Assembly: GCF_002214365.1 (NCBI RefSeq)
Contig: NZ_CP014854.1
Location: 310,001-374,000, forward strand
DNA length: 64,000 nt
Direction of reading: 5' to 3'
Origin: Thermococcus celer Vu 13 = JCM 8558
GTDB taxonomy: Archaea; Methanobacteriota_B; Thermococci; Thermococcales; Thermococcaceae
This document shows, piece after piece, positions 1-64,000 of the stretch. How positions within the stretch are numbered: position 1 is the stretch's first letter; the number at the start of each line of letters is the position of its first letter. The notes under the pieces were generated by a model that did not search any database, was not told where the DNA came from, and saw nothing but the letters and a program-made list of their open reading frames with translations. The translations under genes and the position numbers were made by a program.

Positions 1-2
1 AA

Positions 3-149
3 GAAATCAGAAAATTCATTGAAGCCAAGGTTAGAGAATACAGGAAAAAGAAGGCCCTGGAGGAGATCGATAAAATGCTTGCAGGCTTACCGGAAACAGA
101 GAAAGGAACCGCGAGAAAGTACGTGAGGGAGGACCGTGATAGTAATTGA
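3..149 (+). CDS. Probable antitoxin of a PIN toxin pair, C-terminal part (5' end outside window)
   Basis: An open frame enters from the left edge and ends at TGA 147-149, giving 48 residues rich in Lys, Arg and Glu, as expected for the helical toxin-binding tail of a small antitoxin. Its end overlaps the GTG start of the following PIN gene by 14 bases, the usual coupling in VapBC operons. The DNA-binding N-terminus lies outside the window, so its family (ribbon-helix-helix, AbrB or other) cannot be told. The role is inferred from context and composition only. Confidence 0.55.
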   Translation, partial: EIRKFIEAKVREYRKKKALEEIDKMLAGLPETEKGTARKYVREDRDSN

Positions 150-540
150 TGCATCTTCCCTGACCAAGTACATCTTGAGGGAGGAGAACTGGAGAAGGGT
201 TAGGGAATACCTGCTGGACGATCCATACTCCTTAACTCTGGCTTTGGCTGAAGTATCAAACGCCATCTGGAAGCATCACGTGTTATACCGGAGGATATCA
301 AAAAAAGAGGTCGAGGTAATGTTTGAGGCCGTGAAAAAGCTCAGGGAGGACGTTGTGATTTTTGAGCCGTTCGAAGGCTATCTCGGGGATGCCGCAAAGA
401 TAGCGATTGACTGGAGGATTCCGGTTTACGATGCGCTCTACTTGGCCCAAGCAAAGAAATACGGAGGTCTCCTAACGAGTGATGAGGAACAGTGGAAAAT
501 TGCAAAAAAGCTCGGAATTAAAGTGGAATACGTGGAATGA
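136..540 (+). CDS. PIN-domain ribonuclease, VapC-type toxin
   Basis: A 134-residue protein the size of a single PIN domain. The acidic residues that hold the active-site metal in PIN nucleases are visible: D5 in the N-terminal strand, E39 in ALAEVSNAIW, D99 in PVYDALYLA and D116 in LLTSDEE. Such proteins cleave RNA and are normally held inactive by the partner encoded just upstream. The start is GTG inside the upstream frame (14-base overlap), giving the typical MIVIDAS opening. The RNA target cannot be read from sequence. Confidence 0.88.
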   Translation: MIVIDASSLTKYILREENWRRVREYLLDDPYSLTLALAEVSNAIWKHHVLYRRISKKEVEVMFEAVKKLREDVVIFEPFEGYLGDAAKIAIDWRIPVYDALYLAQAKKYGGLLTSDEEQWKIAKKLGIKVEYVE

Positions 541-593
541 TCACTCTTTGGAAAAATTGAAAGGATGAAACTAATCAAACTCGGTGGTTGAAG

Positions 594-1457
594 ATGAGGG
601 TCGCAATAATCGGAGCCAAAGGTCAATTGGGGACGGATCTGGTAAGAACCTTCGGGGAGGATCCGGCTTTCGGGGTCATTCCATTAACCCACGCCGATCT
701 GGACGTCACCGTCCCCGAAACCCTGAAGGTCCTGAGGAAATTGAAGCCCAACGTCATCATCAACACGGCCGCGTACGTAAGGGTGGATGATGCCGAGCTT
801 TACCCGGAGAAAGCCTTTCAAGTTAATGCAATCGGAGCTTTGAATGTTGCACGGATAGCCAACAAAATTGATGCTATTAATGTCTACATCAGCACGGACT
901 ACGTCTTCGATGGAGAGAAGGGCGAGCCCTACACTGAGGAAGATGTTCCCAACCCGATAAACGTCTACGGGGTGAGTAAACTGGCCGGGGAGGTGTTCAC
1001 GAGGAACTATTCTCAAAAGCACTATATCATCCGTGTGGCGAGCCTCTACGGGAAGGCCGGTGCGAGCGGGAAGGGAGGTAACTTCGTGGAGTGGGTTATC
1101 GAAAGGGCAAGGCGCGGGGAGGAGCTAAGGATAGTGGACGACCAGTTCATGAGCCCCACCTACACAATGGACGTCGCCAGAACCCTGGGGAAGTTTTTAA
1201 AGCTCGGACCGGAGTTTGGAGTTTATCACATGGTGAACGAAGGCTTTTGCTCGTGGTATGAATTTACAAAGGCAATATTTGAGATTTTGGAGTGGGATGT
1301 TGAGGTGAAACCCATAAAGTCGAGCGAGCTTAACAGGCTGGCGAGGAGGCCGGGGTTCTCGGCCCTGGAGAACGCGAAGATTCACGACATCGGCTTAAAA
1401 ATGCCCGGATGGAAGGAGGGGCTGAGGGAATATTTAAGTGAAAAGGATTATTTTTAG
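594..1457 (+). CDS. rfbD: dTDP-4-dehydrorhamnose reductase
   Basis: NADPH-dependent reductase of the SDR-extended fold that catalyses the last step to dTDP-L-rhamnose, a sugar donor for surface glycans. The N-terminus has the nucleotide-binding motif GAKGQLG, followed by NTAAYVRVDDAE, the YISTDYVFDG strand and the catalytic YxxxK in YGVSKLAGE. At 287 residues it is full length. I take ATG 594, preceded by GGTGG at 583-587; an in-frame TTG at 588 is less likely. No other rhamnose-pathway gene is visible here; they may lie left of the window. The downstream glycosyltransferases and flippase suit a polysaccharide island. Confidence 0.92.
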   Translation: MRVAIIGAKGQLGTDLVRTFGEDPAFGVIPLTHADLDVTVPETLKVLRKLKPNVIINTAAYVRVDDAELYPEKAFQVNAIGALNVARIANKIDAINVYISTDYVFDGEKGEPYTEEDVPNPINVYGVSKLAGEVFTRNYSQKHYIIRVASLYGKAGASGKGGNFVEWVIERARRGEELRIVDDQFMSPTYTMDVARTLGKFLKLGPEFGVYHMVNEGFCSWYEFTKAIFEILEWDVEVKPIKSSELNRLARRPGFSALENAKIHDIGLKMPGWKEGLREYLSEKDYF

Positions 1458-1482
1458 CAGTGTAAAAAGATTTTCGGGAAAT

Positions 1483-2139
1483 TTAAAGGGAGTTATTGTT
1501 CTTTTTGTCGTCCTTTAAAATTTCTTGGAGCCTTTTGGCTCTTTCGACAAGATAATCATAACCGGTTAAGGAGTTAATAAAATTATAAGGTAGAACGTCT
1601 AAAAAGTTTCTGAGTTCCTCCCTTTTTATTTCTGGAGGGGCTTCTTGCAGTCGTTCTACTATCAATTCCAGCTCCCGCAGGCATTGCTCAAGAGAACGTT
1701 CAAGATCTCTCTTGACTTCCGGCTTGACATCTGAAGAGGAATAAATGGGGTAAAGAGTAATCATAATGTCAGTAAAGAGAGTTCTAAAGATTGGGTGTAT
1801 TATATCCAATATCCATATTGCCTCATTCTGACTTATCCTGCTCGTGTTAAATTGATCAATGGTATGTAAGGTAATAAAACGCATCCAAAAGGCTAATTCT
1901 TCACTAAAGTTTAATATTGTTTTGAACTCATTTAAATCCTGCTCTGTTTTTGTTTCTGTTCTTTTTGTTACCATTTTTCCTATTGTTTCTAACTTTTTTG
2001 AAAAGTCAGTTCGAACGTATTCATCAATCTTTTGAAGGATGTAAGCGGTAACCTCTACATTCTGAGATTGCATGCTCCTAGAGGATATTCTGGAGAGTTT
2101 CTTGAGAGTACCCTCATCGTTAATACTATAAATTTTCAA
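1483..2139 (-). CDS. Uncharacterised soluble protein, probably the cytoplasmic half of a split membrane protein
   Basis: A 218-residue helical, charged protein without clear membrane segments; no family recognised. It follows the membrane gene on the same strand with a 4-base overlap at TTGA, and its only nearby start is TTG 2139. The two frames meet at a run of five T (minus strand); one extra T would fuse them into a single protein of about 377 residues with N-terminal membrane helices and a cytoplasmic C-terminal domain. It is either a coupled second gene or the 3' part of a frameshifted gene. The region is A+T-rich and lies inside the glycan island. Confidence 0.5.
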   Translation of the reverse strand: MKIYSINDEGTLKKLSRISSRSMQSQNVEVTAYILQKIDEYVRTDFSKKLETIGKMVTKRTETKTEQDLNEFKTILNFSEELAFWMRFITLHTIDQFNTSRISQNEAIWILDIIHPIFRTLFTDIMITLYPIYSSSDVKPEVKRDLERSLEQCLRELELIVERLQEAPPEIKREELRNFLDVLPYNFINSLTGYDYLVERAKRLQEILKDDKKNNNSL

Positions 2140-2615
2140 AAATCTGTCAATGAGTTTTCTTGGATTAAAGAGGATAAAGGAATTATATATAAATTATATA
2201 TAAACAGAGGTACAATTAGAAGATTAAATGTGCCCCACAGATAAGCCAGACGTATCCAGAGAGTGGCAATGTTTTCTGCATTTTGCAACAATATTAGCGT
2301 AAAGACTATGGAAGCTACATAGGAGATAAACACCAGGCAAAATTCACAATTTTTGCTATAGACATCAAGAACGACCTCTGAGTATTCTTTTAGAGTGAGC
2401 TGAATCCCAACGAGCATCATGGTTATGTATATGGATATAATTGCCCCTTCTACTTGAGCCAATGCACTCAGGAAGTATCTGGTGTCTTGGGGGTTAAGGT
2501 TTTGGAAGAATCCTAGTTCTAAAAAGACCTGCGTTACCTCCACACTTATTACGAAGGATATAATATATGATGACCATAGGTCATGCTCTTTTAACACTCT
2601 GATTAATCCGTGCAT
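2136..2615 (-). CDS. Uncharacterised multi-pass membrane protein, probable N-terminal half of a split gene
   Basis: About 159 residues with roughly four hydrophobic segments (IISFVISVEVTQVFLEL; GAIISIYITMMLVGIQL; LVFISYVASIVFTLILL; NLLIVPLFIYNLYIIPL). ATG 2615 is preferred because a TATA-like TTTTTAAATC (minus strand, about 2636-2645) lies some 25 bases upstream, suggesting a leaderless message; a TTG at 2675 would extend it by 20 residues. The frame ends right after an SLTDF sequence at a T run and hands over to the downstream soluble frame. Function unknown; no polysaccharide-related motif was seen. Confidence 0.55.
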   Translation of the reverse strand: MHGLIRVLKEHDLWSSYIISFVISVEVTQVFLELGFFQNLNPQDTRYFLSALAQVEGAIISIYITMMLVGIQLTLKEYSEVVLDVYSKNCEFCLVFISYVASIVFTLILLQNAENIATLWIRLAYLWGTFNLLIVPLFIYNLYIIPLSSLIQENSLTDF

Positions 2616-2723
2616 GAGAGTATTAAGTGTCTTTGATTTAAAAACGTTAATACTGAAAAGTGGATAATACAGCAATTCTTAAAAAGCTAAGTGTCTCATC
2701 AAATCCCTGAGCGGGGTGCAATC

Positions 2724-4160
2724 ATGAACACTGTCCAGAGAATAGCAAAAAATATGATGGTACTTATAACTGCGAGAATCCTGAGCATGTTGTTTGGCTT
2801 TTTCTACGTAATGTATACTGCGAGGTATCTGGGCCCGGCTAATTATGGTATTCTGGCGTTTGCCCTCGCCTTGAACGGGATTTTTGGTGTTATAACAAAT
2901 TTTGGCCTTGATCCTTTGACCGTTAGAGAGGTTGCGAGGGATAAAAGCCTGGCTAAAAAGTACCTGGCTAATGGAATTGTGCTGAAGTTAACTTTTGGCG
3001 TCTTGACGTTTTTGTTGGTTTTTGGAGTGGTATACCTCTTGGGCTATCCTGATATCACAAGGAAGGTTGTGTATATAATAACTCTATCAACTGTAGTGAA
3101 CGGGATTAACAACCTTTTCAACGATGTTTACCAGGCTTTCGAGAGGATGGAGTTCATGTCCATTGGACAGATATTGGGGAGTGCGCTTTCTCTGGTTTTT
3201 GCAGTAATCGCGATCAAACTAGGATTGAACGTTGTACACTTTGCAATGATTCCTCTTGCTGTGAGTCTGATACTTCTTGTGTATCATGCCATTATAACCA
3301 CATGGAAGTTCTTAAAGCCGAAGGTTGAGGTGGACGTTGGCTTTTGGAGGAGTACTTTAAGGGAAGCGTGGCCCTTTGCATTGACGGCGGTTTTTGTCTC
3401 AATCTACTATTGGATTGATTCCGTCATGCTCTCCTACATGAAGGGGGATGAAGTTGTCGGGTGGTATAATGCGGCTTACCGGTTGGTATTGATTTTACTG
3501 GTCATTCCGGGCATTTATTTCACCTCATTGTATCCATTGATGTCGAGGTTTTTTAAGGACTCAAAAGACTCGTTGAGATTCACTTTTGAGCGATCTTTTA
3601 AATATATGAGCATGCTTGCCTTTCCAATCGGCGTCGGAACCACACTGTTGGCGGATAGGATAATCCTGTTTATATTTGGTCCAGCATATTTACCATCTGC
3701 AAAAGCCCTGCAGATTCTGGTCTGGAGTGTTGTTTGTATTTATTTGAGTTCGCCCTATGGACAGCTGGTTCGCTCAGCTAACAGGCAAGGAGTAGAAACA
3801 AAGATTACTGCAATGGGAGCCGTTTTAAATACTGTGTTGAATGCAATCATTATTCCAAAATGGAGCTACGTGGGAGCAAGTTCGACAACTTTAGCAACAG
3901 AATTGTTTGTAACGTTGTTTTATTTCTACACTTTTCGAAAAACTGAATTTTTTGGGCCTCTCATTTTGATTCACATGGGCAGAGCAATGGTTGCTTCTAT
4001 TATAATGGGAGCATTCATATGGTTCTTTCCGAGGCTTAACCTGCTCTTAATAATAGGATCAAGCATTACGATATACTTTATAACTTATTATGCTCTAAAT
4101 GGTGTAGATGTAACTGATAAGAAAATTATAAAGGAACTCAAAGGGGTGAAAGCAAGATGA
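2724..4160 (+). CDS. Wzx-like polysaccharide flippase (MATE/MVF superfamily)
   Basis: A 478-residue integral membrane protein of about 12-14 helices. The N-terminus (ARILSMLFGFFYVMYTARYL followed by LGPANYGILAFALAL) is typical of the oligosaccharide flippases that move lipid-linked glycans across the membrane. Conserved features include the NFGLDPLTVREVAR loop and the VSIYYWIDSVMLSYM helix. ATG 2724 is chosen because GGGGTG lies five bases before it; GTG 2691 would add 11 residues. It overlaps the next glycosyltransferase by four bases (ATGA), so it heads an operon with genes 4157-6547. A TATA-like TTCTTAAAAAG lies at about 2677-2687. Confidence 0.88.
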   Translation: MNTVQRIAKNMMVLITARILSMLFGFFYVMYTARYLGPANYGILAFALALNGIFGVITNFGLDPLTVREVARDKSLAKKYLANGIVLKLTFGVLTFLLVFGVVYLLGYPDITRKVVYIITLSTVVNGINNLFNDVYQAFERMEFMSIGQILGSALSLVFAVIAIKLGLNVVHFAMIPLAVSLILLVYHAIITTWKFLKPKVEVDVGFWRSTLREAWPFALTAVFVSIYYWIDSVMLSYMKGDEVVGWYNAAYRLVLILLVIPGIYFTSLYPLMSRFFKDSKDSLRFTFERSFKYMSMLAFPIGVGTTLLADRIILFIFGPAYLPSAKALQILVWSVVCIYLSSPYGQLVRSANRQGVETKITAMGAVLNTVLNAIIIPKWSYVGASSTTLATELFVTLFYFYTFRKTEFFGPLILIHMGRAMVASIIMGAFIWFFPRLNLLLIIGSSITIYFITYYALNGVDVTDKKIIKELKGVKAR

Positions 4161-5242
4161 AAATTAACTACACCATGTTTGGAACTGGCTTAACTGGTGG
4201 AGTTAGGGTAATACTGGAAATAGCAAATCACCTAGTTAAGAGAGGACATGAGGTAACAATAACATCTCTCGGAAGAGAAAACGACCATAAGTGGTTTCCA
4301 CTAAAAGCCAGGACAATCTATGTTAAAAGGCCAAAGTACATTCTTGGGGCAAGATACGTGATTAGAAAATACCTAAAAAACCATTGGTTTGAGGCCTACC
4401 CCCAAGCTGAAATAAGGAAGCTTGCAGAAGCTACTCCAGATGATATTGACATAAATGTGGCTACCTTTTGCTTCACTGCATATTCAGTATTCGCAAGTGA
4501 AAAAGGTGTCCCCTTTTATCACATGCAACACTATGAACCGCTGTTTTTTGATGATGCTTTTTTAAAGAAATTGGCGGAAGGAACATATCACCTTCCTCTA
4601 AACAAGATTTCAAATTCCATATGGCTTCATAACATTATGAAGGAAAAATATGGGGTCGAGACACCTATAGTTAATCCAGCTATTGATCACAATGTCTTTT
4701 ATCCTCGAGAGATTGAAAAAGAAAGTAACAAGTTAAGAGTTATTGCCTTTGGAAAACAAACACGGTGGAAAGGGTTTCCAGAGTTATTGAAGGCAATGGA
4801 GGTTGTAATGAAACAGAGAAATGATGTGGAATTTGTAGTGTATGGTGCCAAAAAGCCAACTTATGAATCAAGAGTTCCATATAAGTTCGTTCAAAGACCA
4901 TCAGACGAAGAACTGGCGCAACTTTATTCCTCTGCTGATGTGGTTGTAACTGCTTCTTGGTATGAGAGTTTCCCACTCCCACCACTTGAGGCAATGGCAT
5001 GTGGGGCACCCGTTGTAACTACGAGGTATGGAACGGAAGATTATGCATTCCATGGGAAGAATGCATTAGTGGTTCCGCCTAAAGATCCCAAAGCATTAGC
5101 TGAAGCAATATTGAGATTGTTAAATGATGAAGACCTAAGAGAACAATTCCGGAGGGAAGGGCCAAAGACAGCGAAGCGATTTACATGGGATAATACAGTA
5201 GACAAAGTAGAGAAGTTATTCAAAGGTGCTCTTAAAGGGTGA
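4157..5242 (+). CDS. GT4-family glycosyltransferase
   Basis: A 361-residue GT-B glycosyltransferase that probably adds a sugar to the lipid-linked glycan exported by the upstream flippase. The N-terminal domain begins MKINYTMFGTGLTGGVRVI, with the Gly-rich loop and the RGHEVTI strand. The C-terminal donor-binding domain has RVIAFGKQTRWKGFPEL and the retaining-transferase E-x7-E motif in WYESFPLPPLEAMACG. Acceptor and sugar cannot be predicted. It overlaps the flippase by four bases and is followed after six bases by the flavoprotein gene, so the three are probably cotranscribed. Confidence 0.85.
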   Translation: MKINYTMFGTGLTGGVRVILEIANHLVKRGHEVTITSLGRENDHKWFPLKARTIYVKRPKYILGARYVIRKYLKNHWFEAYPQAEIRKLAEATPDDIDINVATFCFTAYSVFASEKGVPFYHMQHYEPLFFDDAFLKKLAEGTYHLPLNKISNSIWLHNIMKEKYGVETPIVNPAIDHNVFYPREIEKESNKLRVIAFGKQTRWKGFPELLKAMEVVMKQRNDVEFVVYGAKKPTYESRVPYKFVQRPSDEELAQLYSSADVVVTASWYESFPLPPLEAMACGAPVVTTRYGTEDYAFHGKNALVVPPKDPKALAEAILRLLNDEDLREQFRREGPKTAKRFTWDNTVDKVEKLFKGALKG

Positions 5243-5248
5243 TGAAAA

Positions 5249-6547
5249 ATGAAAATCGGAATCCTCGGCGGTGGCTTAGCGGGGCTCTCTCTGGGATATT
5301 TCTTAAACCAGAGGGGATACGACTTTTTAATTTTGGAGAAAAACCCTGAGACTGGGGGGCTCCTTAAGTCTGTTCAAATTGAAGGGTTCACGTTTGACGT
5401 TGGCGGCTCCCACATAATATTCTCGAGGGATAGAGAGATTTTGAATTTCATGGCGTCCCTCCTTGGTGATAACGTGGTCAAAAACCGCAGGAATACAAAA
5501 ATCCTCTACAAAGGTCGTTATGTGAAGTACCCCTTTGAAAATGGACTGGCTGACCTGCCAAAGCAGGACAACTTCGAGTGCCTGTATTACTTCGTCCAAA
5601 ATCTAATCGCAAAGGAGAAGGGGCTTTTGAAACCTCCAAGAAACATGAAAGACTGGTTTTATTACACCTTCGGCAAGGGGATTGCCGAGAAGTATTTGAT
5701 CCCCTACAACGAGAAAATATGGAAGTATCCGCTTGATAAGATGAGCACAGTCTGGGTTGAGAGAATCCCGAATCCACCGATTGAGGACGTGATAAAATCC
5801 TCCCTGGGAATCTCAACCGAGGGGTACACCCACCAGCTTTACTTTTACTACCCAAAATTCGGTGGAATCCAGAGCTTAGCCAGAGCCTTGGAAAGACCAA
5901 TAAAAGACAAAATCGTCACAAATTTTGAAGCTAAGAGTATCAAAAAGGAAAATGGGAAATGGATAATATCGAATGGCAAGTGTGAGTTTGAGTTTGACAG
6001 AGTGATCTCCACCATCCCAATACCAGAATTGATTAAGTCCTTAGATGATGTTCCTGAAGAAATTATTGAAGCCGTGAATAATCTAAACTTTAATTCCCTT
6101 ATTACTGTCGGGATTGGCGTTGATAGATCAAAGCTCAACGATTTCTCCTGGCTTTATATTCCGGATAAGGACATCTTACCGCACAGGGTTAGTTTTCCAT
6201 CGAATTATTCCCCCCACGTTGCTCCATCGGGTAAGTCCTCAATCTTGGCTGAAGTTACATATAGAGAAGGGGATGAGATAAGTAGAATAAAGGATGATGA
6301 GATCGCCGGGATAACAGTGGAGAATCTCCATAAGCTGGGAATTATGGACAAAAAGGACGTTGTACTAACAACGGTCCACAGATTTAAATACGCTTACGTT
6401 ATATACGATCTTGATTACAGGAATAATCTCGAAGCCATCTTTAAATATTTAAATGAAATTGGAATTGAGAGTATTGGAAGATTCGGGAGCTGGGAATATG
6501 CAAACATGGACGCGGTAATTAAAATGGTGAAGGATTATGTTGGATGA
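5249..6547 (+). CDS. FAD-dependent amine-oxidoreductase-fold protein, UDP-galactopyranose-mutase-like
   Basis: A 432-residue flavoprotein. The N-terminal dinucleotide-binding site is GILGGGLAGLSLGYFL followed by LILEKNPETGGLL, and the GSHIIFSRDREIL segment resembles UDP-galactopyranose mutases and related protoporphyrinogen-oxidase-like enzymes in capsule clusters. In this setting a nucleotide-sugar isomerase or a desaturase/oxidase is likely; sequence alone does not separate these. The GGGTGATG ribosome site precedes ATG 5249. It closes the flippase-glycosyltransferase operon. True Glf activity is only an inference. Confidence 0.7.
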   Translation: MKIGILGGGLAGLSLGYFLNQRGYDFLILEKNPETGGLLKSVQIEGFTFDVGGSHIIFSRDREILNFMASLLGDNVVKNRRNTKILYKGRYVKYPFENGLADLPKQDNFECLYYFVQNLIAKEKGLLKPPRNMKDWFYYTFGKGIAEKYLIPYNEKIWKYPLDKMSTVWVERIPNPPIEDVIKSSLGISTEGYTHQLYFYYPKFGGIQSLARALERPIKDKIVTNFEAKSIKKENGKWIISNGKCEFEFDRVISTIPIPELIKSLDDVPEEIIEAVNNLNFNSLITVGIGVDRSKLNDFSWLYIPDKDILPHRVSFPSNYSPHVAPSGKSSILAEVTYREGDEISRIKDDEIAGITVENLHKLGIMDKKDVVLTTVHRFKYAYVIYDLDYRNNLEAIFKYLNEIGIESIGRFGSWEYANMDAVIKMVKDYVG

Positions 6548-6650
6548 AACCTTAACCCAAGGGTTTTAATCATAATCCTCAACTGAAAGGACAAGTGACG
6601 GAGGCTAAGTTTAAATAGTGGAAGATCAAATTATAAATTGGTGACTAAAA

Positions 6651-6878
6651 ATGAAAGTGGAAATCAAAAAAATAGATTCCCAGGGCAGGATTGTATTACC
6701 CATCTCATGGAGAAGAAGGATAAAGGGGGATGAAGTGGTGGTTATTGAAGAGGAGGGGAAAGTTGAAATCCTTCCAAGGGATGTGGACCTGTCCAAATAC
6801 GTGGATTCGGTGGAAGTGGATGTCGATAACTTTGGGGATTACCACAAACTGAGAAAGGAGCTGAGGGAGAAGAAATGA
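6651..6878 (+). CDS. AbrB/MazE-type antitoxin (VapB)
   Basis: A 75-residue protein whose first half, VEIKKIDSQGRIVLPISWRR, is a typical SpoVT-AbrB swapped-hairpin DNA-binding domain; the charged C-terminal half is the expected toxin-binding tail. It overlaps the PIN toxin gene by four bases. A TATA-like AGTTTAAATAG (about 6608-6618) and GGTGACT before ATG 6651 give it its own promoter. Such antitoxins usually repress their own operon; no operator was identified. Confidence 0.85.
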   Translation: MKVEIKKIDSQGRIVLPISWRRRIKGDEVVVIEEEGKVEILPRDVDLSKYVDSVEVDVDNFGDYHKLRKELREKK

Positions 6879-7348
6879 GGTTCATTGATGCAAATGTTTT
6901 CATCTACGCAGTTTTAAAACCCAAGAGAGAATTAAACGAGAAGGAGCTGGAGATAAAAAGGGTTTCAAAAGAGATATTCAATCGGATAAACGAGGGGGAA
7001 GAGGTTATAACAACGGTGGCACATTTAAGCGAGGTTGCAAACGTACTGGAGGATGCTGCGAATCTCAGCTTTGCAGTCTCTTTCCTGAAGGATGTGTTGA
7101 TAAAGGGAAACGTTATTGTCGAGGAGGTTAGCGATAAGGATTATATGGAAAGCGTTTTGCTGGCGGAGGAGAAGGGAGTTAGTATCAACGATGCCCTTGC
7201 TTATATTTTGATGAAAAGGAGAGGGATAGAGGAGATCTATACTTTTGACAGACATTTTGAAAACTTGGATGTTAGAATAGTTAATAGTGTGAAGGATTTA
7301 ATCTTTAATCGTGAGGAAGAAAAGTACACTAAAAGAGATCACCTGTAA
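6875..7348 (+). CDS. PIN-domain ribonuclease, VapC-type toxin
   Basis: A 157-residue PIN nuclease paired with the AbrB-type antitoxin through an ATGA overlap. The metal-binding acidic set is complete: D5 (RFIDANVFIY), E53 (AHLSEVANVL), D106 (VSINDALAY) and D125 (IYTFDRHF). It differs in length and sequence from the first PIN protein (136-540), so the two modules are not a recent duplication. Its 3' end overlaps the end of the convergent DUF2206 gene by ten bases. Confidence 0.88.
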   Translation: MRFIDANVFIYAVLKPKRELNEKELEIKRVSKEIFNRINEGEEVITTVAHLSEVANVLEDAANLSFAVSFLKDVLIKGNVIVEEVSDKDYMESVLLAEEKGVSINDALAYILMKRRGIEEIYTFDRHFENLDVRIVNSVKDLIFNREEEKYTKRDHL

Positions 7349-9444
7349 ACATAATATTCCCAAACCTGATTGCTTGAATATATTTTGTTAAAATCATACA
7401 GTTGCTTCCACAACTTTGTTTGCTTTAGAGGAACGAATTGATGCCTCTGGATTCCTCCAATATCAAAATAAAACGCTTCAATTTCCTTAAACAATACCGT
7501 TTCTTTTCCAAGATACACATACTGGTTTCCGTTATGTGCATAGATGCTAACTTGTGGCTCTTTGCCAAAACTCTTAGTTTTCATCCCCAATCCAAGAAAG
7601 AGTGGGAATTTAAAGTTACCTAACCACACAGCATTACCCTCGGGAGTATAGTATTTCAACCATCTCGCTCCTGTTATCTCAGCAGGGCTCCAAGATGGAG
7701 AATGATATTTATCCAGCCATAGGACAGGTTGTGGATCTTTTGTAACTTCGAGCATAAAACCAGAGTTAAATAGGAAATACACTAATAAAAACCCCGCCAG
7801 CGCCTTGGTCATGCGTCTAATGTTAACATGATCGAGCTTAACTCTGAATAGCTTGCGAAACCCCTTGAGAATAGTGGCAGTCCCAATAACAAGGTAAGGA
7901 GACAAGAAGAACAACGTGATCTGATATAAACGGGTGGCATTTAATCTATTCGCAAAGAAGGGAACTATTACACCTGCGACATCGTATGCAAAAAACACAA
8001 AGGATAGAACATAGAATTCGATGTACTTCCTCTCTTTCTGTTTGATAAGAGTATAAACCACTGCCACCATCCCAATTGAAATCAAACCCTGAGCAATCAA
8101 GTTTATCCACTTTGCTATTTCTCTTGTGAGTGTTGTTTTGCTCGCGATAATTGCGAGTCCCTGAGAGTACTGGGGCTTGAGGATGTTCTTTAGCATTATG
8201 ACAGTGAAATAACCGATATCAACCAGTTTGTGGAATTCAAATCCTCCTCCCACATATTGATACCATAGGAGGGTAAATAACCAGAATAATACTACATAGC
8301 TTTCCTTTATTATTGAGTTCTTTTTGGCTAAGCTAACTGGAATAACAAATAGCAGGGCGAACATGACCATATAGGCAGTTCCATAATGGGAAACTATGAG
8401 GGAGGTTCCAAAAATCAGCAGCAATAGAGGATGCACTCTTTTTATTAGAGCATAAACCATTAAGGCAAGATACAACTCTGCGATCATCTGTCTTGCAAGA
8501 GCCATCATTTCTGTAAAGAAGGTGAATAGAAACATGAAAAAGAGTATCGAAAGCTCGGCCCAGATTTTTTTCCCCAAGAGCCGTTCATAAGCTTTCAGGA
8601 GTATTACCGAAACCATGGAAAAGATTAGAGGGTAAATTATCTTGAAAATCGGGATTATGCCAATGTTTAGGATTAAAGAGTACAGCGGGGCTAAGATGTT
8701 CACGCTTGCAACAGTGTTGTACTGATAGTATGTCGAAACATTCCACATTCCCTGTCTCAAAACTAAATGAGCATAGTAATACTCCCCGCTTATGTCATAC
8801 CCCCATATATAGTTCCAGGACACCCCAAAGACGGTTGACCACATGAGAGAGATGGCTATTGACCATATGGCAAAAGCCCTGTTGAAGTTTTTTACCTTGA
8901 TAAAAATAATAGGAGTAAGTGAGATAACAAAGTACAGGGCCAGCAATCCTCGGTTGTCTCCATAGAAGCTGAACATGTATGCACTCAAAAGCGAAAACAA
9001 AGGCAAAAGCAGGAAGAAGAGATCCCACCTTGTTATTTTGGGAAATTTTGACAGGTTTTCTTGAGTCTCCAGGCTTCTATTCTGTTGGATTACAAGGAGA
9101 GATACCACAATGACATTAAACGTTACCAGAAGTGGCTTTAATGTTATTGGCCTCTTAATTCCAATGAACGGATAAATGAAGTTCGCAAAGATGCCCATGA
9201 ACATTACAGTGGAGATACTCAGGGCAACTGTCATGAAGATGCTTTCAGAAATACTCTCCACCCTTGTTCTTAAAATCTTCAAAAGGAGATATCCGGGTAG
9301 AAACGTTAGGGCAATAAAGCCAAAAACTTCTCTGGCTAGGGGTATATGAATACCCAAATGATCGATTATTATTGATGAGTCCAGCCCTATCAAAATCGAA
9401 GCCGTGATTATAAGTGCCTTCCTGTCCATTGAACCCACTCCCAT
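7339..9444 (-). CDS. DUF2206-type large polytopic membrane protein
   Basis: A 701-residue protein with many hydrophobic helices over most of its length and a soluble, presumably extracellular C-terminal region (from about residue 560) with aromatic-rich segments. Overall it resembles the DUF2206 predicted membrane proteins found in archaeal glycan clusters; a GT-C-like glycan transferase or polymerase is conceivable but not shown. ATG 9444 is preferred because GGTGGTGATT lies just upstream; an upstream in-frame ATG at 9489 has no such site. It is transcribed away from the GT2 gene at 9494 across a 49-base intergenic region. Confidence 0.75.
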   Translation of the reverse strand: MGVGSMDRKALIITASILIGLDSSIIIDHLGIHIPLAREVFGFIALTFLPGYLLLKILRTRVESISESIFMTVALSISTVMFMGIFANFIYPFIGIKRPITLKPLLVTFNVIVVSLLVIQQNRSLETQENLSKFPKITRWDLFFLLLPLFSLLSAYMFSFYGDNRGLLALYFVISLTPIIFIKVKNFNRAFAIWSIAISLMWSTVFGVSWNYIWGYDISGEYYYAHLVLRQGMWNVSTYYQYNTVASVNILAPLYSLILNIGIIPIFKIIYPLIFSMVSVILLKAYERLLGKKIWAELSILFFMFLFTFFTEMMALARQMIAELYLALMVYALIKRVHPLLLLIFGTSLIVSHYGTAYMVMFALLFVIPVSLAKKNSIIKESYVVLFWLFTLLWYQYVGGGFEFHKLVDIGYFTVIMLKNILKPQYSQGLAIIASKTTLTREIAKWINLIAQGLISIGMVAVVYTLIKQKERKYIEFYVLSFVFFAYDVAGVIVPFFANRLNATRLYQITLFFLSPYLVIGTATILKGFRKLFRVKLDHVNIRRMTKALAGFLLVYFLFNSGFMLEVTKDPQPVLWLDKYHSPSWSPAEITGARWLKYYTPEGNAVWLGNFKFPLFLGLGMKTKSFGKEPQVSIYAHNGNQYVYLGKETVLFKEIEAFYFDIGGIQRHQFVPLKQTKLWKQLYDFNKIYSSNQVWEYYVYR

Positions 9445-9493
9445 GTAATCACCACCAAAAAGCCTTTTAATATTTTTGTGGATACCCATTAAG
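9445..9493. promoter_or_regulatory. Short divergent promoter region
   Basis: Between DUF2206 (minus) and GT2 (plus). The A+T tract CTTTTAATATTTTT (9463-9476) can be read as a TATA box on either strand. It lies about 25 bases before ATG 9494, which lacks a clear ribosome site, so the GT2 message may be leaderless. The DUF2206 gene instead has GGTGGTGATT before its start. Confidence 0.5.
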
Positions 9494-10552
9494 ATGCTTA
9501 TGAACTATCCAAGAGTCTCAATCATAATCCTCAACTGGAACGGCTGGAGGGATACGGTTGAGTGTTTGGAGTCGCTCTACAGGATAACCTATCCAAATTA
9601 CGATGTTATTGTTGTGGATAATGGTTCTAGGGATGAATCCATTCAGAAGATAAAAGAGTATGCCAGAGGCAAGATTAAAGTCAATTCCAAGTTCTTCAAG
9701 TACAATCCCAAAAATAAGCCAATAAAGGTTTTTGAGGTTGGCGAGGATGAAGCTAAGGAGGGAAAGTTCAATAGACCGCTTTATGAAAAACTTGACCCCG
9801 ATAGGAGGATGATTCTGATTAAAAACAGGGATAACTACGGGTTCGCCGGCGGGAACAACGTTGGGATAAAGTTTGCCTTGAGCGTTTTGAATCCGAGTTA
9901 TGTTCTGCTATTGAATAATGATACTGTTGTTGATCCCGATTTTTTGAGTGAGCTTGTTAAGGTTGCTGAGAGTGATGAGAAGATTGGGATTGTGGGGCCA
10001 AAGATTTATTACTATGATTACAACGGAAGGAGCGATATGATTAATTTTACTGGAGCAGATTTAATCCTTTGGAGGGGGACTGAAAAAAGGTATGGATTCA
10101 ATGAAGTGGATCGTGGACAGTGGGATAGAATCATGAGTGTTGACAAAATTGAAGGTTCCTGCATGTTAATAAAGAAAGAGATTCTTGAAAAGGTAGGGTT
10201 TTTTGATGAAAAATTTTTCTGTTACTGGGAAGAGACAGATTTGTGTCTTAGGACAAAACATACCGGGCATAACTTGCTCTATGTACCAACCGCAAGGACA
10301 TGGCATAAAGTAGCTTCCTCTAGTGGAGGAATACTGAGTAATTTCCATGAGTATTACATGACTAGAAATAGATTATGGTTTCTAAAAAGAAATTCCTCTT
10401 CAAGTGTAATGCGAAAACATCTAACGTATACTCTATTGTGGGAGTTGCCCTTCAAAGTTACTTCACTTGTATTATACTATAAAAGACCTCGTTTGGTTTT
10501 TGCATATCTAAAGGGTCTCTCAGATGGGATTACAGGATTAAAAGCCATGTGA
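9494..10552 (+). CDS. GT2-family glycosyltransferase, rhamnosyltransferase-like
   Basis: A 352-residue GT-A fold enzyme. VSIIILNWNGWRDTVECLES is the classical opening of the WbbL-type group, followed by VIVVDNGSRDE, NYGFAGGNN and the acidic donor/metal motif in LLNNDTVVDPDFL. A later segment, CYWEETDLCLR, carries the ED pair at the catalytic-base position. Since dTDP-rhamnose synthesis is encoded nearby, a rhamnosyl donor is plausible but unproven. ATG 9494 and ATG 9500 are both possible starts; a TTG at 9476 is less likely. It is convergent with the next gene, only two bases away. Confidence 0.85.
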   Translation: MLMNYPRVSIIILNWNGWRDTVECLESLYRITYPNYDVIVVDNGSRDESIQKIKEYARGKIKVNSKFFKYNPKNKPIKVFEVGEDEAKEGKFNRPLYEKLDPDRRMILIKNRDNYGFAGGNNVGIKFALSVLNPSYVLLLNNDTVVDPDFLSELVKVAESDEKIGIVGPKIYYYDYNGRSDMINFTGADLILWRGTEKRYGFNEVDRGQWDRIMSVDKIEGSCMLIKKEILEKVGFFDEKFFCYWEETDLCLRTKHTGHNLLYVPTARTWHKVASSSGGILSNFHEYYMTRNRLWFLKRNSSSSVMRKHLTYTLLWELPFKVTSLVLYYKRPRLVFAYLKGLSDGITGLKAM

Positions 10553-10554
10553 TT

Positions 10555-11697
10555 TTACGACTTAGAATTGATCAATGACTGAATAACTTTTACCATATCT
10601 TCCATGGAATCCGCAATAAAAATCTTATCTCCAATAAGCTCCTCAAATCCTCTTGCTCCAAGAGATGTTGATATTACTGGCGTATCTATCTTTAAATAAT
10701 CAAACATTTTAATCTCTATTCCAGTTGGAGACGTAAACTTTGGATTTATAAACAAATCACATCTGCTTAGAACACTTCCTAAATTCTGCACGAATCCCAA
10801 GAATTTTACATTTTTAGGTATTTCATCTTTCTGCCCCCTGAATAAGTTTCCAACACTACCAATAATCCAGAATTCGAATTTGGTATCTGATAATCGCTTG
10901 CTGAGCTCAATGATTTTTTCAACAGCATCAATGTTGTGGGTAGTTGCGCTTCCTATGAATCCAATCACTATCTTTCCTTTTTCCTTAAATTCTTTGGAAA
11001 TTTCTAATTTTCGTTTTTTTCTGATTGGTACCCATACGTATACATCCCGATCCTCTATACTTTGGGCAAGCATTTCTCTATCTTGGGGGGAAACACAGAA
11101 AATGAAGTCTACATGTTTCAAATTGTAAAATTCAATCCATTTATACACTCTCGAAATGGTAGACACGATCCTGTTAGGTATCCCAAATATCCTTAGTTTC
11201 TCTTCTAAGAATATGTACTCAATGTTGTGCTCTATAATAATCGTTGGTTTATTTGTTAATTTCTTTACGATTGCCGCTCCAATTGGAAAATTGACTATGA
11301 TGAGGTCGTATTTTTCTTTAATTTCATTACATGATTTTTTAAGAGTCGGATCTATTCTCAGTAACAGTTCCACAATTGCAGTTATAAACGGTAAAAGTAA
11401 ACTCCCAAAAGGGCTTGTTTTCTTCTTTTTAATCATTCCGGTTGCAAATTTTATGTTAATCTTTGTAGCATTCTGAAACAATCTAAGAATTTTGAAAACC
11501 GCTGAAATATTAAACAAGGACTCCAATTCTACATTTTTATTAATGATTCTAAGATATCTAACCTGTTCTCTTATTAGCCTTTCTCCTCCTCTGTTACCTT
11601 GTAGAATATCCAAAACATCAATAGGAGCTAAGATTAATATATCATTTGCTTTTTTTAATATTTTCTCTGCTGAATTGTACTGAATATCAACTTTCAT
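10555..11697 (-). CDS. GT4-like glycosyltransferase
   Basis: A 380-residue GT-B protein. The C-terminal domain has KIVIGFIGSATTHNIDAVEK and KFTSPTGIEIKMFDYLKIDT, an acceptable GT4 donor-site variant in which the E-x7-E motif is not standard. The Lys/Ile-rich, A+T-rich coding sequence stands out from the housekeeping genes and suggests acquired DNA. ATG 11697 overlaps the end of the upstream glycosyltransferase by 11 bases, so the two are translationally coupled. Donor and acceptor are unknown. Confidence 0.75.
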   Translation of the reverse strand: MKVDIQYNSAEKILKKANDILILAPIDVLDILQGNRGGERLIREQVRYLRIINKNVELESLFNISAVFKILRLFQNATKINIKFATGMIKKKKTSPFGSLLLPFITAIVELLLRIDPTLKKSCNEIKEKYDLIIVNFPIGAAIVKKLTNKPTIIIEHNIEYIFLEEKLRIFGIPNRIVSTISRVYKWIEFYNLKHVDFIFCVSPQDREMLAQSIEDRDVYVWVPIRKKRKLEISKEFKEKGKIVIGFIGSATTHNIDAVEKIIELSKRLSDTKFEFWIIGSVGNLFRGQKDEIPKNVKFLGFVQNLGSVLSRCDLFINPKFTSPTGIEIKMFDYLKIDTPVISTSLGARGFEELIGDKIFIADSMEDMVKVIQSLINSKS

Positions 11698-12874
11698 TTT
11701 TATCAACCACTCTCCTGTATATATTCAACGTTTGAGTAGCAATATTCTCCCACATGAATCGCTCCGCGTACTTCCTTATCTTCTCCCTGTCCCAATCTTT
11801 TTCAAGGGCTATTAAAATCTTTTCCGCCAAACATTCTGGATCCTTTGGTGGGCAGAGCAGGCCGTAATCCTCGGAGGTTATTATTTCCTCACTGCCGCCA
11901 TTGTACGTTGCAACAACTGGAGTTCCAACGGCCATCGCTTCTAACTGAACAATTCCAAAGCTTTCGCTCAAGCTCGGAAGGACGAAGAGGTCGGCGGCGT
12001 TCATCCATAATGGTATCTCGTTATGTGGTTTGGGACCCACAAGTTTTACATAATCATCTAAATCCAACTTTTTAACCTGATTTTTCAGTTTGTTTTCCAG
12101 TTTCCCACCGCCGACTATGATACAAAGAACATCTTTTCTATGCTTTACAACCTCTCCCATGACATCTATCAGGTATCTGTGCCCTTTAACCTCAACCAGA
12201 TTCCCAACCGTCAGAATTATCCTTTTGTTAAGAGGTAACTTCAGGATTTTTCTGCACTCCTTTTGGTCTTGTGGATAGAATAAATCGCTTCTAAACCCAT
12301 TTGGGACGAGTTTAACCGGGGTGTTGATATCTAATCTTCTAATTGAAGACAAGTTTTTATTGCTAACCGTTATTACATAATCGGAAGAACTTAAGACATG
12401 TCTTATCAGTTTCTTCCATCTTTCATTTCGGAAGGGTAAGTCGTAAACATCGTATCCGTGAGCAGTAACAACTGCTGGAACATTGAACTTCTTTCCAAGC
12501 CTTACCGCCGCGTACCCACTCGGCCAAGTAAAATGAGCATGAATCAGATCGAACTCAATGTTGTTCTTTTCTATGTATTTTTTAAATAGATTGGCCAATT
12601 TATCACCAAGCCCATAATTTTGTCCATCGGGAGTGAAATAGAAGGATGAGACTACATGCACCTTAACATTTTCAGGTGTTTCAGTCAAATCTACAAGCCA
12701 CTTCTTTGAAAACTTTTCAATGTGCCTGAAATACGAAAAGGGCAGATATCGAGCAAGTTCCGAAAGGTAATTATGATGAACAAAGACGTTGATTTCATCG
12801 AAATATTTGCTCTGAGCTTCTACAAGATCTTTTATAAAAGTGTGATAATGAGGAGAGATCACCAATAACTTCAT
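11687..12874 (-). CDS. GT4-family glycosyltransferase
   Basis: A 395-residue retaining GT-B glycosyltransferase. Landmarks are MKLLVISPHYHTFIKD at the N-terminus, DLIHAHFTWPSGYAAVRLG, AVVTAHGYDVYDLP, the donor-domain start ILTVGNLVEVKGHRYLID, and the E-x7-E motif in SESFGIVQLEAMAVGTPV. It belongs to the family that includes many mannosyl- and glucosyltransferases; the sugar is not predictable. It lies 21 bases downstream of the broken 2-epimerase gene and overlaps the following transferase, so it probably belongs to the same minus-strand operon. Confidence 0.85.
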   Translation of the reverse strand: MKLLVISPHYHTFIKDLVEAQSKYFDEINVFVHHNYLSELARYLPFSYFRHIEKFSKKWLVDLTETPENVKVHVVSSFYFTPDGQNYGLGDKLANLFKKYIEKNNIEFDLIHAHFTWPSGYAAVRLGKKFNVPAVVTAHGYDVYDLPFRNERWKKLIRHVLSSSDYVITVSNKNLSSIRRLDINTPVKLVPNGFRSDLFYPQDQKECRKILKLPLNKRIILTVGNLVEVKGHRYLIDVMGEVVKHRKDVLCIIVGGGKLENKLKNQVKKLDLDDYVKLVGPKPHNEIPLWMNAADLFVLPSLSESFGIVQLEAMAVGTPVVATYNGGSEEIITSEDYGLLCPPKDPECLAEKILIALEKDWDREKIRKYAERFMWENIATQTLNIYRRVVDKNES

Positions 12875-12895
12875 GTTATCACTCCCTGATGAGTC

Positions 12896-13833
12896 TTAAC
12901 CCCCACCCAATATCTCTATAATTCTTTTACTCGCCTTCCCGTCTCCAAACTTGTACGTGTACGTTCTCCCGTCAGGCTCAAACTCCCTAACAGCCTTTAG
13001 TATCTTCTCCTTATCGGCCCCAACAAGAACGTTCCATCCATCCTCAACAGTCTCAACCCATTCCGTTTTTTCCCTTAAAGTAATGCATGGAACTCTCAAA
13101 AAGTAAGCCTCCTTCTGCACGCCTCCAGAATCTGTCAAAATCTTTCTCGCGTTCTTCTCAAGCACGATGTTATGCTCTCCAAGTTTTTTCTATTGTCCGT
13201 GTTCTCAGCCCGATGAACAGTCGCAAGGTAATACTCCATCGGCTTTAATCCCAACTCATCCAGTATTTTTGATTCCCTCTCAGCGATCTTAATATTGTAG
13301 AGCAACGCATCCAACATGACGTCCCCCGTTAAATAAACTCCTTCCCTAATTCCCTCATTTTTCAGATTCTCAACTGCAGTTTCAGTTGGAGCAAAGAGGT
13401 GATCACTAATGTGATCCGTCAAAACCCGATTAACCTCCTCCGGCATTCGCTTATCAAAACTCCTCAAACCAGCCTCAACGTGGGCCACTTTAATGTGAAG
13501 CTTAACCGCCGCCAAAGCCCCAGCGAGGGTAGAGTTAGTATCCCCGTAAACCAGAACCAAATCGGGCTCTTCCCTGAGCAGAACCTCCTCAATCCGCTTT
13601 AACATTTCACCCGTTTGATAACCGTGACTCCCGGAACCGACCCCCAGATTATAATCTGGTTCTCTAATATTCAACTGCTCGAAAAAGATTTTGTTCATTT
13701 CATAATCATAATGCTGGCCCGTGTGCACGATAACCTCTTGGATGCCAGCCTTTTCAAGTTCTCGAGAAACCGGAACCATCTTAATGAACTGCGGCCGAGC
13801 ACCAACAACCGTAACAACCCTCATGGGCATCAC
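12896..13833 (-). pseudogene. wecB: UDP-N-acetylglucosamine 2-epimerase, inactivated by an internal deletion and frameshift
   Basis: The 5' part encodes about 222 family-typical residues (VTVVGARPQFIKMVPVSREL, HTGQHYDYEMN, VYGDTNSTLAGALA, HVEAGLRSFDKRMPEE, YLATVHRAEN). The coding sense then jumps, in another frame, to VLEKNARKILTDSGGVQKEA and on to a normal C-terminus. Between LESI and VLEKN roughly 55-65 residues are missing, including the expected FPLHPRT and GYLDF region. The junction lies at about 13160-13170 and shifts the frame, so 5' translation ends in an unrelated tail. The intact family is about 360-370 residues and makes UDP-ManNAc. Start near ATG 13824; a second copy elsewhere cannot be excluded. 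Confidence 0.85.
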
Positions 13834-14927
13834 CTAAACCGATGCTGAATTTTTGGGTTTTGCCTGAATTCCTCCAGGCTTTCAGGATAGTTCTCGAGGA
13901 ACCATACCATAAAGGACGTTATATCGATCTTCTCTTTCAAGAGTTTTTCCCTTTTTCTGTACCACTCTCTTTTGAGACCATTCAGTTGAACCAGTTCAAC
14001 GGCTTTTTTTATTGCCTCTTCGCGGTCTCTGATGTTGAACATAAGGCCAAAGCGTTTCTCAAGCTCTATGAAGTTGCCCATATCCTTTGGGCCAACGAAC
14101 TTGTTGCTTCTGATGGTCGGAGTTCCCAACAGAGCCCCTTCCGTAGCCATTGTCTGGGTATCAGTAACCAAGAGTTTAGCATGGTAAATAACATCATGTA
14201 TTCTGCTCTTGGGAACCGGGAGAAGATATTTTTCTAACTCCCCTGGAACTTTCCCTTCAGCGGAGATGAAAACGTGGGCATGCTTTTCGAGTTCTTTCAC
14301 GAGTGTTATCTTGTCTTCGGTCGTGAAGCCTCTAACCCCTTCATCGTGGGCAGCGTCAAAGGCGTTGAACCTTAATAAGACATAATCTTCCCCTTTAGAA
14401 ATCCCCAAAAGATCAAAAATGTCGTCATTGGGAGTATAATAATTGGGATGTAAATATGCAAGCTCTTTGTAACTGGCTACTCTGAGATGCTTTTTTCCCA
14501 ACTCATCTCTAAATGACTCCGGAGTCAATAAAACGTCCGTAAAAGGCATCATGGCCTTAAATTGGAGAGAAAGGAGTGTGTGTATGCTCGGTTCCGAATC
14601 ATAGAACTGAACATAAGGAGCCCTAAGTAATTTGGATGTATATGCACCATATATTTCAAATCCCGTTACTACGCCTATTTTTTCTTTGCGCAGGAATGTA
14701 AACGCCTTGAGGACGTCTTTAGGTAATGTAATAATCCGTTTAGACCCCTTAGGTGGCTTTGAAAAAACAGCGTAATCAAACCCTAATGCGTTTAATATGT
14801 CCAACGTTTCTCCATAATCCCTCGCCAGGAGGTGCACATTATAACCTTTTTCTGTTAATCTTCTCAAAATATTTCTGTAGAAATGAACCTGAGCAGGAGT
14901 ACTTACAAAGATAGCTATGGATTTCAT
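13830..14927 (-). CDS. DUF354-family predicted glycosyltransferase
   Basis: A 365-residue protein resembling DUF354, predicted GT-B-like proteins distantly related to MurG and UDP-GlcNAc 2-epimerase folds and common in archaeal glycan clusters. Features: IFVSTPAQVHFYRNILRRL at the N-terminus, FYDSEPSIHT, LRFNAFDAAHD, and the donor-site-like LVTDTQTMATEGALLGTPT. It overlaps the 2-epimerase start and has GGAGGG before ATG 14927. The family usually sits beside 2-epimerase genes, as here, but its reaction is not established. Confidence 0.8.
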   Translation of the reverse strand: MKSIAIFVSTPAQVHFYRNILRRLTEKGYNVHLLARDYGETLDILNALGFDYAVFSKPPKGSKRIITLPKDVLKAFTFLRKEKIGVVTGFEIYGAYTSKLLRAPYVQFYDSEPSIHTLLSLQFKAMMPFTDVLLTPESFRDELGKKHLRVASYKELAYLHPNYYTPNDDIFDLLGISKGEDYVLLRFNAFDAAHDEGVRGFTTEDKITLVKELEKHAHVFISAEGKVPGELEKYLLPVPKSRIHDVIYHAKLLVTDTQTMATEGALLGTPTIRSNKFVGPKDMGNFIELEKRFGLMFNIRDREEAIKKAVELVQLNGLKREWYRKREKLLKEKIDITSFMVWFLENYPESLEEFRQNPKIQHRFR

Positions 14928-14944
14928 CTCGTTCTCCCTCCTAT

Positions 14945-15868
14945 TTACTTTTGTCTCATACTCCTCTTTATCTCCACCATCACCTTAAACATGTAGCTCA
15001 TCACGAAACCTATAACTAAAAACTGAACCCCGCCGAGCACGAGGATGGCGGTAACTATGGCGAGCAGATCGTGGGAGACATGATTTAACCACTCGTAAAC
15101 AACGTAAACCCCCGAGATGAACCCAAGGAGGAGGAAGAACACCCCGAGGAAGTAGAGGTACTTGGCCGGGTTGTACCTCACGAGGAGCTCGGCTATCGTC
15201 CTCCCTATCCTGAGCCCGTCACCGAGGGGGCTGAGCTTGGTATCGCCGTGGCGCCTGTGATAATTTATGGGCACCTCGATGATACTGAAGCCGTTGGCGA
15301 GGGTCTCGACGGTCAGCTCTGCTTCAACCTCAAAGCCGTGCTTGAGGAGGTTGACGTTTTTATAGACGTCCCTGGTTAGGGCCCTGTACCCGGAAAGGAT
15401 ATCGTAGAGCTCAACGCCGTAAAGAAAGCGGAAGAGCCAGTTCAACACTTTGTTTCCAAACAAGTTTAACCGTGTGAACGCTCCGTCCTCAAAGTTAACC
15501 AGCCGGTTCCCTATAACGTGTTCGGCAACGCCCCTCCTTATGGGTTCGAGCATCTCCTCTATATCATTAGGGTCATAAGTCCCGTCCCCGTCGATGAGAA
15601 CGGCGACATCGGTATCGACCATGGAGAAAGCCTCGGCAACCGCCTGGCCCTTGCCCTTGCCGCTCTGCACGATGACCTTTGCACCTTTCTCCCCCGCCAC
15701 CTCGCGGGTTCTATCCTTACTGTTGCCATCTATGACGAGGATGTTACCGTATCCGAGCTTTTTAAAAGCGTCTATAACCTTTCCGATGCCTTCCTCCTCG
15801 TTGAGGGTGGGGATTATTATGGTGACGTCCTCCGGGGTTATATCCTGCTTTTTAGTGATATTCAGCAC
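14945..15868 (-). CDS. GT2 polyprenyl-phosphate glycosyltransferase with C-terminal membrane anchor
   Basis: About 307 residues. The catalytic domain has VTIIIPTLNEEEGIGKVIDA, ILVIDGNSKDRT and the metal-binding DGDGTYDPND, as in dolichol-phosphate mannose/glucose synthases that load a sugar onto the lipid carrier. Two C-terminal membrane segments follow (LYFLGVFFLLLGFISGVYVV and AIVTAILVLGGVQFLVIGFV). The start is uncertain: GTG 15868 keeps the usual short lead before the catalytic domain. Upstream in-frame codons to TTG 15922 are read through the relic of another GT2 gene in a different frame, so the 5' end is a recombination junction. Confidence 0.8.
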   Translation of the reverse strand: MLNITKKQDITPEDVTIIIPTLNEEEGIGKVIDAFKKLGYGNILVIDGNSKDRTREVAGEKGAKVIVQSGKGKGQAVAEAFSMVDTDVAVLIDGDGTYDPNDIEEMLEPIRRGVAEHVIGNRLVNFEDGAFTRLNLFGNKVLNWLFRFLYGVELYDILSGYRALTRDVYKNVNLLKHGFEVEAELTVETLANGFSIIEVPINYHRRHGDTKLSPLGDGLRIGRTIAELLVRYNPAKYLYFLGVFFLLLGFISGVYVVYEWLNHVSHDLLAIVTAILVLGGVQFLVIGFVMSYMFKVMVEIKRSMRQK

Positions 15869-15977
15869 CCCCCGTGGAAACGCTTGGGTTAAATAATCGA
15901 GCCAGAGCAACAACCGAACCAATCGTCAGCTCCTCGTTGTAGGCCGGGATGAGTACCAGGACGTTGTCCTCCGCCAT
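15852..15977 (-). pseudogene. Relic of a second GT2 glycosyltransferase gene, first codons only
   Basis: From ATG 15977, preceded by GAGGG, the frame reads MAEDNVLVLIPAYNEELTIG then SVVALAR, the unmistakable start of a GT2 enzyme. After about 27 residues sense is lost and the frame stops at TAA 15852-15854, running over the 5' end of the next GT2 gene. The 5' end of one GT2 gene has thus been joined to the start of another, most simply by a deletion. A TATA-like CTTTATAAC (minus strand, about 16038-16046) lies upstream, so this promoter may now drive the downstream gene. Apart from this, 15978-16250 shows nothing recognisable. Confidence 0.75.
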
Positions 15978-16250
15978 GCCGCTTATCCCTCTCTGTCAGT
16001 TATATGGACAACTCACTTCAGTTTTGTAATTGACATCGTTATAAAGTTTTCTAAGTGCACCTCATAAAATTGCCGTGCTTCCAAGGATATATTTCATCTA
16101 ATCTTTCGCCGTGTTACGTTCTCACGGGAATTTTTCCAGGTTCTCACCCACTGTATACAACACAAATTCACCATTCCATTGGACAACGAAACTCCTTGCT
16201 CAACTTTGGGGAATTGTTGTGAACATCACCTGTGAAAAGCTGAAGGAGAT

Positions 16251-16540
16251 TTGAGGGGCTTGCAGTTGAAGGACAGATATTTAAGAGTTCCTAACTACCT
16301 TTTACTGGTGGCGAGGAGCATTGGAGGATTCCAAAATGGGCCTGGGGAGAGGATTGAGTTCATAAAACTCTACGTGGAGTGGCTCAAAGGACACCGAACG
16401 AGGTCTGGAGCAGACAGCAGGCGGAGTTCATCAACGCCCTCCTTGAGAACGCAAGGAACTTCCCCCTGTCAAAGGAGGAATACCTGAGGATCAAGAAGGG
16501 GGCGAGGAACATGAAACGGGTTCTCAAATTAGTATTTTGA
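16251..16540 (+). pseudogene. Decayed gene for a small helical protein of unknown function
   Basis: From about 16350 one frame reads ERIEFIKLYVEWLK; at about 16393 it must shift to continue as RTPNEVWSRQQAEFINALLE then NARNFPLSKEEYLRIKKGAR, ending at TGA 16538-16540. Read together, this is a coherent charged helical C-terminus of about 65 residues broken by a frameshift; a second shift is needed to reach the ATG at about 16336. A TATA-like GATATTTAAG (about 16277) lies upstream. I do not know the family. Confidence 0.55.
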
Positions 16541-16543
16541 CGA

Positions 16544-16777
16544 TTATTTTATTATCTCGTACACCCTCTTAGCCACTATGAACGAAAAAACGAGGAGGAG
16601 CAGGTAGGCCGAGAGCTTTAACGAGCTCTTAACGTCCCTCGGCAGGTAGAACTCGCCCACCTCAAGGGTAATCAGTATCCCGATGAGTGCCACGGTCAGG
16701 AATATCTCAACGGATGGAATTATCAGAGCGGAGATGACCACCCAAAGGGCCAGGAACAGGATGACGTTCTCCCTCAT
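16544..16777 (-). CDS. Small membrane protein of unknown function
   Basis: About 77 residues with two or three hydrophobic segments (VILFLALWVVISALIIP, IFLTVALIGILITLEV, SAYLLLLVFSFIVAK). ATG 16777 overlaps the stop of the upstream gene as ATGA; an in-frame ATG at 16783 is an alternative. It is coupled to the 239-residue protein and lies next to the MoxR/DUF58 operon. No family recognised. Confidence 0.65.
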   Translation of the reverse strand: MRENVILFLALWVVISALIIPSVEIFLTVALIGILITLEVGEFYLPRDVKSSLKLSAYLLLLVFSFIVAKRVYEIIK

Positions 16778-17493
16778 AGCCATCTCTCGACCCCACCGAG
16801 CCTTCTCAACGTAACCTTAACGTGTTCACCGGCATTTTCAACGGACTCCACCTCGAGGAGCTCTCCCGAACCCATCGCTATCCCCAGGAGAACCGCCGAG
16901 ACCGCGGGATCGGCATAGGCCGGTCCACCACACAGGGGCTTTGCGAAAACCTCTATCTCTCCGTCTTCCTTCTCAAAGACCTCCGCCGAGCCGAGGCCGA
17001 GAGCGCTGAGAACGGATGATACCGCGGAGGCCGCGTATCCGATGCCCGTCCCCGAGAGCTCACCAACGTTTTCAAGGGTGTAGTCAATGATTCCCCTGCC
17101 CGGAGGCGGGCCTATCAGAACTCCACTTTCATCCTCGGTTCCCGCTAAAAAGACGGTGTTTCCATCCAGCTTTCCGAGGGGCACCCTGAAATCCTTTGAC
17201 CGGGGGATGAACACCCCTCCGGATGGGAGGTTCTCGTATGGGGGGATAACAACCGGGTTTCCCTTCAGCTCCAGGTCTTCGACGAGGTTTCCGACGAACC
17301 TGCAGAACGGATCGCAGCTGAGGACGAGCGATTCCTTCTCGACCTGTCCGCCCATGGGGAGGGCCGCGACCACCAGCCCGAGGATTACCGTGCCGATGCC
17401 GAGGTTTACAAGGTAGGGAACCCCTGAGGTGCCCCCGTAGTACCAGAGTCCGATTCCAGCGATTACAAGGATACCTCCCCAGATCCGCCCCAT
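16774..17493 (-). CDS. Membrane-anchored protein of unknown function next to the MoxR/DUF58 operon
   Basis: A 239-residue protein with two N-terminal helices (WGGILVIAGIGLWYYGG and VNLGIGTVILGLVVAALPMGG) and a mostly soluble remainder rich in Gly, Pro and Val (GVLIGPPPGRGIIDYT, KPLCGGPAYADPAVSAVLL). ATG 17493 has AGGTG five bases before it; longer in-frame starts have no support. It is divergent from the Ig-like/DUF4129 gene and shares its short promoter region, which suggests coregulation. No motif gives a function. Confidence 0.65.
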   Translation of the reverse strand: MGRIWGGILVIAGIGLWYYGGTSGVPYLVNLGIGTVILGLVVAALPMGGQVEKESLVLSCDPFCRFVGNLVEDLELKGNPVVIPPYENLPSGGVFIPRSKDFRVPLGKLDGNTVFLAGTEDESGVLIGPPPGRGIIDYTLENVGELSGTGIGYAASAVSSVLSALGLGSAEVFEKEDGEIEVFAKPLCGGPAYADPAVSAVLLGIAMGSGELLEVESVENAGEHVKVTLRRLGGVERWL

Positions 17494-17545
17494 CCCAACA
17501 CCTGAATGAACAAAACTTAAAAGGTTTTTATGCCTTGTGGATGTG
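17494..17545. promoter_or_regulatory. Divergent promoter of the envelope operon
   Basis: A near-symmetrical A+T element, AACTTAAAAGGTTTTTA (17515-17531), reads as a TATA box in both directions. It is about 25 bases before ATG 17546 (possibly leaderless) and about 28 bases before ATG 17493 on the other strand. One element may therefore serve both transcripts. Confidence 0.5.
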
Positions 17546-19297
17546 ATGGCAATGAGAGAAGCAGCGTTTTTAATAACCCTCATTTTAATCATCGGCTCAC
17601 TTCCCCTCACGGCCGGAAAGGGTGTGGAGAAGCCGGTTCAGAGGGATGTCTTTCTGTACGACTACTTCTCGGAAGTCCTGGTTCACTTCGAGTACTCCCT
17701 GAAGTACACGCTGGCCAACGAGAGCTACGGCCTGAAACTGGCCACTCAGACCCTCAACGAACTGGAACTTATAAACACAGAGGCCATGTACTACAGGGAC
17801 AGGGGCGTTGACTCACCAGTGATGGAGGTCATCCCCCCCTTCTACGACTTCGCCAGGGAGCTCGTTACATTGGACAACATGACCCTCGAATTCCAGAGGA
17901 AGCCCACCCCTGCTCTGGCGGCCGGGATAACCGGCACCATTAGGAGGATGGAGGGGGATCTAAATAAGATCTCAGCGCTCAGGCTCCGGAACGGCACGAA
18001 GGTTCTGGCATTCAACACGGAGAAGGTTGGTAAGTACCTGGAGGCCATAAGGAAGCTCGTCTCCAAGACGGGTCCGACAGGGAAGTTAATGATAGGGATC
18101 TCAACCAACAGTCCCATCCTCCACCAGAACGTCACGATCTTTGGCTCCTGTCCCGGCAACGAGACCGTTACGATCGTGATAGCCGGAAAAAACTCCACCA
18201 TCCTCATCCCGATAAAACCCATCAACGGGCTCTTTTCCACAACGTACTCCTTCGATAGGCTTGGAACGTACACCGTATATGCCACCCAGCGGGGAAACAG
18301 ATCCAACGTGGTAACCGTCACCGTCAGGAAGATCCCCTCCCTCTTTCTGGCCCCGGATGCCGTGAGTGCCCTCTTGAATCAAACGGCCACGATATCCGGA
18401 AAGCTCGTTGACTACTACGGGAAACCCCTGGGGGGGCGGAATATAACGGTTGGAAACGAATCGCTGACCACTAACCCGGACGGAAGCTTCTCAAAGGGAT
18501 ACCTCTCCCCAAAAGCCATCGGTTTCAGGGTATCATTGAAGTTTGATGGCGATTCAACCCACTCGGGAACGACAAAAACCGTTACCGTTAAGTTCAAGCG
18601 CTACCCCGTGACTATAACGCTGAACGGTCCCCAGGAGATAACCCTCGGGAAAACGGCCTCTTTCACTGGAAACATTCGACCCCGCCTGAGCGTCCCCATT
18701 AGCATATACGTCAACGGCAAGCCCTACCTTAACTTAACATCTGAAGAGGGAAACTTCTCCTTCACGTTAAGGCCTGAGGAAACAGGCGATATCGAGGTGT
18801 ACGCCGCGTTCCCCGGCAACGAGGTTTACGGGGAGGCAACCTCCAACGTGCTGACGATCAACGTGGTTTCGCCGTTGAGCAGGTTACCGAGGTACATCGA
18901 GACCACGTTGATAGCTCTCGTCTTTATGGGTGGAATCATCATTCTCAAACGTAAGAAACGGCACCCGACGAGAAAACTCGAAAAAATTAGGGAACCTTCA
19001 CCCGTACAGGGGAGGGACGAAGGGCCAACAACCGCAGCCGAAGTCGAAATACCGAAGGACGTCGGTGAAGCCTACCGGTTACTCAGGGAGAAGTTAAGGG
19101 ATCGCTTCGGGGTAGGCGAGAGCCTCACTCCGAGGGAGGTCCTTGGGATACTGAAGGGCAGGGAGTTTTACCCCTACCTCGAGAGGGTCACTTTACTCCA
19201 CGAGAAAGCCGTTTACGGGAACGTTCCGCTAACAACGGAGGAGCTTGCGGAGTTCATAGAAGACGTAAGGAGGATCATGGAGGGGGATTCCAGATGA
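17546..19297 (+). CDS. Secreted/anchored surface protein with Ig-like repeats and C-terminal DUF4129-like domain
   Basis: About 583 residues: signal peptide (AAFLITLILIIGSLPLTAG), a helical region to about residue 190, then two to three beta-rich Ig-like repeats (around 195-275, 280-365 and 370-455) with many N-x-S/T sites. A single membrane segment (TTLIALVFMGGIIILKR) is followed by a cytoplasmic domain with YRLLREKLRDRFGVGESLTP and a Leu-rich end as in DUF4129. DUF4129 proteins sit in MoxR-DUF58-transglutaminase operons, matching the genes that follow. The start is one of several close codons; ATG 17546 is chosen. The role is unproven; an envelope assembly or sensing protein is likely. Confidence 0.75.
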   Translation: MAMREAAFLITLILIIGSLPLTAGKGVEKPVQRDVFLYDYFSEVLVHFEYSLKYTLANESYGLKLATQTLNELELINTEAMYYRDRGVDSPVMEVIPPFYDFARELVTLDNMTLEFQRKPTPALAAGITGTIRRMEGDLNKISALRLRNGTKVLAFNTEKVGKYLEAIRKLVSKTGPTGKLMIGISTNSPILHQNVTIFGSCPGNETVTIVIAGKNSTILIPIKPINGLFSTTYSFDRLGTYTVYATQRGNRSNVVTVTVRKIPSLFLAPDAVSALLNQTATISGKLVDYYGKPLGGRNITVGNESLTTNPDGSFSKGYLSPKAIGFRVSLKFDGDSTHSGTTKTVTVKFKRYPVTITLNGPQEITLGKTASFTGNIRPRLSVPISIYVNGKPYLNLTSEEGNFSFTLRPEETGDIEVYAAFPGNEVYGEATSNVLTINVVSPLSRLPRYIETTLIALVFMGGIIILKRKKRHPTRKLEKIREPSPVQGRDEGPTTAAEVEIPKDVGEAYRLLREKLRDRFGVGESLTPREVLGILKGREFYPYLERVTLLHEKAVYGNVPLTTEELAEFIEDVRRIMEGDSR

Positions 19298-20292
19298 ACA
19301 AGACGATAAGGTACCTCATCCTCATCCTCCTCATCCTGACGTTCCTGACCATGCCCCTCACCGTTCCGATGTTCAAGAGCTCCACCGCCTACAGCATGTT
19401 CAACACCGGCTGGGACGGGGTTTCCGGGTTCGCGAGGCTGGCCTATCACAGAGGAAAGACGATAACGCCGATCTTCCAGTCGTTTGATATCGCCGGAGTG
19501 GGGGACCTCGACGGCGTCCTCCTGATAATAGGGCCCAACGTGACGTTCACGGCGGCCGAGATGGAGGGGATAAAGCTCTTCCTGGAAAGGGGAAACACCC
19601 TCTTCATAGCCGACGACTTCGGGACGGGAAACGAGATACTCCGGGCTCTAAACGTGCCGGTTGGGATCTCAAAAGACCCCCTCAGGGATTTCTTCTACGA
19701 CAAAGACGACAGGTTCGTGGTCTCCGTAAGGATAGAAGACCCCATCCTTGCCCGGAACGTTACGGAGATCATCACCAACGAGCCCTCTGCCATAATAGTC
19801 ACAGGAAATGGCGAGGCCTACGCCAGCAAGGTCTCCATGGTGAACTTCCACAGGAGAATGTTTCCACTGCTGACGGAGGTCAGGTACGGGAAGGGAAGGA
19901 TAGTGGTGCTGTCCGACCCGGATGTCCTGACGAACCAGCTCTACGGAGAAAACGAGCCGTTCCTGAGGAACCTGATAGACTACCTCGGCGGGGATAGGTT
20001 TTACATCGACGAGGCCCATCATCCTGATTTCAACCTCTACACCACCGGCACCGTTACGATAACCCGCGTGCTCTCAAGGAGGACGGCTATTGGGTTGATG
20101 CTCCTCATAGCAACGATGATACTGCTGTGGGAAATCGGAGCCTTCGGGATAACGGCACGGTTGACGTCGCGCCTCCTCGCGCGCCTTTTCAATGAAAACG
20201 AAAACGTTGAAGAGGTTGCCCTCCTCCTCGCGGAGGAGAGGGGCTGGGACGAGAAGGAGATAATTGAGATGCTCGAAAGGATGGGTGGTTGA
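19294..20292 (+). CDS. DUF4350-type membrane protein
   Basis: A 332-residue protein with an N-terminal helix (YLILILLILTFLTMPLTVPM), an extracellular alpha/beta domain resembling the GATase-like DUF4350 fold (GDLDGVLLIIGPNVTFTAAE, LFIADDFGTGNEIL, GRIVVLSDPDVLTN), a second helix (IGLMLLIATMILLWEIGAFG) and a short cytoplasmic tail. It overlaps the upstream gene by four bases and ends just before the MoxR start. DUF4350 proteins regularly accompany MoxR/DUF58/DUF4129 in archaea and bacteria. Its biochemical role is not known. Confidence 0.75.
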   Translation: MNKTIRYLILILLILTFLTMPLTVPMFKSSTAYSMFNTGWDGVSGFARLAYHRGKTITPIFQSFDIAGVGDLDGVLLIIGPNVTFTAAEMEGIKLFLERGNTLFIADDFGTGNEILRALNVPVGISKDPLRDFFYDKDDRFVVSVRIEDPILARNVTEIITNEPSAIIVTGNGEAYASKVSMVNFHRRMFPLLTEVRYGKGRIVVLSDPDVLTNQLYGENEPFLRNLIDYLGGDRFYIDEAHHPDFNLYTTGTVTITRVLSRRTAIGLMLLIATMILLWEIGAFGITARLTSRLLARLFNENENVEEVALLLAEERGWDEKEIIEMLERMGG

Positions 20293-20293
20293 T

Positions 20294-21214
20294 ATGATAC
20301 TCGAAAAGATCCAAAAAGAAGTTGGAAAGGCCATTGAGGGCATGGACGACGTGGTCGAGCTCATGACGATAGCCCTGCTGGCGGAGGGACACGTACTCCT
20401 TGAGGGGGTTCCCGGAATAGCCAAGACGACGCTCAGCAAGAACTTCGCGGGAACCCTCGGGCTGAAGTTCTCGAGGATACAGATGACGCCCGACCTCCTC
20501 CCGGCGGACATCCTGGGCCACACGTTCTATGACATGCGCGCGGGCGAGTTCAAGATAAGGAAAGGGCCGATATTCGCCAACGTCGTCCTCGTAGACGAGA
20601 TAAACCGGGCCTCCCCGAAAACGCAATCGGCCCTGCTCGAGGCGATGGAGGAGAAGCAGGTAACCATAGAGGGACTCCCGCTCAAGCTACCGGAACCCTT
20701 CATAGTGCTCGCCACCAGGAACCCCGTTGAGCTGGAGGGTGTCTATGAGCTCCCCACGGCTCAAACGGACCGTTTCATGATGAAGATAGACCTGACTTAC
20801 CTACCGGAGGAGAGCGAGAAGAGGATGCTCCGGAGGAAGAGCCTCGGCGAGTTCTCGAAGGCGAAGCAGGTGGTTCTCGGTACAGAACTCGCGAGGGCAA
20901 GAAGGGAGGCCCAGAAGGTTCACGTCAGCGACGCGATAATCGACTACATCTACGAGATCGTCAAGGCCACGAGACTGGATGAGAGGGTTATACTGGGTGT
21001 CTCACCGAGGGGAGGCGAGCACCTGCTTTATACGGCCAGGGTGAAGGCTTACCTTGAGGGAAGAACCTACGTGATCCCCGATGACGTCAAGTGGCTGGCC
21101 GTTCCAGTGCTCGCCCACAGGATCGTCGTCAAACCCGAGTACGAGGTCGAGGGCGTCAACGGAAAAACTGTGGTCAGAGAAGCTCTCGAGAACGTAGAGG
21201 TGCCGACCGAATGA
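20294..21214 (+). CDS. MoxR-family AAA+ ATPase
   Basis: A 306-residue cytoplasmic ATPase. Walker A is GVPGIAKTTL, Walker B is VVLVDEINRA, the sensor segment is VLATRNPVELEG and the arginine-finger region is LPTAQTDRFMMK, all typical of MoxR. MoxR proteins act as chaperone-like ATPases with partner DUF58/VWA proteins, usually for maturation of envelope or metalloprotein complexes. ATG 20294 follows GGTGGTTGAT. Its stop overlaps the DUF58 start by four bases, supporting a MoxR-DUF58 functional pair. The client is unknown but probably an envelope protein of the same operon. Confidence 0.92.
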   Translation: MILEKIQKEVGKAIEGMDDVVELMTIALLAEGHVLLEGVPGIAKTTLSKNFAGTLGLKFSRIQMTPDLLPADILGHTFYDMRAGEFKIRKGPIFANVVLVDEINRASPKTQSALLEAMEEKQVTIEGLPLKLPEPFIVLATRNPVELEGVYELPTAQTDRFMMKIDLTYLPEESEKRMLRRKSLGEFSKAKQVVLGTELARARREAQKVHVSDAIIDYIYEIVKATRLDERVILGVSPRGGEHLLYTARVKAYLEGRTYVIPDDVKWLAVPVLAHRIVVKPEYEVEGVNGKTVVREALENVEVPTE

Positions 21215-22497
21215 AGCCAGCGGAAGTCATCCTATCCCTTGCCGCGGTGGTCTCGGCAACGGCGTACCTCCTTGCCAGCCCGGCCGTTGCGTTAATCGGG
21301 GTGGTTCTGATGGCCTACTACGCGCTGGCCAGGCTCAGCTTCGAGCCGAGGGTCAGGGTCAGCCGGCGTTTTCCTGCCAGGGGAACGGAGAAGGAACCTT
21401 TAAAGGCCGAGATTCACATTGAAAACGACTCCCCCATCCCCGGCGTATTGAAGATAAGGGAAACCTCCGAGAAGGCCTTTGCAAAGGACCTTAGGGTGGA
21501 GTTGAAACCCGGCGAGAGGAGGTACGTAACCCAGACGATAGTGCCCCAGTCCAAGGGCAGGGTAGACTTGAAGGGTAAAGCGGAGTTCGAGGACGCCCTC
21601 GGCCTGTTCAAGGAGGACGTTAAAGTAGAGGAGCACGGAGGGATAACCGTTTTCCCCTCGCCGGGTAGCATAGGGGAAGCGATGAAAGAGAGGAGGCAGG
21701 TGGAGGCGCTCGCGGAGGCAGAAAAGGCCCTTGGAATCGGCGCGGAAACTTTGGACTTCGAGGAACTCAGGGAGTTCATGCCGGGCGACGATATAATCAG
21801 AGTAGACTGGAAGGCAACGTCAAGACTCCAGACGCTCATAGTCAGGGTGTTCAAGAGGGAGACCCTCGCGGACGTTTATCTCCTGATAAACGTGGCTAAG
21901 GAGTTCAGGAGGGAGATGAGGCCGGGCAGGATCGACTACCTCGTCCTGATAACCTCCCAGTTAACCGCGTACTTCAAGCACTTCGGGCACGCGATCAAAG
22001 TAATAGCTTACGACGATTCCGGCGTCGTCAAAGTGATAGAGAATGCCTCGGATCCCCTGAAGGTGGTGCTGGAACTCGGCCTGAAGGGGGAAAGGGGCCT
22101 GCCCCAGATAACACCCTCACGTTTGTCCCCGAAAAGATCTTCCCTCGGCCGCACCGTCTCAAAGCTCAGGAAGGGAACGGAGGCATCGGGTCCCGTTGCG
22201 GCAGCCATGAAGGTCGAGAGCGGGGCTTACGTCCTTATGGTTGACGATCTCGGCCTCCATCCGGGTGAGATAATCAAAGCGTCACGGATCCTTGACAGGA
22301 AAGGGGCGAAGGCGGTTCTGCTCTACCCCAATCCTGTACTCTTCATGAGCAAGAAAGACCTGACGAAGGAGAAACTCGAAACCCTTTACAGAGCCTACCG
22401 GGAGAGAAAGGAGATGATGAAGAGGGTAATCGGGTGGATAAAGGTCATCGAGGTTGGCCCAAGGGATCTCTTGCCGAAGGTGGTGAGAAAACTATGA
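21211..22497 (+). CDS. DUF58 domain protein, partner of MoxR
   Basis: A 428-residue protein with two N-terminal hydrophobic segments (VILSLAAVVSATAYLLA and AVALIGVVLMAYYALARL), a beta-rich middle and the DUF58 hallmark REFMPGDDIIRVDWKATSR near residues 190-208, followed by a VWA-like alpha/beta region (DVYLLINVAKEF, YVLMVDDLGLHPGE). DUF58 proteins are encoded next to MoxR and are thought to work with it. The start overlaps moxR as ATGA and the end overlaps the next gene in the same way. Confidence 0.9.
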   Translation: MKPAEVILSLAAVVSATAYLLASPAVALIGVVLMAYYALARLSFEPRVRVSRRFPARGTEKEPLKAEIHIENDSPIPGVLKIRETSEKAFAKDLRVELKPGERRYVTQTIVPQSKGRVDLKGKAEFEDALGLFKEDVKVEEHGGITVFPSPGSIGEAMKERRQVEALAEAEKALGIGAETLDFEELREFMPGDDIIRVDWKATSRLQTLIVRVFKRETLADVYLLINVAKEFRREMRPGRIDYLVLITSQLTAYFKHFGHAIKVIAYDDSGVVKVIENASDPLKVVLELGLKGERGLPQITPSRLSPKRSSLGRTVSKLRKGTEASGPVAAAMKVESGAYVLMVDDLGLHPGEIIKASRILDRKGAKAVLLYPNPVLFMSKKDLTKEKLETLYRAYRERKEMMKRVIGWIKVIEVGPRDLLPKVVRKL

Positions 22498-23045
22498 TAG
22501 GGCTGGTGGCTTCCATCCTCGTGGGTGTGGCCCTCCAGAACTACCCCTTCCTCCTGGCCGCCATCCCGTACCTCCTCCGGGTGAAGAGCAGGAACCTGAG
22601 CCTGATGGCGTTCTACGGCTACGTTATCCTGCTCGCCCTCACCCTTCCGGGGGGGTCCATATACAGCTGGGAAGGCATCAAAACGGCGCTCTTCGCCTCC
22701 ACTTCAACCTTCCTTCTTCTCGACGACGTTCTAAGGGGTGTTAGGATAGGGGAGAAAGAGGCGATTATCTCGGGCGTCCTAATAGCATCGGCCTTCAACG
22801 ACTACGCCCTCTCGGTCGCCCTCATCGGGGTTACCCTCTACCTGGCTTATCTGTACTTCGGAAAGGCAGTTTATTACCTCGCGGGATGGCTCGGAGCATC
22901 GGTTATCGCGCTCGCCATGATGAAAGACCAACTTAAAGATCCGGTTGCCCAGACGTTCGTTGTAATCGGTCTCGGGCTGATCCTCCTGATGGTCTCAGAG
23001 AGGAAGAACGTTGAGTTCCTGGAGGTGGGCCTCCGGGAGGAGTGA
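22494..23045 (+). CDS. Polytopic membrane protein of unknown function in the MoxR operon
   Basis: A 183-residue protein with about six hydrophobic segments and very short loops (LVASILVGVALQNYPFLLAA, LMAFYGYVILLALTLPGG, YALSVALIGVTLYLAYLYF, AQTFVVIGLGLILLMVS). ATG 22494 overlaps the DUF58 stop (ATGA). No family is recognised. Its place between DUF58 and the archaeosortase suggests a membrane component of the same system. Confidence 0.7.
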   Translation: MIGLVASILVGVALQNYPFLLAAIPYLLRVKSRNLSLMAFYGYVILLALTLPGGSIYSWEGIKTALFASTSTFLLLDDVLRGVRIGEKEAIISGVLIASAFNDYALSVALIGVTLYLAYLYFGKAVYYLAGWLGASVIALAMMKDQLKDPVAQTFVVIGLGLILLMVSERKNVEFLEVGLREE

Positions 23046-23052
23046 TCGGTTT

Positions 23053-24054
23053 TTGATTTTTTCACTTGCCTTCACCGCTGTCATATTCGCGGTTTACAGA
23101 ACTCCCGCCGTTCTGTACCTTGGATTGCTCTACTCGATGATGGTGGCATTCTCACGCGGGGGACTCGTGGAGAGAACGCTAAGGCTGGACGCTCAGGCCC
23201 TCGTTGGGGTTCTTTTAGTGGGAATCTCCCCGGTATTCCTGATCGTCCGATTTGGCGAGTACCCGAGTCCCGCGACATTTCATGCGCTGGTTCTAATAGG
23301 GGTATCACTTCTGCTCTTCGAGGTGAAGAGCACAGCGCTACCGAACTCAATCGCGCTCTTCGAAATGTCTTTAGCTGCGGCCGTCAGAATGGAGATTGTA
23401 GAGAGGATGATAGCCAGAACGAGCGACATCTTCGTCGGGGCCACCTCCCACCTCGTGCGCTGGATGGTGGATCTATCCGGCATCCCAATCAAGGTTCAGG
23501 GCAACACGGCGGTGGTGAGGAACAGCATCATCGTGATAGGGTCCGGTTGTTCGGGACTCGACGCCTTTGTGCTCTACCTCCTGGCCTCCACGCTCCTGAT
23601 ACTCCTGAGGAAATCGGGAAGAGAGGAGGCGGCGCTTCTCCTCCTGGGTGCCGTCGGGATAATCCCCCTGAACGCCCTCAGAATATTCACGCTCCTCGTC
23701 GTAGGCTACCACAGCGGGATCCCCTTCCTCGAGCTCTTCCACTCCCACCTCGGCGACCTGCCCCATCGCCACGTTGCCGCTGAAGAACGGAACTTGGGAA
23801 ACATGAATGTCCGCATAGTAGTCAACGTGCCCATCCTGGACATCGTTCCATGTGTTGCCCGAGACGTCCGTCATGGCGTCGAGCACGTCACTTCCTCCAA
23901 GCTCCCAGGCTTCGTTATTAGTCTGATTAACCCTCACCACTCCGAGCGCAACCCGTATGAAGCCATCCCCCAGAGATCCGAGCTCATCCTTCTTGATCCT
24001 TACCTCAACTGCATTGTGAGTGGTCGAGGCGGCGAATTCATCAGCGGAAGTTGA
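23053..24054 (+). CDS. Archaeosortase/exosortase-family transpeptidase, C-terminus replaced by unrelated sequence
   Basis: Polytopic membrane protein. With start TTG 23053 the exosortase-superfamily catalytic set is visible: C166 in IGSGCSGLDAF, R210 in NALRIF, and H230/H232 in LFHSHLGD. These enzymes cleave and transfer proteins with C-terminal sorting tails at the outer membrane face. After HSHLGD (about 23757) the natural last helix is absent; the frame runs about 99 codons through DNA antisense to a broken secreted-protein gene, giving a hydrophilic tail. The gene may therefore be inactive. It follows the membrane gene by seven bases. Start and subfamily are uncertain; the archaeosortase assignment is firm. 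Confidence 0.75.
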   Translation: MIFSLAFTAVIFAVYRTPAVLYLGLLYSMMVAFSRGGLVERTLRLDAQALVGVLLVGISPVFLIVRFGEYPSPATFHALVLIGVSLLLFEVKSTALPNSIALFEMSLAAAVRMEIVERMIARTSDIFVGATSHLVRWMVDLSGIPIKVQGNTAVVRNSIIVIGSGCSGLDAFVLYLLASTLLILLRKSGREEAALLLLGAVGIIPLNALRIFTLLVVGYHSGIPFLELFHSHLGDLPHRHVAAEERNLGNMNVRIVVNVPILDIVPCVARDVRHGVEHVTSSKLPGFVISLINPHHSERNPYEAIPQRSELILLDPYLNCIVSGRGGEFISGS

Positions 24055-24371
24055 GATATCGTTCCATATTCCATTGAGGAGATCGAGTCCGTAGTACCTC
24101 GTTCCGTCCCCACCCTGAACCTTAACCCACGTGTCATCTGAACTTGAAGCGCTGAAGTTGGCGAGGTTAATGGTCAGCTGACGCTCCCAGTAAGCGCTGG
24201 AGTTTAGCTCTGTCTCCGCGTGGTAGGCAAAGTAATGAATTCCAGTGCCGTCATGGTCTGTGTCTATGGTTATCATGGATCCCCATCCACGGTTATGGAG
24301 TGAGCACTAACCAGCCCAACCACTCCCCCAAGCACCAGCAAACTTAGGAGCAGGACGATCACCCTCCTCAT
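23758..24371 (-). pseudogene. Broken secreted protein gene (signal peptide plus beta-rich domain)
   Basis: ATG 24371 starts a clear signal peptide (MRRVIVLLLSLLVLGGVVG followed by LVSAHS) and then ITVDGDP, after which the frame stops (TGA at about 24276). Sense resumes in another frame at ITIDTDHDGTGIHYFAYHAE and continues through RQLTINLANFSASSSDDTW, RVALGVVRVNQTNNEAWELG and FFSGNVAMG, ending at about 23760 where the archaeosortase coding sequence begins on the other strand. The gene thus lacks a piece near its 5' end and has lost its 3' end. It looks like a secreted surface or carbohydrate-related protein; the family is not certain. Confidence 0.75.
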
Positions 24372-24605
24372 GGTACTCCCCCGGGATAGCCACATACTAA
24401 GGTTTGCAGCGAATCCGTTATTGGACTTCAGGTGTATGTATCACTCACAGAGATATGCATATTTTAGCGTATAAAGATTTCCGGGAAATTGAAAGCCAAG
24501 CTAAGGCCATCTCCCATTATACCGAACTTTCTTAACCTATGGCCCCTCCAGACAATATCACAACCGTTTTAAGCCTTCCAGCTCATACCCAATGAAGGTG
24601 ATGAA

Positions 24606-25595
24606 ATGGACCTGAAAAGGCACTGGGATCTGCTCACGATAATCGCTCTCTCACTCCTCCTGGACCTTCTCATCGCCCTCTATCCAGACAGCATCCTGAG
24701 AAAAGCCCTCGGCCTGGCCTTCGTCCTCTTCTTCCCGGGTTACGTCTTCGTGACGGCCCTCTTCCCCAACAGACCGGAACTCGACAACCTCGAGCGGCTG
24801 GCCCTGAGCTTCGGGCTGAGCATAGCGATAGTCCCGCTGATAGGCCTCGGCCTCAACTACACGCCCTGGGGGATACGGCTCCTCCCGATACTCGTCAGCC
24901 TCACGGTCTTCAACATCGTCCTTGCCATCGCCGCCATCTACCGCCGTTCGAAAGCGTTCGATCCGTGGATCCCCTGGATAACGCTGGAAAAAATAAAGGA
25001 AGAGCTCGAGTGGGAAAAGGCGAGCAAACTCGATAAGGCTTTGATGGTGATCCTCATCATCGCCATCCTGACCTCCATCGGAACCCTAACCTATATCATC
25101 ACCCATCCCAAGCCCGGAGAGGCGTTCACGGAGTTCTACATCCTCGGCCCGAACGGGAAGGCCGCCGATTACCCGACGGACCTCAAGGTTGGGGAAAACG
25201 GGACGGTCATAATCGGGATAGTCAACCACGAGCACAGGAACGTAACTTACTATGTCCAGGTCTGGCTGGTGAACCTAACTTGGGACAACGAGACCAACAC
25301 CACGCTGATCCACGGGATGTACCCGATGCCAGGCTGGTTCAACGTGACGCTACCGCCGGTTCCCGTAAACATAGAGGGCAACTGGACGCCGCAGTTCGAG
25401 AGGAACTACACCTTCAGCATCGATAGGCCTGGCAAATGGCAGGTCTGGTTCCTCCTCTTCAAGGACACACAGCCGGAGCTTCCGCCGGCCCCACCGGACG
25501 GAAACTACGCGGAAACGGATGCGAGGAACCTCATCCTCGAGGCGGTAAACGGAACGATCCAGAGCCTCAAGCTCAACGTGAACGTGAGGCCTTGA
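24606..25595 (+). CDS. DUF1616-family membrane protein
   Basis: A 329-residue protein with four N-terminal helices (LTIIALSLLLDLLIALYP; LGLAFVLFFPGYVFVTALF; LALSFGLSIAIVPLIGLGL; LLPILVSLTVFNIVLAIAA), a fifth at about residue 150 (ALMVILIIAILTSIGTLTYI) and an extracellular beta-rich C-terminal domain with many N-x-S/T sites. The FFPGY motif and layout match DUF1616. The family is common near archaeal surface glycoprotein, archaeosortase and glycosylation genes; its function is unknown. A TATA-like GTTTTAAGCC (about 24568) and AAGGTGATG precede the start. Nothing else was seen in 24372-24567 beyond A+T-rich promoter-like DNA for both directions. Confidence 0.8.
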   Translation: MDLKRHWDLLTIIALSLLLDLLIALYPDSILRKALGLAFVLFFPGYVFVTALFPNRPELDNLERLALSFGLSIAIVPLIGLGLNYTPWGIRLLPILVSLTVFNIVLAIAAIYRRSKAFDPWIPWITLEKIKEELEWEKASKLDKALMVILIIAILTSIGTLTYIITHPKPGEAFTEFYILGPNGKAADYPTDLKVGENGTVIIGIVNHEHRNVTYYVQVWLVNLTWDNETNTTLIHGMYPMPGWFNVTLPPVPVNIEGNWTPQFERNYTFSIDRPGKWQVWFLLFKDTQPELPPAPPDGNYAETDARNLILEAVNGTIQSLKLNVNVRP

Positions 25596-25663
25596 TCCTT
25601 TCATATTGTTTGGGTTGTAAAATTATTCTTACGCCCCTATCCAGATATTACTTGAGCCAATAG

Positions 25664-25717
25664 AAAAATTTATAAGCGTTCACACCGCAATTCCCCTGCC
25701 TACTATAATGGGTGGTG
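25664..25717 (+). promoter_or_regulatory. Promoter and ribosome site of the TasA-like gene
   Basis: AAAAATTTATAAGC (25664-25676) is a strong archaeal TATA box with an A-rich element before it. GGTGGTG (25711-25717) lies five bases before ATG 25722. The spacing gives an untranslated leader of about 25 bases and suggests high expression, as expected for a structural surface protein. Confidence 0.6.
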
Positions 25718-25721
25718 CTGT

Positions 25722-26321
25722 ATGAGATATGGGGAAGTTGTGGCGATAGGTGTTCTCGCGGCCCTGCTGGTGCTGGCGGGTCCGGCCAGGTCCATCTTTA
25801 CCGACGTTGCGCACTCCAACGACAACGAGTTCGGCTCGGGCGAATTTGACATAGCCGTAAGCAAGGACGGAAGCAGATTCTACAACGACATCAAGCTTTT
25901 CGAGTTCTCCAACCTGAAACCCGGCGACGAGAGGACGTTCACCTTTTACATCAAGAACCGCGGTGACGTCGACGTCTCCAGGATGACCATGACCCTCAAC
26001 ATCAAAGACCTCGAGGAGAGCGAGATGAGTCCGGCCGAGAAGGCCGTCGACAACACCACCGACGTCGGGGAGCTGAGCAAGTACCTTGTAGTGAACGAGC
26101 TGAGGGTGCATCTCGGAGACCAGTCCTGGACCGTCGATTCCACGAAGGGGAGGACCCTAAGCGAACTGAGCGGAGTGGAAATAGGGCTCCTCAATGGGCA
26201 ACAACTCAAAGCCGGCGAGGTTCTGGAGGTCGAGGTGACGGTGAGGTTCTCGGAGAAGGCCGGCAACGAGTGTCAAACTGACAAAACCATCGTCGATATG
26301 GAACTCAACGCGGAGCAGTGA
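25722..26321 (+). CDS. TasA/camelysin-like secreted fibre protein (SipW-type signal)
   Basis: A 199-residue secreted protein. The signal segment (VVAIGVLAALLVLAGPARS) is followed by IFTDVAHSNDNEFGSGEFDI, the pattern of the TasA/CalY family in which the mature N-terminus precedes an early N-E-F segment. The rest is a jelly-roll-like beta domain (FEFSNLKPGDERTFTFYIKN, DVDVSRMTMTLNIKD). TasA forms biofilm fibres in Bacillus, and archaeal relatives form bundling pili by donor-strand exchange, so a structural fibre subunit is likely. No SipW-type signal peptidase is nearby. It is monocistronic and convergent with the DUF2283 gene. Confidence 0.75.
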   Translation: MRYGEVVAIGVLAALLVLAGPARSIFTDVAHSNDNEFGSGEFDIAVSKDGSRFYNDIKLFEFSNLKPGDERTFTFYIKNRGDVDVSRMTMTLNIKDLEESEMSPAEKAVDNTTDVGELSKYLVVNELRVHLGDQSWTVDSTKGRTLSELSGVEIGLLNGQQLKAGEVLEVEVTVRFSEKAGNECQTDKTIVDMELNAEQ

Positions 26322-26333
26322 ACTTTTAGTTTC

Positions 26334-26696
26334 TTAAATCATTGCATTCAACGGGGGAAGCCCCTGATTACTGGCCAGGAATTCCATTCTATCCTCCTTC
26401 CTTTTTCCCCTTTGGAGAACCCGGATAAAAACTGATACGACTATCTCCTTCTTTCCGATTTTGATCTCGGCGTGAAGTTCCTGAACGCCCCGGGAAAGCA
26501 GATATGGGCTGATCTTGAATTTTTTAGAGGCATCCAGTATCTCAAGACCGATAACTCCAGGCTTGGAGTTAATCCTACCCATATCAAGAATTATATCATC
26601 CAGCTGGACGGAGCTTTCGTATTCCCCCTCGGGGATCCTCACAAAGAGGGAATCCCCCAGCGGGTCGTAATCGATTATCTTCACATTATTTTCCAT
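26334..26696 (-). CDS. DUF2283 domain protein, probable antitoxin
   Basis: A 120-residue protein. The segment VKIIDYDPLGDSLFVRIPEG and the later GVIGLEILDASKKF match the small beta-rich DUF2283 domain, which commonly pairs with DUF4258 genes. The C-terminal 50 residues are a Lys/Arg-rich beta/helical extension. Its start overlaps the DUF4258 frame by 11 bases. A role as antitoxin to the upstream gene is inferred from pairing; no biochemical role is established. Confidence 0.7.
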   Translation of the reverse strand: MENNVKIIDYDPLGDSLFVRIPEGEYESSVQLDDIILDMGRINSKPGVIGLEILDASKKFKISPYLLSRGVQELHAEIKIGKKEIVVSVFIRVLQRGKRKEDRMEFLASNQGLPPLNAMI

Positions 26697-27006
26697 CTTC
26701 CCTCATCCTCCGTCTCTTCTCCTGCAGGTACGCTGTTATTAGAGTCAGGCGGACTTTACTTTTAAACTGTCGGGCTTTAACCACGATCACTAAATCCTTG
26801 TCTCCGTCTAACGAATAATAAAGGAGGAACTTCTCCCCGATCTCATCCTGCTGAATTATCCCCACGATCCCCTGGGGATTAGTGAACACCCTTCGTATCC
26901 AGTCGTGGGGAATATCCCTGCCAGCCAGGCGATTTTGAAAATGAACGGTTTCTATGAACTCAACGTTCTTTGAATGGATGAGTTTCATGAGCTGATAGGG
27001 ATTCAT
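26686..27006 (-). CDS. DUF4258 domain protein, probable toxin
   Basis: A 106-residue basic protein. FIETVHFQNRLAGRDIPHDW with KFLLYYSLDGDKDLVIVVKA fits DUF4258, a small domain with a conserved His near the N-terminus (VHFQNR) that resembles RelE-like toxins in size and arrangement. GAGGGCGG precedes ATG 27006 and a TATA-like CTTTTTTAAGATT (minus strand, about 27036-27045) lies upstream. The order, toxin first then DUF2283, is the usual one. Toxicity is an inference. Confidence 0.65.
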   Translation of the reverse strand: MNPYQLMKLIHSKNVEFIETVHFQNRLAGRDIPHDWIRRVFTNPQGIVGIIQQDEIGEKFLLYYSLDGDKDLVIVVKARQFKSKVRLTLITAYLQEKRRRMREDGK

Positions 27007-27127
27007 CCGCCCTCACTACGTTCATCAGAGAAGAATCTTAAAAAAGTTACGGGAAGAGGATTTGCTTTTATCTCGCTTGGATATACCCCAACAGTGAACT
27101 TTTAAACCCCCCTTCAATTCTTTCTCC

Positions 27128-27943
27128 ATGGCGGGAAGAATCGGCATCATCTTCGACATGGACGGCGTCCTCTACCGGGGAAGCGAGCCGGTCGAGGGGG
27201 CGAGGGAGCTCGTAAGGTTCCTCAAAGAAAATGGAATTCCTTTCATCTTCCTCACCAACAACTCCACCAAGGACCCGGCAATGTACCGGGAAAAGCTACT
27301 CTCGATGGGCATCGACGTTCCGGAGGAGGCCATAGTCACCTCGGGTCTGGCCACGAGGCTGTACATGGAGGGGCACTTCGAACCCGGGAAGGTCTTCGTG
27401 GTCGGCGGGAAAGGGCTCCGCATGGAGATGGAGAGACTGGGCTGGGGTGTAATCGACGTCGATGGGGCCAGAAACGGCCTTTGGAGGGAGGTGAAGTACG
27501 TCGTCGTGGGTCTCGACCCCGATTTAACCTACGAAAAGCTCAAGTACGCGGCGCTGGCGATAAGGGACGGGGCGAAGTTCATAGGCACGAACCCCGACAC
27601 CACGTATCCGGCCGAGGAAGGGCTCTACCCAGGAGCCGGTTCAATAATAGCCGCCCTGAAGGCCTCGACCGGAGTTGAACCCCTGATAATCGGCAAGCCC
27701 AACGAACCGGCCTACGAGGTGGCCAAGGGCAAGCTCGATGCAGAGGAGGTCTGGATGGTCGGGGACAGGCTGGACACGGACATAGCCTTCGCCAGGCGCT
27801 TCGGCATGAAGGCGATACTGGTCCTGACCGGTGTGAGCACCCTGAAGGACGTTGAGGAAACCGGGATAAAGCCCGATCTCGCGCTGCCGAGCGTCAGGGA
27901 GCTCCTCGACTACCTAAAGGTGACACTGGGGGCCCCTAAATGA
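27128..27943 (+). CDS. HAD-superfamily phosphatase (NagD / 4-nitrophenylphosphatase type)
   Basis: A 271-residue HAD-IIA phosphatase. Motif I is FDMDGVLYRG with the nucleophile Asp, motif II is FLTNNSTKDP, the motif III Lys is in IIGKPNEPAYE, and motif IV is MVGDRLDTDIAFA. The long insert between motifs II and III is the type IIA cap. It hydrolyses small phosphate esters; the physiological substrate is unknown. A TATA-like ACTTTTAAACC (about 27096-27106) lies about 27 bases before ATG 27128 and no ribosome site is visible, so the message is probably leaderless. It overlaps the ferritin-like gene by four bases. Confidence 0.9.
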   Translation: MAGRIGIIFDMDGVLYRGSEPVEGARELVRFLKENGIPFIFLTNNSTKDPAMYREKLLSMGIDVPEEAIVTSGLATRLYMEGHFEPGKVFVVGGKGLRMEMERLGWGVIDVDGARNGLWREVKYVVVGLDPDLTYEKLKYAALAIRDGAKFIGTNPDTTYPAEEGLYPGAGSIIAALKASTGVEPLIIGKPNEPAYEVAKGKLDAEEVWMVGDRLDTDIAFARRFGMKAILVLTGVSTLKDVEETGIKPDLALPSVRELLDYLKVTLGAPK

Positions 27944-28374
27944 AACTCGAGGAGCTCCTTGAGAGGCTGATATGGCAGGAGAACGAGCTTTACAACCTCC
28001 ACAAGCTCGGCGAGACCTTCGCGGCCTTCGAGAAGCCGAAACTCGTTGAGACCTTCCAGCTGATGGCGGAGGAGGAGCTGAGGCATCGAAAAACCCTCGA
28101 AGGGATGCTCTCAGGGGGAATCCTGGAGAAAACCGCGGTCATAGACTACCTCGAGAGCCTCTCCCTCGAGCCCATGCTGGGCGATGAGCGGGCGGAGCCG
28201 AAGAGCCTCGAGGAGCTGATCCTCGAAGCCCTCGTGAGAGAGAAGCACGCCTACGAGCTCTACACGAGGCTCGCCGGTATCCTGGACGGTTCCCTCAAGC
28301 ACATCTTCAAGATGATGGCCGGAGAGGAGCTCAAACACGCCTACCGGCTCAGGATAATCTACGAGGCCCTTTGA
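27940..28374 (+). CDS. Ferritin-like / rubrerythrin-type diiron protein
   Basis: A 144-residue four-helix protein. Glu and E-x-x-H-type iron ligands recur at the expected places: ENELYNLHKLGE in helix 1, AEEELRHRKTLE in helix 2, REKHAYELYTR in helix 3 and AGEELKHAYRL in helix 4. No rubredoxin domain is present. Likely roles are peroxide reduction or iron handling. It is coupled by ATGA to the HAD phosphatase gene. The 190 bases after it hold only the next promoter. Confidence 0.85.
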   Translation: MKLEELLERLIWQENELYNLHKLGETFAAFEKPKLVETFQLMAEEELRHRKTLEGMLSGGILEKTAVIDYLESLSLEPMLGDERAEPKSLEELILEALVREKHAYELYTRLAGILDGSLKHIFKMMAGEELKHAYRLRIIYEAL

Positions 28375-28533
28375 CGTTGAGATAAATTATCGGACATCCG
28401 CCTTTTTTATCCGGTTACCCTCAAGGCAAAGTTTAGGGCACGTATTCGTCATCTCGGCGACTCGGATAGGGGTAAGGTATATGTAGGAGTGGTCGGCATG
28501 GATTCTTACTGATGCTTTTACCAACAATGGCAA

Positions 28534-32605
<4,072 letters not shown>

Positions 32606-32634
32606 TTCTCTTCTTTACGTTCCCCATCTTTTCT

Positions 32635-32667
32635 TTGACATATCTCTGTCAAGATAGGCTTTTTAAG
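32635..32667 (+). promoter_or_regulatory. Promoter of the phosphoribosyltransferase gene with an adjacent inverted repeat
   Basis: TTGACA (32635-32640) and TGTCAA (32647-32652) form a perfect 6-base inverted repeat with a 6-base spacer, ending seven bases before the TATA-like CTTTTTAAG (32659-32667). This is a fitting place for a regulator that blocks or recruits the transcription machinery. The gene's ribosome site, GGAGGTG, lies at about 32735. It could also be part of a 3' structure of the upstream gene. The regulator is not known. Confidence 0.4.
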
Positions 32668-32745
32668 TCCTGGAGTTTAACTTCCACCCATCAGCCAAAG
32701 CCTTAAGTTATCACCCTCAAACTCACGCTATTCGGAGGTGTTGGA

Positions 32746-33207
32746 ATGGACAAGATCTACCTCACCTGGTGGCAGGTGGACAGGGCGATATTCGCGCTCG
32801 CCGATCACCTGAGGGAGTACGGGCCGGACGTGATAGTTGGCGTCGCGAGGGGCGGCCTGATTCCGGCCGTTAGGCTCAGCCACGTGCTCGGCGACGTCGA
32901 GGTCAGGGTCATAGACGTGAAGTTCTACAAGGACATCGAGGAGAGGATGGAGAGGCCGGTGATAACGATCCCGCTCCACGGTTCGCTCGAGGGAAAGAGG
33001 GTCGTCGTGGTCGATGACGTCAGCGACACGGGGAAGACCCTCGAGGTCGTCATAGACGAGGTTCGGAAAAAGGGGGCGAGCGACGTCAAGGTCGCCTGCC
33101 TCAGCATGAAGCCCTGGACGAAGGTCGTTCCCGACTTCTACGTCTTCAGGACGGACAAGTGGGTGGTCTTCCCCTGGGAGGAGTTCCCGGTCGTTGTTAG
33201 GGAGTGA
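32746..33207 (+). CDS. Purine phosphoribosyltransferase (xanthine-guanine type)
   Basis: A 153-residue type I phosphoribosyltransferase that salvages a purine base using PRPP. The PRPP motif is VVVVDDVSDTGKTL, with the GVARGGLIP loop earlier and a C-terminal W-VFPWEE segment seen in the archaeal xanthine/guanine/hypoxanthine group. Full length for the family. Base preference cannot be set by eye. It has its own promoter and stands alone. Confidence 0.85.
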   Translation: MDKIYLTWWQVDRAIFALADHLREYGPDVIVGVARGGLIPAVRLSHVLGDVEVRVIDVKFYKDIEERMERPVITIPLHGSLEGKRVVVVDDVSDTGKTLEVVIDEVRKKGASDVKVACLSMKPWTKVVPDFYVFRTDKWVVFPWEEFPVVVRE

Positions 33208-33322
33208 GCTTTCCTTTTTTCCTTCGTGGTTGCATGGTCATGCAACGCCCTTACTCGGATTTCTTTTGGATGGTTCTAACTCCAAAACCCAACTCCGAAT
33301 AAGTTTATGCTCTCGGAGAGAA

Positions 33323-33616
33323 ATGTTCGTTTACTTCCTCTTTCTTTTTGCACTGGCATTCATGGACTTCCCGCGGGAGGTCAACCGCCAGTGGATGTGG
33401 GTTCAAATAGGCGGGACAGTTTTCATGTTCGTGCTCGGTGGGTACTTCGATGGAAACGTTCCGAAGGGTGAAATGATAGCGGTGGGGGTCTACACCCTCC
33501 TGTGGCTGGCTCTGTCGTTCCCCATCCATCTGGAGCGGATGTACTTCTCGTTACCGGGCCTCCTCATCGAGCTAATCGTGGTGCTCCTCGTTGAAAAGTT
33601 CCCCGGAGTGCGTTGA
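33323..33616 (+). CDS. Small membrane protein of unknown function
   Basis: About 97 residues with three to four hydrophobic segments ([59 protein letters not shown]). ATG 33323 is chosen because a TATA-like ATAAGTTTATGC (about 33299-33310) lies about 20-25 bases before it and no ribosome site is seen; the in-frame codons upstream look non-coding. No family recognised. The preceding 115 bases hold only a T-rich stretch after the phosphoribosyltransferase gene and this promoter. Confidence 0.6.
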
Positions 33617-33668
33617 GAAGACACGAAACCCCTTTAACCCCCCACCCCAACCTTTTTTCGGTGGTGCC

Positions 33669-34223
33669 ATGAGGGCGTTCATAGCTATAGACGTTAGCGA
33701 CGAGGTCCGCGACAACCTCGTCAGGGCCCAGGAGAGGATCGGGAACAGGGCCGCGAGGATAAAGTTCGTTGAGAGGGAGAACTTCCACGTAACCCTCAAG
33801 TTCCTCGGGGAGATAGACGACGCCCAAGCGGAGGAGGTCAAGGAGGCTTTGAAGGAGATCGCCAAGAAACACAGGAAGCACAGCGCGAGGGTCAGAGGGA
33901 TAGGCGTCTTCCCGAACCCGAACTACGTCCGCGTGATCTGGGCCGGGGTGGAGAACGACGAGGGGATAAGGGCGATAGCGAGGGACGTCGAGAGGGAGAT
34001 GAGGAGGCTGGGCTTCAAGAAGGACAAGGACTTCGTGGCACACATAACCATCGGCCGCGTCAAGTTCGTGAGGGACAAGCTCGAGCTCGCCATGGCCCTC
34101 AAGGAGCTCGCGAACGAGGACTTCGGTGAGTTCGAAGTTAACGCCATAGAGCTGAAGAAGAGCACGTTAACGCCGAAGGGACCGGTTTACGAAACGGTGG
34201 CGAGGTTCGAACTGACGGAGTGA
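33669..34223 (+). CDS. thpR: RNA 2',3'-cyclic phosphodiesterase (2H superfamily)
   Basis: A 184-residue 2H phosphoesterase with both H-x-T-x motifs, HVTLKFLG (H40) and HITIGR (H125), opening [14 protein letters not shown]. Family members hydrolyse 2',3'-cyclic phosphates to 2'-phosphates and join or open RNA ends, as in tRNA splicing intermediates. ATG 33669 follows GGTGGTGCC. It ends just before the CCA-adding enzyme gene; archaea often keep these two together, fitting a tRNA-processing operon. Confidence 0.93.
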
Positions 34224-34228
34224 TCGTG

Positions 34229-35593
34229 ATGGACGTCGAGGCCGTTATCGCGGAAGTTCTTCCTCGGATACGACCAACCGATGAGGAGAGGGCCTTCGTT
34301 GAAGGGCTGATGGAGGAGCTTAAAATCATCGCGGAGGAGACCATCGAGGGGATGGGCCTCGACGCTAAGCCGTATTTCGTCGGCTCGCTCGCTAAGGACA
34401 CCTACCTGGCGGGGGACCACGACGCAGACCTCTTCCTTGCGTTCCCGCTCGACGTTCCGCTCGAGGAGCTCAGGGAGACCGGTTTAAAACTCGGGAGGGC
34501 AATAGCGGAGAGGCTCGATTCCTATGAGGTGGCCTACGCCGAGCACCCCTACGTGCGGGCGAGCTACAGGGGTGTCAGCGTTGACCTCGTCCCGTGCTAC
34601 GACGTGAAAAGCTGGAGGGATGTGAAAACCGCCGTGGACCGCTCGATACTCCACACGGGGTGGGTTCTCGAAAACCTCAACGGAAGGAACGACGAGGTCC
34701 GGCTCCTCAAGAGGTTCCTCAAGGGGATCAACGCGTACGGCAGCGAGATACACGTGCGCGGGTTCTCGGGCTACCTCGCCGAGATTCTAATCATAGAACA
34801 CGGCTCCTTCCTCGAGGTTCTCGGGAAAGCGGACTTCATGCTGAGGCGGAAGATAATCGACCCCGGGAACTGGCTAAAGAGAGAGTACGAAATCGCCATG
34901 AAAACCGTGAGAAGGGAGATCGATGCTGACAGGCCCCTTATAGTCATGGACCCCGTCGACCCGAGGCGGAACGTCGCCGCCAACCTTGGCTGGGAGAGGT
35001 ACGGGGTTTTCTACTTCAAGGTGCGAGAGTTCATGGAGGAGCCCTCCGTAAGGTTCTTCTTCCCGGAAAGACCAAAAGCCGGGAACTACCTCGCCGAACT
35101 GAGGAGGAAGGGGACCCACCTCGTGACGTTACTCTTCGACGCACCCGGGATGATAGACGACCTCCTCATCCCCCAGCTTGAGAGGAGCGCGAGGGGCTTT
35201 GAGAGGGCCCTCTCCCGGGAGGGCTTCCGGGTTCTGGGGTGGGACGTCGGGAGGAAAGGGAAAGCCTTCATCATGCTCGAACTCGACAGGCGGGAACGGG
35301 AGAGGGTGGTGATAAAACCCGGCCCTGAGTTCTTCACGGTGAACGGGAGGGACTTCTACAGAAAGAACGGGCGGGTGTGGCTTAAGGGAAAGAGGCTGTT
35401 CGCGGAGAAGGCCGTAAAGGAGAACGTCGTGGACGTTATAGCCGAACTCCTGGAGAAAAATGGTGTGGCCCTCGGGAAGAACCTGCGAGCAAGCGTCAGA
35501 AACGCCGATGTTCTGTTAGACTACGTCCCGAAGGAGCTGGAGGACGAGGCCTACATCTTCGTGAGCAGGGAGAAGTGGAATCTGAAGGGGTGA
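34229..35593 (+). CDS. cca: CCA-adding enzyme (archaeal class I tRNA nucleotidyltransferase)
   Basis: A 454-residue enzyme that builds or repairs the 3' CCA of tRNA without a template. The nucleotidyltransferase site is FVGSLAKDTYLAGDHDADLF with the two metal-binding Asp, plus the third acidic residue in VSVDLVPCYD. The central domain has LKRFLKGINAYGSEIHVRGF and the C-terminal tail domain matches the archaeal length. ATG 34229 has GGAG eight bases upstream; GTG at 34220 or 34226 are alternatives. It is coupled to thpR. Confidence 0.95.
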   Translation: MDVEAVIAEVLPRIRPTDEERAFVEGLMEELKIIAEETIEGMGLDAKPYFVGSLAKDTYLAGDHDADLFLAFPLDVPLEELRETGLKLGRAIAERLDSYEVAYAEHPYVRASYRGVSVDLVPCYDVKSWRDVKTAVDRSILHTGWVLENLNGRNDEVRLLKRFLKGINAYGSEIHVRGFSGYLAEILIIEHGSFLEVLGKADFMLRRKIIDPGNWLKREYEIAMKTVRREIDADRPLIVMDPVDPRRNVAANLGWERYGVFYFKVREFMEEPSVRFFFPERPKAGNYLAELRRKGTHLVTLLFDAPGMIDDLLIPQLERSARGFERALSREGFRVLGWDVGRKGKAFIMLELDRRERERVVIKPGPEFFTVNGRDFYRKNGRVWLKGKRLFAEKAVKENVVDVIAELLEKNGVALGKNLRASVRNADVLLDYVPKELEDEAYIFVSREKWNLKG

Positions 35594-35599
35594 ATATGT

Positions 35600-35749
35600 T
35601 CAACGGAGGGACTCCCTTCCGATCCCCTTCCTCCCGGCGTCTTCGAGTATGCGCTTTATCCTGATGCATTCCTTCCCGCCGAGTTTGGTGGGCAGGTACA
35701 TCCATGGAGACCACTTCTCGCAGGAATCGTCCCGACTTCTCTCCGCCAC
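35600..35749 (-). CDS. Possible small protein of 49 residues, unknown function
   Basis: A short frame starting at GTG 35749 with a strong ribosome site (GGGGGTGATGGA) right before it and a TATA-like GCTTAAAAGTG (minus strand, about 35805-35815) about 60 bases upstream. The product is protein-like (CEKWSPWMYLPTKLGGKE, IRIKRILEDAGRKG) with a basic C-terminal helix. Signals and composition support a real gene; no homologue is known to me. The rest of 35594-35865 shows nothing else. Confidence 0.45.
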   Translation of the reverse strand: MAERSRDDSCEKWSPWMYLPTKLGGKECIRIKRILEDAGRKGIGRESLR

Positions 35750-35865
35750 TCCATCACCCCCACCTGACGAGCGGGACACAGGTATGCCCTGTAATATAGT
35801 CACTATCACTTTTAAGCATTAGGCCAACAAAATTAAGAAACCTAACGTATGGAAGGGCTGAATTT

Positions 35866-37593
35866 TCATAACCTGTGCTCGCACCATTCGCGGTTCTCCC
35901 ACTCGCCGTGAACTTCCCCCGGGATGTGTCCGGTGTCCGCCACAGCCCACTCGAAGTTGTAGGGCCCGATTAGGCCCCTTAGCTCGCCCTTAAGGTCCCG
36001 CTCTCCAACGTAAAGGGCCGCCCTCGTCACGACGTTGTAGCCGCTGGTGGGAACCTCTGACTTCAACGCCTCGAGCCACGCCTCTTCCTTCGTCTCCCAT
36101 CCCTCCATTGAGGGCATCGTCCCGAGGCCCCAGAGGTGGTACAGCCTATCGAAGTTGAGGAGCCTGAGGTAAGACTCGATGAAGAGGCTCTGGAGCTCGT
36201 CCCCCTCGAAGTACTCCATCAGCTCGATGAGGGCCTTCGCCATGACGGAGACGTTGCCGAAGGCCACGCGCGTGTCAAGGTTCTCCCAGAAGCGCGGGCA
36301 GGAGTGGTTCGATAGGAGCATCAGGTAGTAAACCCTGCCGAGCCTCAAGGCGTCTCTGTTGCCCGCGGCCGGTTCAAGGACGTAGTTGAGGGACGTTTCC
36401 ATTCCGAAGTAATCGTAGTAGTCCCTGAAGAAGACCCTCGCGTAGCGGACGAGGAACTCCTCCGCATCCGCGTTGAGCTCCTTGAGTCCCTTCAAAACTC
36501 CAAGTCTAACGGCCCTGTTCAGCTCCGCGAATAGGCGCGTGAAGGCGGCCTTCCAGAGCTGGGAGACCCTTCTGCCCTTCACCTCCCTCGCGAAGACCCT
36601 TCCGTCGGTTCTCCGGTAGCCCAGCCACCTCGCGTCGCTCGTCTTTCCGTCCGTGCTCAGGTCGAAGTAGTCGCTCCATGAGGAGTAGTCCTTGACCCCC
36701 ATCCCGAAGGAGCACTCGCCCTCGAGGCGTTTGAACCCGCCGGAGAGCTTTTTCCTCACGAACTCCATGGCCGAAACCCTCTCGACGCCCTCCCGCTCGA
36801 GCCCGTCCATCCAGCCGGCGAAGCGGTCGAGCTGGGCCGGGTTGCCGAGGAGGCTCTCGAGGTCGCTGGCGGTGAATAGGAGGTAGGGAACCCCGAGTTG
36901 CTCCTTGTAGTCATCGCGGTAGGAGAGCGTGGCCGAAACAAGACCGGGCACGTCGAGGGTGTTGAAGGCAAAGGCGTCGCTTATCCGCCACTCCCTGCCG
37001 AAGACGAAGGAGTCTCCGTAGCGGTTGCAGGAGTGCTTGGCCTGGGGGAGGTCGTAGAGAAGCTGTCTCTCGTCGAGGAGGAAGACGAGCTTTTTCCCCG
37101 TTGAGGACTCCACGATTCTGGCGCTTTTCCGGGTTATCACCGCCTCGGGGAGCCAGTAGCCAATTACATTCCTGTCCTCGATCAGCGGGGCGTAGAAGTC
37201 GAAGGAGACCTTAGCGAGAATCCCCTGCTCGAATTCGTCGAGGTGGGGAACTATCGGGTGGAATGGAGTAGTCGGCACGGCGTCGAACCTTTGAAGGAGC
37301 TCAACCGCGTCCTCGAAGGCGCGTTTGTGATAGCGGAGGAGCATTAGGAAGGTGAAGGGCTCGATGTCCACGCTGACCCCCTTCATGCGCGAGAGCGTGT
37401 CCGCGATGTGCTCGTAGGAGTAGAGCATCGCCCTCGTCCAGTTCTCACCTTTGACCTCCTCCCCCCGGATCTTCACGGCGACGGGACTTCTCCTCTCCTC
37501 GTACTCTACCGGCCTGCTCCCGTCACCGTCGTGGACGTGAACTATATCGCCCGGCTGGTAGGCGTGGAAGTGGTGAGCGTACTTCATGAACAT
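35866..37593 (-). CDS. Glycoside hydrolase family 57 enzyme
   Basis: A 575-residue GH57 protein acting on alpha-glucans. The N-terminal family motif is HHFHAYQPGD. The nucleophile-position Glu is E150 in GYWLPEAV, and LLDERQLL (D174) sits where later acidic catalytic residues are expected, though that assignment is tentative. No signal peptide is seen, so it is probably cytoplasmic and involved in glycogen or maltodextrin turnover; GH57 includes amylases, branching enzymes and glucanotransferases, and its specificity is not resolved here. Start at ATG 37593 (GGTGA upstream) or ATG 37587. Confidence 0.85.
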   Translation of the reverse strand: MFMKYAHHFHAYQPGDIVHVHDGDGSRPVEYEERRSPVAVKIRGEEVKGENWTRAMLYSYEHIADTLSRMKGVSVDIEPFTFLMLLRYHKRAFEDAVELLQRFDAVPTTPFHPIVPHLDEFEQGILAKVSFDFYAPLIEDRNVIGYWLPEAVITRKSARIVESSTGKKLVFLLDERQLLYDLPQAKHSCNRYGDSFVFGREWRISDAFAFNTLDVPGLVSATLSYRDDYKEQLGVPYLLFTASDLESLLGNPAQLDRFAGWMDGLEREGVERVSAMEFVRKKLSGGFKRLEGECSFGMGVKDYSSWSDYFDLSTDGKTSDARWLGYRRTDGRVFAREVKGRRVSQLWKAAFTRLFAELNRAVRLGVLKGLKELNADAEEFLVRYARVFFRDYYDYFGMETSLNYVLEPAAGNRDALRLGRVYYLMLLSNHSCPRFWENLDTRVAFGNVSVMAKALIELMEYFEGDELQSLFIESYLRLLNFDRLYHLWGLGTMPSMEGWETKEEAWLEALKSEVPTSGYNVVTRAALYVGERDLKGELRGLIGPYNFEWAVADTGHIPGEVHGEWENREWCEHRL

Positions 37594-37719
37594 CTTTATT
37601 CACCGCTGGTGATACATCCCCGTCCCTTATCTAAGTTTCGCAGGAAAAGAAGGGCATCTTTACCCATAAATGCCCGATAGGTTAATAAAGGTGTGCATCC
37701 AAATCACGACGGTGGAATG

Positions 37720-38028
37720 ATGGAGCGCGAACTCAGGAGAATTCTGGGTGAGGAGCTGGCCAACTACCTCGAGCTCATGAGGGCAAAGGTGGCCTTCGCC
37801 GAGGAGCTCTACGGGATAAAGATGAACTACGTGCCGCTCATCACGGAAGGCGATATAGTCGTCCTCGACAAGAACGATGGAAAGGTCAAATGGCTCAAAA
37901 CCAAAAGACCGCTCACCACGGAGGAGTTTCGGGCACTGGCGGATAGGATAAAGGAGAACCTCGAGAGCGGTTTCGTCGAGATGCTCCTCGCGATGAACAT
38001 GGAGTGCGTCAACGGGCCTGGTGAGTAA
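37720..38028 (+). CDS. Conserved-looking small protein of unknown function
   Basis: A 102-residue acidic, helical cytoplasmic protein (MERELRRILGEELANYLELM, AFAEELYGIKMNYVPLITEG, DGKVKWLKTKRPLTTEEF). ATG 37720 is chosen because GGTGG sits four bases before it; ATG 37717 is equally in frame. A TATA-like GTTAATAAAGG (about 37681) lies upstream. No domain recognised. It stands alone between the GH57 gene (divergent) and the EamA gene. Confidence 0.65.
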   Translation: MERELRRILGEELANYLELMRAKVAFAEELYGIKMNYVPLITEGDIVVLDKNDGKVKWLKTKRPLTTEEFRALADRIKENLESGFVEMLLAMNMECVNGPGE

Positions 38029-38073
38029 TTCAAGTTACGACATCGCATCCCAGAATGGGCCCACGGGTCTTCA

Positions 38074-38120
38074 CGAGGGCGGCGTTTCGTTTCTGATTGA
38101 CCGCCTTGAGGCGGCCCTCG
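38074..38120. repeat. GC-rich inverted repeat, possible structured RNA or terminator
   Basis: CGAGGGC (38074-38080) pairs perfectly with GCCCTCG (38114-38120), and inside it CCGCCT-TG-AGGCGG (38101-38114) is a second perfect inverted repeat. The two share a base at the edge, so they are alternative folds or a forked structure. It lies between two plus-strand genes, after the stop at 38028 and before the TATA box (CTTATAAAT, about 38151-38159) of the EamA gene. It may be a transcript end, a small RNA or chance. Confidence 0.3.
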
Positions 38121-38180
38121 GTAATCTTGGAGGTAGCTCCGGGGGTAGTCCTTATAAATCCCCGGGGCTCATGTGGCGTG

Positions 38181-39008
38181 ATGGACCGCTCGGAACTCAT
38201 ACTGCTCGGCATCACGGCGATATGGGGCTCCACGTTCCCGGCGATGAAGGTTAGCCTCGACTATCTGCCGCCGATACTCTTCTTAGCCTACCGCTTCGGC
38301 GTCGCCTCCCTCCTCATGCTCCTGCTCTTCAGATCGAGGATCCTTCGGAGGGAAACCCTGAGGGAGGGCTTTCTCCTCGGGCTCACCCTCTTCTTCGGCC
38401 ACGGCTTCCAGATAGTCGGCCTCAAGTACACGACGGCGTCCAACTCCGCCTTCATCACCTCGCTCTACGTCGTCTTCACGCCCTTCATCGCCTACCTCCT
38501 GCTCGGGGAGAAACTCAAGCCGAGGGACCTTCTTTCGCTCGCGATAGCCCTAACAGGCCTCTATCTAATCTCCGGGGCCACTTTAAACTTCAACCGTGGC
38601 GATCTGCTCACGGTCCTCTGCGCCATCAGCTTCGCCTTCCAGATAGTCCTCGTCCAGCGCTTCGGCGAGAAGGATTACCTCAGCCTGTCCTTCTGGCAGA
38701 TAACGTGGAACTTCGTCTTTTCGCTGGTCTTTGCGGCCCTATTTGAGCCGTTCACCCTTCCCCACGCCCCGCTTCCCTGGGTCGGGGTGCTGTACACGGC
38801 AATCTTCGCCACCGTGCTGACGTTCACCCTTCAGGTAAAGTACCAGCGGAACACCAACGCGCACAGGGCGGCGCTGATATACTCGGCCGAGCCGATATTC
38901 GGCTACGTAACGTCGTTCCTAACGATAGGGGAGGTCCTAAGCGCCAAGGGCTACCTCGGAGCGTTCCTGATACTGGTGGGAATATGGAACGAGATACGAA
39001 AACAATAG
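38181..39008 (+). CDS. EamA/DMT-superfamily transporter
   Basis: A 275-residue protein with about ten membrane helices in two EamA repeats. The start SELILLGITAIWGSTFPAMK and the mid-protein FGHGFQIVGLKYTTASNSAF followed by ITSLYVVFTPF are typical of drug/metabolite exporters. Substrate unknown. ATG 38181 follows a TATA box, CTTATAAAT, by about 22-30 bases with little ribosome signal, so a leaderless or very short-leader message is likely. Confidence 0.88.
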   Translation: MDRSELILLGITAIWGSTFPAMKVSLDYLPPILFLAYRFGVASLLMLLLFRSRILRRETLREGFLLGLTLFFGHGFQIVGLKYTTASNSAFITSLYVVFTPFIAYLLLGEKLKPRDLLSLAIALTGLYLISGATLNFNRGDLLTVLCAISFAFQIVLVQRFGEKDYLSLSFWQITWNFVFSLVFAALFEPFTLPHAPLPWVGVLYTAIFATVLTFTLQVKYQRNTNAHRAALIYSAEPIFGYVTSFLTIGEVLSAKGYLGAFLILVGIWNEIRKQ

Positions 39009-39062
39009 AGAAATAATGGAAGAAAAGAGGAGTAAGTTAAAAAGACCAAAACGCGGTTTCCT

Positions 39063-39215
39063 TCATGGGGCGGGTTCCGCGAGCGGCTTCACGTTGCGAG
39101 CGAAGAACTTCCTCACCGGCCCCTCCACCCTCAGGTAGAGCACCAGGAGAACCGTCTGGAAGAATATCCGGCCGACCAGGAACAGCATGGTGGTCATGGT
39201 CACGGTGGCAAACAT
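39063..39215 (-). CDS. Possible small membrane protein or gene remnant
   Basis: About 50 residues from ATG 39215 with one hydrophobic segment (MLFLVGRIFFQTVLLVLYL) and a basic end (VRKFFARNVKPL). The frame stays open upstream to 39302 but those codons look non-coding, and no ribosome site precedes the ATG. It may be a small inner-membrane protein or the end of a decayed gene. Convergent with the EamA gene. Confidence 0.35.
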   Translation of the reverse strand: MFATVTMTTMLFLVGRIFFQTVLLVLYLRVEGPVRKFFARNVKPLAEPAP

Positions 39216-39328
39216 GATCCATTCCCAATGCCCCGGACGTGCTCGTTCCAGCTTCCGCAGAGCTGCATAACCCGTACCCCCAGCTGGTCGGTTGTTCCTC
39301 ATTCGCAGTTTCCGCGGCCGGAAAGCAA

Positions 39329-39466
39329 AAACCTTATAAGTCCGCTCCCCAATTCTGCCCCGATACCCATGAGGGGGGAGTGTTTTATCCTTCGCTTCGC
39401 CCGTTCCGCGGCCTGAGTTCCCCTCGTTCTGGGTTAGTCACGGCTATCATTTCTGGAGGGTTTTCC
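39329..39466 (+). promoter_or_regulatory. ileS promoter and long leader with a short internal frame
   Basis: AAACCTTATAAG (39329-39340) is a strong TATA box, but ATG 39467 of ileS lies about 130 bases further on, giving a leader near 100 bases, long for Thermococcales. A 15-codon frame starts at ATG 39369, near the expected transcript start, and ends at TGA 39414-39416. GGAGGG (39455-39460) is the ileS ribosome site. The leader may regulate expression or reflect an extra promoter that I did not see. Confidence 0.45.
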
Positions 39467-42400
39467 ATGATAAAGGAACCGGAGTTTAGGGAGTACAGCC
39501 CAGGAAAGCTCGAGGAGAAGGTCGAGCGCTTCTGGAAGGAGAACGGCACGTACGAGAAGGTCAAGGCCAGCAGGGCTCACGGCCCGAAGTACTACTTCCT
39601 CGACGGGCCACCATACGTCAGCGGCGCGATACACCTCGGCACCGCCTGGAACAAGATAATCAAAGACATGATAATAAGGTTCAGGACGATGCAGGGCTAC
39701 AACGTGAGGAGACAGCCGGGCTTCGACATGCACGGTCTCCCGATAGAGGTCAAGGTCGAGCAGGCGCTCGGACTTAAGATAAAGAAGGACATAGAGGCCA
39801 AGGTGGGCGTTGACAACTTCATAAGGAAGTGCAAGGAGTTCGCGCTCAACAACCTCAAGGTGATGACCGAGCAGTTCAAGCAGCTCGGCGTCTGGATGGA
39901 CTGGGACAACCCGTACATGACGATAAAGAACGAGTACATCGAGTCTGGCTGGTTCACGCTCAGGCGCGCCTGGGAGAAGGGACTGCTCGAGAGGGACAAG
40001 AGGGTTCTCCACTGGTGCCCGCGCTGTGAGACGGCCTTAGCGGAGCACGAGGTTCGCGGCGAGTACAAGCTGAGGGAGGACCCGAGCGTATACGTCAAGT
40101 TCCCTGTCGAGGGGAAGGGGAACGAGTACCTCCTCATCTGGACGACGACGCCCTGGACGCTCCCGGCGAACCTCGCGGTAAGCGTTCACCCCGACTACGA
40201 CTACGCCAAAGTTAGGGTCGAGACGGAGAACGGCGAGGAGTACTGGATAATCGCGAAGGCCCTCGTGGAGCGGGTTCTCAACGAGGTCGGCGTTAAAGGC
40301 GAGATCGTTGAGGAGTTCAAGGGTAGAGACCTCGAGGGGCTCCGCTACGTCCACATTCTAATGGACGAGTACCCCGCTCAAAAGGGGTTCCGCGAGGGGT
40401 ACGAGTGGGCCCACCGCGTGATCCTCGGCGAGCACGTGACGCTCGAGGACGGTACCGGTCTCGTCCACACCGCCCCCGGTCACGGCGAGGAGGACTTCGA
40501 GATAGGCAGGAAGTACGGGCTTCCCGTTTACAGCCCGGTCGACGACGAGGGACGCTACACCGAGGGCAAATGGAGGGGAACCTACGTCAAGGACGCCGAC
40601 CCGGAGATAATAGAGCACCTAATCGAAAAGGGCTACCTCGTGAAGGCAGGAACGATAGAGCACCAGTACCCCCACTGCTGGCGCTGCAAGACGCCGCTAA
40701 TATTCCGCGCCACGGACCAGTGGTTCCTCAAGGTGAGCAAGGTCAAGGAGAACATCCTGAAGGAGAACGACGAGAAGGTCGAGTGGTACCCGGACTGGGT
40801 CAAGGTTCGCTACGACAACGGCGTGCTCAACTCGGGCGACTGGGTCATAAGTCGCCAGAGGTACTGGGGCATACCCCTCCCGATATGGGAGAGCGAGGAC
40901 GGCGAGGTTCACGTCGTCGGCTCGTTCAGGGAACTCGTGGAACTCAGCGTCGCGATAGAGGTGGACGGCGAGCGGGTTGAGCTTCCGGAGGACTACGAGG
41001 AGAAGCTTAAGGTCATCGAGGAGAGGCTTGGGCCCGAGGACCTCCACAGGCCCTACGTCGACGCCTTCATCATAAGGGTGAACGGCAGGGAGATGCGCCG
41101 CGTAAAGGACGTCGTCGACGTCTGGTTCGACAGCGGGATCGCCAGCTGGGCCTCCCTCGACTACCCGAGGACGAAGGAGGAGTTTGAGAAGCTCTGGCCC
41201 GCGGACTTCATAGTGGAGGGAGAGGACCAGGTCACGAAGTGGTTCTACTCCCAGCAGGCCGCCTCGGTCATAGCCTTCGGCACCGTCCCCTACAAAAAGG
41301 TGGCGATGCACGGCTACGTCCTCGACGAGAAGGGCGACAAGATGAGCAAGAGCCTCGGAAACATCATTCGGCCTGAGGAGGTCGTTCAGAGGGAGGGAAG
41401 GGACCCGTTCCGCTTCTACATGCTCTGGGCGACGAACCCGTGGGAGAACCTGCGCTTCAGCTGGAAGGGCCTCGCCCAGGTCAAGAGGATGCTCAACATA
41501 CTCTGGAACGTCTACGTCCTGAGCGCCACCTACATGAGCCTTGACAAGTTCGACCCCACCAAGCTCAAGCCCGAGGAGCTTCCCTTCCGCGAGGAGGACA
41601 GGTGGATACTCAGCAGGGTCAACGGGCTCATCAACGAGGTCACGGAAGGGATAGAGACCTTCAGGTTAACGAGGGCGACGAGGGCGATACACAACTTCGT
41701 GGTCGAGGACCTCAGCCGCTGGTACGTCAGGCTCATCAGGAAGCGCATGTGGGTCGAAGGCGACGATCCCGACAAGCTGGCCGCATACTACACCGTCTGG
41801 AAGGTCTTCGACGTTCTCCTAAGGCTGATGGCCCCCTTCACGCCCTACATAACCGAGGAGATATACGGGAACATGCTGAGGCCGTTCCTCGGCGTCGAGA
41901 GCGTCCACATGCTCGACTGGCCGGCGGTTGACGAGGCGGCGAGGGACGAGGAACTCGAGAGGGAGATGGAGGCGATAAGGAGGATAGTCGAGGCAGGCTC
42001 GAGCGCAAGACAGAGGGCGGGGATAAAGCTCCGCTACCCGGTCAGGAGGATAACGATCGAGACCGAAAATGAGACCGTTGCGAAGGCCGTCGAGAAGCTT
42101 AATAGAATCCTGAGGGACCAGCTCAACGCCAAGGAGGTCGTCGTTGGAAAGGTCGAGAGGGAGACCGTCATAAAGCCCAACTTCGCCAGGATCGGCCCAG
42201 AGTTCAGGGGGGACGCGAGGTTCGTGACGGCGTGGATAAACGAGCACGGAAGGGAGCTCTACGAGGCGGGCGAGATGGACGTCGAGCTCAACGGAAAGAC
42301 CTTCCACCTGACGAGGGAGCACCTGAACGTGGAGGAGAAACTGCCCGACTTCCTCATCGGCGAGGACTTCGAGGGCGGCAGGGTCTTCGTGGACAAAACC

Positions 42401-42670
42401 CTCACGAGGGAGCTTCTGGCGGAGGGCCTCGCGAGGGAGTTCGTCAGGAGAATCCAGGAGATGAGGAAGAGGCTCGACCTGGACGTCAACGACAGGATAG
42501 TCGTAACCATCGAGACGAGCGACGAGAACCGCGAACTCCTCAAGGAGAACCTCGACTACGTAATGGGCGAAACGAGGGCCGTCGGGGTAACCTTCGGCGA
42601 GGCCAAAGGCTACGTCGTCGAGTGGCCCGAGGTTCAGGCGAAGATAGGGATAGAGAAGGTTGAGGGCTGA
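39467..42670 (+). CDS. ileS: Isoleucyl-tRNA synthetase
   Basis: A 1067-residue class I synthetase that charges tRNA-Ile. The HIGH-type signature is in GPPYVSGAIHLGTAWN and the KMSKS loop is DKMSKSLGN. Between them is the editing domain (TTTPWTLPANLAVSVHP, GTGLVHTAPGHGEED) that removes mischarged valine. The anticodon-binding part and a long C-terminal region follow. Start ATG 39467 has GGAGGG seven bases upstream. Length and layout are those of archaeal/eukaryotic-type IleRS. Confidence 0.97.
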   Translation: MIKEPEFREYSPGKLEEKVERFWKENGTYEKVKASRAHGPKYYFLDGPPYVSGAIHLGTAWNKIIKDMIIRFRTMQGYNVRRQPGFDMHGLPIEVKVEQALGLKIKKDIEAKVGVDNFIRKCKEFALNNLKVMTEQFKQLGVWMDWDNPYMTIKNEYIESGWFTLRRAWEKGLLERDKRVLHWCPRCETALAEHEVRGEYKLREDPSVYVKFPVEGKGNEYLLIWTTTPWTLPANLAVSVHPDYDYAKVRVETENGEEYWIIAKALVERVLNEVGVKGEIVEEFKGRDLEGLRYVHILMDEYPAQKGFREGYEWAHRVILGEHVTLEDGTGLVHTAPGHGEEDFEIGRKYGLPVYSPVDDEGRYTEGKWRGTYVKDADPEIIEHLIEKGYLVKAGTIEHQYPHCWRCKTPLIFRATDQWFLKVSKVKENILKENDEKVEWYPDWVKVRYDNGVLNSGDWVISRQRYWGIPLPIWESEDGEVHVVGSFRELVELSVAIEVDGERVELPEDYEEKLKVIEERLGPEDLHRPYVDAFIIRVNGREMRRVKDVVDVWFDSGIASWASLDYPRTKEEFEKLWPADFIVEGEDQVTKWFYSQQAASVIAFGTVPYKKVAMHGYVLDEKGDKMSKSLGNIIRPEEVVQREGRDPFRFYMLWATNPWENLRFSWKGLAQVKRMLNILWNVYVLSATYMSLDKFDPTKLKPEELPFREEDRWILSRVNGLINEVTEGIETFRLTRATRAIHNFVVEDLSRWYVRLIRKRMWVEGDDPDKLAAYYTVWKVFDVLLRLMAPFTPYITEEIYGNMLRPFLGVESVHMLDWPAVDEAARDEELEREMEAIRRIVEAGSSARQRAGIKLRYPVRRITIETENETVAKAVEKLNRILRDQLNAKEVVVGKVERETVIKPNFARIGPEFRGDARFVTAWINEHGRELYEAGEMDVELNGKTFHLTREHLNVEEKLPDFLIGEDFEGGRVFVDKTLTRELLAEGLAREFVRRIQEMRKRLDLDVNDRIVVTIETSDENRELLKENLDYVMGETRAVGVTFGEAKGYVVEWPEVQAKIGIEKVEG

Positions 42671-42818
42671 GCCCCTGTTTTTACTCTAATTTTCTTTCTG
42701 GACCAATCAACAGCACGGCCAGCGCAACGATGACGATCCGGCCGTGGGGGCTCCATCATCAACTTCGCCCAACGGCCCCCCAGCAGGGAGTCCAGGAACG
42801 TTGCGGTGCCGTTTCTCC

Positions 42819-44108
42819 CTACCGCTTCATTTTGTGTGAGAGTGTATCACTTTGCGTCGGCGGTAAGGAGTTCCACCTCAACCATCTGGATTTCTCAATC
42901 CAGATGGCTTCACTGGTGGCGGTCGAGGCTAACGGCACGAGCCTCCCATCCACGAAAAACCCCCCAGAGCTTAGAGCAGAGCTCCCATCACCCTGAAGGG
43001 CCCTCAAATACAAATTCCAGACAGCAAGAACATCACGATGCCAAACCTCACCACCAGCAGAGCAAACCCCAAACCGACCATCCTCGTACTCCACAACAGC
43101 ATTGTGAACAGGACAAATTCTTGAAGTGTTCTTCGGATTCACTCTTATCACAGGAACACCATACTCTCTTGCCTTCTCCTCAATAGCCTTCTGTACCCCC
43201 AAGAATGCTGACTGATAAATCCTGTGCCGAAGCTGTTTATCACCAACCCTCTCCAACATCCTCCTTGGAACGTTCTTCGGAAGCTTCTCCAAGATTATTC
43301 CAGCATTTCTCTTTTTTGCCTCTTTGACAATTATTTTCGCAAGCTTGAGGCGAACGTCCCTCTTTTTATCCTTCTCACGAAGCTTTCTCAAAATCTTCCT
43401 CTTCTTTTCATTTCTTGAGCCAAGCTTTTTATCCCACTTCTTCTGAACCCTTTTCCTCCTGTAATAATACCCGAGAGTGATTTTCTTCTGTCCAGTCTCA
43501 AAAATCACTGGCGTGAAATCAACGAGTGCGGTAACGTTGTCCTCATTCACATCAACAGAAATCCACGATTTTGCCTTATACTGCTCAACATCCTTGAAAA
43601 AGGTTAGGTAAATAATCAGCCTCCTCTCTTTTTTGTCAGGCTTTATTCTCGCTTGAGAGGCCAGTTTCCAGCCCGAATTCACTGTCTTCCAATAATGCTT
43701 GTGCGCCTCAAGACCAACCTCAATCCAGCCCTTGTGCGTGGTTATCTTTATGACAGTTAGTCCAGCACGCCACAGGTGGTCATCAAGCCATATTGAAACA
43801 TTCCTGACTTCTGGATACACCTTCTCGGCGAGGCCTTTCCTCTTCCTCTTCAGAAAGCTTTTTGCCCTCAAGGCTGAATCTTGGCAGACCGTGTATGCAT
43901 AGTGAGAGGGAAGTTGTGGATAAAACTCTCTCAAAAATCTGTATTTTTCAGCCTTCAGCTTTACAAAAGAGGTTGTTTCATTCTGAACTGCAAACAGGAC
44001 AGTCTGAAGGAGCATTTCTCGATACATTCCCTCAAGCTCGACGAATATTTTGGAAACCTTTTTCGGAAGCCTTTCAGACTTCAAAACAACGGTCTTCGTA
44101 ACCCTCAT
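42819..44108 (-). CDS. tnpB: TnpB RNA-guided nuclease of an IS607-type element
   Basis: A 429-residue protein. The RuvC-like catalytic residues are kept: D186 in ISVDVNEDNVT, E274 in IILEKLPKN and D359 in WHRDVLAVWN. A zinc-ribbon-like part lies between the last two (C332-P-V-H, C349), with His replacing the second Cys and no obvious fourth Cys. TnpB proteins cut DNA guided by an RNA that overlaps the 3' end of their own gene. The gene is full length with no stops, and GCTGA precedes ATG 44108. Nuclease activity is inferred from intact residues. Confidence 0.9.
   Translation of the reverse strand: MRVTKTVVLKSERLPKKVSKIFVELEGMYREMLLQTVLFAVQNETTSFVKLKAEKYRFLREFYPQLPSHYAYTVCQDSALRAKSFLKRKRKGLAEKVYPEVRNVSIWLDDHLWRAGLTVIKITTHKGWIEVGLEAHKHYWKTVNSGWKLASQARIKPDKKERRLIIYLTFFKDVEQYKAKSWISVDVNEDNVTALVDFTPVIFETGQKKITLGYYYRRKRVQKKWDKKLGSRNEKKRKILRKLREKDKKRDVRLKLAKIIVKEAKKRNAGIILEKLPKNVPRRMLERVGDKQLRHRIYQSAFLGVQKAIEEKAREYGVPVIRVNPKNTSRICPVHNAVVEYEDGRFGVCSAGGEVWHRDVLAVWNLYLRALQGDGSSALSSGGFFVDGRLVPLASTATSEAIWIEKSRWLRWNSLPPTQSDTLSHKMKR
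42882..42907 (-). repeat. Perfect hairpin in the 3' end of tnpB, candidate guide-RNA stem
   Basis: CCATCTGGATT (42882-42892) and AATCCAGATGG (42897-42907) are perfect 11-base arms around the loop TCTC. The repeat lies in the last 30 codons of tnpB. In IS200/IS605 and IS607 elements the guide RNA (omega RNA) covers this end and runs beyond it, so the hairpin may be one of its stems, although it also codes for an in-frame W-I-E-K-S-R-W segment. Confidence 0.6.
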
Positions 44109-44114
44109 TCAGCT

Positions 44115-44226
44115 TCAACCTCTTTCAATAACTGTCTTTATTTTACCAGAATAAATCCATCTTGATTGTTATGAAACTAACACCAAGAACTTCAGCGACT
44201 TGTCTTGGAGTGAGCATTCTCTCCAT
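44115..44226 (-). pseudogene. Remnant of IS607 serine recombinase TnpA (HTH part only)
   Basis: From ATG 44226 the frame gives MERMLTPRQVAEVLGVSFIT then IK, the MerR-like DNA-binding start of IS607 TnpA. Two bases appear to be missing after the IK codons; the next frame continues as WIYSGKIKTVIERG and stops at TGA 44115-44117, a few bases before tnpB. The whole serine-recombinase catalytic domain, about 150 or more residues, is gone, with the extreme C-terminus apparently kept. The gene is not functional. Confidence 0.8.
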
Positions 44227-44367
44227 GGCACACACCTACACACAACGATACACAATGAAACTTGTAAAGTTTTCTGCCCCCTTACGTCCCGTGAATTGAC
44301 CGTTTTGTGCCGAACGCGGTCTGGAACGACCCACTCAAAAACCGTAAAAATAAGGGAGTTGGTGGTT

Positions 44368-44958
44368 CTAAGGTCTCACCGCAACGTCCCATTTCTCCCC
44401 GTCCTCAACAACCCCTATCGCCAGAACCGGATGGGCGAAGTCGAGTTTCAGGACGTTCTCTGCGAGCTCCCCGGCCTTTGAGAAGCTTAGCTCCAGCCCC
44501 TCGACGCCGTCCACGTTGTACGTTGCCGTGAAAAAGGCCTTCCCTTCCACCAGCTTAACGGACCTGACCCAGAGCTCATCCCGCCCAACGAAGCCGAGCC
44601 AGCCCTTCTCCTTTCCGCGCTCGACCACCGCGGCTATCCTCGGCGTGTCGTACTCATCCCGCTCGTAGTCGAGGGCGTCGAGCGTACGTATCAAAGCCTT
44701 CCTCGGGCTCTCCTCCTCGAGGGCCTGCGCCACGAAGGCCGTCTGGAGGCCGTTGCTGACCACCGCGTACCTTTCGAGCAGTTTCACAACGGGGTAGCTC
44801 ACGTATGGGTTGTCCGTCTCGGTCTGGTTGGCGATGTAAACCTCGTTTCCTCTGATTACGGCCTTCCTATTGGGAAAAGAGCGGGAGTTCAGGCGGTAGA
44901 AGGCGAAGGGCCTGCCACCACTGAGGCCAATCCCGAGCATCCTCCCGACGTACCTCAA
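44368..44958 (-). CDS. purO: Archaeal IMP cyclohydrolase
   Basis: A 196-residue enzyme of the archaeal PurO family, closing FAICAR to IMP, the last step of purine synthesis. The N-terminal YVGRMLGIGLSGGRPFAFYR and SRSFPNRKAV motifs and the family length fit. It is the last gene of thiC-purC-purP-purO with a four-base overlap with purP. PurO replaces the PurH cyclohydrolase of bacteria. Downstream, 44227-44367 shows nothing apart from possible insertion-element end sequence. Confidence 0.92.
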   Translation of the reverse strand: MRYVGRMLGIGLSGGRPFAFYRLNSRSFPNRKAVIRGNEVYIANQTETDNPYVSYPVVKLLERYAVVSNGLQTAFVAQALEEESPRKALIRTLDALDYERDEYDTPRIAAVVERGKEKGWLGFVGRDELWVRSVKLVEGKAFFTATYNVDGVEGLELSFSKAGELAENVLKLDFAHPVLAIGVVEDGEKWDVAVRP

Positions 44959-45887
44959 GTTACCACCTCCCCGAGGCGATCCTCTTCGAGGGCGAGCCTT
45001 ACCTCACGGGCCACTCTCTCGCCCATGAGCATCGGTTCTCCCCAGTAGATGGATGAATACCAGTGCCCCGCGTTGCTACCCCCGTCTATGCGCGAGGCGA
45101 AGCCCATGCAGTGGAACTCCCCGTCGTAGGCGAAGTGGAGGGCGAAGGGTCCGATGACGCCCGGTGGCTCGAGTTCCCGCAGGGCATCGACGAAGGCCAG
45201 CCCGTGGTCGTAGAGCTCGGGGAGGAGGGACTCCCTCAGGGCTACGGGCTTGTTTCCGGCTATCGTGTAGGGCAGGACCTTGAAGGGCCGCCTCTTGTTC
45301 GCGTCCGCGACTATTAGCCTCTCGTCGACGCCGAAGAGCTCCAGACGGTTCAGAATCGGCGAGTAGAAGAAGTGGACGTAGATGTAAACGCCATCGACGA
45401 AGCGCTCTATTCTGTACGGTTCACCCAGTCCAGCCGTCCTCTCCTCCAGTTCGCGGCCGTAGGCAGGGAAGTGCCCGCTCCCGCCCCGGGGCCCTTCGAG
45501 GCGGACGAAGTAGAGTCCATCGGGCTTAACGTCTTCGGGCTCCACTACCTCGACCGCAGGGATGCCCGCCTCCTCCAGGGCCCTGTCCTGAAGGTCGAAC
45601 CTCGTTTCCCACTTGAGGAAGCGCCTGTTGCCGAAGAACCGGGCTTTTGCCCTCTCGATTGCCTCTACACCGAGGTAGGCCACGAAGGAGCCGTGGGGCA
45701 CGACGATGCCGTCGTCCTCAAGTATCGCCCCCATGTCCTCCGTCACGACGAGTTCGTCCACGAGCGGGAGGGAGGAGTAGAAGGCCTTTCTACCCGGTTT
45801 GACGTAGAGTCTCGTCTCGAAGCCTTCCCTCCTGGCTCCCATCAGTACCTGGAGGGAGGAGTGCGAGGCTATGGTCGAGATCCTCAT
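44955..45887 (-). CDS. purP: Formate-dependent FAICAR synthetase (ATP-grasp)
   Basis: A 310-residue ATP-grasp ligase that formylates AICAR with formate and ATP. Landmarks are STIASHSSLQVLMGARREGF at the N-terminus, GIVVPHGSFVAYLG, FVRLEGPRGGSGHF (ATP-binding), VDGVYIYVHFFYSPI and DGGSNAGHWYSSIYWG. Archaea use PurP where bacteria use a PurH transformylase, so no folate is needed. It overlaps purC and purO by four bases each. Thermococcales often have several PurP paralogues; this one, next to purO, is the likely biosynthetic enzyme. Confidence 0.92.
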   Translation of the reverse strand: MRISTIASHSSLQVLMGARREGFETRLYVKPGRKAFYSSLPLVDELVVTEDMGAILEDDGIVVPHGSFVAYLGVEAIERAKARFFGNRRFLKWETRFDLQDRALEEAGIPAVEVVEPEDVKPDGLYFVRLEGPRGGSGHFPAYGRELEERTAGLGEPYRIERFVDGVYIYVHFFYSPILNRLELFGVDERLIVADANKRRPFKVLPYTIAGNKPVALRESLLPELYDHGLAFVDALRELEPPGVIGPFALHFAYDGEFHCMGFASRIDGGSNAGHWYSSIYWGEPMLMGERVAREVRLALEEDRLGEVVT

Positions 45888-46543
45888 TCAACCACCCCCA
45901 GTAGCTCTTCCTGAGTCAGGAGCCTTCCTTCCTTCATAACGCGCATGGTGTCGCCGCTGAGCTCGTCTATAACCAGAAGCTCCCCGTTCAGCCTGCCGAA
46001 CTCCAGCTTGAAGTCCACCGGATCGAGCCCCTTCTCCAGGAAAAACTCCCTCAGGATCCCGGCAACCAGCCTCGTTGTCTCCTTCATTCTCTCCAGCTCT
46101 TCCTCGCTCGCTATGCCGAGCCGCGACACGGCTTCCTCGGTTATGAGGGGGTCGCCCAGGGAGTCGTCCTTGAGCGTGAACTCCACCATCCTCAGCTCCC
46201 GAAGGGGCTCCACCCAGCCGCGGTACCGCCTGAGGAAGCTTCCGTAGGCTTTGAAGCGATAAACCACCTCGAGCGGAATCCTCTCCGCCTTGAGAAAGCG
46301 CGCTCTCCTGTCGTCAATGCGCTCGACGAAGTGCGTCCTTACGCCGTTCCTCCCCAGCAGGTTGAAGAAGAACTCAGTCTGCCGGAGAACCGCACTCCCC
46401 TTTCCCGTTCTCACCCCGATAACGGAGTTGCCGCCTGTGTCCTCCCTCCCGTTCTCCCCGAGAAGGGAGTCCTTGAAGTAAAAGATGAGGTAGGGGCCGT
46501 CCTCGTAGACGTCCTTCGTCTTGCCGCGGTAGACGAGCCTCAT
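45884..46543 (-). CDS. purC: SAICAR synthetase
   Basis: A 219-residue phosphoribosylaminoimidazole-succinocarboxamide synthase, joining CAIR and aspartate with ATP. It opens LVYRGKTKDVYEDG, has the PLEVVYRFKAYGSFLRRY segment, and the C-terminal signature KLEFGRLNGELLVIDELSGD. Full length. It overlaps thiC and purP by four bases each. Its substrate CAIR is made from AIR, the compound that ThiC consumes. Confidence 0.95.
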   Translation of the reverse strand: MRLVYRGKTKDVYEDGPYLIFYFKDSLLGENGREDTGGNSVIGVRTGKGSAVLRQTEFFFNLLGRNGVRTHFVERIDDRRARFLKAERIPLEVVYRFKAYGSFLRRYRGWVEPLRELRMVEFTLKDDSLGDPLITEEAVSRLGIASEEELERMKETTRLVAGILREFFLEKGLDPVDFKLEFGRLNGELLVIDELSGDTMRVMKEGRLLTQEELLGVVE

Positions 46544-47829
46544 TCGGCCTCACCCTTCCTCAGCATCTCGTTGATGAGCTTTATTGCGCACAGGTCGCCG
46601 CACATAGAGCACGCCTCGGTCTTCGTCGGCCTCTCCTTCCTTATCTCAAGGAATCGTTCTTTGTCCTCGCTTAGCTCGAACTGCCTCGCCCAGTTCAGCC
46701 TCCCCCTCGCCAGGCTCATGAGGTAGTCCCGCTTGAAGTCCTCCTCAAAGCGGGTCAGGTTCACGGCGTGGGCGGCTATCCTCGTCGCTATGACCCCTTC
46801 CCTGACGTGTTCGGTTGTTGGTAGACCGAGGTGCTCCGCGGGGGTAACGTAGCAGAGGAAGTCCGCACCGTTCAGCGCCGCTATCGCTCCCCCGATGGCC
46901 GCGGTTACGTGGTCGTAGCCCGGGAAGACGTCCGTGACTATGGGGCCGAGCACGTAGAAGGGGGCGTTGTCCGTGGCGACCTTGGCGAGCTTCACCTGGG
47001 CCGCTATCTGGTCTATCGGAACGTGGCCGGGCCCCTCCACCATCGTCTGCACCCCCGCCTCCCTGGCCCTCCTCACGAGCCTGCCGAGGGTGTAGAGTTC
47101 GGCCGTCTGGAGCTCGTCGCCCGCGTCGGGCAGTCCACCGGGTCTAAGGCCGTCGCCGAGGCTCAGAACGACGTCGTACTCCCTTGCGAGCTCGAGGAGG
47201 TAGTCGTAATCCCTGTAGAAGGGGTTCTCCTCGTCCCAGTGGAGTATCCAAGCCGCCAGAAACGTTCCGCCGCGGGAGACCATGCCGACGACCCTCTTCG
47301 TCCGCTTCATCTTCTCCACGACCTCTTTCGTGACCCCCGCGTGTATCGTCGCGTAGTCAACGCCGTCCCCGAAGTGCTTCTCCACGGCCCTCCACATGTC
47401 CTCCTCATCCATCTCGATGATGGCCTTCCCCCTTGCCAGCATCTCCTCCGCGGCCTGGTAGATGGGAACCGTCCCAACGGGGACGTTGACGGCCCGCATT
47501 ATGGCCTTTCTTATCCCGTCGAGGTCGCCACCTGTCGAGAGGTCCATTATCGTGTCGGCCCCGTACTTCACCGCCGTCCTGGCCTTCTCTATCTCCGCCT
47601 CCACGTCCACTATGTCGCGTGACGTCCCCACGTTGGCGTTGACCTTTACGCGGACGGTCTCACCGACGGCTACAGGCTTCACCCAGTCGTGCCTCACGTT
47701 GCGGAATATCACCGTGCGCCCCCTGGCGACGCTCCTCCTGAGCTTCTCGGCGCTTATCCCCTCGCGCTCCGCTACAAACCTCATCTCTTCGGTAACGGTT
47801 CCACGCCTGGCATCCTCGAGCTGGGTCAT
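46540..47829 (-). CDS. thiC: HMP-P synthase (radical SAM, thiamine biosynthesis)
   Basis: A 429-residue enzyme that rearranges AIR into the thiamine pyrimidine HMP-phosphate. The C-terminal iron-sulfur motif is CSMCGDLCAIK (C-x2-C-x4-C), and MDLSTGGDL, SLGDGLRPGG and MVEGPGHVPID are family blocks. ATG 47829 follows GGTGGTGTGG; an in-frame start at 47862 would add residues that overlap the promoter. It is first in an operon with purC, purP and purO, coupling the two users of AIR. Confidence 0.97.
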   Translation of the reverse strand: MTQLEDARRGTVTEEMRFVAEREGISAEKLRRSVARGRTVIFRNVRHDWVKPVAVGETVRVKVNANVGTSRDIVDVEAEIEKARTAVKYGADTIMDLSTGGDLDGIRKAIMRAVNVPVGTVPIYQAAEEMLARGKAIIEMDEEDMWRAVEKHFGDGVDYATIHAGVTKEVVEKMKRTKRVVGMVSRGGTFLAAWILHWDEENPFYRDYDYLLELAREYDVVLSLGDGLRPGGLPDAGDELQTAELYTLGRLVRRAREAGVQTMVEGPGHVPIDQIAAQVKLAKVATDNAPFYVLGPIVTDVFPGYDHVTAAIGGAIAALNGADFLCYVTPAEHLGLPTTEHVREGVIATRIAAHAVNLTRFEEDFKRDYLMSLARGRLNWARQFELSEDKERFLEIRKERPTKTEACSMCGDLCAIKLINEMLRKGEAE

Positions 47830-47847
47830 CCACACCACCATAATAAA

Positions 47848-47889
47848 GTTTTTAAATCTCAAAACTAAGTTTTGAACGCGACTTATAAA
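47848..47889. promoter_or_regulatory. Divergent thiC / thi4 promoter with a palindromic operator candidate
   Basis: TCAAAAC-TAA-GTTTTGA (47859-47875) is a perfect 7-base inverted repeat. It lies between the thiC TATA box (minus strand TTTAAAAAC, 47847-47855) and the thi4 TATA box (TTATAAA, 47883-47889). One protein bound here could control both transcripts. The genes on each side make the two halves of thiamine, so a thiamine-responsive repressor such as the archaeal ThiR type is the natural candidate, though none is encoded in the window. Confidence 0.6.
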
Positions 47890-47905
47890 CTTTGGGGTGG
47901 TGGGG

Positions 47906-48664
47906 ATGCTGAAGGACGTTGAGGTAAGCAGGGCGATAATCGAGGCCTACACGAAGGATATTCTTGACAGCCTCAAGCTCGACGTCGCGGTTGTGGGCGC
48001 GGGCCCGTCGGGCATGGTCGCGGCCTACTACCTCGCAAGGGGCGGGGCTAAGGTCGCCATCTTCGAGAAGAAGCTCAGCGTCGGCGGCGGAATCTGGGGC
48101 GGTGCAATGGGGTTCAACAGGATAGTGGTCGAGGAGAGCGCCCGGGAAATACTCGACGAGTTTGGAGTGGACTACGAAGAGTTCAAACCGGGCCTCTACG
48201 TGGCCGACGCGATTGAGGTCGCCACGACCATGGCCAGCAAAACGGTGAAGGCCGGGGTGAAGGTCTTCAACATGGTAGAGGTCGAGGACCTCGTGGTCAA
48301 GGACGGCCGCGTTGCCGGGGTGGTCGTGAACTGGACGCCCGTGAAGATGACAGGTCTTCACGTTGACCCGCTCACGGTGGAGGCTGAGTTCGTGATCGAC
48401 TCAACGGGTCACGGCGCCCAGATAACCGGACACCTGCTGAAAAGGGGGCTGATAGAGGAACTTCCGGGGGAAGGGCCGATGTGGGCCGAGATGGGCGAGA
48501 GGCTCACGGTGGAGCACACAAAAGAGGTCTTCCCGGGGCTCTACGTCACCGGAATGGCGGCCAACGCGGTTGCGGGCGCACCGAGGATGGGACCTATCTT
48601 CGGAGGAATGTTCCTGAGCGGGAGGAAGGCGGCCTTGGATATTCTCGAGAGGCTCGGGGTGTGA
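47906..48664 (+). CDS. thi4: Thiazole synthase, archaeal sulfide-dependent type
   Basis: A 252-residue FAD/NAD-fold enzyme making the thiazole half of thiamine from NAD and glycine. The nucleotide site is VAVVGAGPSGMVAAYYLA, with KKLSVGGGIWGGAMGFN and APRMGPIFGGMFLSGRKA. Where yeast Thi4 has the sulfur-donor Cys (CCMDP), this protein has His (GLHVDP), the feature of archaeal enzymes that use free sulfide and act catalytically. ATG 47906 follows GGGGTGGTGGGG. thiDN begins three bases after its stop. Confidence 0.95.
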   Translation: MLKDVEVSRAIIEAYTKDILDSLKLDVAVVGAGPSGMVAAYYLARGGAKVAIFEKKLSVGGGIWGGAMGFNRIVVEESAREILDEFGVDYEEFKPGLYVADAIEVATTMASKTVKAGVKVFNMVEVEDLVVKDGRVAGVVVNWTPVKMTGLHVDPLTVEAEFVIDSTGHGAQITGHLLKRGLIEELPGEGPMWAEMGERLTVEHTKEVFPGLYVTGMAANAVAGAPRMGPIFGGMFLSGRKAALDILERLGV

Positions 48665-48667
48665 GCC

Positions 48668-49963
48668 GTGGCCGTCCTGATAATAGCCGGCCTCGATACT
48701 GGCGGCGGGGCCGGGATAGCGACGGATGTGAGGACCGTTTCGGCCCTCGGCCTCCATCCCCTCCCCGTTGTCTCCGCCGTGACCTACCAGAACCCGGGAG
48801 GGGTCGGGGGCTACCACGTTCTTCCCCCGGAAGTCGTCCGCGAGGAGATAAGGGCCGTGGGGGACTCCTTCGAGATCGGGGCGGTTAAGGTTGGGATGCT
48901 CGGCAACGAAGAGGTCGTGAGAACCGTTGCAGGGGAGACGAGGCCCTTTTTGAGGGTGGTCGACCCCGTCCTTGCCTCCTCGACGGGCCATCCCCTGATA
49001 AATCCTGAGGGAATCGAGGCGCTGAAGGAGTCGCTGATCCCGGGTTCAGTGGTCACGCCGAACGTCCCCGAGGCTGAAAGGCTCACGGGGGTTAAGATAT
49101 CGGGCGTTGGGGACATGAGGGAGGCCGCGAGAACCCTCGTCGAGGAGTTCGAAGCCAGGGCGGCCGTCGTCAAGGGCGGACACCTCGACCTCACGGACGT
49201 CCTCTACTGGGAAGGGGAGTTTTACGAGTTCCGGGGCGAGAAGGTTAACGGATTCACCCACGGGACGGGTTGTGCCTTCTCCTCGGCCCTTGCATCTCTC
49301 CTCGCCCGGGGAATGGAGCTCCCGGAGGCCGTGAGAGGGGCGAAGCGTTTCGTCGAAACCGCGATAGGGTTCTCCTCTGCGGAGGGGAGGTGTGTCAACC
49401 CCCTCGCACCGCTTGAGGTCGACGCCGAACGCTGGAGAGCCTACCGGGAACTCAAAAAGGCGGTTGAGGGGCTCGTGGAGATGGGTGAGTTGCTGAACCC
49501 TTATATCCCTGAGGTGGGGACGAACTTCGCCCACTCCACCCCCCACGGGGAGGTCTTCGCCGTGAAGGGGAGGGTGGTGCGCTACGGGAAGACCGTAAAG
49601 CCCGTGGGCCCGGTCGAACCCGGCGCATCCGACCACCTGAGAAGGGCCCTCCTCAAGTTCCGCGAGTTCTACCCGGAGGTGAGGGCGGTCATCAACCTCC
49701 GCTACTCGAGTGAACTCATCGAGAGGGCGGAGAAAGGGGGTCTCACGGTCTCCTCCTACGACAGGCGCGAAGAGCCGGAGGAAGTCAAGGCCAAAGAGGG
49801 CGGGACGATTCCGTGGGGGATAGAGACGGCCGTACGGAAGAGCGGGAAGAGGCCCGACTTGATATATCACCTCGGCGACTGGGGCAAGGAGCCGATGGTC
49901 CTCGTGTTCGGGAAGAACCCGGCGGAGGTTCTTGGAAAGATCAGGATACTCCTGGGTGCTTAG
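48668..49963 (+). CDS. thiDN: Bifunctional HMP(-P) kinase / thiamine-phosphate synthase (ThiD-ThiN fusion)
   Basis: A 431-residue two-domain enzyme. Residues 1 to about 250 are ThiD, a ribokinase-fold kinase of the thiamine pyrimidine (LIIAGLDTGGGAGIATD, AVKVGMLGNEEVV, DPVLASSTGHPL, FTHGTGCAFSSALASLLARG). From about 260 to the end is ThiN (YIPEVGTNFAHSTPHG, GASDHLRRALLKFREFYPEV), the archaeal replacement of ThiE that joins pyrimidine and thiazole. GTG 48668 is the start. With thiC and thi4 this nearly completes the pathway to thiamine phosphate. Confidence 0.95.
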   Translation: MAVLIIAGLDTGGGAGIATDVRTVSALGLHPLPVVSAVTYQNPGGVGGYHVLPPEVVREEIRAVGDSFEIGAVKVGMLGNEEVVRTVAGETRPFLRVVDPVLASSTGHPLINPEGIEALKESLIPGSVVTPNVPEAERLTGVKISGVGDMREAARTLVEEFEARAAVVKGGHLDLTDVLYWEGEFYEFRGEKVNGFTHGTGCAFSSALASLLARGMELPEAVRGAKRFVETAIGFSSAEGRCVNPLAPLEVDAERWRAYRELKKAVEGLVEMGELLNPYIPEVGTNFAHSTPHGEVFAVKGRVVRYGKTVKPVGPVEPGASDHLRRALLKFREFYPEVRAVINLRYSSELIERAEKGGLTVSSYDRREEPEEVKAKEGGTIPWGIETAVRKSGKRPDLIYHLGDWGKEPMVLVFGKNPAEVLGKIRILLGA

Positions 49964-50012
49964 GAGGCCATCTGGCTCTTCTTCTATCCTTTCACTTGAT
50001 CATACCCGGGTT

Positions 50013-50615
50013 CTACAGGATGACACAGAGCAGATCGAAGAGGGCCGACCCGAACCAGTGGAGCAGGAAACTCGGGAGGAAGCTCTCGCTCTCCATGTCG
50101 AGCTTGGCGAAGACTATCCCCGCTATAAATGAGTACGGAACCTCCACCCAGGGCTTGCCGATATGGGCGAGGGCGTAGGGGACATCGTGGGCGATTATCC
50201 CGAGCCACTCGTTTCTCTCCGCGAGGGGGAAGAGCATGAAGCCCCTGTAAAACGCCTCGTTTGAGAGCATTATCACTCCCATCGCGAGCTCCTTGAGGAG
50301 GAAGTCGCCCCAGCCTGAATAGCCGAATATCGGGTAGTAGTTCTTCATGGACGGAATTCTCGTCCCGTAGAGGCTCAGGGGGACCGTCAGCAGGAACAGC
50401 ACCAGCGCCCACCTGTAACCCCCGCGTTTCCCGACCTTCATCCCGAGTTCCCGGGGTTTGAAGCCGAGCAGCAGCGCGAGGAGGAAGGGTAAGACGAGGT
50501 AGAAGAGGAGGTTGTAACCGGCCCACCTGAAGATGTCCCCGCCGCTACGGCGGACGAGGAGGATGAAGGGGAGCAGTGAAGAGTAGAGAACCCAGGGGTT
50601 TTTCCGGAGCCTCAT
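50013..50615 (-). CDS. CPBP-family intramembrane metalloprotease (CAAX-type)
   Basis: A 200-residue membrane protein with about six helices. The CPBP motifs are present: NEAFYRGFMLF (Glu and Arg), HDVPYALAHIG (His) and FLLHWFGSALFD (His), forming the glutamate/histidine metal site inside the membrane. Substrate unknown; these proteases process prenylated proteins or small peptides. ATG 50615 lies about 23-25 bases after a TATA-like CTTTTATTTCC with no ribosome site, so it is probably leaderless; a longer basic N-terminal frame upstream is the reverse of the FKBP tail. Convergent with thiDN. Confidence 0.8.
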   Translation of the reverse strand: MRLRKNPWVLYSSLLPFILLVRRSGGDIFRWAGYNLLFYLVLPFLLALLLGFKPRELGMKVGKRGGYRWALVLFLLTVPLSLYGTRIPSMKNYYPIFGYSGWGDFLLKELAMGVIMLSNEAFYRGFMLFPLAERNEWLGIIAHDVPYALAHIGKPWVEVPYSFIAGIVFAKLDMESESFLPSFLLHWFGSALFDLLCVIL

Positions 50616-50649
50616 GGATACGGGTTGAGGGGGAGGAAATAAAAGGTTT

Positions 50650-51696
50650 TCACTCCCCGTCCTGCCCTTCAGTTCCCCCGGCCTCTTCCGCGGCTTTCGC
50701 CTTCTTCTTGGTATTGCTCTTTCTGGTGGTCGCCCTTCTGGTCTTCCTGCCCTTGGTGCTCCTCTTTGGCTTTTTCTCGGGCCCCTCCTCTGTTCCTTCG
50801 GCCTCCGATTCCTCCGGTTCATCGTTTTTCTCCGCGGGGGTTTCCTCCATCTCTTCTGCTTCCCCTTTGGCCCCTTCCGTCTTTTCCTCGGCCCCTTCCG
50901 CCTCCTCAACGAGCGGCTCGCTGACCTCCTCCTCGAGCTCGACGACCTCCTTCTTCTCCCCTTCCTCGGGCTTGCCTTCTTCGGGCGGTTTGAGGAGCTC
51001 CTCGACGCCCGGCTTGAAGGTGACCTCCTCGTAGCCTATGAACTTGAGGTCGCTCTCGAGGAGTATCTCGCCGAGGACGAGGGTGTTCCTGTCGACCTCA
51101 TCGACGAGCTGGGAGAGGTCAACGGTGACGTCCTTCTCGCCGACCTCGATGACCACCTTTTCTGTATCGACCCTGGGCATGCGGAGCTCGATGAGAGCCT
51201 TGACCCTCTCGATTGGGTCCTCGATCTTCTCTATTACCTCGACCTCGTAGATCAGGTGCTTTCCGGCGTAGGGGTGGTTGAAGTCGACCCTCACGCGGCC
51301 CCCGCTGACGGTCATTACCTTGCCCTTGAGCTTCCTTCCGCTCTCGGTCTCAATCTCAACGGGCATTCCTGGGAGGGGGTAGATGCCCTGCCTCCTGAAC
51401 TGGCCGAGGGTGAAGGTCTTTATGAGCTTTGGATCGCGCCTGCCGAAGCCCTTCTCGGGCGGGATCTCGAGCGTGTACTTCTTCCCGACCTCGAGGCCCT
51501 CGAGCCTCTCGTCGAGGCCCTTAAGGACGTGGCCCGCTCCAACGGCTATCGGAACCGGGCCGTAAACACCCTTCTCGGAGTAGATGCCGGCTTCCTTGGC
51601 AACTTCCTCGAAGGTCGTGTCGAACACCTCACCGGTCTCCTTGACCCTTCCGGTGTAGTGAAGCTTTATGACGTCTCCCTTCTGAACCTTCATCAT
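50650..51696 (-). CDS. Long FKBP-type peptidyl-prolyl isomerase with low-complexity tail
   Basis: A 348-residue SlyD-like protein. Residues 1 to about 90 are the FKBP domain (VIKLHYTGRVKETGEVFDTT, VGAGHVLKGLDERLEG) and about 90-160 the insert-in-flap chaperone domain (FNHPYAGKHLIYEVEV). A further structured part to about 235 is followed by about 85 residues of Glu-rich sequence and a final Lys/Arg/Thr-rich tail (KKPKRSTKGRKTRRATTR). Usual archaeal long FKBPs are about 230-260 residues, so the tail is the odd part. GGAGG precedes ATG 51696. Confidence 0.9.
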   Translation of the reverse strand: MMKVQKGDVIKLHYTGRVKETGEVFDTTFEEVAKEAGIYSEKGVYGPVPIAVGAGHVLKGLDERLEGLEVGKKYTLEIPPEKGFGRRDPKLIKTFTLGQFRRQGIYPLPGMPVEIETESGRKLKGKVMTVSGGRVRVDFNHPYAGKHLIYEVEVIEKIEDPIERVKALIELRMPRVDTEKVVIEVGEKDVTVDLSQLVDEVDRNTLVLGEILLESDLKFIGYEEVTFKPGVEELLKPPEEGKPEEGEKKEVVELEEEVSEPLVEEAEGAEEKTEGAKGEAEEMEETPAEKNDEPEESEAEGTEEGPEKKPKRSTKGRKTRRATTRKSNTKKKAKAAEEAGGTEGQDGE

Positions 51697-51807
51697 CGTA
51701 ACCTCCCTTTCGTGCTCTAACCCCGATTGCGGGGGTCGGTTTTTAAGCTTTTGCGGAACCTAAAACCTAATAAAACGCCGGGGACAATCTGGGACGGTGG
51801 TGAGAGG

Positions 51808-53238
51808 ATGGCCATAAGAGTCTACAACACACTAACCAGGGAGAAGGAGGAGTTCAGGCCCATAAGGGAAGGCGAGGTCAGGATGTACGTGTGCGGCCCG
51901 ACGGTTTACGATTACACCCACCTCGGCCACGCCAGGACTTACATCGCCTTCGACGTCATCCGGCGGTACCTCGAGCACCGCGGTTACACCGTTTTAATGG
52001 TGATGAACTTCACCGACATAGACGACAAGATCATCAGACGGGCGAGGGAGACGGGGGAGGACCCGAAGGAGCTCGCCGAGAGGTTCCTTCGCTACTTCCT
52101 CGAGGACATGAGTGCCTTAAAGGTCAAGCCGGCCGACATCTACCCGCGCGTTACGGAGCACATCGAGGATATCATAGACTTCGTGAGGAAGCTTGAGGAG
52201 AGGGGCTACGCCTACGAGGGGAGCGACGGCGTTTACTTCGAGGTCGCGAAGTTCAGGGACTACGGAAAGCTCAGCGGGGTGAAGCTCGAGGAGCTAAGGA
52301 AGGGGGCGAGGGTCGAGCCCGGAGAGGGAAAGAGGAACCCGGAGGACTTCGCGCTGTGGAAGAAGGCCAAGCCCGGGGAACCGAAGTGGGAGAGCCCGTG
52401 GGGTGAGGGAAGGCCGGGCTGGCACATAGAGTGCTCCACGATGAGCACCAAGTACCTCGGCGAGAGCTTCGACATCCACGGAGGCGGTAACGATTTGATC
52501 TTCCCGCACCACGAGAACGAGATAGCCCAGACCGAGGCGTGCACCGGGCACCGCTGGGTGAACTACTGGCTCCACACGGGCTTCCTGATGGTGAACGGGG
52601 AGAAGATGAGCAAGAGCCTCGGCAACTTCGTGACGATAAGGGAGATGCTCGAGCGCTACGACCCGGAGGTCATCAGGCTCTTCGTCCTCCAGAGGCACTA
52701 CCGCTCGCCCCTCGACTACACGGAGGAGGGGATGGAGCACGCGAAGAACAACCTCGAGAGGCTCTACAACACCCTCGAGAACATCCGCGTGGCCATGGAG
52801 AAGGCCGAGGTATCCTTCAGGTGGGGGAAGGAGGAGTTCGAGGCCTACGAGGCCATCAGAGACGCGAGGGAGAAGTTCTACGCGGCGATGGACGACGACT
52901 TCAACACGGCCGAGGCGTTAAAGGCCGTCTTCGAGGTCAGCGGCGCCGTGAACAGGTACATAAGGGAAGTTGAGAGGCCGAAGGAGAGCGTCCTCCGCAA
53001 GGCCCTTGAGTTCTTCAAAACCATCAGCGAGGTCTTCGGGCTCTTCGAGGACTACTTCAGGGAGCGGAAGGCAGGAGACGAGGAAGCTTTGATAGGGCTC
53101 CTCGTGGACGTGCGCGCTAAACTCAGGAAGGAGAGGAACTTCGCCCTGGCGGACGAGATAAGGGCCAGACTGAGGGAGCTCGGCGTCCAGCTCGAGGACA
53201 CGCCCGAGGGCACGGTGTGGAAGAGGGTCAGGGTCTGA
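51808..53238 (+). CDS. cysS: Cysteinyl-tRNA synthetase
   Basis: A 476-residue class I synthetase. The signatures are YTHLGHARTYIAF (HIGH type) after the zinc-ligand YVCGPTVYD, with further ligands in WHIECS and FPHHENEIAQ, and EKMSKSLGNF. ATG 51808 follows GGTGGTGAGAGG. It is monocistronic, divergent from the FKBP gene. Confidence 0.97.
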   Translation: MAIRVYNTLTREKEEFRPIREGEVRMYVCGPTVYDYTHLGHARTYIAFDVIRRYLEHRGYTVLMVMNFTDIDDKIIRRARETGEDPKELAERFLRYFLEDMSALKVKPADIYPRVTEHIEDIIDFVRKLEERGYAYEGSDGVYFEVAKFRDYGKLSGVKLEELRKGARVEPGEGKRNPEDFALWKKAKPGEPKWESPWGEGRPGWHIECSTMSTKYLGESFDIHGGGNDLIFPHHENEIAQTEACTGHRWVNYWLHTGFLMVNGEKMSKSLGNFVTIREMLERYDPEVIRLFVLQRHYRSPLDYTEEGMEHAKNNLERLYNTLENIRVAMEKAEVSFRWGKEEFEAYEAIRDAREKFYAAMDDDFNTAEALKAVFEVSGAVNRYIREVERPKESVLRKALEFFKTISEVFGLFEDYFRERKAGDEEALIGLLVDVRAKLRKERNFALADEIRARLRELGVQLEDTPEGTVWKRVRV

Positions 53239-53326
53239 TCCCTCGCCCTTTTTGCCGTATTTTTGTCAAAGCTACGGGCGCAACGCTTAAATATGACCTT
53301 CCCTTTGCTCCGTTAAGGGAAATCCA

Positions 53327-53974
53327 ATGAAGAAGTTTCCGGTTTACCTCGCTTCTTGGGACGACATAGAAAGGTGGGCGAAGGAAGGCGCATGGAAGGT
53401 TCTGGAGGACGGCTGGAGGCCGGACGTCGTAGTGGGCCTCGCGAGGGGCGGTTGGGTTCCGGCGAGGCTCTACTGCGACTACCTCGGGGTAAAGGACCTC
53501 GTCAGCCTGAAGGTCGAGCACTGGGGAGTGACGGCCACGCCCGACGGGAAGGCGAAGCTCAAGTACGGCAGCAACTACGACCTCGGCGGGAAGAGGGTTT
53601 TGATAGTGGACGACATCAGCGACACCGGCGAGAGCCTCACCCTGGCCAGGAACTACGTGGAAGGGCAGAAACCGGCGGAGATAAGGGTCGCGACGCTCCT
53701 CACCATAAAGGGCTCGCGCTTCAGGCCCGACTACTACGGCGAGGAGATCGACTGGACCTGGATAGTCTTCCCCTGGAACTTCGTTGAGGACATCATAAAC
53801 CTGACCAACAACCTCTTCGAGGAGAAGGAGGCCCTGACCGCCGACGAGATAATCGACCTCCTCAAGGAGCTCCACGGGATCGAGGTTCCTAAGGGGAAGC
53901 TCGAGGAGGCCCTCCAGATGGCCGAGAGAAGAAAGGTTTTTAAGTTCCGGGAGGGTGCCTGGCGTAGGGCCTGA
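53327..53974 (+). CDS. Phosphoribosyltransferase-domain protein
   Basis: A 215-residue protein. Residues 1 to about 150 are a type I phosphoribosyltransferase fold with GLARGGWVPARLYCDYLG and the PRPP site VLIVDDISDTGESL; about 65 further residues form a helical C-terminal extension. Related to the COG2236 purine-type group; the base is not known. It is longer than the other phosphoribosyltransferase in the window (32746-33207). A TATA-like CGCTTAAATATG (about 53285) precedes it. Confidence 0.85.
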   Translation: MKKFPVYLASWDDIERWAKEGAWKVLEDGWRPDVVVGLARGGWVPARLYCDYLGVKDLVSLKVEHWGVTATPDGKAKLKYGSNYDLGGKRVLIVDDISDTGESLTLARNYVEGQKPAEIRVATLLTIKGSRFRPDYYGEEIDWTWIVFPWNFVEDIINLTNNLFEEKEALTADEIIDLLKELHGIEVPKGKLEEALQMAERRKVFKFREGAWRRA

Positions 53975-53992
53975 GGCCCGGGGAGTGATACC

Positions 53993-54313
53993 TTGGACCG
54001 GAAGGAGAAGCTCGAGGAGATCAGGAACCACAGCGTCTACGCGCGGGAGATCTACGACATGCACAGCGAGAGCATAGACGGCGTTCTTGAGGACTACGAC
54101 GGCCTGAAGGAGAACTACCTGAACGACCACCCGAGGGCGAGGATAGTGCGCATAGTCTTCAACGAGGACAACGGCCTCCCGCTGGCGATAGAGTTCAACA
54201 GGAAGGACGACAGCTTCAAGGGCTTCACGATAGCCATCGGCAAGCCCCACATCAGGAGCGACGGACACGGAAGGGAAGAAGAGAAAAACCCTCAGGAAGA
54301 AGCGAGCGGCTGA
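53993..54313 (+). CDS. Small protein of unknown function downstream of the phosphoribosyltransferase
   Basis: A 106-residue acidic protein (KLEEIRNHSVYAREIYDMHS, RARIVRIVFNEDNGLPLAIE) with TTG 53993 as start after GGGGAGTGAT. It lies 18 bases after the phosphoribosyltransferase stop, likely in one transcript. Its 3' end overlaps the end of the convergent DUF4932 gene by 22 bases. No family recognised. Confidence 0.65.
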   Translation: MDRKEKLEEIRNHSVYAREIYDMHSESIDGVLEDYDGLKENYLNDHPRARIVRIVFNEDNGLPLAIEFNRKDDSFKGFTIAIGKPHIRSDGHGREEEKNPQEEASG

Positions 54314-56079
54314 ACGTAGAAGGCCATCTCGATTCCTTTTTCACTCCATACCTCGTAGCTCGAGAGGTAGTACGTCGGATTCTGGAAGAGGGCCGTCAGA
54401 TCCCTGTCCTCGCCGGCCACCCAGACGATGTAGTTCTCCGGGTCGTTCAGGTTCCGGACGGCCATCACCACCGCCTCCCCCGTGACGTTTCCGAGTTCTC
54501 CCGTTTTCACAGGATCGGCCTCGTCCGCCGTCAGGAGGTAGGACTGGATGCTCCAGTTGGCGTTCTTCTCCAGAACCCAGTGGCTCCCCCCGACCGGAAC
54601 GAACCTCAGCGGGAACTCCTCGTCCAGCTCATCGACGACGGCGTTCGAGTAGGGGCCGCCAACGAGAACGAGGTTCTCCCTAAACTCCTCCTCCGTCAGG
54701 TTGACGTCGGCCTTGACGGTTATCTCCACGTTTCCGTCCCAGTCCGAGTAGAAGGCTCTCAGGTTGTCGGCTATGAGCTCGGCGGTCTCCCTGTCGCGTT
54801 CCGTCCCCGTCGGGTCCGGGTTCCGCGTTCCGTAAACGACCACCACCTTTCCGGTGACGGCCCCCCTATCGAAGGCCATCAGTGGCGTTATCGGCACCCT
54901 CTCCTGGAAGAGGGTCTCCGCCTTCTCGGGGGGAATCCTACTTGAGAGGTCGTCCAGCATATCGCCGACGTAATCACCGATTGGAACGCCGTTCTCCCTG
55001 CTCATCCCCGCGTACTTCCAGTAAAGCTCCACCATGTCTCCCATCCAGAACTCGCCCCAGCCCCTCTGCAGCCAGAGCGATAGGGAAACGTAGTCCGGGT
55101 CAACGTTGGAGAGGGCAAAGTCCGCCCAGCCGTCCGCGAACCCCTCGTATATCATCATGTCGTCCCACCAGAAGTGTAAGTCGTACCTCGCGAGATAGGG
55201 CATGTGCCCCTCGATGGTGTCCTCGAGGTACCGCAGGGAGTGCGTTTTCTCGGAGGAATCGAGGGCGGGGACGGTCACGTCGTGGCCGAGCTCGTGGTAG
55301 ACGAAGCTCAGGTATATCAACCTGTCGAGACCCGTGTTGTTCAGGTAATCCCTGTTGAGGGGCAGGCCGAACATCGTGTCCCTCGCGGTTCTGTAGCTCC
55401 ACAGGGTTCTCTGGGCGTCGCGCCTCACGAGCGGTACCATCCCACCCGCGCCGTATACCTGGACGCCGTCCTTAACCGGGTTGAAGCTGTGGCCGTGTAC
55501 GGCGACGAGGAAGGGGTGCTTGAACTCGAAGCGCACGTTGGAGAGATCCAGGTAAGGCCCCATGAACTCATCAGGGGGCAGGAGTGAGAGCGCACCCTCG
55601 TATATCCTCAGGTCCTCGTCGTAGTAACCCCTGTGGCTTTCGTAGAACTCCATGAAGTGGCTCCTCTCCGCGAAGTCCCTTAACGCCCGGATGAAGTCGA
55701 GGGTCCACCTGTCCCCGATGTTTTCCCCGGGGTTAAGCTCCGGGGGCTTTGTGCAGAGCAGGAGCTCGTCCTCGAGGTAGTACAGCCTCATGTCCCTCTC
55801 GGATACGCTCTCTGAGTTCCCCAGGTAATCCCTGAGCATGCCGACAGCCGGATGGTTCCTGTATGGGCCAAAGTACCGGTCAACGTCATCGAGATAGCCG
55901 CCTCTCTCGATAATGAACGGGTCGTTCCTTCCGAAGGCGAGGTAGTAGACGATGCTTAAGAGCTCGGAGTTGGGGTTTATCTCAACGCTGACTTTCCCCG
56001 TCACGTTGGTGCCGGTGACCCCCGGAGAGAGGGCCGTTATCAGGAGCGCCAGGATTATTAAAACTCCAAGTCGTCTCAT
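54292..56079 (-). CDS. Secreted DUF4932-type protein with zinc-protease-like HELGH motif
   Basis: A 595-residue secreted protein. Signal peptide (RRLGVLIILALLITALSPGV), then a helical region and HELGH at residues 262-266 (VYHELGHDVTVPALDS), with a downstream EGFADGWADF that may give a third ligand, the layout of a gluzincin-like metalloprotease. The last 170 residues are alpha/beta (KVVVVYGTRNPDPTGTERDR, ENLVLVGGPYSNAVVDELDE), like the surface-anchoring or C-terminal modules of archaeal S-layer-type proteins. ATG 56079 follows GGTGGA. Peptidase activity is inferred. Confidence 0.75.
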   Translation of the reverse strand: MRRLGVLIILALLITALSPGVTGTNVTGKVSVEINPNSELLSIVYYLAFGRNDPFIIERGGYLDDVDRYFGPYRNHPAVGMLRDYLGNSESVSERDMRLYYLEDELLLCTKPPELNPGENIGDRWTLDFIRALRDFAERSHFMEFYESHRGYYDEDLRIYEGALSLLPPDEFMGPYLDLSNVRFEFKHPFLVAVHGHSFNPVKDGVQVYGAGGMVPLVRRDAQRTLWSYRTARDTMFGLPLNRDYLNNTGLDRLIYLSFVYHELGHDVTVPALDSSEKTHSLRYLEDTIEGHMPYLARYDLHFWWDDMMIYEGFADGWADFALSNVDPDYVSLSLWLQRGWGEFWMGDMVELYWKYAGMSRENGVPIGDYVGDMLDDLSSRIPPEKAETLFQERVPITPLMAFDRGAVTGKVVVVYGTRNPDPTGTERDRETAELIADNLRAFYSDWDGNVEITVKADVNLTEEEFRENLVLVGGPYSNAVVDELDEEFPLRFVPVGGSHWVLEKNANWSIQSYLLTADEADPVKTGELGNVTGEAVVMAVRNLNDPENYIVWVAGEDRDLTALFQNPTYYLSSYEVWSEKGIEMAFYVQPLASS

Positions 56080-56180
56080 AAAATCCACCGGTGGTATTAA
56101 TGAACGGAACGTTTTAAAGTTTCCGCTGGCATTCGTGGGTTTTTTAAGTCCAACACGGGAGAGAATTTGGGTGACCTAAA

Positions 56181-57173
56181 ATGAGGAGGAAAACGGGGGC
56201 GGTGATTGCGCTTGCTATCCTGTTCACGGGCCTGTTGATGCCGTTCTCCCTTGGCTCTCCGGAAAAGCCCCTCGTCGTGGCCAGCATAGCGCCCTTGGCT
56301 TCGATAGTTCAGGACGCCTTCGGCGACTCCGTGAACGTGGTTTACATAATCCCGCTCGGGGCGGACCCCCATGAGTACCAGCTAACGGCGAGCCAGATAG
56401 AGCTCCTTCGGAAGGCGGACGTGATAGTGACAACCGGTGGTCATCTGCCGGTCGAGAAGAGGATAAAGGAACTGAGAGAGGAGGGCACGATAACCGCGGA
56501 GGCACTCTTCATAGACGACTACAAACGCGAGGGGTTCAGATACCTTCAGGAGCGCTGGTACCAAAACAAGGACAACCCGCACGGCGTCTGGCTCGACCCG
56601 TACAACGCTCTCGCCATTGCGAAGGCCACGGGGGTGGCGCTGGAGAAAACGGATCCGGCCAACTCCGAGACGTACGCGGAGGAATACGGGAACTTCGAGG
56701 TAAGGGTGAAGACCATCGTGGAGGCGTACAGGGCCCTTATCGGGACGAACCACACCGCCGTCATCCAGATGCCGCCGGACGAGTACGCCATCGAGTGGCT
56801 CGGCGTTAAAGCGGTGGCCTCGATAAAGCCCGAGGAGGAGGTTCCGGCGATAGGGGTGGACGACCTTGTTCCGACCGCGAAGAGAGTCGACCTGATAGTT
56901 TATGGTGCGAACAGCCCGGACCAGCTGAAGGACGCGGCCAAAGAGCTCGCGCTGAAGAGCGGAAAACCGACGGCAGAGATCACGGTGTTCTGGAAGGACG
57001 TTCCGTACACGGAAGTCCTGATAAGGAACAGCGCCGCCGTTGTGAACGCCCTCGGCGGGAAAACGCCCCTGAAAACACCCGCTCAAAAAAGCGACGTGAC
57101 GGAGTACGTGATGCTCTCCCTCGTGACGGGCATCGTGCTCGGGACGGCCCTCGGGGTTATACTGAAGAGGTGA
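56181..57173 (+). CDS. ZnuA-like metal-binding protein, membrane anchored
   Basis: A 330-residue cluster A-1 periplasmic-type binding protein for zinc or manganese. N-terminal signal (VIALAILFTGLLMPFSLG), then probable metal ligands H64 (LGADPHEYQLT), H88 (TGGHLPV) and H134 (DNPHGVWLDP). A C-terminal membrane helix (VMLSLVTGIVLGTALGVIL) anchors it at the cell surface. No ABC ATPase or permease for it is adjacent. A TATA-like GTTTTTTAAGTCC (about 56138-56150) and GGTGACC precede ATG 56181. Confidence 0.82.
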   Translation: MRRKTGAVIALAILFTGLLMPFSLGSPEKPLVVASIAPLASIVQDAFGDSVNVVYIIPLGADPHEYQLTASQIELLRKADVIVTTGGHLPVEKRIKELREEGTITAEALFIDDYKREGFRYLQERWYQNKDNPHGVWLDPYNALAIAKATGVALEKTDPANSETYAEEYGNFEVRVKTIVEAYRALIGTNHTAVIQMPPDEYAIEWLGVKAVASIKPEEEVPAIGVDDLVPTAKRVDLIVYGANSPDQLKDAAKELALKSGKPTAEITVFWKDVPYTEVLIRNSAAVVNALGGKTPLKTPAQKSDVTEYVMLSLVTGIVLGTALGVILKR

Positions 57174-57272
57174 CCGCCCGCCCCGTTTTTATTTTCTGCC
57201 CTCTTCCACCCGAAAGAGCGTTTTTCAATGTGGACATCTCAAAAGAGCTCGAGAAAATATAAATGGAAGGAA

Positions 57273-58163
57273 TCACTCCCTCTTGTACGGCCTTCCGTCC
57301 CACTTCGGCGGCCTGGCCTTGCCTATGATCCCCGCCACGATGATGAGGGTCATTACGTACGGCAGCATCAGTATGAACTGCCCGGGTATCAGGTGGAAGG
57401 GTGCCAGCCACGCGGCCAGTGCGTCGAAGAAGCCGAAGAGCCAGCCGCCGATAAGGGCCACGAGCGGGTTCCAGCCGCTGAACACCATGTTGGCCAGGGC
57501 GATGAACCCCCTGCCCGCGGACATGGTTTTCTGGACCACCCCGAGCCAGGCGACGCTCATGTACGCTCCACCGAGGCCCGCTAAAGCATGTCCGTAGACG
57601 GTCGACCAGAACCTGTACTTCTCGACGTTTATGCCGAGCGCATCCGCCGCCTCGGGGTTCTCGCCGACGGCCCTGACGCGGAGGCCGAGGGGGGTCCTGA
57701 AGAGCACCCACCACGTGACGAGGGCCACGATGATGGTTACCAGCACCATGGGGCTCAACCTGCCGTACTGGGTCTCCAGGCTCCAGAGCGTAACCGCCAC
57801 CTGGTGCTGACCGGCCGTTCCCCAGTAGGCGATCAAACCGAACGGAACAACGCCGAGGGCAAGCAGATTAATCCCTATACCCGGGATGACGTGGTCGCCC
57901 TTGAGGTACACCGTGAGGACCCCGTGGAGCATTCCCAGAACGATTCCCGTGACCATGCCCCCGATGAGACCCATCGTCGCGTGCCCCGTGATCTCGGCGA
58001 CTATGGCGCCGAAGAATGCGCTCATGAGGAGCACGCCCTCGTAGCCGATGCTTACCACACCGGCCCTCTCGCTCCACACGGCGCCAACGCTCGTGAGCAC
58101 TATGGGCACCATGGCCATGAGGGAGTTTATCAGGATCGAAACCACAGACCCGAAATCCATCAT
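57273..58163 (-). CDS. Nucleoside-type ABC transporter permease
   Basis: A 296-residue integral membrane permease of the BPD-type 2 family. Typical segments are VLTSVGAVWSERAGVVSIGY then EGVLLM, YWGTAGQHQVAV and RAVGENPEAADALGINV, matching the BmpA-dependent nucleoside uptake permeases. Last gene of the four-gene operon, overlapping the other permease by four bases. The substrate is probably a nucleoside or purine derivative. Confidence 0.88.
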   Translation of the reverse strand: MMDFGSVVSILINSLMAMVPIVLTSVGAVWSERAGVVSIGYEGVLLMSAFFGAIVAEITGHATMGLIGGMVTGIVLGMLHGVLTVYLKGDHVIPGIGINLLALGVVPFGLIAYWGTAGQHQVAVTLWSLETQYGRLSPMVLVTIIVALVTWWVLFRTPLGLRVRAVGENPEAADALGINVEKYRFWSTVYGHALAGLGGAYMSVAWLGVVQKTMSAGRGFIALANMVFSGWNPLVALIGGWLFGFFDALAAWLAPFHLIPGQFILMLPYVMTLIIVAGIIGKARPPKWDGRPYKRE

Positions 58164-59212
58164 GCCTCCCTCCCCTCAATGCTCTTTTTGATGAGGTCGT
58201 AGAGTCCCGGGATGGCCACGGTGATGACGATGATGCCCTGTATGACCTTTATTATCTCGAGGGGCACCCGTGCACCGGCCTGCATCAGGGGGGTTCCTGC
58301 GCGGAGCATCCCAAAGAACATGGCGGAGAGTATTATTCCAAGGGGGTGGTTCCTGCCGACCAGGGATACCCCTATCCCGTCGAAGCCCAGGCCGTAGATG
58401 TTGGCCATCCCCTGGCTTATGGCGTACGTTGGGGGTTCTCCCATGACCTTCATCGCCCCACCGAGGCCGCTCGTGATTCCGCCTATTATGAAGGACCAGA
58501 TTATCGCACTCTTGGGGTTGACCCCGCCGTACCTGGCCGCCTTTTGGTTGAGGCCGCTCGCCCTCATGCCGAAACCGAAGGTGGTATGCCACAGGAGGTA
58601 ATACACCAGGATTGCCACGATTATGGCGATTGGAGCCGCTATTGAGAGGTCGGTGTTCCCTATGAGCGGGAGCCTGGCACTCTGGGGAATCCTTATGGTT
58701 TTGTTGGGGTCGTTGGGATTGGCGTAGGGGCCGACGACGAGCCAGAGGACGAAGAAGAATGCGATCCAGTTGAGCATGATGGTGGAGATGACCTCGTGGA
58801 CGCCGCGGTAGACCTTTAGGAATGCCGCCGGAAGGGCCCAGAGGGCACCGAGGAGCATGCCCATGGCGAGGCCGAACCACATGTTCCCCCAGACGTTGGT
58901 GAAGATGACCGCCGCTATCGCTCCGAAGTAGAAGGAACCCTCCGCACCGATGTTGAAGATTCCGGTTCTGGCGCTTATCGCGAAGGTGAGCGCTGTCAGC
59001 ATTATCGGGGTCGAATACGCCAGTGTGGCGGCTATACCACTGGTGGAGCCAAGGGCACCCTTAAAGAGCCAGTAATAGGTGTCCACCGGATTGTAGCCAA
59101 AGACTATGAGCACCACGGCACCGATCAGGAAGCCCACGAGGATCGCTATGATGCTCTCGATGAAGGCCTTGAAGTTGAGGAGCCTGAGTGCGTCACTTTT
59201 TGAGCTCTTCAT
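58160..59212 (-). CDS. Nucleoside-type ABC transporter permease
   Basis: A 350-residue permease, the partner of the previous gene and of similar family. Features: ISARTGIFNIGAEGSFYFGA, YRGVHEVISTIMLNWIAFFF, and RASGLNQKAARYGGVNPKSA. The two together form the membrane channel. Its start overlaps the ATPase end by 20 bases. Confidence 0.88.
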   Translation of the reverse strand: MKSSKSDALRLLNFKAFIESIIAILVGFLIGAVVLIVFGYNPVDTYYWLFKGALGSTSGIAATLAYSTPIMLTALTFAISARTGIFNIGAEGSFYFGAIAAVIFTNVWGNMWFGLAMGMLLGALWALPAAFLKVYRGVHEVISTIMLNWIAFFFVLWLVVGPYANPNDPNKTIRIPQSARLPLIGNTDLSIAAPIAIIVAILVYYLLWHTTFGFGMRASGLNQKAARYGGVNPKSAIIWSFIIGGITSGLGGAMKVMGEPPTYAISQGMANIYGLGFDGIGVSLVGRNHPLGIILSAMFFGMLRAGTPLMQAGARVPLEIIKVIQGIIVITVAIPGLYDLIKKSIEGREA

Positions 59213-60731
59213 AACGTATCCCTCCCATCATCATCCCTATCTCCTCGGTGTTGACCTCCTCGGGCCTGACAACGCCCATGAACTCACCCTCGTAAATTAC
59301 TCCCATCCTGTCGCTGAGCTGGATAACCTCATCGAGGTCCGCCGAGACGAGGAGGACGGCCTTCCCTTCGGTTCTCAGCCTTATCAGGTAGTTCCGGATG
59401 TACTCTGTTGAGGCGACATCGACACCGCGCGTTGGCTGTGCCGCTATTATCAAAATGGGCTGTTTGCTGACCTCCCGGGCAACTATGAGCTTCTGCTGGT
59501 TCCCTCCGCTGAGGCTCTTAACCGGGGCGTCAACCCCCGGGGCGGATATCTCGAACTGCTCTATGAGCTTCCTCGTGTGTTCCTTTGCCTTGCCCCAGTC
59601 TATGGTTCCCTTCCAGCGCTGGAACTCCTCCCGCCACTGCAGACCGAGGATGGCGTTCTCCGTAACGGTCATGTCAAGGATCAAACCCATGTGTGTCCTG
59701 TCCTCCGGGATGTGGGCCATCCCGGCGTCGTAGAGCTCCCTCGGAGGCCTGCCTGTTATATTCCGACCGTTCAGGATCACCTCACCCTTTTCGGGCTTTC
59801 TGAGTCCCGTGATGGCCTCGATAAGCTCCGTCTGCCCGTTGCCCTCGACGCCGGCTATTCCAAATATCTCGCCGGCTCTCACCTGGAAGTTGAGCCCCTT
59901 AACCGCGTCCTCACCGCGGTCGCCCCTGACCCACAGGTTCTTCACCTCGAGTATGGGCTCTCCAGCTTTCGCCGGCGGCTTCTGAATCCGCAGAACGACG
60001 TCCCTGCCGACCATCATCCTCGCGAGGAGCTGGGGCGTCGCCTCGCTCGTCTTGACGGTTCCTATAACCTCCCCCTTCCGGATAACGGTAACCCTGTCCG
60101 TCAGCTCCATGACCTCGTTGAGCTTGTGGCTGATGAAGATTATCGTCTTGCCCTCGGCCTTGAGTTTCTTAAGGACGGCAAACAGTTCCTCCACCTCTAT
60201 CGGTGTGAGAACGGCGGTTGGCTCGTCGAGTATGAGCACATCGACGTCCCTGAAGAGCATCTTGAGTATCTCTATCCTCTGCTGGACGCCAACGGGCAGT
60301 TCCTCAACGGGAACATCGAGGGGGACCTTGAAGTTCAGATCCTCCATCAACTTCTGGAGCTTCTTACGGGCGGTTTCGACGTCTATCTTCGAGAACAGAC
60401 CACTGCCCTCCATCCCAAGGATTATGTTGTGGAGGGCGTCAAAAACCTCAACGAGCGTGAAGTGTTGATGAACCATACCGATGCCGTTCGCGAGGGCATC
60501 GGCGGGGCTCTTAAAGCGGGTCTCCTTGCCGCGGACGTAGATTTTACCCGCGGTGGGGTGGAGCATCCCGAAGAGGATCTTCATGAGGGTCGTCTTCCCG
60601 GCACCGTTCTCGCCGAGGAGGCCGAGGATCTCACCTTTATAAACGGTCAGGTCAACACCCCTGAGCGCCCTTGTTCCATCTGGATAAACCTTTACGATGC
60701 CCTTCATCTCCAGTATCGGAGTCTCCTCCAT
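59193..60731 (-). CDS. Nucleoside-type ABC transporter ATP-binding protein (two ABC domains)
   Basis: A 512-residue protein with two ABC domains. The first has Walker [15 protein letters not shown] and Walker [12 protein letters not shown] but a degenerate signature ([13 protein letters not shown]). The second has a degenerate Walker A ([14 protein letters not shown]) and a standard signature ([16 protein letters not shown]). Such asymmetry is normal for sugar/nucleoside importers of this type. GGGGGTGCTC precedes ATG 60731. It powers the permeases encoded downstream. Confidence 0.93.
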
Positions 60732-60788
60732 GTGAGCACCCCCTGAAGTGTAAGAAAAAATGCCAAAAGTCGGGAAAAGGTAAAAGAA

Positions 60789-62027
60789 TCACTCGCCAAG
60801 CTTCATCATTTCCTGCCAGGTCTTGGCGTTCCTGATGGCCGTAATCTCGTCCTTGTTGAAGGCCTTCGGGACATTGATTTCACCGTTGATTATCTTGCCC
60901 TTGAGGTCGTCAACGGCCGTCCATATCCAATCGGGAACCTGCTTCCTGGTGTTCTCGAGGTACTGCTTAAGCTCGTCCTTGCTGTTGAACCCAAGCTCTT
61001 TGAGCTTCTGCTTCTGGGTGTCCTCCGGGAGCGAGTTGAACATGGCCATAACGTCGTCGACCGTGCTGAGTCCAACACCGCCCTCCTTGAGACCGAGCTC
61101 CAGGACACCGCCCTCGAAGTTGCCTTCAACGGCGTCCTTGACCGCGGTGTAGACACCGACGTCAACGCGCTTCATCATGCTGGCGATTATCGCTCCGGGC
61201 TTAATCCAGTCCTGGGCGGAGTCAACGCCTATGGCGAAGGGCGGGCCCATCTTCTGCTTGTGGGAGCTGAGGTACTCGTCCACGGCGTTGAAGACCCCGA
61301 CACCGGTTCCACCGGCCACCTGGTAGATCACCCACGCTCCCTGGTCGAGCTGGGCCTTGGCGGCCTGGTAACCCTTGGCCGGGTCGTTGAAGGTTCCGGT
61401 GTACTGGTAGAGAACGTCTATGCTGACGTCCTTTCCGGTCTTCTGCTTGTAGTAGTCCTCGGCCCACTTAACGCCGAAGCGGTAACCGCCCTCGAACTTG
61501 TAGAGGACGGGTATCTCCATTCCAAGGACGATTCCGACCTTGTCCTTGCCGCTGTTGGCGGCGATGAGCGCGGCGAGTGCACCCGCAAGGGCTGAACCCT
61601 CGTTCTCCTTGAAGAGGATCATCATGACGTTCTTGGGCATGTCCGGGTCAAAACCGTCGATGATGGCGAATTTCTGGTTCGGGTACTCGGCGGCGACCTT
61701 CTTGACCGCGTCGGTCATCATGAAACCAACGGCGATTATAACGAGGTAGTCCCCCTGCTGGGCCAGGGTCTCGAGGTTCTTGGTGTAGTCGTCCTCCGTG
61801 TTGCTCTGGAGCTCCACGAGCTGGAGGTTGAAGTCCTTGGCGGCCTTTGATGCGCCGAGGTAGGCCATATCGTTGAAGCTCAGGTCACCCCTTCCGCCGA
61901 CGTCGTAAACGATGGCGATCTTACCCTTGGTATTGGTGGAGGTCTCCTCTCCACCGCTTATGCAGCCGCTGGCCACGACGCTTAAGGCTAAGAGGCCGAT
62001 TAAAAAAAGGCTTAACAACTTCTTCAT
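60789..62027 (-). CDS. BMP-family lipoprotein, substrate-binding component of the nucleoside transporter
   Basis: A 412-residue surface lipoprotein. A signal with lipobox (LSLFLIGLLALSVVASGC) is followed by GKIAIVYDVGGRGDLSFNDM and further BMP/Med blocks (AEYPNQKFAIIDGFDP, DKVGIVLGMEIPVLYKFEGG, VAGGTGVGVFNAVDE). These bind purine nucleosides in the family. It is the first gene of the operon, 57 bases before the ATPase gene, and likely the most strongly expressed. The substrate is inferred from family. Confidence 0.92.
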   Translation of the reverse strand: MKKLLSLFLIGLLALSVVASGCISGGEETSTNTKGKIAIVYDVGGRGDLSFNDMAYLGASKAAKDFNLQLVELQSNTEDDYTKNLETLAQQGDYLVIIAVGFMMTDAVKKVAAEYPNQKFAIIDGFDPDMPKNVMMILFKENEGSALAGALAALIAANSGKDKVGIVLGMEIPVLYKFEGGYRFGVKWAEDYYKQKTGKDVSIDVLYQYTGTFNDPAKGYQAAKAQLDQGAWVIYQVAGGTGVGVFNAVDEYLSSHKQKMGPPFAIGVDSAQDWIKPGAIIASMMKRVDVGVYTAVKDAVEGNFEGGVLELGLKEGGVGLSTVDDVMAMFNSLPEDTQKQKLKELGFNSKDELKQYLENTRKQVPDWIWTAVDDLKGKIINGEINVPKAFNKDEITAIRNAKTWQEMMKLGE

Positions 62028-62056
62028 CTGAGATCACCTCGGTGGTTCAGCGGGTC

Positions 62057-62080
62057 TATATTGAAACGGAATATATACTT
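62057..62080 (-). promoter_or_regulatory. Promoter of the nucleoside transporter operon with an inverted repeat over the TATA box
   Basis: TATATT (62057-62062) and AATATA (62070-62075) form a perfect 6-base inverted repeat with a 7-base spacer, and the TATA box (minus strand AAGTATATATTCC, 62068-62080) lies over one arm. A regulator bound here would block transcription, but A+T-rich sites easily look symmetrical. GAGGTGATCTCAG just before ATG 62027 is the ribosome site. Confidence 0.45.
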
Positions 62081-62141
62081 TGCGGTGTTCCTCTAATCGA
62101 AAATACTGGAAAAGATTTTAACCTGCGTGTAAAAGTTTTTC

Positions 62142-62600
62142 ATGATGAACATGCTGAAGGAAATAGCCGAATTAACCTCGGGGGCAGTCCTGATTACGGG
62201 TAACGGGAAGAGGATCGCGAGGATATACCTGAACGCATGGGGAAGGGAAGGAAGACGGATACTCGCCGAATACCTGCCGTTCCAGGTTGAGGGTGATGTC
62301 TACATAGGCCCGCCCTTTGAGAGCGACGATTTTGACGTTTACCTTATAGTCAACCCCCTCTCCCGTTCGAAGGCAGAAAAGGAGGAGCTAAAGAAGTGGC
62401 TCGCCTCCCACGGGGACAAGCTCGTTCTGCTCTACGAGCACAAGTACGTGAGGGACTCCATAACTCGCTATGGAATAAGGGAATTCATCGATTATTTAAT
62501 TGCGTACAAAAGGGAAACGGTTGGCTTCGAGAGGGTGGACGTGGCGAGGCTGGAGGACGGAAAGATAGTTGAGAGCAAAACGTACATCCGGAGGTACTGA
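62142..62600 (+). CDS. Protein of unknown function, Thermococcales-type
   Basis: A 152-residue alpha/beta protein (MLKEIAELTSGAVLITGNGK, RIARIYLNAWGREGRRILAE, DDFDVYLIVNPLSRSKAEKE, LLYEHKYVRDSITRYG). A TATA-like AAAGATTTTAACC (about 62111-62123) lies about 25 bases before ATG 62142, with no clear ribosome site. It could be a nucleotide- or nucleic-acid-related fold, but no motif supports this. It lies divergently from the transporter operon. Confidence 0.6.
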   Translation: MMNMLKEIAELTSGAVLITGNGKRIARIYLNAWGREGRRILAEYLPFQVEGDVYIGPPFESDDFDVYLIVNPLSRSKAEKEELKKWLASHGDKLVLLYEHKYVRDSITRYGIREFIDYLIAYKRETVGFERVDVARLEDGKIVESKTYIRRY

Positions 62601-62690
62601 TGACTGTCCCGGTCATCTATGTGGGCATGCGTGGTAACCGTGTTCACAACGGTTATATACCGCTGATCCCTCGCCAATACGGTGGTGAAG

Positions 62691-63596
62691 ATGCTCGGGA
62701 AACTCAGGGAGAAGTTAGGCTCATTCGTGGAGAAGGTCTCGCAGACGGAGATAAGCGAGAAGGACGTGGAGAACGCGCTCTGGGACCTTGAGATTGAACT
62801 CCTCGAGGCGGACGTCGCCCTCGAGACGGTGGAGGAGCTCAAGGAGCGGATAAAGGAGAAGCTCGTCGGCCAGAAGGTCAAGATTGGAACGAACAAGAGG
62901 GAGCTGGTGGAGAAAGCGGTTCGCGAGGCCGTCCTCGAGGTTATGACGCCCGGGAGAAGGATAGACCTCCTCGAGATGATAAGATCGAAGGAGGAGAAGC
63001 CCTTCGTCATAGCCTTCGTGGGCTTCAACGGCTCGGGAAAGACCACCACGATAGCCAAGCTCGCGCACTGGCTCAGGAAGAACGGTCTGGGGGTTGTCAT
63101 AGCGGCGAGCGACACCTTCAGGGCCGGGGCGATAGAGCAGGTCGAGGAGCACGCGAGGCGCGTCGGGGTTAAGGTCATCAAGCACTCCTACGGTGCGGAT
63201 CCAGCCGCCGTTGCCTACGACGCCATCCAGCACGCGAAGGCAAGGAACCTCGACGTCGTCCTCATAGACACGGCCGGGAGGAACGAGCTGAACAGGAACC
63301 TGATGGACGAGATGAGGAAGATAGTCAGGGTTACGAAGCCCGACCTCGTCATCTTCGTCGGCGACAGCCTCGCAGGAAACTCCGTCGTCGAGCAGGCGAA
63401 GCAGTTCAACGAGGCCGTTAGAATAGACGGCGTTGTACTGACGAAGCTGGACGCGGACGCGAGGGGCGGGGCGGCGCTGAGCATAAGCCACGCCATAGGC
63501 GCGCCCATACTCTTCGTCGGCGTCGGCCAGGGCTATGACGATCTGAGGCCCTTCGACGAGAGGTGGTTCGCCGACAGGATCTTCGGGGAAGGGTAA
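62691..63596 (+). CDS. ftsY: Signal recognition particle receptor FtsY
   Basis: A 301-residue SRP GTPase that docks ribosome-SRP complexes at the membrane. The N domain (about 1-95) is followed by the G domain with [18 protein letters not shown] (P-loop), [25 protein letters not shown] and [10 protein letters not shown]. It lacks the long acidic N-terminal region of bacterial FtsY, as is usual in archaea. ATG 62691 follows GGTGGTGAAG; GTG 62682 is an alternative. A TATA-like GGTTATATAC (62651-62660) precedes it. Bases 63597-63720 hold a T-rich stretch that may end transcription. Confidence 0.96.
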
Positions 63597-63720
63597 TTCA
63601 TCCGCGGCATCGGAGGAACCGCCGGGTAAACCCCTATTTTACCCTTTTCAAGTCGAATCGTCCTCGCAAAGGTTCGTTCTCTGTCTCATCTCAAAGGATA
63701 GATAACGTCCCGCCTTCCAG

Positions 63721-64000
63721 TCATCTAAGGATCTCTGCAACCTCCCCGAAATCCACCTTAGCCGTCATGTCTATGTTAACCGGCGTTACGCTCACCTTCC
63801 GCTCGACCTTCAACGCGTAGGCATCCGTCCCTGGCTCGAATTCCTCGCACCTCTTCCCCACCACCCAGTAGTAGGGGTGCCCCCTCGGGTCTATGCGCTC
63901 CTCCACGGTCGGGCGGTACCGCCGCCTCGCGAGCCTCGTCACCTCTATTTTAGTCTCGGGCGTGGCGTCCATTGGAACGTTCACGTTGAGCACGTCAACG
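63721..64000 (-). CDS. surE: 5'-nucleotidase SurE, C-terminal part (5' end outside window)
   Basis: The frame is open through the right edge. The visible 93 residues start with VDVLNVNVPMDATPETKIEV and contain TRLARRRYRPTVEERIDPRG then HPYYWVVGKRCEEFEPGTDA, which are the C-terminal blocks of SurE metal-dependent nucleotide monophosphatases, and end at DFGEVAEILR. The catalytic N-terminus (DD-GI and S-N-D motifs) lies beyond the window, so activity cannot be judged. Convergent with ftsY. Confidence 0.88.
   Translation of the reverse strand, partial: VDVLNVNVPMDATPETKIEVTRLARRRYRPTVEERIDPRGHPYYWVVGKRCEEFEPGTDAYALKVERKVSVTPVNIDMTAKVDFGEVAEILR

Follow-up and report, generated by a model that had tools for sequence, protein, structure and literature searches.

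How does an archaeosortase gene come to run head-on into a broken gene for a secreted protein, and what were the two genes to each other before the break? The question is raised by a locus of Thermococcus celer Vu 13, within a window of 64,000 nt (the whole stretch of DNA analysed; C1:310001-374000) from a one-contig genome of 1.87 Mb that is 99.9% complete. The locus was compared with 60 further genomes of the genus, the window species being represented by one genome. A scan of genome contigs added no locus to these, its two matches being already among them. We regard it, with high confidence, as a recently decayed pair of an archaeosortase and its VPFF-CTERM substrate, from a subfamily that has no name. 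The locus contains:

20264..21214, + strand: MoxR-type AAA ATPase, first gene of a conserved module (PF07726, 202.7 bits; 72-87% identical in relatives)
21211..22497, + strand: DUF58 protein (PF01882; syntenic in relatives)
22494..23045, + strand: u203, small uncharacterised membrane-type protein encoded just ahead of the enzyme (at the same position in relatives, with 35-58% identity)
23035..23037, + strand: GGG in place of the enzyme's start codon, which is GTG or TTG in relatives (start regions compared at the DNA level)
23053..23760, + strand: archaeosortase remnant, 236 codons, last helix missing (PF09721, TIGR04178; alignment with 13 orthologues)
23760..23761, no strand: junction of the deletion removing the 3′ ends of both convergent genes, 151 bp versus G002 (alignment to G002)
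23764..24276, - strand: what remains of the convergent gene for a secreted, Glucodextran_C/DOMON-like protein (171 residues aligned at 56% identity with the intact G002 protein)
24276..24277, no strand: junction of the second deletion, 235 nt versus G002 (alignment to G002)
24273..24371, - strand: signal-peptide fragment of the convergent gene, MRRVIV...HSITVDGDP-stop (translation: MRRVIVLLLSLLVLGGVVGLVSAHSITVDGDP-stop)
24606..25595, + strand: DUF1616 membrane protein, conserved far border of the cassette (PF07760, 289.6 bits; in 45 of 61 genomes)

The exosortase/archaeosortase family is characterized by conserved Cys, Arg and His motifs, and all of them are kept in the remnant (Cys, 23548-23550; Arg, 23680-23682; His, 23740-23742 and 23746-23748), which also passes the curated cut-offs of PF09721 (52.4 bits versus 25.7) and TIGR04178 (39.4 versus 23). 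An orthologue at the same locus was found in 13 of the 60 congeneric genomes (52-67% identity), and GSGCSGLD, NALRI and HSHLGD are common to the window enzyme and all 13. The first-pass annotation had claimed that the frame loses its last helix after HSHLGD and enters antisense sequence, a claim that relatives with the same C-terminus and a functional neighbour would speak against. The comparison bore it out. The profile match of the window enzyme ends at the His motif, at 236 of 254 (PF09721) and 76 of 97 (TIGR04178), while intact orthologues reach 250-253 and 91 of 97. In all 13, HSH[LI]GD is followed by a conserved helix (typically LMFVAYVFLYWWWV) and then by a basic tail, and the neighbouring gene is intact in G002. 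After HSHLGDL the enzyme frame (23761..24054, +) reads the antisense of the minus-strand gene up to a stop at 24052-24054; the foreign tail noted earlier is thus real, with its length corrected from about 99 to 97 residues. Within it, a single stretch of 19 residues is moderately hydrophobic (Kyte-Doolittle mean, 1.6). This extension is a by-product without function, not a new domain or protein, and no homologue of it is expected.

One lesion had not been listed before: where the enzyme's start is conserved as GTG/TTG, the window has GGG. The next candidate start is TTG 23053, from which translation could begin. Only 3 of 62 otherwise invariant positions were changed in the window enzyme, none of them in the catalytic motifs, and intact orthologues showed 0 to 8 such changes. 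With so few changes in the enzyme body, the loss at this locus looks recent. A search by sequence for a homologue of the enzyme with a solved structure found none, and an AlphaFold2 model of the intact L049 enzyme, built from three input sequences, was set aside at a mean pLDDT of 43.8.

The convergent gene survives in two frames. Its second-frame remnant reads MITIDTD...SQVPFFSGNVAM (24276 to 23764) and ends in VPFFSGNVAM, the hydrophobic and RR tail being lost. In G002, on the other hand, the partner is an intact 299-aa secreted homologue lying 17 bp from the enzyme gene and ending SQVPFFSNNVAMAALTFLLVLGAVWFFRRQ (SQVPFFS, hydrophobic stretch, RRQ). Aligning the window to this intact locus defined the lost stretch as 151 bp, running from the final 25 codons of the enzyme with their stop, through the spacer between the genes, to the hydrophobic/basic tail of the partner. 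This single gap accounts for both facing truncations, and a separate gap of 235 nt accounts for the 5′ piece that the minus-strand gene had been reported to lack along with its 3′ end; both sizes are relative to G002, the best-matching locus, and the true ancestor may differ somewhat. Because 235 is 3x78+1, the frame is shifted right after the partner's signal peptide. Repeats near both junctions are short and look like chance.

The first-pass annotation had left the choice between a deletion and an inversion, as opposed to point decay. The deletion stands, and an inversion is not needed. An inversion or translocation could likewise bring two facing truncations to one point, yet same-family partner genes keep this position and strand next to the intact enzyme in G002, and next to a GH57 gene in five other relatives, and the flanking gene order is unchanged. 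An inverted or translocated join was rejected because gene order and strands match those of the relatives; we give it almost no credence.

The order MoxR, DUF58, u203, archaeosortase, [convergent gene(s)], DUF1616 is the same in the window and in enzyme-bearing relatives. At least one convergent, opposite-strand gene was found between the archaeosortase and DUF1616 in 11 of the 13 enzyme loci, some of which are cut by short contigs. The MoxR-type ATPase starts about 7 codons later in relatives than in the window. In G016 the module's DUF58 gene is split by a frame change with a TGA inside (L096:2233-3512). A TasA/camelysin-like (PF12389) secreted protein adjoins DUF1616 (25722-26321, +) and is kept beside the module in several relatives. 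Beyond it lie two small overlapping minus-strand genes (26334-27006, -), which may resemble a DUF2283/DUF4258-type pair. Rfam gave no match at 22000-26000.

Clients of archaeosortase A carry a tripartite C-terminal anchoring signal (PMC7157517), and the VPFF tails are read as putative anchoring signals by analogy with that system. Such a signal is intact in G002 and other relatives; in the window partner, VPFFS is kept and the rest is gone. A profile of the tail (VPFF[S/G], hydrophobic stretch, RR) was built from eight tails. VPFF-type tails (E<=1.1e-5) were present in all 13 genomes with an intact enzyme and in none of the 47 without. The tailed neighbours in relatives include GH57 proteins with CBM53, about 1,230 aa (amylopullulanase-like), and Glucodextran_C-like, glycan-binding-like proteins. 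The convergent partner is therefore best seen as probably the enzyme's substrate. The first-pass annotation had missed this relationship: the two genes are very probably enzyme and substrate, and the piece lost from the neighbour its sorting tail.

The decay might be real and the convergent gene a mere neighbour that the enzyme never served. Two MAG loci (L037, L043) do carry the enzyme without an adjacent partner; tailed proteins are encoded elsewhere in both genomes, however, and the shared tripartite tail with convergent placement in the other 11 loci, together with the 13-to-0 co-occurrence, also speaks against chance neighbourhood. We consider it improbable. The pairing of tail and enzyme is not perfect, given that VPLFS tails at about 1e-4 occur in 3 of the 47 enzyme-less genomes (G038, G043 and G049), two of which are under 90% complete. 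The VPLFS-type tails of these three genomes, in which no archaeosortase of this kind was detected, end in RR (L065, L066 and L067). Proteins with VPLFS tails are possibly orphan clients or served by another enzyme.

For the enzyme-client pair, a mechanism can be proposed. By analogy with the archaeosortase family, the targets of the relatives' enzyme would be secreted proteins whose C-terminus combines V-P-F-F-[S/G] with a hydrophobic stretch and RR; the enzyme would cut them close to the motif and leave them attached to the cell surface. The cargo would be an alpha-glucan kit, namely a glycan-binding-like protein, often with a GH57 amylopullulanase-like enzyme, both convergent to the archaeosortase. 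The window lineage has suffered two deletions: one of about 151 bp versus G002, which took away the final helix of the enzyme, the spacer and the hydrophobic/basic end of its partner, and one of about 235 nt, which frameshifted the partner just past the signal peptide. The start codon normally used by the enzyme has been lost as well. Apart from the truncated partner, neither the tail profile nor a DNA pattern for VPFF revealed a VPFF C-terminal tail in the window genome; the DNA pattern has five further matches, all of them outside C-terminal tails. The window enzyme is thus left without a client.

The deletions and the start change are seen in the comparison with relatives; as to function, we infer from these lesions that enzyme and client are both very probably non-functional now. 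The first 236 codons, with catalytic residues and frame intact, may still be expressed or retain residual activity. It could be argued further that the truncated enzyme still works as a shortened archaeosortase, or as one re-tailed with the 97 antisense residues, since it retains the Cys, Arg and His motifs along with most invariant positions and its tail offers a moderately hydrophobic stretch. But the family profile includes the missing helix and every orthologue has it, the tail is antisense to a pseudogene, the enzyme lacks its usual start codon, and no tailed client remains in the genome. A working enzyme is therefore very unlikely, and decay of the pair remains the preferred reading.

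Loss of the enzyme was also seen outside the window species. MoxR-DUF58-u203-DUF1616 without the enzyme was found in 10 other genomes. Two of these (G026 and G028) hold an N-terminal remnant of the enzyme between u203 and DUF1616 (SDGFFLCSLAFTTILFSVYRS in G026 versus SDRFLIFSLAFTAVIFAVYRT in the window), with scores reached by 0 of 300 shuffles for each of four query enzymes. In the enzyme-less G013, G016 and G025 no enzyme remnant was detectable. In a quick tree of the module, enzyme-bearing and enzyme-less loci were intermixed, with a minimum of four changes; support is weak at several forks, among them the one that places the window. The ten module loci without the enzyme, two of them with remnants, indicate that the cassette was lost repeatedly.

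These losses also bear on the assembly. With a single genome of the species compared, the strain might be intact and about 150 bp have been dropped in assembly. Against this, one gene pair carries three separate lesions (the 3′ deletion, the 235-nt deletion and the lost start codon), the same cassette was lost in other genomes too, and an assembly slip would not remove every other VPFF-tailed protein from the genome. An assembly error thus has little to recommend it compared with genuine decay.

Taken together, it is likely that the intact version in the 13 relatives represents an unnamed subfamily of archaeosortases that has a VPFF[S/G]-CTERM signal of its own and is devoted to the display of alpha-glucan-using proteins on Thermococcus cells. 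Lying between u203 and DUF1616, it would form an accessory cassette subject to repeated loss, with the window as a natural double knock-out caught early. The window copy itself is ordinary gene decay; the interest lies in the relatives' unnamed enzyme-tail pair and its repeated loss. The decay brings to light a pairing of enzyme and tail that no NCBIfam model covers, and it provides, within one genus, a natural loss series of intact, decaying, remnant and absent states. The pairing gives a testable list of clients (GH57 amylopullulanase-like and glycan-binding-like surface proteins) and makes the anchoring of secreted hydrolases in Thermococcales approachable by genetics.

Among known systems, the intact enzyme does not reach the cut-off of any NCBIfam subfamily, and none of the NCBIfam sorting models matched the tested VPFF-tailed proteins at cut-off. 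In the literature searched, which Haft et al. 2012 lay outside, no description of a Thermococcus VPFF enzyme subfamily was found. The best-scoring named model for both the window and the intact enzyme is archaeosortase C (TIGR03762), the PEF-CTERM enzyme, but the scores (37.9 for the window, 45.4 for intact G002) are below its 100-bit cut-off and the tail motif differs. The second archaeosortase of the window genome is ArtF (TIGR04293, 245 bits), a thermococcal member of the same superfamily that is intact and keeps a helix after His; unlike the enzyme studied here, it is 165 aa long and lies at another locus with other neighbours. This ArtF lies near a secreted protein ending SEGVPEFPFLEPVIDEVMKALNL (L085:1477-2895; also L100, L101, L102 and L103). 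Homologues of that protein near other ArtF genes end in VPEFPFL followed by a few non-hydrophobic residues, so that the motif is PEF-like but has no membrane segment. CGP-CTERM proteins of Thermococcales are likewise secreted proteins with a C-terminal motif and membrane segment, the motif there being Cys-Gly-Pro (PMC4870337). Archaeosortase A/PGF-CTERM of Haloferax volcanii (PMC7157517) resembles the present system in having a membrane archaeosortase and clients with a motif, a hydrophobic stretch and basic residues. It differs in that the motif is PGF there and VPFF[S/G] here, where the ArtA model is not fitted, the clients are convergent to the enzyme, and the window copy is broken in both partners.

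What the first reader, a model, noticed from the sequence alone, without database searches (positions are those of the whole stretch)
42819..44226. IS607-type element with an intact TnpB but a collapsed TnpA
TnpA is reduced to its HTH start plus a short tail by an internal deletion and a two-base loss, while the TnpB frame and its RuvC residues D186, E274, D359 are intact. TnpB nuclease alone can persist by cutting alleles without the element, and domesticated TnpBs exist. Retention next to a lost recombinase suggests recent loss, mobilisation in trans, or a kept nuclease role.
Basis: partly seen in the sequence, partly recalled or inferred. Interest (0 to 1): 0.62.

Follow-up and report, generated by a model that had tools for sequence, protein, structure and literature searches.

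The report
Recombinase-dead IS607 element, copied after breakage
A small archaeal jumping gene has lost its own "jumping" enzyme but kept its RNA-guided DNA cutter, its guide RNA and both ends, and a second identical broken copy elsewhere in the same genome shows it still spread after breaking; this is a clear example of a known kind of dependent mobile element, with no sign that the cell has put the cutter to its own use.

Summary
The element is window 42809-44281 (minus strand, 1473 bp) in a Thermococcaceae genome: a 27-codon tnpA remnant plus an intact 429-aa tnpB with D186/E274/D359. Compared with intact 1981-bp relatives in other species, tnpA lost 2 bp near codon 23 and 506 bp at a 4-5 bp microhomology. 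A second copy, identical over exactly these 1473 bp and carrying the same two lesions and the same TATA substitution, sits 1.15 Mb away in unrelated flanks. The element was therefore most likely transposed after tnpA died. Both IS607-type ends are intact: GG borders, and TGTGTA motifs phased at about 10 bp on the left and inverted on the right. So is a roughly 190-nt omega-RNA whose base pairs covary. The genome's only other IS607 recombinase belongs to an element without those end motifs, so the cognate TnpA has probably been lost since. TnpB on this branch shows omega of about 0.5-0.9, against 0.11-0.16 in the family; omega = 1 is not rejected, so no kept host role is indicated. This is a non-autonomous IS607 derivative, a new member of a known kind. 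In passing: Thermococcaceae carry many TnpA-less tnpB units headed by a ribbon-helix-helix gene.

The parts
42809..44281 (-). whole element, 1473 bp, IS607-type deletion derivative; identical copy at G000:C1:1504590-1506062
   Evidence: exact identity with the second copy stops at these two bases, with unrelated flanks; same ends in six relatives
42819..44108 (-). tnpB, 429 aa, RuvC triad D186/E274/D359
44143..44226 (-). tnpA remnant, 27 codons (HTH start, then frameshift and stop)
44160..44163 (-). site of the 2-bp loss in tnpA (AGAGA to AGA, position ambiguous within the repeat)
   Evidence: alignment to six intact relatives
44131..44134 (-). junction of the 506-bp deletion, microhomology CAGT
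44118..44123 (-). AGAGGT, Shine-Dalgarno-like sequence retained upstream of the tnpB start
   Evidence: sequence; function inferred
44262..44268 (-). TATA-like box, TTTATAA in all six relatives, TTTACAA here (both copies)
   Evidence: alignment; effect inferred
44227..44254 (-). left-end repeats of TGTGTA, spaced about 10 bp (putative TnpA binding motifs)
   Evidence: architecture as in PMC6188088
42832..42857 (-). right-end inverted copies of the motif (TACACT, CACACA)
   Evidence: inverted-repeat scan I6
42809..42999 (-). omega-RNA scaffold overlapping the 3' end of tnpB; seven helices, covariation
   Evidence: synonymous divergence drops from about 0.6 to about 0.2 here
42789..42808 (-). 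predicted guide of this copy (flank beyond the right end): CACCGCAACGTTCCTGGACT
   Evidence: position beyond the element end; guide role inferred from known IS607 TnpBs (PMC10711439)

Best explanation
This is a non-autonomous IS607 element. An intact tnpA-tnpB element, recently shared with another Thermococcaceae genus, lost tnpA through a 2-bp slip and a 506-bp microhomology deletion. The tnpB gene with its own ribosome-binding site, the omega-RNA at the 3' end and both recombination ends were left in place (shown). The broken form was then transposed to a second chromosomal site, giving two identical copies in unrelated flanks (shown; that it was transposition is the simplest reading). As IS607 needs its serine recombinase, this required TnpA supplied in trans by an intact sibling, since no cognate tnpA is left in the genome (absence shown; trans supply inferred). 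TnpB, if expressed, would use each copy's flanking sequence as guide and cut the corresponding empty site, favouring retention of the two existing copies (inferred). The tnpB sequence now appears to drift under relaxed constraint, and the promoter TATA box is damaged, so decay is the expected fate.
For: Two copies identical over exactly 1473 bp with both lesions and different flanks. Six relatives define the same ends and the intact 212-codon tnpA frame (158 codons in G007). GG at both borders and no target duplication, as expected for IS607 (PMC10711439, PMC6188088). Phased TGTGTA motifs kept at both ends. omega-RNA structure with 17 compensatory cells against 8.2 +/- 2.4 in shuffles, and 95% of cells paired against under 47% when slid. 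Only one serine recombinase and no Y1 TnpA in the genome; that recombinase has a divergent HTH (24 of 52 aligned positions identical) and its own element lacks the TGTGTA motifs. Branch omega for G000 0.88 against 0.13 (p = 0.007, all codons); 0.51 (p = 0.065) and 0.46 (p = 0.13) when the recombinant stretch is left out; omega = 1 never rejected.
Against: Identity of two copies could also come from gene conversion between two older copies. No empty site could be shown, because related species do not keep the gene order across either insertion. The relaxed-selection result rests on about ten substitutions; a stricter count gives Fisher p = 0.087. Activity of TnpB and the omega-RNA is untested.
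Confidence: 0.72

Rival explanations
1. Gene conversion: both sites once held full elements, and the broken copy overwrote the other (or both came from one event), so no transposition happened after tnpA loss.
For: Thermococcales recombine efficiently (general knowledge); tnpB of G076 is visibly mosaic, so recombination between these elements does occur.
Against: Identity runs without one mismatch to the very last base at both ends. No intact copy or remnant exists in this genome. A tract that covers exactly the element is possible only if the two copies were already nearly identical.
Confidence: 0.17
2. Domesticated TnpB: the nuclease with its guide is kept for a host function such as defence or regulation.
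For: Open frame, intact RuvC triad and structured omega-RNA are all kept.
Against: Branch omega not below 1, and most unique changes are amino-acid replacing. TATA box substituted. The element moved recently and the two copies carry different guides. No species in the genus carries a close relative.
Confidence: 0.06
3. The resident IS607 element at G000:C1:88-90 kb supplies the TnpA that moves this derivative.
For: It is the only serine recombinase in the genome and its catalytic part is similar (88 of 151 aligned positions identical). The extreme borders are alike (GGGGC......AACGG).
Against: Its HTH differs (24 of 52 aligned positions identical), and its own ends have no TGTGTA motif while all seven elements of the present type do.
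Confidence: 0.12
4. Sequencing or assembly artefact in tnpA.
For: A 2-bp loss alone could be an error.
Against: Both copies, at unique flanks, carry the same 2-bp loss and the same 506-bp deletion; the 2-bp loss is not in a homopolymer.
Confidence: 0.02

Closest known systems
Intact relatives of the same IS607 element in Thermococcaceae (G076, G089, G083 = MAG QMUE01000241, G008, G004)
   Same: Same ends, same tnpB (81-90% aa identity), same omega-RNA, same insertion at GG
   Different: They carry a 212-codon tnpA frame and TATA TTTATAA; here tnpA has two lesions and the TATA box has one substitution
IS607 loci with pseudogene TnpA and intact TnpB described by Cell Res 2024 (PMC11061315)
   Same: TnpA broken by frameshift, TnpB and its guide RNA kept; that paper reports that 30% of the TnpAs at two-gene IS607 loci are broken
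   Different: Those are bacterial and RAGATH-18-linked; here the amplification after breakage is visible, and Rfam finds no RAGATH-18
Copy on Pyrococcus abyssi plasmid pGE2 (NZ_MN477947)
   Same: tnpB intact, tnpA damaged
   Different: Lost the left end and the first 22 tnpA codons, so it should be immobile
Solved TnpB and Cas12f structures (9nzp, 7wju, 9nzr)
   Same: Profile of this TnpB matches their RuvC and zinc-ribbon region
   Different: No single-sequence match; low identity; two zinc-ribbon ligands are changed in this clade

Membership tests
IS607 family | Serine recombinase TnpA with N-terminal HTH | tested here: not met
   Only the HTH start is left in this copy. Intact relatives have HTH_17 plus the Resolvase domain, so this copy is a derivative of the family and not a full member.
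IS607 family | Insertion between GG dinucleotides, no terminal inverted repeat, no target duplication | tested here: met
   GG at both borders in all copies, no repeated flank
IS607 family | Helically phased short motifs near the ends for TnpA filament binding | tested here: met
   TGTGTA at 28, 38/40 and 48 on the left, inverted about 29 and 37 bp from the right end; binding itself not tested
Non-autonomous IS607 derivative moved in trans | Ends intact, transposase dead, more than one copy with the same lesion at different sites | tested here: met
Non-autonomous IS607 derivative moved in trans | Cognate TnpA available in the same cell | tested here: not met
   The only recombinase belongs to an element with different end motifs; it may have been present earlier
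TnpB (RNA-guided nuclease) | RuvC D-E-D triad | tested here: met
   D186, E274, D359 invariant in ten homologues
TnpB (RNA-guided nuclease) | Four-ligand zinc ribbon | tested here: inconclusive
   CPxH...CSxGG in this clade against CPxC...CxCG in the other TnpBs
TnpB (RNA-guided nuclease) | omega-RNA from the right end with guide beyond the border | tested here: met
   Conserved covarying structure up to the border; transcription not testable
Domesticated TnpB | Immobile, conserved position, purifying selection | tested here: not met
   Two copies in different flanks, no close relative elsewhere in the genus, omega not below 1

The most novel reading that the evidence does not exclude
TnpB plus omega-RNA without any TnpA is itself a persisting selfish unit in this lineage: it borrows recombinases for rare moves and uses guided cutting to hold each site. 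The same genome's four RHH-tnpB units would be a second, organised form of this strategy, with a small regulator in place of the recombinase.
Probability: 0.15. Interest if true: 0.6.

Novelty: new member of a known kind. Interest (0 to 1): 0.36.

Why it matters
The two identical copies give a natural test of what a TnpB element does once its transposase is gone: it still spread at least once, apparently after tnpA was dead. It also gives a small hyperthermophilic TnpB with a well-defined guide-RNA scaffold and an intact sister element for side-by-side tests of trans-mobilisation. Otherwise it is an ordinary case.

Tried and rejected
Empty-site comparison: the flanking genes are present in relatives, but not next to each other, for either copy. 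Phage and viral collections: no relative; the plasmid collection gave only pGE2. Rfam: one sub-threshold chance hit. AlphaFold with a six-sequence alignment gave a poor model (pLDDT 57), so no fold search was made. Retention bias, tnpA lost before tnpB: three independent cases of tnpA broken with tnpB open (this one, pGE2, G007) against one of tnpB broken with the visible part of tnpA open (G010 C117); too few to claim selection. The 390-bp remnants in G010 and G011 were considered as amplified miniature elements, but their flanks are the same, so they are one old insertion.

Full report
What is there. The window lies at 310001-374000 of a 1.87-Mb single-contig genome whose relatives searched as its family are Thermococcaceae (Pyrococcus abyssi in the plasmid hit, Thermococci MAGs). 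tnpB is an uninterrupted 429-codon frame on the minus strand at 42819-44108. It matches the Cas12f1-like TNB domain, and a profile of its family matches solved TnpB and Cas12f chains. D186, E274 and D359 are invariant among ten homologues.

The lesions. Six relatives in other genera carry the same element at 1962-1990 bp. Five have a full 212-codon tnpA frame; G007 has a frame of 158 codons and is probably frameshifted. Against the nearest, G076, the window copy lacks 508 bp: 2 bp in an AGAGA run, and 506 bp between two CAGT sites (GCAGT on both sides in G076). The remnant is 27 codons. The deletion left the last bases of tnpA, which hold AGAGGT about 9 bases before the tnpB start, so tnpB can in principle be translated alone (inference).

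The second copy. A DNA search of the genome found one more copy, at 1504590-1506062, 100% identical over 1473 bp and to no base beyond. Its flanks are unrelated, and both lesions and the TATA substitution are present. No intact copy and no further fragment exist in the genome. The simplest history is that tnpA broke first and the broken element then moved. Gene conversion between two older copies is the main rival; it needs the two to have been almost identical already.

Can it still be moved? IS607 elements recombine at GG and are bound by TnpA at short motifs spaced by one helical turn near the ends (PMC6188088, PMC10711439). Here both borders have GG, the left end has TGTGTA-like motifs at 28, 38/40 and 48, and the right end has inverted copies at about 29 and 37 bp from the border; these are shared by the intact relatives. 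The only serine recombinase in the genome is at 89451-89846, and there is no Y1 transposase. It is the TnpA of another IS607 element whose TnpB is 39% identical, whose HTH matches at 24 of 52 aligned positions, and whose ends lack the motif. It is therefore an unlikely partner; the helper was probably an intact sibling since lost. The element also travels between genera: outside a recombinant stretch tnpB is 95.7% identical to G076, while chromosomal flanks in the same genus are about 80% identical at best.

The guide RNA. The last 190 nt of the element are conserved at synonymous sites (pairwise synonymous difference falls from about 0.6 to about 0.2) and fold into a seven-helix consensus that reaches the border. 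There are 17 cells with compensatory changes against 8.2 +/- 2.4 in shuffles, and 95% of cells are paired against at most 47% when the partners are slid. Helix 4 swaps G-C for C-G in five sequences although it lies in coding sequence. The scaffold is kept in remnants that have lost most of tnpB. This copy keeps the structure.

Selection. A codon model on seven sequences gives omega 0.13 for the family and 0.88 for the branch leading to this genome (p = 0.007 against one ratio; omega = 1 fits equally well, p = 0.92). Without the recombinant stretch of G076 the branch value is 0.51 (p = 0.065) or 0.46 (p = 0.13). Unique changes on this branch are 2 synonymous and 7 replacing, against 115 and 97 for the other tips (Fisher p = 0.087). 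This suggests relaxed constraint but is not proof. In all six relatives the left end reads CTTTATAA; here it reads CTTTACAA, which should weaken the promoter (inference).

Verdict. A non-autonomous IS607 derivative that appears to have been copied after its recombinase died and is probably now decaying. Broken TnpA beside intact TnpB is common: 30% of TnpAs in two-gene IS607 loci in one survey (PMC11061315). The finding is real and well resolved, but of a known kind.

Side observation. Four of the genome's other five tnpB copies have no TnpA either. Each is headed by a 58-codon ribbon-helix-helix-like frame placed directly upstream of tnpB (matches about 4 bases apart in the translated search), and the same pair occurs at more than twenty loci in other Thermococcaceae. 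The family assignment is weak: its Pfam matches to ribbon-helix-helix models are below the curated cut-offs. On a tnpB tree, RHH-type and TnpA-type units are mixed, with weak support in places. A search for papers naming both TnpB and ribbon-helix-helix found none that describes this pair. This deserves its own study.

Noticed in passing
G000:C1:254932-256264, 571269-572600, 1434965-1436300, 1744737-1746069 (L010, L012, L014, L011): Four TnpA-less tnpB units, each headed by an identical 58-codon ribbon-helix-helix-like frame (Pfam matches below cut-off); the same pair is at more than 20 further loci across Thermococcaceae, and RHH-type and TnpA-type units are mixed on a tnpB tree.
   Followed up: partly
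G023:C1:741948, G001:C19:269482, G015:C2:67797, G076:C5:848391, G078:C1:1735738: More distant RHH-like frames (about 44-47% identity) also lie upstream of a second TnpB lineage of about 440 aa.
   Followed up: no
L012 around 4170-5601 and L011 around 4640-6070: Two of the RHH-tnpB units appear to interrupt genes: an iron-dependent alcohol dehydrogenase-like frame and a dihydropteroate synthase-like frame (gene names from reading the translations, not tested).
   Followed up: no
G076:C3:137819-139118 (L078), tnpB codons about 150-290: tnpB of the closest intact relative is a mosaic: about 75% identity to the window copy in this stretch against 95.7% elsewhere.
   Followed up: partly
L158 (plasmid pGE2) 2470-4329: A plasmid copy of the element in Pyrococcus abyssi has an open tnpB but has lost the left end and the first 22 tnpA codons.
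   Followed up: partly
window 42819-44108, residues 332-352: Zinc ribbon of this TnpB clade reads CPxH...CSxGG instead of CPxC...CxCG, while the RuvC triad is kept.
   Followed up: no
window 44377-44399: The first 11 bases of this copy's predicted guide recur in the 3' end of the next gene, 96 bp from the element, without the expected GG before it.
   Followed up: no
L086:1180-1573 and L088:956-1348: A 390-bp remnant of the same element, with its omega-RNA end kept, sits in the same flanks in two species: one old shared insertion.
   Followed up: partly
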